This document shows, piece by piece, positions 1 to 38,967 of a stretch of 38,967 nt of DNA. Position 1 is the stretch's first letter; each line of letters starts with the position of its first letter. Below the pieces are notes generated by a model. The model saw nothing but the letters and a program-made list of their open reading frames with translations. It made no database searches and was not told the origin of the DNA. The DNA comes from Baumannia cicadellinicola str. Hc (Homalodisca coagulata). Lineage in GTDB: Bacteria > Pseudomonadota > Gammaproteobacteria > Enterobacterales > Enterobacteriaceae. The stretch spans positions 30,559 through 69,525 of the forward strand of contig NC_007984.1 of NCBI RefSeq assembly GCF_000013185.1, read 5' to 3'. Made by a program: the position numbers and the translations under genes.

Positions 1-223
1 CTATAAATATAGGTTTAAGTGGGTCTGGTAACTGATATTGAATACATAGTATACGTAGAGTAAGTAGATCACATTTAGAATTATAGGGTAGTACATACAT
101 CATTGGTTCTTGTATATCTAAACATATTTCTGCTAATAACTTAGGAGGAATAATATGACTTCTTACTACTATCTTGAGTAGTAAATATAATATTTTATTA
201 TAAATAGCACGCCAATTAAACAT
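1..223 (-). CDS. plsB: Glycerol-3-phosphate acyltransferase PlsB, N-terminal fragment (runs off left edge)
   Basis: PlsB puts the first acyl chain on glycerol-3-phosphate at the inner membrane, the committed step of phospholipid synthesis. Reading the minus strand from the ATG at 223 gives an open frame of 74 codons to the window edge. It starts MFNWRAIYNKILYLLLKI and contains MYVLPYNSKCDLLTLR. From memory of the family this matches the E. coli PlsB N-terminus (start near SGWPRIYYKLLNLPL, then MYVLPYNSKADLLTLR). The acyltransferase motifs lie beyond the window, so integrity cannot be judged. The E. coli protein can start further upstream; here the ATG at 223 is the only sensible start seen. 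The next gene on this strand, trpS, ends 177 bases upstream. Confidence 0.85.
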   Translation of the reverse strand, partial: MFNWRAIYNKILYLLLKIVVRSHIIPPKLLAEICLDIQEPMMYVLPYNSKCDLLTLRILCIQYQLPDPLKPIFI

Positions 224-400
224 CTATATGTAAAGTATCTAATAAAAATTTTAGGCTAACAAATATTATTTCGTGCATATTGAGTAACTAATTCATCTGT
301 GGTTTCCTGACACTTAAATATTATGTTTAGGAAACATCTATTTAACTAGTTAGTAATTTGTTCTTTTGCATATTAGCAACGCGAATATGGCTAGATAAAA
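224..400. other. Intergenic region trpS-plsB
   Basis: No gene is seen between the end of trpS and the start of plsB, both on the minus strand. An inverted repeat with 7-bp arms (GTTTCCT at 302-308, AGGAAAC at 329-335) and a 20-base loop could end the trpS transcript, but it has no clear U-run and the loop is long, so this is a weak suggestion. Confidence 0.4.
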
Positions 401-1417
401 TTAATTATTAACTAAACAACCTATAGCATTATATACATTAGCTAATGTAACGCTAGCATTCTGGCGTGCCTTTTCTGCTCCTTCGCTTAACACCTTACTT
501 AGGTATGTTTCATCAGCTCGTAGTGTATAATAACGAGCTTGTAGTGAATTCAGCATTTCTGATACAGAACTGGCTACTATAGTTTTTAAATGTCCGTACA
601 TTTTTCCCTCAAACATTTGTTCTAATTGCGCGATGGGAGTATTACTAACACAGGATAAAATATTGAGTAAATTACTAATTCCCGGTTTATTTACTGGATC
701 AAAGCATACTCTAGGTGGATAATCGGAATCGGTAACTGCATTTTTGATCTTTTGTGAGACTAACCTGGTATCTTCTAACAAAGTAATGACATTATTAATA
801 TTATCATATGATTTTGACATTTTTTTAGTAGGCTCGAGTAATGACATTACTCGAGCACCAACATTAGGAATAAGTGGCTCTGGTACGGTAAAAATGTTAC
901 TATAAGTAGTATTAAAACGTTGAGCAATAGTACGTATTAATTCTAGATGTTGTTTTTGATCTTCACCTACAGGAACTTTATTAGCTTGATATAACAAAAT
1001 ATCCGCTGCCATAAGTACTGGATAACTGAATAAGCCAACATTAATATTATTAGCATAACGTTTAGCTTTATGCTTAAATTGCGTCATACGGCTTAGTTCT
1101 CCAAAGTAAGTATAGCAATGTAACAACCAACTTAATTGACTATGTTCTGGAACATGTGATTGTAGAAAAACAACACTTTTTTTAGGATCAATACCACAAG
1201 CTAAGTATAAGGCAATAAAATCCAGCGACTTTTTACGTAACTGATTAGCTGATTGTCGGATGGTAAGAGCATGTAAATCTACAATACAATAGAAACATTC
1301 GTAATCATCCTGCATACTAACCCATTGACGTAATGCGCCAAGATAGTTGCCAATAGTTAATTCTCCTGATGGTTGTGCACCACTAAATACAATAGGCTTA
1401 ATTATTTTATTTTTCAT
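401..1417 (-). CDS. trpS: Tryptophanyl-tRNA synthetase
   Basis: Class I aminoacyl-tRNA synthetase that charges tRNA-Trp in the cytoplasm. The 338-residue product is close to the E. coli length (334). The HIGH-type signature appears as TIGN at residues 21-24 after [10 protein letters not shown]. The KMSKS loop is present exactly at residues 199-203 (KKMSKSYDN). [10 protein letters not shown] at about 151-160 is the usual family stretch. The start ATG at 1417 is followed by a short basic lead-in and then the conserved [10 protein letters not shown] strand. It lies last in an aroK-aroB-rpe-trpS series; in E. coli damX and dam sit between aroB and rpe, and gph between rpe and trpS, and all three are missing here. 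No sign of damage. Confidence 0.96.
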
Positions 1418-1496
1418 TTGTTACTTATACATGCTTCATTTATTATTAGCAGATTGCTCATCAGCTATCATAAATAGCAAAATTAATAACTTCTTC

Positions 1497-2186
1497 TTAT
1501 GAAGAAAGATTACTTACTAACGAAATCTCATTGCGCATTGCGCTGATTACTGCTGCGTAATTCTGCTTGTTCTGGCAGAAGATAGCAGATCCTGCTACAG
1601 CAGCATCTGCTCCAGCATGAGCAATACTACCTATATTTTCTAAAGTTACGCCGCCGTCTACCTCTAGACGGATATTTAAATTATTTTGGTCAATAATTTT
1701 GCGTGCTTGTTGTATTTTCTTTAGTGTCATAGGAAGGAAAGATTGACCACCAAAACCTGGATTAACTGACATTAATAAGATAATATCAACTTTATCGATT
1801 ATATATTCTAAGCAATAAAGTGATGTTGCAGGATTCATTGCTAGCCCAGCTTGACAATTTAGTTCTTTAATCATCTGTAAAGAACGCTCAATATGTTCAG
1901 ATGCTTCTGGATGAAAAGTTATATAGTTAGCACCAGCAGCAGCAAAATCAGCAATTAATTTGTCAACTGGTTTAACCATTAAGTGTACATCTACTGGTAT
2001 AGTAATACCATATTCACGTAATGCATTCAGCACCATCGGGCCCATAGTTAAGTTAGGCACATAGTGATTATCCATTACATCAAAATGGATTACGTCAGCA
2101 CCTGCTGATATTACTCGTACAATATCTTCACCTAAACGGGCAAAATTGGCTGATAAAATTGATGGGATTATCAAAAATTTTTTCAT
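1497..2186 (-). CDS. rpe: Ribulose-phosphate 3-epimerase
   Basis: Interconverts ribulose-5-phosphate and xylulose-5-phosphate in the pentose phosphate pathway. The TIM-barrel protein shows the family landmarks in order: [15 protein letters not shown] near the start, [12 protein letters not shown] at about 34-45, [10 protein letters not shown] at about 66-75, [17 protein letters not shown] and AGSAIF. I chose the ATG at 2186 ([11 protein letters not shown]) because it lines up with the E. coli start; the ATG at 2192 would add only two residues. Neither has a good Shine-Dalgarno sequence. The 93 bases up to aroB are where E. coli has damX and dam, so both have been removed almost without trace. 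Confidence 0.96.
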
Positions 2187-2285
2187 TGACATATCATTGA
2201 CGTTATCATGTAATTTTTATTAGTCAGTATGACTACTAATATAATATAATATACAGAATATAATTACATTATTATATCATCTTAT

Positions 2286-3365
2286 TTAAATTAGATGAGC
2301 TATTAGTTTTTGCCATTCACTTATACGGTAAGTATGCACTTCTGCAGAACCAAGCTTTAATGGTAATATAATATGTAATATACCATTAGTAGTTTTCTTG
2401 TCGCGCATTATATATGGTAGATAATCTTCTAAAGAAATTTTCATAGGACCAATAACCGGTAAACCAGCACGTAATAGTAAGGTTTTAACACGTTCAGTAT
2501 CTACATTGCTAAAATAACCAAGACTACAAGATACCTGAACTACAATCATTATACCAACAGCTACTGCTTCACCATGCAGCCAATTACCATAGCCCATATG
2601 AGTCTCAATAGCATGACCATAAGTATGTCCTAAGTTAAGTAACGTTCTTACCCCTTTTTCGTGTTCATCAGCTGTAACTATTTTGGCTTTTATCTCACAG
2701 CAACGGCGTATACACCAAGTTACAGTATGTGGTTCAAGTCCTAATAATGCATCAATATTTAATTCTAGCCAATTGAAAAAATTGACGTCAAAAAGGATAC
2801 CATACTTAATTACTTCTGCCAGTCCAGAAGATAGCTCTCGTCGTGGTAATGTAGCTAAGCAATTTGGATCAATTATGACAGAAGTTGGTTGATAGATGGT
2901 ACCAATCATATTTTTACCCAGTGGATGGTTCACAGCAGTTTTACCACCGACTGATGAGTCTACTTGAGAAAGAAGAGTAGTAGGTATTTGTATTATACGT
3001 ACACCGCGTAAATAGTTTGCTGCTGCAAAACCAGCAAGATCACCAATAACACCACCACCGAATGCAATAATAGTTGTATCATTATTATGATATTTTTTTA
3101 GTAGTGCAGTAAAAATTTTATCTATCATTGCTAATGATTTATACTGTTCACCATCTGGTAAAATACATAAATCAATAATTATACCTAGCTCAGTTAATAT
3201 CTGAGATAAAATCTCTAGATATAGTGATGCAATGTAGTTACTAGTAACTACTAATACTTTATCGCCACGTGCTAAGGGCCAAAAAGATGTAGGATCTTGA
3301 AGTAACCCATTTGCAATAATAATTGCATAGCTACGTTCTCCTAATGTAATACTAATTCTATCCAT
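2286..3365 (-). CDS. aroB: 3-dehydroquinate synthase
   Basis: Second shikimate-pathway enzyme: converts DAHP to 3-dehydroquinate using NAD and a divalent metal. The 359-residue product is near the E. coli length (362). Visible family motifs are the NAD-binding stretch [35 protein letters not shown], the NMIGTIYQP loop, and the metal-site segment [11 protein letters not shown] with its histidines. The ATG at 3365 gives [13 protein letters not shown], the usual N-terminus. It follows aroK after four bases, so the pair is surely one transcript. With aroQ at 29189 this window supplies three shikimate-pathway enzymes. Confidence 0.97.
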
Positions 3366-3369
3366 AATA

Positions 3370-3891
3370 TTAGTTACGTTCTAGCATACTAATAATATGG
3401 TAAGCAACAACCTTAGCACTTTGTTCATTTGCACGAATAGTAATATCAGCAATCTCTTCATATAGAGGATTACGTTCACGGGCTAAAGCTTCTAGTACTT
3501 CACGTGATGGTATTTTTGCCTGTAATAATGGACGCTTTTTATCCCTTTTTGTACGTACTAACTGTTTTTCAATAGTAGTATCTAGATAAATAACTACACC
3601 ACGTGCAGAAAGGCGGTTACGTGTTTCACGCGATTTTATTGATCCCCCGCCAGTAGCGAGAACAATACCCTGTTTTTCTGTTAGTTCGTTTATGACTTTT
3701 TCTTCCCTAGAACGGAAACCATCTTCACCTTCTACATCAAATACCCAACCTATATCAGCACCGGTTAGTCGTTCAATTTCTTGATCAGAATCAAAAAACT
3801 CCATATTAAGCTGTTGAGCTAACTGACGACCAATAGTGCTTTTGCCAGCTCCCATAGGCCCAATCAGAAATATATTGCGTTTCTCTACCAT
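3370..3891 (-). CDS. aroK: Shikimate kinase I
   Basis: Phosphorylates shikimate at the 3-hydroxyl using ATP. The 173-residue length equals that of E. coli AroK. The Walker A loop GPMGAGKST lies at residues 11-19, and the substrate-binding aspartates are in FFDSDQEIE (34 and 36). LATGGGSIK carries the glycine-rich shikimate-binding stretch, and RPLL the lid arginine region. First gene of the aroK-aroB pair. The upstream 286 bases hold an inverted repeat (3929-3957) that may end the pssA transcript. AroK rather than AroL is supported by the aroB neighbour and the [19 protein letters not shown]-terminus. Confidence 0.97.
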
Positions 3892-3928
3892 TGTTTGGTC
3901 TTATTAAAAGAATGATTAAATTACAAAC

Positions 3929-3957
3929 CCGCTAATTAATATTAATAATATTAGCGG
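3929..3957 (-). terminator. Possible terminator hairpin between pssA and aroK
   Basis: Perfect 8-bp arms CCGCTAAT (3929-3936) and ATTAGCGG (3950-3957) enclose a 13-base AT loop. On the minus strand, downstream of pssA, the hairpin is followed by GTTTGTAATTT, which is moderately U-rich. A second AT-only hairpin (arms 4057-4064 and 4072-4079) lies nearer pssA. Either could end the pssA transcript; the evidence is structural only. Confidence 0.4.
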
Positions 3958-4177
3958 TAAACTTGAATGAACGACAGTACAATTTTAATATGAAATTATT
4001 AAATACTATGGGTAGTTTGGCAACTGATTAAATTAGACAATTTAATTATCAGAATAAAATTCTGTATAATTCAGAATTTATTTGTGACGTTACCGTATAT
4101 ATATATTTTGTACCTACTACCGCTATCAGCTTATGTCTGATCTTTGATCGGATAAAAAGAAAAAATAGATTTACTAT

Positions 4178-5539
4178 TTAGAGTAATTTACTAATTAAGC
4201 GGTCAATCAGGATCGGTCGTAAACGATAAATAATTTTTCTTACTGTAGTTGGATATTCAGCAATGCTTTGTAATTGATTAAAATGGAGTATAACTTTAGT
4301 GTAAGTTCTTATGAAGGATAATTCTTGCTTACTTTGGAGATATAATTGGTTATAATGATCGTGAATTAATAGTCCATTTTCTAAATCCAGTAACCAAGAA
4401 CGTGAATTAAGATTATTACTAGTTAATAATAGCCACTCATTATCTACCCATATACCCTTTACATGATAGCTATTTTCACCATTTTTCCATAGTCTTACTG
4501 TTAATTGACCGTTATCTATATAACGTTGTAGTCGGTAAAGAAAGTTACGTAAGTTCATTTCGTATAAATACGGTAGCATATTTATCATTTTAAATGGTTT
4601 ATCATGAGAAATATAAAAGTCATTAGCCGTTTTATCTCCTACGATTATTTCAATCATCTTACCTTTACGTAATTGAGCAACTAAATTTTGCATTAGTAGC
4701 CTTGGCATATTAAAGTAGGGTGTACATAAAATAATCTTAGTATTTACTGTACAAATTAATTGATAAATAGTTTGGTTTAATATGCTTTGTTTACCTAAGC
4801 CAACTAATGGTGTAATCGCTAACTCATTCAACGTAGCACTTCCTTTATAGCTATAACAGGTATCGCGTAAAGATTGACGTAATAACTTAGTATAATGTTT
4901 AATCTGATATCTCTTAATACGCGTAGGAATATCTAATCTATTTACTGCTGGGGTAGTAAAAAATTGTTGTTTAATATAACTAAGTAAAGAATCAGCTAAT
5001 GGTAAATTACGTATAATATGATAACGATCATATCGATATTTACCTTGCTGATGTAAATAAACATTATTAAGGCTAGCACCACTATAAATTACTTGATCAT
5101 CAATGATAAAGCCTTTTAAATGTAGTACTCCAAGTGCCTCACGCGTGTTAATTGGGACACCATATACTGGTACTTCTATGCCGGGATGAGCTTTTACCAT
5201 GTGGAAATACCAATCAGCTGCATTAGCATAATTATTATGACTACCAATACGACTACGCTGTGCTCGATGCCAATCTACTAAGACAGCTATTTCTAGATAA
5301 GAATTAAACTGCCGTGCTTGATATAGAGCATCAAGAATAACCTTACCACCTTGGTCTTGCTCTAAGGAAAGGGCAACGATATAGATTCTATATTTTGCTG
5401 TTAATATAGTTTTTAATAGCGTTTCACAAAAAGATTGAGGACTATAAAGTGTTTGTATATTTGCAGGAATTTGAGCAATTTTAGGTAATTGTAGCAGGTA
5501 TTGTTTATTTTTTCTACTATATTTGAATGTTAATAACAT
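4178..5539 (-). CDS. pssA: Phosphatidylserine synthase (CDP-diacylglycerol-serine O-phosphatidyltransferase)
   Basis: Makes phosphatidylserine from CDP-diacylglycerol and serine, the precursor of phosphatidylethanolamine. The E. coli enzyme is a peripheral, PLD-superfamily protein. Two HKD motifs are intact, counted on the frame from 5542: H141-K143-D148 in HLKGFIIDD and H360-K362-D367 in HVKGIWVDN. Long stretches such as VPVYGVPINTREALGVLH and VGDKTANDFYI match the E. coli PssA sequence as I recall it, and the length (453 versus 451) fits. This excludes cardiolipin synthase, which shares the HKD fold. The frame opens with GTG at 5542, but the adjacent ATG at 5539 matches the E. coli start. 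No clear Shine-Dalgarno. The gene stands alone between aroK and yqjA. Confidence 0.95.
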   Translation of the reverse strand: MLLTFKYSRKNKQYLLQLPKIAQIPANIQTLYSPQSFCETLLKTILTAKYRIYIVALSLEQDQGGKVILDALYQARQFNSYLEIAVLVDWHRAQRSRIGSHNNYANAADWYFHMVKAHPGIEVPVYGVPINTREALGVLHLKGFIIDDQVIYSGASLNNVYLHQQGKYRYDRYHIIRNLPLADSLLSYIKQQFFTTPAVNRLDIPTRIKRYQIKHYTKLLRQSLRDTCYSYKGSATLNELAITPLVGLGKQSILNQTIYQLICTVNTKIILCTPYFNMPRLLMQNLVAQLRKGKMIEIIVGDKTANDFYISHDKPFKMINMLPYLYEMNLRNFLYRLQRYIDNGQLTVRLWKNGENSYHVKGIWVDNEWLLLTSNNLNSRSWLLDLENGLLIHDHYNQLYLQSKQELSFIRTYTKVILHFNQLQSIAEYPTTVRKIIYRLRPILIDRLISKLL

Positions 5540-5719
5540 CACAGTATACGTACTTTATTTACTTCTTTAGTAAAATGAATTTAATGGTATTGATTATTGA
5601 CATATGCAGAAATATTAATAATATTAGATATTATCTACTAAAATAGTAATTTTGTATAAATAGTCTAATACTAAGATAGTCATTAGGTATACTCTATTCA
5701 TAATATTTTACTCATATAT

Positions 5720-6370
5720 TTATTTTTTTACACGTAATATTAATACTAGTGAACTAACTAATCCTACTGCTAAAAATATTAATGGTACTAAAATTAGTAA
5801 TAACATTAGTTCCTTTTCGTAATGCTGGAATAATGTTGTTTTCCCTAGTATAAAGCCGAGGAATGTTAAGATGAAAACCCATAGAAAAGCGCTTATCCAG
5901 TTAAATAATTGAAAACGTGAACTACTAAGACCTGATAATCCAGCAATAGTCGGTAGTAAAGTTCGCACAAAAGCAATAAATCGTCCAACTAATAGTGCTG
6001 ATAAACCATGACGATGAAACATATAGTAAGCTCGTATATGATATTGTTCTGGTAAATTAGCTAACCAACTTTTAACGCAACGATTATTTTCTAGCCATGT
6101 TCCCTGTAGGTAACTTATCCAACTACCGAAACTAACTGCCATAGTAAGTAATATGATAGTAATAGGAAACGTTAATGTTCCTTTTGCAATTAATACACCG
6201 ATTAATATTAATAGACTATCACCTGGTAGAAATGCCGCTGGTAAAATTCCATTTTCTAAAAAGAGAATGATAAACACTAACAAATAAGTAGTCCAGACTA
6301 TATTATGGTCAGAAAGTGTTTTAAAATCATGTTGCCATAAGGCATGGCATATTTCCTGTATTATATACAT
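5720..6370 (-). CDS. yqjA: DedA-family membrane protein YqjA
   Basis: DedA-family inner-membrane protein; the E. coli member is linked to proton-dependent transport, envelope homeostasis and alkaline or drug tolerance. Several hydrophobic segments are clear, with the DedA signatures ENGILPAAFLPGDSLL (about 40-56) and GRFIAFVRTLLPTIAGLSG (about 130-148). The identity is to YqjA rather than DedA or YohD: ALWQHDF, LIGVLIAKGTL and FHRHGLSALL match YqjA specifically. The frame opens with TTG at 6376, but the ATG at 6370 matches the E. coli start and has GAGAA just upstream. About 216 residues against 220 in E. coli. Stand-alone here. Confidence 0.92.
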   Translation of the reverse strand: MYIIQEICHALWQHDFKTLSDHNIVWTTYLLVFIILFLENGILPAAFLPGDSLLILIGVLIAKGTLTFPITIILLTMAVSFGSWISYLQGTWLENNRCVKSWLANLPEQYHIRAYYMFHRHGLSALLVGRFIAFVRTLLPTIAGLSGLSSSRFQLFNWISAFLWVFILTFLGFILGKTTLFQHYEKELMLLLILVPLIFLAVGLVSSLVLILRVKK

Positions 6371-6904
6371 TTTCAATTCTCACAAATAACGGCATATTAT
6401 GTTAGCGAGATACTATTCTATTACACCTGAAGTCTGTTTAAGCAGATGATAAATATCGGTTACTATAACTTTATCCGTGTTATATGTGCTTTTGCTAAAA
6501 TTAGCACAATGAAGATAAAATCTTAGTAATTAATAGACTATTTATTAGAATAAATAGTTGAACTGTCATTTGAATACCAATAGACTTTTAGACTTTCACT
6601 AAAGTGACTCTGGACTAAGCTAAATATGAGCTTATTTTATTCTTAGGTAATATTATATACATGATATCATCAAAAATATATTTAATATATATGCTAATTC
6701 TTATTAAGAAGATATAATATATTCTTAATAAGAATTAGTAGTATAATTTCTTAAAATATGAGAATAAACCCAGACTTCTTCGTTAATAACGATTACCGTT
6801 ATATATTATATTAGTAAATATCTACTTTGGACCTACGAACATAGGTAGAATGGATAAAGATAGTCTTTTTAATTCACACTGTTTTAGTCTGAATGTGCTC
6901 TTAT
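6371..6904. other. Gene-free region between yqjA and the RNase P RNA, rich in inverted repeats
   Basis: No protein or RNA gene is recognised in these 534 bases. They hold the yqjA upstream region, a tight 10-bp inverted repeat (6537-6546 and 6549-6558) and the long perfect inverted repeat at 6694-6738, listed separately. I looked for remnants of neighbours such as exuR or yqjB in the minus frames and recognised none. Confidence 0.6.
6694..6738. terminator. Long perfect inverted repeat, probably the end of the RNase P RNA transcript
   Basis: Arms of 17 bp at 6694-6710 and 6722-6738 are perfectly complementary and enclose an 11-base loop (GATATAATATA). Each arm contains only two G/C pairs. The repeat lies 167 bases past the 3' end of the RNase P RNA. 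In that direction it is followed by an AT-rich tract ending in ATTTTTG. A terminator or 3'-protecting hairpin is the simplest reading; the length and perfection are unusual. Confidence 0.45.
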
Positions 6905-7277
6905 GAGTGAAGTTGACCGTTAAGCCGGGTTCTGTCTTGGACAGTCATTTATCTAGACTAGTACTCACATACTAGTTCCAGCAGCCTACCCTGGTTTAAA
7001 TGCGGGCTACACTTTTAACCTCTTTTTGGCCTTGCTCCAGGTGGAGTTTACCATACCGTACACTGTTACCAGCTACGTGGTGCGCTTTTACCACACCTTT
7101 TCACCCTTACCTTATCCCAAAAAATTGGTTATTGGCGGTTTGCTTTCTGTTGCACTTGTCGTGAGCTTACACTCCCCAGGTGTTACCTGGCACCTTGCCC
7201 TATGGAGCCCGGACTTTCCTCTCCTACGCTATTTGATAAAAGCGAAGCAGCGACTGTCTAGTCAACTTTCAACTCTA
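6905..7277 (-). ncRNA. rnpB: RNase P RNA (M1 RNA)
   Basis: Catalytic RNA of RNase P, which cuts the 5' leaders from tRNA precursors. On the minus strand the sequence begins GAAAGTTGACTAGACAGTCG at 7270, close to the E. coli 5' end. It then has GGAGAGGAAAGTCCGGGCTC, the hallmark of conserved region I, followed by GGTGCCAGGTAAC. Near the 3' end come GGTAAACTCCACCTGGAGC, CAAGGCC, GTAGGCTGC and AGAACCCGGCTTA. Ends are approximate; the promoter at 7284-7312 puts the transcript start near 7277, and pairing of GTTGAC (5') with GTCAAC (3') closes the molecule near 6907. The plus-strand frame across it is an antisense artefact. Confidence 0.96.
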
Positions 7278-7283
7278 GGAGAG

Positions 7284-7312
7284 AGTATAAATGCTATGAT
7301 ATATTTTGTCAT
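7284..7312 (-). promoter_or_regulatory. Promoter of the RNase P RNA
   Basis: On the minus strand a -35 box ATGACA (7307-7312; five of six to TTGACA) and a -10 box TATACT (7284-7289; five of six to TATAAT) are separated by exactly 17 bases. Transcription would start about seven bases on, near 7277, just before the 5' end of the RNase P RNA. This is the best-matched sigma-70 promoter I found in the window. Confidence 0.7.
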
Positions 7313-7639
7313 TGATAATATCTAATAAATTTATTGTCTAAACTAATAACTATTTTACTATATGCTGGTAATTGATAATTAATTTTTATTAAAATAATAA
7401 AATATATTACTAAATAACGAATCGTTATTAGCAGGTAAGCTATCTTCATAATTTCAATAAATATACAATATAATTTTTATTATATACATAAATTATTTAA
7501 TATAATATTATTTTATGGTATAAATTGTTGTTCCATGTAATATAGGTTATAATTTATATGCTACATTAGTAGAATAGTTTAATATAAATTGTTTATTGCT
7601 TATTTCTATTATTTCAATATAGAAAAGGTAAATTTTAGT
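7313..7639. other. Gene-free region between rnpB promoter and ibaG
   Basis: Very AT-rich and without a gene. It contains a 17-base palindrome (7413-7429; arms AATAACGA and TCGTTATT around a single A) that looks operator-like but is about 210 bases before ibaG and not next to a promoter I can define. Confidence 0.5.
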
Positions 7640-7897
7640 ATGGATATACATGAAATTAAAGAGATACTCATATCATCTCTAGCATTAGACGAAGTCTATG
7701 TAAGCGGTAATAGTAGCCATATTCAAGTTATTGCTGTTAGTAAAATATTTGCTGGCATGAGTAGGGTAAAACAACAACAGACTATTTATGCACCACTAAT
7801 GAAATATATAACTAATAATAGTATTCATGCTATATCAATTAAAGCATACACTATAGAGGAATGGCAAAGTTACGGTAAAAATTTATATAGATGTTAA
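7640..7897 (+). CDS. ibaG: BolA-family protein IbaG
   Basis: Small BolA-like protein (YrbA) that in E. coli works with monothiol glutaredoxins in iron-sulfur handling and is linked to acid stress. The 85-residue product contains the BolA core: [15 protein letters not shown], then [18 protein letters not shown] and [13 protein letters not shown], with the conserved histidine in SSH. The open frame extends to an ATG at 7589, but the ATG at 7640 ([10 protein letters not shown]) fits the family start, with AAAGG upstream. It precedes murA by 67 bases as in E. coli, where the mla genes lie upstream; those are not here. Confidence 0.92.
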
Positions 7898-7922
7898 CTA
7901 TTAATTTAGCTATTTCTCATAG

Positions 7923-9221
<1,299 letters not shown>

Positions 9222-9269
9222 TCCTAGGTTTATTATTTCAAATAACATCACTGAATCACTAGTTAGTTG

Positions 9270-10652
9270 TTACTTTAACCAGACAAAGACATGATTATCA
9301 CCACGCATTATATCGAGGGCTTTAACAGTAGGTTTACGTTCTAAAGCTTTACGTAACTCAGCTAAATTATGCACTGGTTCAAGATTTAATCCAACAATTA
9401 GATCATGCTGTTGTAGGCCAAGTCTAGCAGCTGGAGAACCTTTTATTATACTTTCTACTAGTATTCCTTTAGTACCATCTTTTCTTTTCCAGTTGCTGAG
9501 AATAGCACCTTGTAGTTCAGGTGTTAATGCTTCTTGGTTAAAGATAGTTGAAATATTATCATCTAGTATTACAGGTATATTAAATAACCTATTATTACGT
9601 AGTATTCCTATATTAATGGTTTTACCTGGCATAGTTGTACCAACTTTTACACGTAGTTCATCGAAGTTATGAATAGGTTTACCATCTACCGATAAGATAA
9701 TATCTCCTGCTTGAATTTTAGCTTTAGCGGCTGCTGATCCAATTATGACTTCGCTTACGAAAGCTCCATGCTGATTTTCAATATGAAAAGCCTGAGCTAT
9801 ATCCATAGTTAATTCTGTGCCTCTAATCCCAAGCTGGCTACGTTTTACTTCACCAAATTCTATTAGCTGTTGGCTTAAATTTTTAACAATATTGCTTGGA
9901 ATAGCAAAACCAATGCCAATATTCCCACCACCAGGTGCTAGAATAGCAGTATTAATGCCTATTAGTTCACCTTTTAGGTTAACTAGCGCACCACCAGAGT
10001 TACCTCGGTTTATTGAGGCATCCGTTTGAATAAAGTGTTCTAACCCTTCTAAATGAAGTCCACTACGACCTAGTGCTGAAATAATACCAGAGGTTACAGT
10101 CTGATCTAGGCCGAATGGGTTACCTACTGCAATAGCAAAATCACCAACTTTTAATGTATCAGAGTCTGCCATTTTAACTTCAGTTAAATTTGTTGAATCG
10201 ATAGGTAACTGTAGTAATGCTAGATCAGTTTGTTCATCATATCCAATAATTCGAGCATTAAATTTACGACCATCGTTCAACTGTACTTTTATTTGATCGG
10301 CCCCAGTAATAACATGATTATTAGTAATAATATAACCTTGATTAGCATTAATAATTACTCCAGATCCAATTCCTTCGAATGGTCTTGTACTATAGTTATC
10401 ACTGGGGAAATCTGGCCCAAAAAAATATTTAAATTCTTTTGGTACAGGAAAAGCAAATTGTGGTGTTGATTGTGTGCCTTCTACATGAACGCTAACAACT
10501 GCAGGTAGCACTTTTGCTAACATAGGAGCTAGACTAGGTATGTTATTTTGTCCATTAACGTCGATTGGTAGTGCTGCTATAAGAGAGCAAAACGGTAAAA
10601 AACTTAGGCCCAAACTAAGCATCAACACTTTAAATAAAGACATTTTTTTCAT
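9270..10652 (-). CDS. degQ: Periplasmic serine protease DegQ
   Basis: HtrA-family periplasmic protease and chaperone for misfolded envelope proteins. The order is: a signal peptide (about 1-27, hydrophobic core VLMLSLGLSFLPFCSLIAA), a trypsin-like domain with the triad H113 (TNNHV), D143 (EQTDLALLQ) and S219 (RGNSGGAL), then two PDZ domains (about 265-360 and 380-458). At 460 residues with two PDZ domains it is DegQ/DegP, not DegS (one PDZ). The short LA-loop region and the IPSLAPMLAKVLPAVVSV start match DegQ. The zapG neighbour agrees with the E. coli order, in which degS follows degQ; degS is missing here, so the sigma-E cascade is probably absent. Confidence 0.93.
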   Translation of the reverse strand: MKKMSLFKVLMLSLGLSFLPFCSLIAALPIDVNGQNNIPSLAPMLAKVLPAVVSVHVEGTQSTPQFAFPVPKEFKYFFGPDFPSDNYSTRPFEGIGSGVIINANQGYIITNNHVITGADQIKVQLNDGRKFNARIIGYDEQTDLALLQLPIDSTNLTEVKMADSDTLKVGDFAIAVGNPFGLDQTVTSGIISALGRSGLHLEGLEHFIQTDASINRGNSGGALVNLKGELIGINTAILAPGGGNIGIGFAIPSNIVKNLSQQLIEFGEVKRSQLGIRGTELTMDIAQAFHIENQHGAFVSEVIIGSAAAKAKIQAGDIILSVDGKPIHNFDELRVKVGTTMPGKTINIGILRNNRLFNIPVILDDNISTIFNQEALTPELQGAILSNWKRKDGTKGILVESIIKGSPAARLGLQQHDLIVGLNLEPVHNLAELRKALERKPTVKALDIMRGDNHVFVWLK

Positions 10653-10746
10653 TTTAAGGTTAACTCGCTTTTTATTTATTAGAAGTAACCGTATATATGT
10701 CTGCTTCTAATGAGTTATGCTAGCTAAAATACAATTGTAAGTATTA

Positions 10747-11154
10747 TTACTTTTTATGTTCGGCATAGCTAGATTGTTGTAATTTATTTGTAGTTTTTGA
10801 ATATTTATGCCATGGTTGTATTTCAGCGGGAATTTGATCATTATCTGCTTCCGTTAGACGATAACGAAATGGATTATCTTTATTTCTTTGATCGTCAGAT
10901 AGTAAACTATGAGAACTATTTGCTATGTGTTGATATAGTTGCTGATAGCTATTAGCCATATTATTTAGTAATTCGGCACTACGAGCAAAATAGCTGTTCA
11001 ATTCCTGATTATTCTGATTTATTTCAGCTTTACTCTTTTCTAATTCATTTTGTAAATTTTGTTGATGACGTAACTTGCGATTACCAAACCGCATTGCTAC
11101 TACTCCTATCATTATTCCTACTAAGAAGCTAATTAGCGTAGGTTTCCAGATCAT
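10747..11154 (-). CDS. zapG: Cell-division/envelope protein ZapG (YhcB, DUF1043)
   Basis: Small inner-membrane protein that in E. coli links cell division with envelope synthesis. An N-terminal membrane segment (about 5-23, with VGIMIGVVAMRFGNRKLR) is followed by a predicted coiled coil (about 30-85) with LEKSKAEI, YFARSAELLNNMA and YQQLYQH, and a polar tail. Length 135 against 132 in E. coli. The ATG at 11154 has AGGAG seven bases upstream. In E. coli zapE lies between this gene and rplM; zapE has gone and 235 bases of AT-rich sequence remain between the divergent zapG and rplM. Confidence 0.92.
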   Translation of the reverse strand: MIWKPTLISFLVGIMIGVVAMRFGNRKLRHQQNLQNELEKSKAEINQNNQELNSYFARSAELLNNMANSYQQLYQHIANSSHSLLSDDQRNKDNPFRYRLTEADNDQIPAEIQPWHKYSKTTNKLQQSSYAEHKK

Positions 11155-11328
11155 AAAGACTCCTCTTTACGTTATACTATAGTGTTAAACATATAGTTAG
11201 CTATAAATAGCAAAACTTAATTATGTGATAAATCTTATTTTAAGAAGTTATTCACTATATTAGTGACTATTATGTTAAAATCATAAGCTATGGTACCTTA
11301 GTTACATTAGCTAGATTAATTCATAATA

Positions 11329-11334
11329 TATAAT
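11329..11334 (+). promoter_or_regulatory. Candidate -10 box of rplM-rpsI
   Basis: TATAAT at 11329-11334 lies 56 bases before the rplM ATG. No good -35 box is seen at standard spacing. A small hairpin (TCACTA at 11252-11257, TAGTGA at 11261-11266) lies upstream of it. In E. coli L13 represses its own operon through the leader; I cannot see an equivalent site here. Confidence 0.3.
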
Positions 11335-11389
11335 TTAGTTGTTGTTTGTTAATAATAGTAACATTTAAAAGAATAGGGTTAGTTTTATC

Positions 11390-11818
11390 ATGAAAACTTT
11401 TACAGCAAAACTAGAAAATATAAGACGTAACTGGTATATTATGGACGCTAGTAATAAGATTTTAGGCCGTTTTGCTAGTAATATTGCTCTTCGTCTACGT
11501 GGTAAGCATAAAGTAATTTATACTCCACATATAGATACAGGCGATTATATTATTGTGTTAAACGCAAAAAAAATTACCGTTACTGGAAATAAACTCAGTG
11601 ATAAAAAGTACTATCATTACACAGGTTTTGTTGGTGGAATTAAAGAACAAAATTTAAAAGATCTGATGACTAAAAGGCCTGAGTATGTAATTGAAAGAGC
11701 AGTAAAAGGTATGTTACCCAAAGGTGCCTTAGGTAAGGCAATGCTAAAAAAACTAAAAGTATACGCTGGTACTGAGCACCAACATGCAGCACAGCAACCG
11801 CAAGTTTTAGAAATTTAG
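11390..11818 (+). CDS. rplM: 50S ribosomal protein L13
   Basis: Large-subunit protein needed early in 50S assembly. The 142-residue length is that of E. coli L13. Conserved stretches are [41 protein letters not shown], the [10 protein letters not shown] loop and [21 protein letters not shown]. The ATG at 11390 gives MKTFTAK as expected. It is followed after 19 bases by rpsI, the usual operon. Confidence 0.98.
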
Positions 11819-11837
11819 TAAGGATGGATTATAAGTT

Positions 11838-12236
11838 ATGGTAGCTGAAAATCAATACTATGGTACTGGTCGCCGTAAAAGCTCTTCCGCTCGTGTTTTC
11901 ATGAGTAAAAATGGTAGTGGTAATATTATAATTAATAAACGTAATATAGATCAGTATTTTGGCCGAGAAACAGCTCGTATGGTTGTGCTTCAGCCACTCG
12001 AACTATTCGATATGGTAAGCAAAGTAGATGTATATGTTACTGTAAAAGGTGGTGGTATATCTGGGCAAGCAGGAGCGATAAGACATGGTCTTACCTGTGC
12101 TCTAATGAAGTATAATGAACTACTACGCGTAGATCTACGTAAAGCTGGTTTTGTTACTCGTGATGCTCGTAAGGTTGAACGTAAAAAAGTTGGGCTACAT
12201 AAAGCTCGACGCCGTCCGCAGTTCTCTAAACGTTAA
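11838..12236 (+). CDS. rpsI: 30S ribosomal protein S9
   Basis: Small-subunit protein whose C-terminal tail reaches the P-site tRNA. The product has 132 residues (130 in E. coli). It shows [15 protein letters not shown] at the start, [17 protein letters not shown] in the middle and the basic tail [10 protein letters not shown] with its terminal arginine intact. AAGGA lies upstream of the ATG at 11838. Second gene of the rplM-rpsI operon; sspA-sspB, which follow in E. coli, are absent. Confidence 0.98.
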
Positions 12237-12310
12237 TTAAATAGTGAACTTAAAAATTAAATTTAACTGCTAAGTAAGAGAATATACTAGATCCTTAACA
12301 TAGTTATAAA

Positions 12311-12355
12311 ACCCGGGTATCTTCCGGGTATTATAGCTAGTTATTCTCTAGCTAT
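12311..12355 (+). terminator. Tandem hairpins after rplM-rpsI
   Basis: Two hairpins in a row follow rpsI. The first has 6-bp arms ACCCGG (12311-12316) and CCGGGT (12324-12329), very GC-rich for this genome. The second has 8-bp arms ATAGCTAG (12333-12340) and CTAGCTAT (12348-12355), followed by CTTTATACTGTT. Neither has a classic U-run, but position and stem strength suggest the end of the ribosomal operon. Confidence 0.55.
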
Positions 12356-12383
12356 CTTTATACTGTTAATATTCTTAAAGTAG

Positions 12384-12525
12384 TTTTGCGTATAACTATA
12401 CTATATAGTATAGGCTGTTTTACTTAATAACCATAACATTAATCTTACAGATCAACACTTGCTCGAATATGATTCTCTTATTAAGATTAAATGTACCTAC
12501 CGCTACTATAAGGTAGCTTTTTTAT
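12384..12525 (+). other. Possible small transcript ending in an intrinsic terminator
   Basis: A weak promoter-like pair (TTGCGT near 12384, TATAGG 17 bases later) is followed by a 9-bp inverted repeat (TTAATCTTA at 12439-12447, TAAGATTAA at 12482-12490). A terminator-like hairpin comes next: GCTAC 12502-12506, loop TATAAG, GTAGC 12513-12517, then TTTTTTATT. A short RNA of roughly 115 bases could be made. I recognise no known RNA family, and the hairpin may simply be a second terminator for rplM-rpsI. Confidence 0.3.
12502..12525 (+). terminator. Intrinsic terminator upstream of yqhA
   Basis: Five-base arms GCTAC and GTAGC with a six-base loop are followed by six T residues and then ATT. An alternative pairing CTACC/GGTAG overlaps it. 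This is the only hairpin between rpsI and yqhA with a proper U-run, so transcription from rplM-rpsI or a small RNA probably stops here. Confidence 0.6.
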
Positions 12526-12585
12526 TCAAAAAAACTTAATAGTTAACAATCTTATCCTCTCTAATAGATTTCTTATCTTATTTAA

Positions 12586-12613
12586 TAAGTAAATATTGCT
12601 AAGTAAATATTGC
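12586..12613 (+). repeat. 14-bp tandem direct duplication
   Basis: TAAGTAAATATTGC occurs twice, head to tail and without mismatch, at 12586-12599 and 12600-12613, about 80 bases before yqhA. No coding role is seen; it looks like a recent slippage duplication. Confidence 0.85.
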
Positions 12614-12695
12614 TAACCTATTTTTTAGCAACTTTAATATGTATAACATGCGTATCGAGAATTAAATTGATTGTATTAAAACAATGGAAATTGTA

Positions 12696-13190
12696 ATGAA
12701 TAAAATAATAGAAAAAATGATTTATGAATCTAGATGGCTTTTATTTCCTGTTTATATAGGACTTTCTTTTGGTTTTATCTTATTAACTTTAAAATTCTTT
12801 CATGAAATAATTCAGTTTCTACCAAAGATTTTTGATATGCCTGAGTCTGACTTAATATTAATTGTTTTATCAATGATAGATATAGCACTTGTAGGTGGAT
12901 TATTAGTAATGGTAATGTTTTCAGGATATGAAAATTTTATTTTAAAAATGAGTGATGATTGTAATCAAAAAAGGTTAAATTGGATGGGTAAAATGGATGT
13001 AAATTCGATTAAAAATAAAGTAGCATCTTCTATTGTGGCTATTTCTTCTGTACATCTTTTACGTATTTTCATGGAAGCAGATAGAACACGAGATAATAAA
13101 ATTATGTGGTGTGTTATTATTCATTTAGCTTTTGTCTTATCGGCTTTTGGTATGGCATATATTGATAAAATGAGTAAAACTAAATCTTAG
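12696..13190 (+). CDS. yqhA: UPF0114 membrane protein YqhA
   Basis: Conserved inner-membrane protein of unknown function. The match to E. coli YqhA is extensive: [62 protein letters not shown] and HLLRIFMEA. Three or four hydrophobic segments are seen (about 15-35, 50-75, 105-125, 135-155). The frame opens at an ATG at 12684, but the ATG at 12696 aligns residue for residue with the E. coli start and has GGA seven bases upstream; 164 residues, the same length as E. coli. It stands alone, with gene-free sequence on both sides. Why such a protein is kept in a reduced genome is not known. Confidence 0.9.
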
Positions 13191-13700
13191 TAGATATACT
13201 AGTTCTAGTAGGTTAGTTTTTTGACAAAAAATTATTTGTTGAAAACATAATGGCTTTTTATTAAATTTATATTTGTCTTATCAAATAATTATCACTAAAG
13301 ATAATATAATTATACTATATATTATATATCAGTATACTAGTTTTCTAGAATAGTCAGCTTTTATCACCAGTCCAGTATTAGCATACTAACCTTAGTTCTC
13401 TAATTTTAAAGCTAACAATCAATTTTTGTGAAACATTTGAACAATTATTAGGTCAAAATCTCATAGCCTTTTAGGCTAAAAATGAGCTCGCTAAAATCTA
13501 GACATTAAAATAATAACTTATTGTAAATCTTTATATAACAATTTATAGCTATAATTGTAAACATACAGTAATATGATATATTATCTTAGTGAAGACAGTT
13601 AAAATAAATCTTCATTTATAATGTTATTATTCAATAAGTTATTAACATCAATAAACCATATCAATTTCTTGGAAAAATTCAGCCATAGGTGTTTACCGTC
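13191..13700. other. Gene-free region yqhA-rapZ
   Basis: I see no gene in these 510 bases. In E. coli rapZ is preceded by rpoN, hpf and ptsN; I translated parts of this region on both strands and recognised no remnant of them. A nested hairpin (AGCC/GGCT within CTCAT/ATGAG, about 13460-13485) is the only strong structure. Confidence 0.55.
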
Positions 13701-14556
13701 ATGGTACTGATGATTGTCAGTGGTCGATCTGGTTCAGGAAAATCTGTTGCGTTACGAGCTTTAGAAGATATGGGTTTTTATTGTGTCGACAATCTACCAG
13801 TAATACTACTACCACAATTAGTAGATATGTTTATTAAGAGTAATATTTCTGTAGCAGTTAGTATTGATATACGTAATATGCCTTGTTCACCAGCAAAATT
13901 AAAAAACACCATCGATAGTTTTTTTTTATTGCAAGTATTTTTACCACAAATTTTATTCCTAGATGCCGAGTATAATACTCTGATTCGTCGTTATAGTTAT
14001 ACGCGCCGGCTACATCCTTTATCGCATCGCAATTTTTCGTTAGAAAATGCGATTAATGAAGAAAAAACTCTATTAGAACCACTACGCTCATGCGCAGATA
14101 TGTTTATAGATACTACTGAGATGTCTGTACATGAACTAGCCTCAATATTACGTACCCGTATTTTAGGTAAATACCAGCGGGAAATGACTATCATATTTGA
14201 ATCATTTGGTTATAAATATGGTATTCCTATTGATGCGGACTACGTTTTTGACGTACGTTTTTTGCCTAATCCCTACTGGGAACCTAAATTAAGAAAAATG
14301 ATTGGTCTAGACCAACCTGTTGTAAGATTCCTCAATCGACATGTTGAAGTACATAATTTTATTAATGAAACTTGTCGTTATCTAGAACATTGGCTACCAA
14401 TGCTAGAGATTAATAATCGTAGTTATCTTACAGTCGCAATAGGTTGCACGGGGGGGTAAACACCGTTCGGTATATATAGCTGAACAGTTAGCTAATTATT
14501 TTAGATCACGAGGTAAAAATGTTAATTCATATCATAGAACAATAAAAAAATCATAA
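13701..14556 (+). CDS. rapZ: RNase adapter protein RapZ, frameshifted near the 3' end
   Basis: RapZ (YhbJ) is a P-loop and RNA-binding protein. In E. coli it hands the small RNA GlmZ to RNase E and so tunes GlmS and amino-sugar supply. The Walker A loop [19 protein letters not shown] is at the N-terminus, and [27 protein letters not shown] marks the conserved C-terminal domain. In the frame from the ATG at 13701 a TAA at 14457-14459 ends the protein at 252 residues, inside TVAIGCTGG. This follows a run of seven G (14450-14456). Removing one G restores the frame, and the next 31 codons read [20 protein letters not shown] and onwards to a TAA at 14554-14556. That gives 284 residues, exactly the E. 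coli length. A GTG four codons upstream is an alternative start, but the family starts at MVLMIVSG. Confidence 0.9.
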
Positions 14557-14601
14557 GAATATCATATTATTATATGTTAATTGATCTAGGAATAATTGAC
14601 T

Positions 14602-16182
14602 ATGCAAAGACCGATTATTATTCGCCGTGCTTTACTTAGTGTTTCAGATAAAACAAATATTTGTGAATTAGCAAAATCATTATTAAAAAGAGGTGTTCAG
14701 CTTATATCTACTAACGGAACAGCACGATTACTGGTAAACGCTGGAATACATGTTACAGAAGTATCTAATTACACAGGATTCCCAGAAATAATGGATGGCA
14801 GAGTAAAAACATTACATCCTAAAATACATGGTGGTATCCTAGCCCGTCGTAATATCGATGATACTATCATGCAACAGTATAAAATTGAGCACATTGATAT
14901 GGTTGTAGTTAATCTCTATCCGTTCGCTGAAGTAGTAGCATCTGCAACATGTAACCATGAAAAAGTAGTAGAAAATATTGATATCGGTGGTACAGCTCTT
15001 TTGCGTTCTGCAGCTAAAAACTATAGCAATGTAGTAGTTGTAGTCAGTATTAATGACTATATCTCTATTATTAATGAAATAGATTGTAATAATGGTGCTG
15101 TTTCCTTAGAAACACGTTTAAATTTAGCGATTAAGGCATTTCAACATACTGCTACTTATGATAGTCAGATCAAAGACTATTTTACAAGCCAGGTATATAC
15201 TGATAGTAGTAAGTGTTCTAGTATATTTCCACCTATCTTGAATATTAACTTTGTTAAGAAACAAGATATGCGTTATGGCGAAAATCAACATCAATTAGCA
15301 GCATTTTATCTTGATACTAGAAATAAAGAAAAATCAATTGCCACTACAAAGCAGCTACAAGGGAGAGCCCTTTCTTATAATAATATAGCTGATGCTGATG
15401 CAGCATTAGAGTGTGTGAAAGAATTTAGTGAACCAGCTTGCGTAATTGTTAAACACATTAATCCGTGTAGTGTGGCAATGGGCAAAACAATATTAGTTGC
15501 CTATCAACGTGCTTATGAAACTGACCCTACCTCAGCTTTTGGAGGAGTAATCGCTTTTAATAGATCATTAGATTTATGCACTGCTCAGGAGATTATTGCT
15601 CGTCAGTTCATAGAAGTAATTATTGCACCAACAGTAGATCAAGAAGCTCTATTAATACTAGCTAAGAAAAAAAATATAAGAGTGTTGAGCAGTGGACAAT
15701 GGAATAAACCGATACCTAATCTAAATTTTAGACAAGTGAATGGTGGGTTATTAGTACAGGAACGCGATTTAGTTATGATAAACTTACATGATTTACGTAT
15801 AGTAAGCCAACGTCAACCGACTACTATGGAGATACAAGATGCACTTTTCTGCTGGAAAGTAGTCAAATTTGTTAAATCAAATGCAATTGTTTATGCTAGA
15901 AATCAACGCACCATTGGTATTGGTGCTGGTCAAATGAGCCGTATAGACTCTGCTAAAATTGCGAGCATAAAAGCTATAGACAACAAACTTAATATACGTG
16001 GATCAACAATGGCTTCTGATGCGTTCTTTCCTTTTCGGGATGGATTAGATTCAGCAGCTAAAGTTGGTGTTAGCTGTGTAATTCAGCCTGGTGGGTCTAT
16101 TCGTGATCAAGAAGTAATTACAGCTGCTAATGAACATAATATAGCTATGATATTTACTAATATTCGTCATTTTCGCCACTAA
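14602..16182 (+). CDS. purH: Bifunctional AICAR transformylase / IMP cyclohydrolase
   Basis: Carries out the last two steps to IMP. The N-terminal cyclohydrolase (MGS-like) domain (about 1-200) shows [25 protein letters not shown] and VVVNLYPF. The C-terminal transformylase domain has [18 protein letters not shown], the catalytic Lys-His in [16 protein letters not shown] and [11 protein letters not shown]. Length 526 versus 529. The frame opens at TTG 14596; the ATG at 14602 has AGGA ten bases upstream. Several normally fixed positions differ: STNGTARL instead of [22 protein letters not shown] instead of NIDIGGPTMVRSAAKN, and KHINPCSVA instead of KHANPCGVA. It forms an operon with purD. Confidence 0.95.
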
Positions 16183-16202
16183 ATAAAGATAGGAGCCAAG
16201 TA

Positions 16203-17477
16203 ATGAATATTTTAATTATTGGTAATGGCGGACGTGAACATGCTTTAGCATGGAAGGTGGCAAACTCTAATTTAGTAAATAAAGTATTTGTTGCTCCTGG
16301 TAACGCTGGCACTGATCTTGAGGCTTCATTAGAAAATATTGACCTCTCAACTGAGATTCCAAAACTAGTAGAGTTTGCAAAACAGCATGATATAGGTTTA
16401 ACTATCGTTGGTCCAGAAACATTATTGGTAGAAGGTATCGTAGACATTTTTCAAACTGCTGGGCTCAGGATATTCGGCCCTACTAAAGCTGCAGCACAGT
16501 TAGAAGGTTCGAAGATTTTTGCGAAAAATTTTCTTACTCGTCATCGTATCCCAACTGGATTTTATCAACATTTTACAGAAATTAGTCCTGCAATAGCTTA
16601 CGTTAAACAACAAGGTACACCTCTTGTAATTAAAGCAAATGGATTAGCAGCTGGTAAGGGAGTAATAGTTGCCTTTACACAAGCAGAAGCAGAATCTGCC
16701 ATTAAGTATATGCTCACTAAGCATAGCTTTGGTAAAGCTAATAATAGTATTCTTATCGAAGAATACCTCCGTGGTGAAGAAGTTAGCTTTATGGTGATGG
16801 TAGATGGTAATAATATTTTACCAATGGCTACTAGCCAAGATTATAAACGAGTAGGAGAAAACAATACAGGACCTAATACTGGCGGTATGGGTGCTTATTC
16901 TCCAGTACCAGCAATTACTGATCAATTGTATCAAATAATACTTAACCAGGTAATATATCCTACAATCCAAGGTATGGCATCAGAAGATAATCTTTATACT
17001 GGTTTTCTTTATGCGGGGTTAATAATTACACCAGATGGACAGCCAAAAGTACTTGAGTTTAATTGTCGTTTAGGTGATCCGGAAACACAAACGATTATGT
17101 TACGTATGCGTTCCGACTTAGTTGCTCATTGTTTAGCAGCTATTAAAGGCAAATTAAATCAAGAAAAAGCAATATGGACAAAAAAATCAGCACTAAGTAT
17201 AGTGCTAGCATCAGGTGGTTATCCTCATCATTACCGTATTGGGGATGAAATATATGGCCTACATAATATTCAAAATAATCAAGAACAAAAGATTTTTCAT
17301 GCTGGAACGAGCTTAACAAAAGGTAAAATTATTACTCAAAGTGGTCGTGTTTTATGTGTTACTGCATTAGGTTCGACTTTAGAAGAAGCTAAAGTTAATG
17401 CTTATCGAATAGCCGATTTAATATCATGGCCAGATAGTTTCTACAGGCGAGACATTGGTACTAGATTTAAAACCTAG
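16203..17477 (+). CDS. purD: Phosphoribosylamine-glycine ligase
   Basis: ATP-grasp enzyme joining glycine to phosphoribosylamine (GAR synthetase), an early step of purine synthesis. The N-domain GNGGREHALAWKVA and VFVAPGNAGT, the LEGSK loop, the ATP-grasp stretch VIKANGLAAGKGVIVA and the metal and ATP site VLEFNCRLGDPETQ are all present. Length 424 versus 429 in E. coli. AGGAG lies upstream of the ATG at 16203, and the gene starts 20 bases after purH. The strong terminator at 17532-17573 ends the operon. Confidence 0.97.
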   Translation: MNILIIGNGGREHALAWKVANSNLVNKVFVAPGNAGTDLEASLENIDLSTEIPKLVEFAKQHDIGLTIVGPETLLVEGIVDIFQTAGLRIFGPTKAAAQLEGSKIFAKNFLTRHRIPTGFYQHFTEISPAIAYVKQQGTPLVIKANGLAAGKGVIVAFTQAEAESAIKYMLTKHSFGKANNSILIEEYLRGEEVSFMVMVDGNNILPMATSQDYKRVGENNTGPNTGGMGAYSPVPAITDQLYQIILNQVIYPTIQGMASEDNLYTGFLYAGLIITPDGQPKVLEFNCRLGDPETQTIMLRMRSDLVAHCLAAIKGKLNQEKAIWTKKSALSIVLASGGYPHHYRIGDEIYGLHNIQNNQEQKIFHAGTSLTKGKIITQSGRVLCVTALGSTLEEAKVNAYRIADLISWPDSFYRRDIGTRFKT

Positions 17478-17531
17478 TATACTCTTCTTTTATTAAGCAT
17501 TTTAATCAAGGTCAAAAAATACTTACATAGT

Positions 17532-17573
17532 ATAAAACGCCTCAGTAATCTCAATTTCATTGAGGCGTTTTAT
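17532..17573. terminator. Strong bidirectional terminator between purD and ibpA
   Basis: Perfect 13-bp arms (17532-17544 and 17561-17573, core AAAACGCCTCA and TGAGGCGTTTT) enclose a 16-base loop. The stem is GC-rich in its upper part and flanked by U-rich tracts in both directions (TATTTTTG on the plus strand). It sits between two convergent genes and so should end both transcripts. Confidence 0.9.
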
Positions 17574-17586
17574 TTTTGTTAAAAAA

Positions 17587-18066
17587 TTACTTGATAAGTG
17601 TAGCTGATTCTTTTTGTACCTTAATAGCAATTTTTTTAGGTTTTTCTTCTTCAGGAATATAGTAATTAAATTGTAGGATTAGTAGACCATTATCTAAATT
17701 GGCTTTCTGGATATTAATCCTATGCTCTAAATTAAAACTAAGTGCAAAAGATTGCTTTGTTATTCCATGATGTAACCATTTAATCTCGGTTTTTTCATGT
17801 TCATCAGAAGATTGCTGTTCTTGTTTTCCACTAATAGTAAGCTGGTTATTCAGTACAGAAATATCTAGCTCTTCCTGTGTATAACCTGGGACACTAATTG
17901 TGAGTTCGTAATGTTCTTTATCTTTTTGTATGAGATTATATGCTGGGGTATCTACTAGCGGTTTTTCTCCGGTTAGCCGACTAAATAGATTATCCATTTG
18001 GGTAAATCTATCAGACAACAAATTATTGCTTAGTGCAGGAATCAAAGATAGGGAACGATAAGCCAT
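17587..18066 (-). CDS. ibpA: Small heat-shock protein (IbpA/Hsp20 family)
   Basis: ATP-independent holdase chaperone that coats aggregating proteins. The alpha-crystallin domain runs from about residue 40 to 145: AYNLIQKDKEHYELTISVPG, then ELDISVLNNQLTISG and NLDNGLLILQF. The N-terminal MAYRSLSLIPALSNN and LFSRLTGEKPLVDTPAYNL resemble, as I recall it, the single IbpA of Buchnera. The closing IPEEEKPKKIAI holds the IxI-like tail motif. AAGGAG lies eight bases before the ATG at 18066. Single copy here, so IbpA versus IbpB is a naming choice. No sigma-32 promoter is seen upstream. Confidence 0.9.
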   Translation of the reverse strand: MAYRSLSLIPALSNNLLSDRFTQMDNLFSRLTGEKPLVDTPAYNLIQKDKEHYELTISVPGYTQEELDISVLNNQLTISGKQEQQSSDEHEKTEIKWLHHGITKQSFALSFNLEHRINIQKANLDNGLLILQFNYYIPEEEKPKKIAIKVQKESATLIK

Positions 18067-18118
18067 ATTTTTTCTCCTTAGGAAATAAAATACTTATAAT
18101 AGTAAAAAATAATTTTTT

Positions 18119-18139
18119 ATTATACCTATATAATATAGG
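18119..18139 (-). promoter_or_regulatory. ibpA -10 box with adjoining palindrome
   Basis: On the minus strand a perfect TATAAT (18119-18124) lies 52 bases before the ibpA start. Directly upstream is a 15-base palindrome (18125-18139; arms CCTATAT and ATATAGG around one base) filling most of the spacer. The -35 hexamer (TTTAAC) is poor. The palindrome could be a protein site or chance in AT-rich DNA. Confidence 0.35.
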
Positions 18140-18182
18140 AAGTTAAAATACACAATTACATTATGGTTACTTAATTATTTGG

Positions 18183-19085
18183 TTATTGTTTACCCTTTTT
18201 AATTAATTCTACTATACTACCAATAGTACCTATAAAATTACTTGCCTCTAATGGCATCATTACAATTTTGCTATTTTCGGATGCACCAATAGCTTGCAAA
18301 GCATCAGTATATTTCTGAGCTACAAAATAACTAATAGCTTGAATATTACCATTTGCAATAGCTTGTGAAACAATTTTAGTAGCATGTGCTTCAGCTTCTG
18401 CTGCACGTTCACGAGCTTCCGCTTCTAAAAATGCTGATTGTCTTTGACCTTCTGCTTTAAGAATTTGTGCTTGTTTTTCTCCTTCAGCTTTTAAAATAGC
18501 TGCTTGTCTAACTCCTTCTGATTCTAATATTTCAGCACGTTTTGTTCTTTCTGCTTTCATTTGAGCATTCATCGAAGCTACTAATTCAGCTGGTGGACGT
18601 ACATCACGAATTTCAATCCGTGTTATCTTGATACCCCAAGAGTTTGTTGCTTCATCTACTATATGTAATAAGCGACTATTGATATTATCCCGTTGTGAAA
18701 GCATTTCATCTAATTCCATTGAGCCTAACACAGTACGTATATTTGTCATAGTTAGGTTAGTAATAGCTCGATCTAAATTACTAACTTCATAAGCGGCACG
18801 TGCGGCATCAACTACTTGAATAAAACAAACTGCATCAATAGTTACATTAGCATTATCTTTAGAGATAATTTCTTGTGATGGAATCTCGAGTAACTGTTCC
18901 ATAACATTAATTTTTCTACCGATACGATCAATTAATGGCAAAATAATGTTTAAACCTGGCATGAGCAAACAGGTATAACGACCAAACCTTTCTACAGTCC
19001 ATTGGTAACCTTGTGGTACAATTTTTATACTAGCTATGGCAGTCAAAAATAAAGCAATAATAATCAAGATAATGAAAATAAACAT
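18183..19085 (-). CDS. qmcA: SPFH/Band-7 membrane protein QmcA
   Basis: Stomatin/prohibitin-family protein anchored in the inner membrane; in E. coli it interacts with FtsH-HflKC and helps organise membrane microdomains. An N-terminal membrane segment (about 1-22) is followed by [17 protein letters not shown] and the SPFH domain through [16 protein letters not shown] sequence (here [20 protein letters not shown]). A long charged helix follows, with repeated [13 protein letters not shown] units. Length 300 versus 305. Its usual partner nfeD/ybbJ is not adjacent. It starts 23 bases after the nuclease gene's stop, so the two may be co-transcribed. Confidence 0.94.
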
Positions 19086-19107
19086 TTGATATATTTCTCT
19101 TAGTATT

Positions 19108-19641
19108 TTATGTATTTTCTGTTATTTCTGAGATTGATTCGACCCATAGTCGATTAAATTCTTTAGTGTATTGGTTAGCAATATATGGCTTATTTTTTAT
19201 AAATATGACATTTTCCGCATTATTAGATTCTGCGTTCTGTGTATAGTTAAATGATCCTGTTTGCACAGACTTATTATCTACAATAATGAATTTATTATGC
19301 ATAATTGAGTAATGACTAATTAACCTAATTGGTACTTTATGATTGATTAAATGGTATATAGCTGTACGTTTATTATGATTTGATTTTTTATCAGCGATGA
19401 TTCGTACTTTAACTCCACGTTGATGTGCATGAATAATAGCTAATGTTATTATTTTATTAGTAAATGAATATGCAGCAATATCAAGAGATTTTTCTGCATT
19501 TAATATAGCATTAAGAATTATATATTTAGCTGTTATTCCAGGAGAAAAACCAACTTCAATATCCCTTTCTATCATACTATATGAAGTAAAGATAAAACAG
19601 AAGAGAAAAAAAATAATGGTTAATTTTATTTTCTTATTCAT
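19108..19641 (-). CDS. Secreted phospholipase-D-family nuclease (Nuc type)
   Basis: A single-HKD protein of the Nuc/endonuclease branch of the PLD superfamily; characterised relatives such as pKM101 Nuc work as dimers and cut DNA without metal. One HKD motif is intact (H119, K121, D126 counted from the GTG at 19653; [21 protein letters not shown] spans it), followed by the expected [13 protein letters not shown]. The N-terminus is a likely signal peptide ([20 protein letters not shown]), so it should act in the periplasm or outside. The ATG at 19641 (MNKKIKLT) is preferred to the GTG at 19653; no good Shine-Dalgarno for either. It is even more A+T-rich than its neighbours. Substrate in this organism is unknown. 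Confidence 0.85.
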
Positions 19642-19715
19642 TTTAATATTCACTTTAATTAAAGTAACCTAATAAACAACTAAATATAGCATCAATCTTT
19701 AATCTTTTCTTTCTC

Positions 19716-19742
19716 AAAAGAGAGGAAAATTTCCCCTCTTTT
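19716..19742 (-). terminator. Terminator of hupA
   Basis: A near-perfect 13-bp stem (19716-19728 with 19730-19742, one mismatch) overlaps the region just after the hupA stop codon. On the minus strand the stem reads AAAAGAGGGG to CCTCTCTTTT, ending in a U-run. This is a typical intrinsic terminator. Confidence 0.75.
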
Positions 19743-20027
19743 TTATGAATCTGTTGACTTTACTGCTTTCCTTAATGTTTTACCTGAAATAAATGTAGGT
19801 ACATTCACAGCAGCTATTTTTATCTCTTTGCCAGTTTGTGGATTACGGCCAATACGCTCGCTACGATGATTAATCTTAAAAGTACCAAAACCAACTAATT
19901 GTACGGTATCTCCTCCTCTTAAAGATTCCGTAATTGCTGCTAAGGTAGATTCTAATGCTGACTTAGCCTGTGCTTTAGAAAGATCTGCTTTATCCGAAAT
20001 AACATCAATAAGTTGAGTTTTATTCAT
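19743..20027 (-). CDS. hupA: DNA-binding protein HU-alpha
   Basis: Nucleoid-associated histone-like protein that bends and compacts DNA. The 94-residue product begins [20 protein letters not shown]. It contains the full HU signature [21 protein letters not shown] and the arm sequence [17 protein letters not shown]. HupA rather than HupB is supported by [12 protein letters not shown] and by the position between purHD and thiC, as in E. coli. The C-terminus is four residues longer (KSTDS) than usual. AAGGAT lies upstream of the ATG. Probably the only HU gene, but that cannot be seen from this window. Confidence 0.96.
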
Positions 20028-20094
20028 ATCTTATCCTTACATTTTTATTGCTTACTAAGCATCTAGTACAACGTATTTTTACGCTAAAAATGAA

Positions 20095-20100
20095 ATTATA
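20095..20100 (-). promoter_or_regulatory. Candidate -10 box of hupA
   Basis: A perfect TATAAT on the minus strand lies 68 bases upstream of the hupA ATG. The -35 region at 17-base spacing is only A-rich, so this is a weak assignment. Confidence 0.35.
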
Positions 20101-23291
<3,191 letters not shown>

Positions 23292-23299
<8 letters not shown>

Positions 23300-24065
23300 C
23301 GATCAAGATTTTTTGCGTTATAGCCGCCAGCTTTTACTAGAAGATATTGGTACTACTGGACAAAAACAGTTGGAAGCAGCTACTGTACTACTAGTAGGCT
23401 TAGGCGGGTTAGGCTCACCAGCATCAATGTATCTTGCTGCGGCTGGTGTTGGTACCTTATTGTTAGCAGATTATGATAATATCCATATTACTAATTTACA
23501 GCGACAAATTCTCTATCGTACTAGAGACATTGGAGAACTAAAAGCAAAGGTTGCACAACAAAACCTCACAGCACTTAATCCGCAAGTACATTATATTCCT
23601 CTAATTAGGAGACTACAAAACTCTACTTGGTTAGATATGCAAGTAAAACGTGCCAACATTGTACTAGATTGTAGCGATAATATGTTGACACGTCATGCCA
23701 TCAATGCTGCTTGTGTACGTTGTAGCATACCGCTAATTAGTGCTAGTGCTGTTGGTTTTAGCGGACAACTAATAGTTTTAACCCCACCTTTTAGTAGCGG
23801 TTGTTATGCGTGTTTATTTCCATCTATACAAGAGAAAGAACATAATTGTCGTACTATCGGTATTCTTGGTCCAGTAGTTGGTATTATGGGAACCATACAA
23901 GCTTTAGAGGCAATAAAATTAATTTGTGGTTTACCGATGGAAACAGTCGGCAAACTATTGTTATTTAATGGTAAAAAACTTCAGTTGCGCGTATTAGCTT
24001 TAAGTATTAATCAGCATTGTCTAATCTGCGCTAATCATACCAGTAGTAATATAGGAAAACTATAA
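23292..24065 (+). CDS. thiF: ThiS adenylyltransferase
   Basis: E1-like enzyme that adenylates the C-terminal glycine of ThiS so that sulfur can be loaded. The nucleotide-binding GLGGLG is at residues 36-41, followed by the helix that contacts substrate and DYDNIHITNLQRQILY with the conserved Arg and Asn. Zinc-binding pairs CYAC and CLIC are both intact, and NCRTIGILGPVVG carries the cysteine proposed to form the link to ThiS. Length 257 versus 251. thiS starts at its last base (TAATG). Confidence 0.96.
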
Positions 24066-24265
24066 TGACTATTATTTTTAATGATCGGCCAATTGAGCTA
24101 GCTACACCCTTAACTTTAATAACGTTACTTAAGCAGCTTAATATAGAGATTTCTGGTTCTGCACTTGCAGTTAATAATACAATTATTACTAGTTCTAACT
24201 GGCTAGAATATCAGGTACAAGATGGAGACGATATCTTACTATTCCAGGCTATTGCTGGAGGATAA
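24065..24265 (+). CDS. thiS: Sulfur carrier protein ThiS
   Basis: Ubiquitin-like carrier that delivers sulfur as a C-terminal thiocarboxylate to ThiG for thiazole formation. The 66-residue protein ends DGDDILLFQAIAGG, keeping the terminal Gly-Gly that ThiF activates. Length equals that of E. coli ThiS. It overlaps thiF by one base and is three bases from thiG, so it is translated as part of the operon. The sulfur donor (IscS/ThiI) must lie elsewhere. Confidence 0.96.
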   Translation: MTIIFNDRPIELATPLTLITLLKQLNIEISGSALAVNNTIITSSNWLEYQVQDGDDILLFQAIAGG

Positions 24266-24268
24266 AAA

Positions 24269-25048
24269 ATGTTTACTCTTGCGGATATTTCTTTTCGTTC
24301 AAGGTTGTTAATGGGTACAGGAAAATTTACAACAAAAGAAATAATGTTACAGGCTATTACTGCAGCTGGTAGTGAGCTAGTAACATTAGCAATGCGTAGA
24401 GTAGATATAAAGGGAGGTAATGATGCTATACTACCTACGTTACGGACAGCAGGTGTTAAGCTATTACCTAACACATCTGGTGCTAAAGACGCCGATGAAG
24501 CATTATTTGTAGCTAGGCTAGCACGCGAAGCAATTGGTACTAATTGGATTAAGTTAGAAATTCACCCTGACATGCAATATTTACTACCAGATCCAGTAGA
24601 AACATTAAAAGCTGCGAGTAAATTAGTCAAGGATGGTTTTGTTGTGCTACCATATTGTAGTGCCGATCCAGTATTATGTCGCCGACTTGAGGAAGTAGGT
24701 TGCGCTGCAGTAATGCCACTAGGATCACCAATAGGCTCAAACCAAGGGCTAAAAACCAAAGATTTCTTACAAATTATCATTGAACAAACACAAGTGCCAG
24801 TAGTGGTTGATGCTGGTATTGGAGCACCTAGTCAAGCGTTAGAAGCACTAGAAATGGGTGCCGATGCTGTGTTAGTTAATACAGCAATTGCAGTAGCACT
24901 AGATCCTGTTGCTATGGCTAGAGCTTTTAGTCTAGCATTAGCAGCAGGTGATTTAGCTAAGTCGGCTGGTTTAGCAGAACGTAGAAAATATGCTAGTGCA
25001 ACTAGTCCATTAACACAATTTTTATCACACTACGAGGTATGTAAATGA
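24269..25048 (+). CDS. thiG: Thiazole synthase
   Basis: Builds the thiazole phosphate from deoxyxylulose-5-phosphate, ThiS thiocarboxylate and dehydroglycine. The Schiff-base lysine is at residue 95 in [11 protein letters not shown]. Other family stretches include [57 protein letters not shown] and [11 protein letters not shown]. Length 259 versus 256. It overlaps thiH by four bases (ATGA), a standard coupling arrangement. Confidence 0.97.
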
Positions 25049-26193
25049 TAACTTTTAGTCAGTGTTGGCAAAAAATAGATTGGAATACAGCTAGTTTACG
25101 TATTCATAGTAAGAGTGAGCAAGACGTAGAACGAGCCCTTAATACTAATAGTCCTAGTACAGAAGATATGATGGCGTTGCTATCGCCATCAGCTAAAAAT
25201 TATCTAGAACCACTAGCACAGCGGGCGCGTTATTTAACGCGTCAGCGTTTCGGTAATACTGTTAACTTTTTTGTACCACTTTATCTATCGAATTTTTGTA
25301 CCAATGAATGTAGTTATTGTGGTTTCTCGATTAGTAATCGTATACAACGTAAAATTCTTGATGAGCAAGAAATTATACAAGAATGCGAAGTAATTAGTGC
25401 CCAAAATGTTGATAATATACTTCTCGTCACTGGAGAACATAAACATAAAGTAGGTATAGAATATTTCCGTCGTTACGTACCAAAAGTACGTAAATATTTT
25501 ACGTACATTATGATGGAAGTACAGCCTCTTTTATCACAAGAGTATGCTGAATTAAAGACACTAGGGTTAAATAGTATTTTAGTTTACCAAGAAACTTATC
25601 ATTTACCAACCTATCAGATTCATCATCTACGTGGTAAAAAACGTGATTTTTTTTGGCGGTTAGAAACTCCTGATCGCATAGCTAGTGTTGGTATAGATAA
25701 AATTGGTTTAGGAGTATTAATAGGACTCTCGCAGGACTGGCGCACTGATTGTTATATGGTAGCCCGGCATCTACTTTATTTACGCAATCACTATTGGCGT
25801 ATTAACTACTCTCTTTCTTTTCCCCGACTTCGTCCTTATCCTGGACAAGGAGTAATACCTTCATCTTTAATTGATGAAGCTCAGTTATTACAAGTTATGT
25901 GTGCCTTTCGTTTATTTGCTCCTGAAGTAGAAATTTCTCTTTCTACTAGAGAGTCTCCATATTTCCGTGATCATATTGTACCAATCGTAGTAAATAGTGT
26001 CAGTGCGGGTTCAAAAACACAACCAGGTGGTTATGCTAGTGAAAAACCGGAATTAGAACAGTTTTTACCATCAGATAATCGTTCTATGCAAGAAGTAGCG
26101 CAAGCATTTATCCATGCTGGGCTACAACCTATATGGAAAGATGGACTAGAAAAGCCATTTGTTTGTTCACCTACAACGACAAAAAAATATTAA
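25045..26193 (+). CDS. thiH: 2-iminoacetate synthase (tyrosine lyase)
   Basis: Radical-SAM enzyme that splits tyrosine to give dehydroglycine for ThiG. The CxxxCxxC cluster motif is intact at C85, C89 and C92 ([12 protein letters not shown]). [22 protein letters not shown] and KTQPGGYA match the family. Length 382 versus 377 in E. coli. Last gene of the operon; its need for tyrosine links it to the shikimate genes nearby. It converges on mreD, with small hairpins between. Confidence 0.96.
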
Positions 26194-26202
26194 ATTAATA
26201 AT

Positions 26203-26242
26203 TGCTACTTTTAGGTAGCATAAAAGTTCTTATATAAAGAAC
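26203..26242. terminator. Paired hairpins ending the thi operon and mreBCD
   Basis: Hairpin one has 6-bp arms TGCTAC (26203-26208) and GTAGCA (26215-26220) and is followed by TAAAAG. Hairpin two has GTTCTT (26226-26231) and AAGAAC (26237-26242). They lie between the convergent thiH and mreD. U-runs are weak, so this is positional evidence. Confidence 0.45.
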
Positions 26243-26253
26243 ACGCAATATTT

Positions 26254-26730
26254 TTAGCTTGTGATTTTACGCATAATACATAAAACTAAAGGCCATGCTA
26301 TACCATCTACTATGCTACTAGATAAAATTCCTGTTTGCCATGAATTACTTAGTAATAAATAATTAGTAATATTTACTATGAATTTAGCAATTGCTGAAGC
26401 CAATATTATAATAATTACTTGTTGATAAATATTTTTATTCCGAAAAAATTTAATTTTTATAAAAACTATATATATAATTATACTAATTAATAGAGGATGT
26501 ATACCTAATTTTGATCCTCGTATCAAATCAACAATAATACTTATTAAAAATACTATTCCCACATGTATTCGATTTTGTCGCACCATAACCCAATAAATTA
26601 GTAATAAATTGAGCCAAGATGGCCAAAATAAATTAATAGGTTTGTTACATGGTATGATTGGTAATATGATGATAATAAAAAAAAAGAATAACCATATAAC
26701 CCAGTTATATTGACGATAAAATCGTGTCAT
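26254..26730 (-). CDS. mreD: Rod-shape determining protein MreD
   Basis: Small polytopic inner-membrane partner of MreC in the elongasome that directs side-wall synthesis. Five or six hydrophobic segments cover almost the whole 158 residues (162 in E. coli). Recognisable points are FWPSWLNLLLIYWVM and GSKLGIHPLLIS-type loops with the conserved Asp in VDLIRGSKLG. The sequence is heavily biased to Ile, Phe and Asn. Last gene of mreBCD but separated from mreC by 158 bases. Confidence 0.92.
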   Translation of the reverse strand: MTRFYRQYNWVIWLFFFFIIIILPIIPCNKPINLFWPSWLNLLLIYWVMVRQNRIHVGIVFLISIIVDLIRGSKLGIHPLLISIIIYIVFIKIKFFRNKNIYQQVIIIILASAIAKFIVNITNYLLLSNSWQTGILSSSIVDGIAWPLVLCIMRKITS

Positions 26731-26888
26731 AAATCATGATGTAGCTATTCTGTTTATCACTAGTTTATCACTTAGATCTACTTAGTATGACTTTTATTAG
26801 GTAGTACCAATATATATGATACCTATCATAGTAAATTTAACGAACTTCTTAATAAAACGATACTTATTTAGCTATATTATAGCAGAAT

Positions 26889-27755
26889 TTACTTATTTTT
26901 CCAGAGTAATAGTAGATAATGTAAATGCTGTAGTGTAGCAATAGGTTTCGCTTTAATTAGCATATGAGTACGAGGTAAATCTAACTTTACAGATGAAACA
27001 ACAGCAACTGGATAACCTTCTGGAAATCTACCTCCTAAGCCTGAAGTAACCAATAAGTCTCCAACATGAATATCGATCTTTTCTAGATCTTGAGGTAAAT
27101 ATTCAATCTGTAAATCTGCATTACATCCTTTACCTATTAAGATACCACGTATATTATTACGCAATACTTGGATCGGTATTGCATGGGATGTATCACAAAT
27201 TAGCAAGATACGACTAGTATACTTGCTAGTAGCAATTACTTGTCCTACTATTCCTTGGTCGCTTATTACTGGCTGTCCAATATAAATACCATTATTCCAT
27301 CCTTTATCAATAACTATTTGATTAATATATGGATCTATTTGTAGGGAAATTACCTTTGTCAGAATTGTATGCTCATCATGATGTAATGGAGCTATTAGTA
27401 GTTTCCGCAAAGTAGTATTTTCTTGTTTATAATGCATTAGTAATAATTGTTTACTCTTTTGTAATATTAGCTCCTGACGCAAAGCTCTATTTTCTTGCTT
27501 TAACTTAGCATTTGTTGTAAATATTGTTGATAAATTATCTAATTTTTGCACTGTACTATTGGTAAACAAGTAAATTGGACTTAACACCGTATCCATATAC
27601 ATACGAATAGTAGTAAAACTATCTAGTCTATTATCAACTATGATTAATATGATAGCAACTATCATAGCTAGATATAGTCGCAATGACATAGAATTACCTC
27701 TAATAGGTTTAATAACAGAACGATATTTAAATAAGACTATTCGATTCCAGTTCAT
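26889..27755 (-). CDS. mreC: Rod-shape determining protein MreC (without C-terminal tail)
   Basis: Bitopic inner-membrane protein whose periplasmic domain links MreB filaments to the wall-synthesis machinery. One membrane segment (about 25-43, LRLYLAMIVAIILIIVDN), a coiled coil (about 70-115, KLKQENRALRQELILQKSK) and the beta-barrel domain (VVIDKG-like VIDKGWNNGIYIGQPVISD, LLICDTSHAIPIQVLRN, GDLLVTSGLGGRFPEGYPVAVV) are intact. It stops at LLLLWKNK with 288 residues against 367 in E. coli. The Pro/Gln/Ala-rich tail is gone and 158 noncoding bases follow. The ATG at 27755 adds about 12 residues over the E. coli start, where the equivalent codon is not a start. Confidence 0.94.
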   Translation of the reverse strand: MNWNRIVLFKYRSVIKPIRGNSMSLRLYLAMIVAIILIIVDNRLDSFTTIRMYMDTVLSPIYLFTNSTVQKLDNLSTIFTTNAKLKQENRALRQELILQKSKQLLLMHYKQENTTLRKLLIAPLHHDEHTILTKVISLQIDPYINQIVIDKGWNNGIYIGQPVISDQGIVGQVIATSKYTSRILLICDTSHAIPIQVLRNNIRGILIGKGCNADLQIEYLPQDLEKIDIHVGDLLVTSGLGGRFPEGYPVAVVSSVKLDLPRTHMLIKAKPIATLQHLHYLLLLWKNK

Positions 27756-27789
27756 ATTAATTAGTTATTAAACTCACTAAATATTGTAG

Positions 27790-29188
<1,399 letters not shown>

Positions 29189-29692
29189 ATGTTAGTATCT
29201 TTTATGGGGTGTCGCCAATTGAAGCTAGATAGTAGTATAATTACTGATAAGTTCCATATTTTGCTTCTGAATGGCCCTAATTTAAATTTACTAGGTCACC
29301 GTGAAGTAACAAAGTATGGCTATACCACACTTACGGAAATCGTCAAAGATTTGATTCATATTGCAGCAAATCTTAAAGTAAAACTTTGCCATTTTCAGTC
29401 TAATGCAGAGCACATACTTATTCATCATATACATGAGGCTCGTGGTAAGATAGATTTTATCCTTATCAATCCTGCGGCATTTACTCATACTAGCATTGCC
29501 CTACGTGATGCTTTTTTATCGGTTAATATCCCATTTATCGAGATTCATCTATCTAATATATATGCTCGGGAGCCATTTAGACATTATTCTTATCTATCTG
29601 ATATTGCCGTTGGCGTAATCTGCGGTTTAGGTATTGATGGATATCACTTTGCTTTACATAAAGCGGTTAAACTTCTCTCAAAATCTCATTAA
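29189..29692 (+). CDS. aroQ: 3-dehydroquinate dehydratase, type II
   Basis: Dehydrates 3-dehydroquinate to 3-dehydroshikimate, the step after AroB. Family motifs: [16 protein letters not shown] at the start, then [35 protein letters not shown], and [16 protein letters not shown] with the catalytic His. The homologous N-terminus (usually [11 protein letters not shown]) falls at ATT ACT GAT AAG. No ATG is in register there, so the start is uncertain: ATG 29189, ATG 29204, TTG 29219 or a rare ATT near 29240. The upstream 18 residues have no family match. It heads an aroQ-accB-accC series as in E. coli. Confidence 0.95.
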
Positions 29693-29713
29693 TTAGAGTA
29701 TGGAACTTCACTT

Positions 29714-30166
29714 ATGGATATTCGTAAGATCAAAAAACTGATTGAACTGATTGAAGAATCTAGCATTTCAGAGTTAAAAATCTCCGAAGGTGAAGAATCA
29801 GTTCGTATTAGTCGTTCTACAGTACAATCAGCCTACCCAATGATACATACTGATGTTCCTATGTCCCAACAACAATTAGGGACAACTGTATCTGACAATT
29901 CAATAGAAACTACAACCGTACCAACGATTAGTACATATCTAGTACGCTCACCAATGGTGGGTATTTTCTATCGAACACCCAGCCCAGAAACAAAACCTTT
30001 CATAGAAGTAGGTAAAAATGTTAACTTAGGTGATACTCTGTGCATTATTGAAGCGATGAAAATCATGAATAGAATTCAATCAGATAAAGCTGGAGTAGTT
30101 AAAGCTATTTTAATAGATGATGGTCAACCAGTTGAATTCGACGAACCACTAATGATCATCGAATGA
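29714..30166 (+). CDS. accB: Biotin carboxyl carrier protein of acetyl-CoA carboxylase
   Basis: Carries biotin between the carboxylase (AccC) and carboxyltransferase (AccA/AccD) in the first step of fatty-acid synthesis. The biotinylated lysine is K116 in [11 protein letters not shown]. The biotinyl domain (about 75-150) has [16 protein letters not shown] and the thumb segment. The N-terminal [20 protein letters not shown] is the usual dimerising part. The middle linker, Pro/Ala-rich in E. coli, is here Thr/Ser/Gln-rich. Length 150 versus 156. accC follows after eight bases. Confidence 0.97.
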
Positions 30167-30174
30167 GGCACTAA

Positions 30175-31524
30175 ATGTTAGATAAAATTGTCATTGCAAA
30201 CCGTGGTGAAATTGCATTACGTATTCTTAGGACATGCAAGGAGCTAAATATTCAAACTGTGGCTGTACATTCAACTATAGATCGAGATCTAAAACACGTG
30301 TTGTTAGCAGATGAAACAATTTGTATTGGACCTCCACCTTCAATAAAAAGTTATCTGAATATTCCTGCTATTATTTCAGCAGCAGAAATTACGGGATCAA
30401 CAGCTATTCATCCAGGGTATGGATTTTTATCTGAGAATGCTGATTTTGCAGAACAAGTTGAACGTTCTGGTTTTATTTTTATTGGTCCGAAGGCAGAAAC
30501 TATTCGTCTTATGGGAGACAAAGTATCAGCAATTAAAACCATGAAAAAAAATGGTATACCCTGTATACCAGGTTCAGATGGACCAGTAAGTGAAGATATG
30601 CATAAAAATCATGCTATTGCTAAACTTATTGGTTATCCTGTCATAATTAAAGCTTCCGGAGGTGGGGGTGGGCGTGGTATGCGTATTGTGTGTAACGATC
30701 AAGATCTGGAATCTTCTATTCGAATTACCCGTGCTGAAGCAAAAGCTGTATTTAGTAATGATATAGTTTATATGGAGAAGTATCTAGAGAACCCTCGACA
30801 CATCGAAATTCAGATTTTAGCAGATAATCAAGGTAACGTAATTTATTTAGCCGATCGTGACTGCTCAATGCAGCGCCGTCACCAAAAAGTTCTAGAAGAA
30901 GCGCCTGCACCAGGTATTACTGATGAGTTACGTCGTTATATTGGAGAACGTTGTGCGAAAGCTTGTATTGAAATAGGCTATCGTGGTGCTGGTACTTTTG
31001 AGTTTCTATATGAAAAAGGTGAGTTTTTTTTCATAGAAATGAATACACGTATTCAAGTTGAACATCCGGTAACTGAAATGATCACTGGTATAGATATAAT
31101 CAAAGAACAGTTACTAATAGCATCAGGTCAACCACTATCTATTACTCAGGATAAAATAAATATATTGGGTCATGCAGTAGAGTGCCGAATTAACGCTGAA
31201 GATCCTAATACTTTCTTGCCTAGTCCTGGCAAGATTACGCGTTTTCATGCTCCAAGTGGCTTTGGCGTTCGTTGGGAGTCACATATTTATGCAAGCTACT
31301 CAGTTCCACCCTATTATGACTCTATGATAGGGAAACTAATTTGTTTTGGCGAGAATAGGAATGTAGCTATTTCGCGCATGAAAAATGCATTAACAGAGCT
31401 AATTATAGATAGCATTAAAACTAATATAGATCTACAATTAAAAATTATTAATGATGAAAACTTCCAAAATGGTGGTACTAATATTCACTATTTAGAAAAT
31501 AAATTAGGAATCCAAAAAACATAA
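30175..31524 (+). CDS. accC: Biotin carboxylase subunit of acetyl-CoA carboxylase
   Basis: ATP-grasp enzyme that carboxylates the biotin on AccB. The 449 residues equal the E. coli length. [19 protein letters not shown] opens the N-domain, [14 protein letters not shown] is the glycine-rich ATP loop, and [18 protein letters not shown] is the active-site stretch. ECRINAEDP is typical of the C-domain. GAGG overlapping the accB stop serves as the ribosome-binding site. yhdT, panF and prmA, which follow in E. coli, are absent. Confidence 0.98.
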
Positions 31525-31590
31525 TCTAATTCTCTAGTTTAGAGAAATATAGATACATAATCTATTTTATTAAAAAAGATTTATATATAA

Positions 31591-31611
31591 GCTTTCTATA
31601 AAATAGAAAGC
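31591..31611. terminator. Hairpin between convergent accC and marC
   Basis: Perfect 9-bp arms GCTTTCTAT (31591-31599) and ATAGAAAGC (31603-31611) enclose AAA. On the minus strand it is followed within 20 bases by a U-rich tract (CTTTTTTAAT), so it suits marC; on the plus strand it would mark the end of aroQ-accB-accC. Confidence 0.55.
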
Positions 31612-31780
31612 CTGAATTGTTACATAAATTATTTTAATCATTTTGTAATAACAGATATTTAGCAATATCTAATTAAATTAGTAGCTAATACTAAATAGAT
31701 TAAAATTTATATATAGTAAATAACATATTAATTTAATTAAAATTTTTATGAAATATATTATGTTTATATACTATATTACA

Positions 31781-32416
31781 TTAGTAAATAATGCCTTTGA
31801 TACCATTGATAATAAATTGTACTCCCATACATACCAGTAAAAATCCCATTAGTTGTGAAATGACCTTGATACCATTAGTGCCGACAATACGCATGATTAT
31901 GCTAGAACTACGTAGTACACACCATACGATTAAGCTTACCGTAATAAATACTAAAATTGGTGTAATCTTTGTTATCCAAGGTGAAAAACATACATCATGT
32001 TTAAAAGTAGATACCCAACTAATAATCATCGCGATAGTGCCTGGCCCTGTTGTACTAGGCATTGCTAGCGGTACAAAAGCTATGTTAATATTTTTTATCT
32101 TATTGCTATTATTTTTAATTTCATCATTCTGCTCAGGAAATAACATACGAAATCCAAGAAATGAAACAATAAGACCACCAGCAATACGTAAACCTTGGAG
32201 GGAAATACCAAATACATTCATGACTGTAGTACCTGCATAAAAAACTACGATCATGATAAGTAATACATAAAAAGATGTTAGTAGTGACTGCTGATTACGT
32301 TCCTCAGCGGTCATATTTTCACTGAGGCTTAAAAATAATGCTAGGGTTGTTAATGGATTTGCTAAAGGCAACAAAACCATTAAGCCTAGGCCAACAGCCT
32401 TGAATAATTCTAACAT
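31781..32416 (-). CDS. marC: MarC-family integral membrane protein
   Basis: Polytopic inner-membrane protein of unknown function (once wrongly linked to antibiotic resistance). About six hydrophobic segments in 211 residues. The sequence follows E. coli MarC rather than its paralogue Yhg[73 protein letters not shown] and [22 protein letters not shown] lies upstream of the ATG at 32416. It is a lone gene, divergent from prlC across 396 bases. Confidence 0.92.
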
Positions 32417-32812
32417 GATGTATGTTTCTCCTAGTCCAATATTTTAATTAGATTCATTATCGTGCAAATTCTTTTCTTTATTCCTTGTAATTTAGGAATA
32501 ATAGTATTGAAGTTTAATTCTCAATAATTCATGGTGGTTTATAGCATTATTCTTCCCTAAAATAGTTACTATTTGGATATCTAACGGTAAAATATAGGCT
32601 AAGTGGTATCGCTAGCAAAAAGGTAAGATGTGTAGTATCATTAGTCTTGATTTTATTGCAAAAAAGAAAACTAAAGCTTGTTATGCTTAGTAAAGCTACT
32701 ATGAACACAAATGTCAATGATGCTAGATATTAATTTCTTTCGATAATAAGAAATCTTATTAACTTGATTTTATTCGCTTTCTCTTAAAATACTAAATTAA
32801 AATATACCTACT
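32417..32812. other. Gene-free region between divergent marC and prlC
   Basis: I see no gene, RNA or clear structure in these 396 bases. E. coli has rsmJ next to prlC; I found no recognisable trace. Confidence 0.5.
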
Positions 32813-34900
32813 ATGAAGAACTATTGTTTTGTCCCGCCTTTATTACCTTTATTTTCTGTTATCAGTTCTGAAAATATAGTCCCGGCTGTTAAAGAAGCAT
32901 TAGACTATTGCCGTAATACTATTGAGCAAGTAACAGGTAATCATTCTGTTGCTTTTAACTGGGAGAATCTTTGTCAGCGAATAGCAGATGCTGATAACTA
33001 TTTAAGCCATGTTTGGTCGCCAGTTAATCATTTAAATGCAGTTAATAATAATCCTGAAATACGTGCTGCTTATGAAGAAAGTATAACGCTATTATCAGCA
33101 TATAGCACTTGGGTAGGACAACATAAAGACCTATACAATGCTTATTGTAGTTTAAGTGATAGTGATGAATATAAAATGCTAAGCATAGCACAAAAACAGG
33201 CATTAGATAATACATTACGCTCTTTTAAGCTGTCTGGTATTAACCTTATAACAGAAAAACAGCAGCGTTACGGACAGATTATTGCTCGACTATCTAATTT
33301 AGAGTCAAATTATAGCAATAACGTACTAGATGCTACTATGGGATGGAATAAGCTGATTACGAATAAAGATCTGTTATCTGGAATACCAGATAGTGGACTA
33401 GCTGCTGCTCGTGCTAATGCTGAGTTACACGCACAGGAAGGTTGGTTACTTACCCTAGATATTCCTTGTTATCTATTAGTTATAACTTACTGTGATAATA
33501 GTATCTTACGTGAGGAATTATACCGAGCTTATAACACACGTGCATCAGATCAAGGACCAAATGCTGGCAAATGGGATAATGGACCTATAATACAAGAAAT
33601 ACTATCGTTACGCAATGAATTAGCAAATATTCTTGGATTTAATAATTATGCGGAACAATCCTTAGTTACTAAAATGGCAAGAGATCCTCAAGAAGTACTC
33701 GATTTTCTCCATAATCTCGCCAAACTTGCTTTTGCTCAGGGAGAACAAGAACTAGCACAGTTATGTAAATTTGCAAAAACCAAATTCAATCATGATAAAT
33801 TAGAACCATGGGATATCGCTTATTATAGTGAAAAACAAAAACAAAGCTTATTTTCTATCAATGATGAACAATTACGTCCTTATTTTCCTGAATCACAGGT
33901 TCTGAGTGGTTTATTTGAAATAGTAAAACGTGTTTATGGTATCAGAATAGTAGAACGTAAAAATGTTGATGTTTGGCATTTAGATGTTCGCTTTTTTGAT
34001 GTATTTGATGAACTAGGAGAACTACGTGGTAGTTTTTATTTAGACTTATATATTCGTGATAATAAACGTTCTGGTGCTTGGATGGATGAATGTATTAGTA
34101 TGATGCGTAAAGCCGATGGTACGTTACAAAAACCAGTTGCTTATTTAACCTGTAATTTTCATCGTCCTGTTAATGGAAAACCTTCATTATTAACCCATAA
34201 TGAAGTTACCACATTATTTCATGAATTTGGTCATGGCATACATCATATGCTAACTATCATAGAAACTCCAGGAGTATCTGGTATTAATGGGGTTCCTTGG
34301 GATGCAGTAGAGTTACCTAGTCAATTTATGGAAAATTTTTGCTGGCAACCTGAAGCATTACATTTAATTTCTGGCCATTATGAAACTAAGAAACCTTTAC
34401 CAACAGCAATAATAAATAAATTATTAAAAGTAAAAAATTACCAAGCTGCATTAGGTTTATTACGTCAAGTAGAATTAAGTCTTTTTGATTTTTATATGCA
34501 TTATCTGTTCCATCCTTCTGATGGAATAAACGTATTAGAAATACTAGCTAAAGTAAAAAAACAAGTATCAGTATTACCTAACGTTGAGTGGACACGCTTT
34601 CCAAATACTTTTAGCCATGTATTTTCTGGGGGTTATGCTGCTGGTTATTATAGCTATTTATGGGCCAATGTACTCGCTGCTGATGCTTGGTCGCGTCTAG
34701 AGGAGGAAGGAATTTTTAACCAAAAAACGGGTAAGTCTTTTATAGATAATATTCTTTCACGCGGGGGATCTGAAGATCCTATGGTGTTATTTACACGTTT
34801 TAGAGGGCGTAAACCACAGCTAGATGCTATGCTACGCCACTACGGTATTAGTAATATTAGTAATATAGATAAAGATATCAACTCTAATAAGTTAAGCTAA
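32813..34900 (+). CDS. prlC: Oligopeptidase A
   Basis: Cytosolic M3-family zinc metallopeptidase that degrades signal peptides and other short peptides. The HEFGH zinc motif starts at H470 ([13 protein letters not shown]), followed by [22 protein letters not shown] with the third zinc ligand region. [13 protein letters not shown] and RGGSEDPM are further family marks. It has 695 residues (680 in E. coli). The extra C-terminal part after LRHYGIS is a low-complexity tail, [15 protein letters not shown], built on a 9-bp tandem repeat (34847-34864). Its stop overlaps the convergent pitA stop by four bases. Confidence 0.96.
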
Positions 34901-36414
34901 ATAAATTTAATTATAAGCCTGTATATCCCACTGGCCAAGATAATAGTAACAGGTAGGGTTAAAATCCAGGCTATAATAATATTTTTAATAGTTTTGCTAT
35001 GTATACCATTACCATCAACTAGCATGGTACCAGTAACTGCTGATGAAAGTACGTGGGTCGTAGATACCGGCATACCAGTATAGCTGGCGATACCAATGAA
35101 TACTGCAGCGGTCATTTGTGCCGAAAGACCTTGTGCATAGGTCATATCTTTTTTACCTATTTTCTCACCAATAGTAGTTGCTACTCTACGCCAACCAACC
35201 ATGGTGCCAAGAGCTAATGCAAAAGCTACTATTATAATGATCCACAATGGCGCATATTCCACAGTATATAATAAATCTTGTTGTAGATTTTTTAAAAAAA
35301 GTTGATCTATAGTTGGAGTTTCTTGTAATTGCGCTATTTGATTAGTTATGTCTGATAGACACATGAGTAATCGGCGTAAGTAAGAGCGTTGCTCAGAACT
35401 TAATTCGTCATATCTATTTAAATTACTCAGTAGTAGTGAAGCACTATGTATTGGCATTAATGCTTGTGAAAGCTCACAAGCAACTTCATGTAATATAGGT
35501 ACCTCACTCTTATATCTCTTCCAAACCTTATTCGTCTGTTGTGGAAAAGGCATAACAACATTAGCTATATTGAAATTACATTGGTGCTGCGTATAGTACT
35601 GCTGTAAATGATGAACGGCATCACGGGTACGGCTAATATCATAGCTACTAGCATTCATATTGACTACAAAACCAGCCGGAGCTACCCCAATTAGAACTAG
35701 CATAATTAAGCCAATACCTTTTTGACCATCGTTAGCACCATGAGAAAAACTAACACCTGCAGCAGATAAAATAAGTGCAATACGAGTCCAAAATGGTGGC
35801 TTGCGTTTGCCGTCTTTTTTCTCCCTTTCTTTTGGTGTCATATGAATACGCCGGCGTTTTTTTGTATTGCTCCAATAGTACCTTAACAGAAAAACGATAG
35901 TTCCAGCTATTGTTAACCCTACTAAAGGTGAAATCAACAACGATAGGAATATTTCCATTAATTTGGGAAGATTTAGAGCTAGTACTATTGAATTATCTAT
36001 AAGAAGCGCATTTGTTAGACTAATGCCAATTATCGATCCAATAAGAGTATGAAAACTAGAAGCTGGTAAGCCAAAATACCAAGTACCTAAATTCCAAATA
36101 ATTGCAGCTAACAACATAGAAAAAATCATTGCTAATCCCTGTGCGGAACTTACATTAAGCAATAAATCAATCGGTAAAAGATGAACAATGGTATAAGCTA
36201 CACTTAGACCACCCATTAACACGCCAAGGAAATTAAATAAACCAGACATAGCAACTGCTAATTGATAACGTAAGGCTCGAGTATAAATAACAGTAGCTAT
36301 TGCATTCGCAGTATCATGAAAACCATTAATAGCCTCATAAAATAGTACTAATAATAAAAGTAAAAATAACATTATACCGGTATGGAAATCCATGCCGTCG
36401 AACAAATGTAGCAT
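34897..36414 (-). CDS. pitA: Low-affinity inorganic phosphate transporter PitA
   Basis: Proton-driven metal-phosphate symporter of the inner membrane (PiT family). N- and C-terminal repeats each have the signature: [21 protein letters not shown] near the start and the second near [16 protein letters not shown]. About ten membrane segments are split by a central cytoplasmic loop (about 260-400). The frame opens with TTG at 36471, but the ATG at 36414 ([13 protein letters not shown]) is the E. coli start, giving 505 residues (499 in E. coli). [15 protein letters not shown] has Phe where E. coli has Ser. The uspA/uspB genes of the E. coli neighbourhood are missing. Confidence 0.95.
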
Positions 36415-36601
36415 AGGAGAGGTGTGCAAGTAGTTGTTGGGACATGAACTGAGTGGTATTATCTGCGACAAGTATACTTATAGAAAAGAAAAATCTATTA
36501 TTTTTTAAAAGATTTTCCTAAAAATTCTCTTCTATAGATCAGCTATACTTATCTTTGTATTATAAGAAAATTATTATTTCCTTGAGGAAATAAAATACTT
36601 A

Positions 36602-36840
36602 ATGTTAATTATAGATGGTTTTAATTCGGCAAATAAAATTTTATATAGGTCTACGTTGTCCTGATATTTTTATGATGTTACGTAAAATATACTTAACATG
36701 CAAGAAGTACAATTTCTGCGGATGATCCATTAGCAAGATGCGAGATTCCATCTTGCTGTTATTTGATGGAATATATCTTTTTCACACAAGCAACACAACA
36801 GCTACCTTACTATTACCGTTTACGTAATAGCAATAATTAA
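36602..36840 (+). pseudogene. tusA: tusA relic (sulfur carrier for tRNA thiolation), broken by several frameshifts
   Basis: Three frames in succession give recognisable pieces of TusA. From the ATG at 36602, FNSANKIL matches the FSSPDHTL region in position. The frame of 36615 then gives YIGLRCPDIFMMLRK, equivalent to GLRCPEPVMMVRK with the active cysteine. From about 36712 a third frame gives ISADDPLARCEIPSCCYLME and later QLPYYYRLRNSNN to a TAA at 36838-36840, matching IADDPATTRDIPGFCTFME and GLPYRYLIRKGG. Roughly eleven bases are missing between the second and third pieces. In E. coli tusA lies near the ftsY-ftsE-ftsX block. At least two frame breaks make a functional protein very unlikely. 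Confidence 0.85.
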
Positions 36841-36941
36841 CAGACAGCAACATAGAAGCTAGATATAGATTGCGACAATTTGATAAATTTCACAGAAAGA
36901 ATAGTCTTTATTTACCTGCTTTTTTATCTTCTCATTTGCTT

Positions 36942-36971
36942 TTGTATATACTTATAAGTAAGTGATAATAT
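36942..36971 (+). promoter_or_regulatory. Candidate promoter of ftsYEX
   Basis: TTGTAT (36942-36947) and TAATAT (36966-36971) are separated by 18 bases, 63 bases before the ftsY ATG. The spacer contains the palindrome ACTTATAAGT. Moderate match only. Confidence 0.35.
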
Positions 36972-37033
36972 CTCAATATATAGTTCAATGTATGTATAAC
37001 TAAATATAACTAGGTTAGGTAAGGATTGAGCAT

Positions 37034-38098
37034 ATGGGCTCTGATGGTAACGATCACAAAAGCAATATAAATCTCGATAAATCTGATGGGATAAATAATC
37101 AGTTAACTAGTATAGAAACAAATTATGCTACTCCTAATACTGTATCTATAAATCAACAATATCATAATCAGAATAATAAAGTTCGTGATGGATGGTTATC
37201 TAAGCTAAAACGTAGTTTAGTAAATACTAGTCATCATTTCAGCTCTGGACTAATGAGATTATTTTCTAGTACCAAAATTGATAACCATCTATTTGATCAA
37301 ATCGAAACTCAACTTTTAATGGCAGATGTAGGCTTCGAAACTACAAAAAAAATCCTCGATAGTCTTATTACATATGTAGATCATAATAAAATAAAAAATA
37401 CTGATGCACTGTATAGTAAATTACGCGCAGATATGACTGCTATTCTATCATTAGTTAATAAACCACTAGTAATAGAAAACAAAAAACCGTTTATTATTCT
37501 TATGGTAGGTGTCAATGGTGCAGGTAAAACTACTACTATTGGTAAAATAGCTCATCAATATCAGGTAGAAAAAAAAAGCGTAATGTTAGCTGCAGGCGAT
37601 ACATTCCGTGCAGCTGCTGTTGAACAGTTACAAGCATGGGGTGAACTTAATAATATTCCCGTAGTGGCACAGCACACTGGCGCTGATTCTGCATCTGTTA
37701 TTTTTGATTCTATTCAGTCGGCTAAAGCACGTGGTATTGATGTTTTAATTGCTGATACATCTGGTAGATTACAAAATAACGTTTCTCTCATGGAAGAGCT
37801 GAAAAAAATAGTACGAGTAATGAAAAAAATTGATATTGAGGCACCACATGAGGTTATGTTAACTATTGATGCTGGTACAGGACAAAATGCAGTTCAACAA
37901 GCATTATTATTTAATAAAACAATCAAAATTACAGGTATTACTTTAACAAAATTAGATGGCACAGCTAAAGGCGGAGTAATTTTTGCTATTGCTGATCAAT
38001 TTAAGATACCAATTCGATATATAAGTATTGGAGAAAGGATTAGTGATTTACGTGCCTTTAATTCTAATATTTTTGTTGAAGCAATTTTTTCCCTATAG
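37034..38098 (+). CDS. ftsY: Signal recognition particle receptor FtsY
   Basis: SRP-family GTPase that docks ribosome-SRP complexes at the membrane. The NG domain is complete: helical N-domain (about 55-140), G1 GVNGAGKTTT (159-168), AAGDTFRAAAVEQL (G2 region), ADTSGR (G3, usually DTAGR), TKLDGTAKGG (G4) and the closing GERISDLRAFNSNIFVEAIF. Length is 354 against 497 in E. coli. The acidic A domain is reduced to about 50 residues rich in Asn, Gln, Ser and His. AAGGAT lies eight bases before the ATG. First of ftsY-ftsE-ftsX, with 12 bases to ftsE. Confidence 0.96.
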   Translation: MGSDGNDHKSNINLDKSDGINNQLTSIETNYATPNTVSINQQYHNQNNKVRDGWLSKLKRSLVNTSHHFSSGLMRLFSSTKIDNHLFDQIETQLLMADVGFETTKKILDSLITYVDHNKIKNTDALYSKLRADMTAILSLVNKPLVIENKKPFIILMVGVNGAGKTTTIGKIAHQYQVEKKSVMLAAGDTFRAAAVEQLQAWGELNNIPVVAQHTGADSASVIFDSIQSAKARGIDVLIADTSGRLQNNVSLMEELKKIVRVMKKIDIEAPHEVMLTIDAGTGQNAVQQALLFNKTIKITGITLTKLDGTAKGGVIFAIADQFKIPIRYISIGERISDLRAFNSNIFVEAIFSL

Positions 38099-38110
38099 GA
38101 ATAAAATCAT

Positions 38111-38752
38111 ATGATTTGTTTTCAACAAGTCAGTAAAAGCTATCTTATTGGAAGGCAAGTTATTCAAAGCATGAATTTTCATATTCGTTCTTCTGAAATA
38201 GTTATTATTAACGGTAATTCTGGTTCAGGAAAAAGTACATTATTAAAATTAATATGTGGCCTTGAACGTCCAAATTCTGGGGATATATTTTTTTGTGGTA
38301 AAAATATTACCCAAATTAAACATAGTGAAGTATCTTTGTTAAGGCGTCAAATGGGGATAATTTTTCCAGATAATCCTCTATTGCTAAATCGCACGGTATA
38401 TGAGAATGTAGCAATACCACTAGTAATAACTGGCGCTAGTATTAAGAATATCCGTCGTAGAATATCAGCTGCGTTAGATAAAGTAAGCTTACTGGATAAA
38501 GCTGATAATTTTATTATGCAGTTATCTAATAGTGAAAAACATCGAGTATGTATTGCTCGAGCTATAGTTAACAAGCCGGTAGTTTTACTAGCAGATGAAC
38601 CAACACGCAATTTAGATGATGTTTTATCTAATAGTATCCTACGTTTATTCGAAGAATTTAATCGATTTGGAGTTACTATTATAATAGCTACACATAATAT
38701 GAAACTAATAAGCGGGAAATATGATCGCATTATAAATCTTCAGCAAGGATAA
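38111..38752 (+). CDS. ftsE: Cell-division ABC ATPase FtsE, with altered catalytic motifs
   Basis: Cytoplasmic ATPase that with FtsX controls septal wall hydrolases through EnvC. Walker A is intact (NGNSGSGKST, 34-43), Walker B reads LLADE (159-163) and the H-loop is ATHN (193-196). Three other motifs differ from consensus. The Q-loop has Pro at 86 (IIFPDNPLLL, normally IFQDHHLL). The signature reads LSNSEKHR (138-145, normally LSGGEQQR). ADEPTGNLDD has Arg in place of Gly at 166. The length, 213, is slightly short (222 in E. coli). The gene lies 12 bases after ftsY and 19 before ftsX. Confidence 0.94.
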   Translation: MICFQQVSKSYLIGRQVIQSMNFHIRSSEIVIINGNSGSGKSTLLKLICGLERPNSGDIFFCGKNITQIKHSEVSLLRRQMGIIFPDNPLLLNRTVYENVAIPLVITGASIKNIRRRISAALDKVSLLDKADNFIMQLSNSEKHRVCIARAIVNKPVVLLADEPTRNLDDVLSNSILRLFEEFNRFGVTIIIATHNMKLISGKYDRIINLQQG

Positions 38753-38771
38753 ATCGACTAATAATAGATAT

Positions 38772-38967
38772 ATGGAGAATTATCAATTAAACCAACATCA
38801 GACAAAAGCTGATTCTTGGAAAGAACAATTACGTTATGCTTGGTTAAACACACTGATAGACATGTGGCGTAAGCCAATAACAACTTTATTAATTATAATC
38901 ATAATAGCAATTTCATTAACATTACCTAGCTTATATTACTTAATATGGAAAAATATTAATCAGATAG
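38772..38967 (+). CDS. ftsX: Cell-division protein FtsX, N-terminal fragment (runs off right edge)
   Basis: Membrane partner of FtsE. The ATG at 38772 opens a frame to the window end with [20 protein letters not shown] and a hydrophobic segment holding [20 protein letters not shown]. This matches E. coli FtsX around VFNEQVRYAFHGAL and [21 protein letters not shown]. The N-terminal cytoplasmic part is about 35 residues shorter than in E. coli. An in-frame TAA at 38733-38735 rules out a start much further upstream. No good Shine-Dalgarno is seen; translation is probably coupled to ftsE. Confidence 0.88.
   Translation, partial: [65 protein letters not shown]

Follow-up and report, generated by a model that had tools for sequence, protein, structure and literature searches.

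In Baumannia cicadellinicola str. Hc, the end of rapZ has been put out of frame, most likely because a run of G, now seven long, changed in length by one base. We read this frameshift, with a probability of about three in four, as the product of slippage and as an early, ordinary stage on the way to losing rapZ, in a reduced genome from which the small RNAs handled by RapZ have apparently gone before. Backing this reading are the frame break itself, the lack of detectable GlmZ and GlmY, the full loss of the gene in one sister symbiont and an intact copy in another. The gene lies in the window analysed here, a stretch of 38,967 nucleotides of the chromosome.

Frame break at a run of seven G

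The features at the site are as follows.

13701..14456, forward strand: rapZ body, 252 codons, with a nearly complete Pfam PF03668 N domain and a C domain (PF22740) covered at 91 of 121 positions
14450..14456, forward strand: run of seven G, the point of frame loss, from the sequence
14457..14459, forward strand: TAA stop in the body frame, from the sequence
14458..14556, forward strand: out-of-frame rapZ tail, 32 codons plus the stop TAA at 14554-14556, by homology
14596..16182, forward strand: purH, the downstream neighbour; the listed start is TTG 14596, and homology places the start at 14602

Read directly from the sequence, the seven G at 14450-14456 are followed at once by the in-frame TAA at 14457-14459. 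The body frame (13701-14459) gives 252 amino acids from ATG 13701, or 256 from the alternative start GTG 13689. The tail frame (14458-14556) holds 32 sense codons of the RapZ end and a stop, and body and tail together make 284 residues, as many as E. coli K-12 RapZ has. A preliminary description of this DNA had recognised the gene, its frame break and the total of 284 residues, all of which are borne out; it was also right about the run, the stop and the RapZ-like continuation, though the tail has 32 codons and not the 31 it counted.

A tblastn search of the window with the 285-residue RapZ of the sister symbiont matched twice, in different frames: 13701-14456 corresponds to residues 1-252, and 14452-14550 to residues 251-283. 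The tail is 81% identical to that of the sister across 32 residues, and its frame is therefore not open by chance. The motif and the tail stand in a single frame in 80/80 related loci kept (the best 80 of 575 confirmed); the exact motif script located the RapZ end in part of L081-L110, and its misses there carry no claim. The sister genome G002 has an intact rapZ with no G run at this site.

Among open frames of at least 80 codons in the sister stretch, 42 have a match in the window and two of these need two frames, rapZ and an antisense frame that spans the purD/purH junction. Each of the 28 other window genes compared aligns in one frame. In the whole 686,194-base single-contig genome there are three distinct G/C runs of at least seven, the rapZ run being one of them. 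The remaining two (L131:1767 and L132:1413) lie within open, full-looking frames that read through, of genes that by our reading are ispF-like and cystathionine-lyase-like. Within rapZ itself, the frame is kept at a T run of nine at 13919 in the body and at an A run of seven at 14544 in the tail. In Providencia vermicola, rapZ has a seven-G run at the same codons (L079:3738-3744), in frame and read as Thr-Gly-Gly-Lys.

The equivalent place in the sister genomes was found with purH as the anchor. Further along, the sister codon that matches the window's purD start (ATG 16203) is ATA (L163:19199-19201), possibly a non-standard start, and the first start called by script is 240 bases downstream.

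A literature search for rapZ with endosymbiont and pseudogene found nothing, which does not prove that the frameshift is unpublished. The name rapZ is absent from the available text of PMC4758232, and also from PMC5592932, an RNA-seq study of this symbiont, where the search covered the name rapZ alone and not older gene names.

Length of the G run

Homopolymer runs are prone to error, and the run could have been misread or misassembled, or be a rare variant, with rapZ intact; for the 633-kb sister genome, 454 data gave 68 predicted genes out of frame, which were then corrected manually (PMC4758232, available text). We searched a database of 5,772,631,384 protein sequences and considered the best 120 of 8000 scored candidates. 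Among these listed matches, the 252-residue form was recovered at 100% identity as a cluster of one sequence from 6 contigs, the longest of 66,304 bases, and no full-length RapZ of this symbiont was present. The next match listed, P0001 aside, was the sister at 78%. P0001, which outscored the window's own protein, has 400 residues in which a stretch of RapZ resembling that of E. coli is repeated internally; it is probably a misassembly and was excluded.

The listed matches suggest that other assemblies, which we take to be independent, have the same run length. With the 252-residue form on 6 contigs and no full-length form listed, a misreading, which the preliminary description had allowed for, is unlikely; the single-frame alignment of the 28 other window genes also counts against it, as does the chromosome having presumably been Sanger-sequenced. 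We thus hold an error or rare variant to be highly improbable, and the one-base frameshift is most likely authentic.

The truncated protein

The protein left by the frame break would at best be a 252-residue RapZ without the end of its C domain. Its RapZ-like N domain (PF03668) scores 196.9 bits over profile positions 1-157 of 158, with a GRSGSGKS motif that we take to be Walker-type. The C domain (PF22740) is incomplete, with 91/121 profile positions, and the protein ends inside it. The body frame breaks off immediately ahead of the equivalent of Lys251; the protein thus lacks His252, Arg253 and the tail, and the set of pocket residues His190, Thr248, Gly249, His252 and Arg253 is not complete, the last two being encoded beyond the stop (numbering of the RNA/metabolite binding pocket as in the available text of PMC5737377 and PMC9841335).

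There are solved structures for the RapZ family. In E. coli, H190A, G249W and R253A, in the pocket that contacts GlmZ, abolish activity (PMC9841335, in part), and changing Lys270, Lys281, Arg282 and Lys283 abolishes RNA binding (PMC7073468, in part; see also PMC5737377). The basic RNA-binding tail is lost, as the preliminary description had it, and the damage is worse than claimed there, since it begins before the pocket residues His252 and Arg253 (PMC5737377, PMC9841335).

The 252-residue protein could nonetheless be stable and still perform a task of its N domain, which may be to bind nucleotides or something that does not depend on GlmZ, having surrendered only the RNA-binding end. The completeness of the N domain (157/158 profile positions), the normal constraint at body sites and the several genomes that keep RapZ with no detectable GlmZ would agree with this, and an E. 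coli variant that has lost RNA binding, RapZquad, retains glmY activation (PMC7073468, in part). Against it, the break falls inside the C domain and not merely in a loose tail, E. coli RapZ domains made separately are insufficient for glmY activation (same source), and protein change in rapZ is skewed to this lineage. We therefore consider this reading unlikely; under the preferred one, loss of the gene, the truncated protein is probably useless.

Small RNA partners and rapZ across relatives

Both glmS and an RNase E/G-family protein are present in 4/4 genus genomes, whereas neither GlmZ nor GlmY was detected in any of the four, with E. coli positive as the control for each. Of the two genes whose persistence the preliminary description wanted checked, glmS thus remains throughout the genus genomes, and glmZ was detected neither in this genome nor in the other genus genomes surveyed.

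The survey of relatives used stricter filters, and a separate search of this genome alone agrees with it. GlmZ was matched in 24/60 relatives, 18 of them above the family cut-off. Among same-family genomes of at least 3.7 Mb, 21/21 have a match at E <=0.001 (18 above the cut-off), and no GlmZ turned up in the same-family genomes of at most 1.2 Mb (14 with this one) or in G011 of 2.0 Mb. Three matches (G007, G025 and G029) fell below the cut-off at 47-50 bits, which indicates that a diverged GlmZ could be missed; diverged GlmZ or GlmY could likewise escape the models in this genome.

For rapZ, a match was found in 49/60 relatives. The other same-family genomes of at most 1.2 Mb have it in 3/13 cases, one of them partial; the ten misses include G003, which is fragmentary here, its contig ending at purH. 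The gene is intact with no detectable GlmZ in G002, G011 and G016, so RapZ may have another use, and lacking GlmZ is not in itself enough to render rapZ useless.

The genus relatives include a 759,425-base genome with a RapZ that carries the label Candidatus Palibaumannia cicadellinicola, and G001, with a contig of 632,672 bases and no rapZ. The gap between rpsI and purH in G001 is 624 bases. We searched it for a relic of rapZ and rejected the candidates: the best tblastn match had E 0.43, and the best match of a permissive blastn search (E 0.009) was on the opposite strand, in sequence of 16.5% GC.

With GlmZ and GlmY apparently gone, loss of the rapZ frame would be tolerated. Judged from the genomes compared, this lineage would then be at an early stage of a loss that has been completed in the sister symbiont G001.

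Protein change in the body and tail

To assign changes to lineages, E. coli K-12 was used as the outgroup for rapZ and for 23 of 28 control genes (cls-like, dedA, aroQ, prlC and pitA lay outside the E. coli stretches and were left out). In the rapZ body, 35 changes are found here only and 5 in the sister only, the highest ratio of the 24 genes. The 23 other genes pooled have 553 here and 231 in the sister, and the contrast with rapZ gives Fisher p = 0.019, a value that ignores gene-to-gene overdispersion. By raw rate on this lineage, 4/23 genes are above rapZ. The end branches of a RapZ tree are 0.34 here and 0.057 in the sister (the bootstrap is not settled and the branch is flagged as long). 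Next after rapZ in ratio are mreC and mreD (window 26254-27755), with 50 changes here to 8 in the sister for mreC and 37 to 7 for mreD.

This pattern fits a weakening of constraint on rapZ before or around the break. Any such weakening would be mild, because conserved core sites are kept: near-invariant body sites are changed at 5/125 here and 4/125 in the sister. The pN of the rapZ body against the sister is also mid-range, with 15/28 other window genes higher.

The tail shows no overall decay. Compared with the sister, the body is 78.2% identical and the tail 81.2%; in 1667 protein pairs of about equal body identity the mean tail identity is 79.3%, and 59% are as low or lower. For this body/tail split, 111 of the 120 listed proteins were usable and nine were dropped. 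The pN/pS against the sister is 0.221 in the body and 0.208 in the tail. Clean changes in the tail are 5 in this lineage and 0 in the sister, against 33 to 6 in the body, and the two skews do not differ (Fisher p = 1.0).

The conserved sites behave differently. With P0076 excluded from these counts, 3/15 tail sites conserved to at least 95% are changed versus 5/125 in the body (Fisher p = 0.04), and 4 of the 20 tail sites conserved to 90% are changed in this protein, a number equalled or exceeded in 3/111 proteins, this one included. On this evidence a general decay of the tail after the break is not shown, and the tail could have evolved freely over about 20% of this branch (a simple Poisson sketch gives P = 0.055 at 0.2 and 0.03 at 0.25).

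The preliminary description had called the tail unspoiled and the mutation perhaps very recent. The first holds for identity and pN/pS and fails at the three near-invariant sites; the second reduces to "not old", since the state of the tail is compatible with a break dating back as far as roughly one fifth of the branch leading here. Because the tail may have been free for that fifth, its state does not demonstrate continued expression: selection tests on 32 codons do not distinguish a break within the branch's last fifth from a tail that is still expressed.

Possible slippage and recoding at the run

RNA polymerase slippage at the G run, or a +1 ribosome shift at GGG-UAA, could yield some full-length RapZ, leaving the gene effectively intact. 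The tail is still RapZ-like with normal pN/pS. Glycine tRNAs were found with anticodons GCC and UCC and none with CCC (ARAGORN, 39 loci covering 40 RF00005 hits). Low-level frameshifting at a seven-G run is on record in the available text of a review (PMC5009743). The same review and PMC3017870 record correction at A/T runs in Buchnera and Blochmannia, as proposed cases in PMC3017870 (in part), and poly(A) frameshifts in symbionts are corrected in 12-50% of transcripts (PMC5009743). Of the single-base transcription deletions in Buchnera, more than half are in runs, at a rate rising with run length; of all Buchnera deletions, 16/57 are (both PMC5574713, in part).

The run in rapZ is short and made of G. 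Deletions in runs are rare in E. coli, where G and C are under-represented among the deletions, with no significant base bias in Buchnera, and the available portion of that study detects no restored frame (PMC5574713). The G run is absent at the sister's site, which confines the frameshift to one lineage, and the excess of changed near-invariant tail sites given above speaks against a tail in use.

In prfB a Shine-Dalgarno-like element stands some 3 bases upstream of the slip codon. None is present at this spacing in rapZ, where 14445-14450 reads TGCACG, and the stop context is UAA-A here versus UGA-C in prfB. No RNA stimulator was found around the site (fold z -0.83, with 40/200 shuffles as stable).

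Production of full-length protein by polymerase slippage, which the preliminary description had offered as one explanation, thus finds no positive support at a short run of one lineage with no stimulator found, and we regard rescue by slippage or ribosome shift as improbable. A more specific proposal takes the seven G and the adjoining UAA for a natural site of +1 recoding, no CCC-anticodon glycine tRNA having been found in the genome; a useful share of full-length RapZ would then be made and the tail would be under selection. This appears very improbable. Under the preferred reading, replication slippage would have inserted the extra base, and full-length protein is probably not made.

Comparison with known systems

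The site would catch the loss of a regulator in progress, after the disappearance of its small-RNA partners, with one sister intact, one without the gene and this lineage between them. It also cautions that a symbiont frameshift with an open tail is not automatically rescued by slippage.

Homopolymer frameshifts in symbiont genes were reportedly described by Tamas et al. in 2008. The preliminary description was right that insect symbionts provide homopolymer precedents, but those are A/T runs (PMC3017870, PMC5009743, in part). The Blochmannia and Buchnera frameshifts resemble rapZ in having a short change of run length and an otherwise open gene in a reduced insect-symbiont genome; theirs are in A/T tracts, some of them common to several species and corrected in mRNA, whereas here the run is seven G, in one lineage (PMC3017870, in part). 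A slippage-corrected frameshift is expected at a long A/T run, conserved in relatives, in a gene with unaccelerated protein change. Here the run is seven G; among relatives, G002 is intact without the run, G001 lacks the gene and the contig of G003 ends there; and protein change is skewed to this lineage relative to the pooled genes, yet pairwise pN is mid-range.

Compared with prfB-type +1 frameshifting, the stop likewise adjoins a possibly slippery P-site codon with the remainder in the +1 frame, but the rapZ site differs in the missing Shine-Dalgarno element and in the stop context, and the cassette is absent from the sister (PMC5009743, in part). Compared with E. coli RapZ (PDB 5o5o, 8b0i), the Baumannia protein is of the same family, with both Pfam domains and 182/250 aligned body residues identical, and differs in stopping partway through the C domain, so that the counterparts of His252 and Arg253 are not reached and the basic tail is missing.
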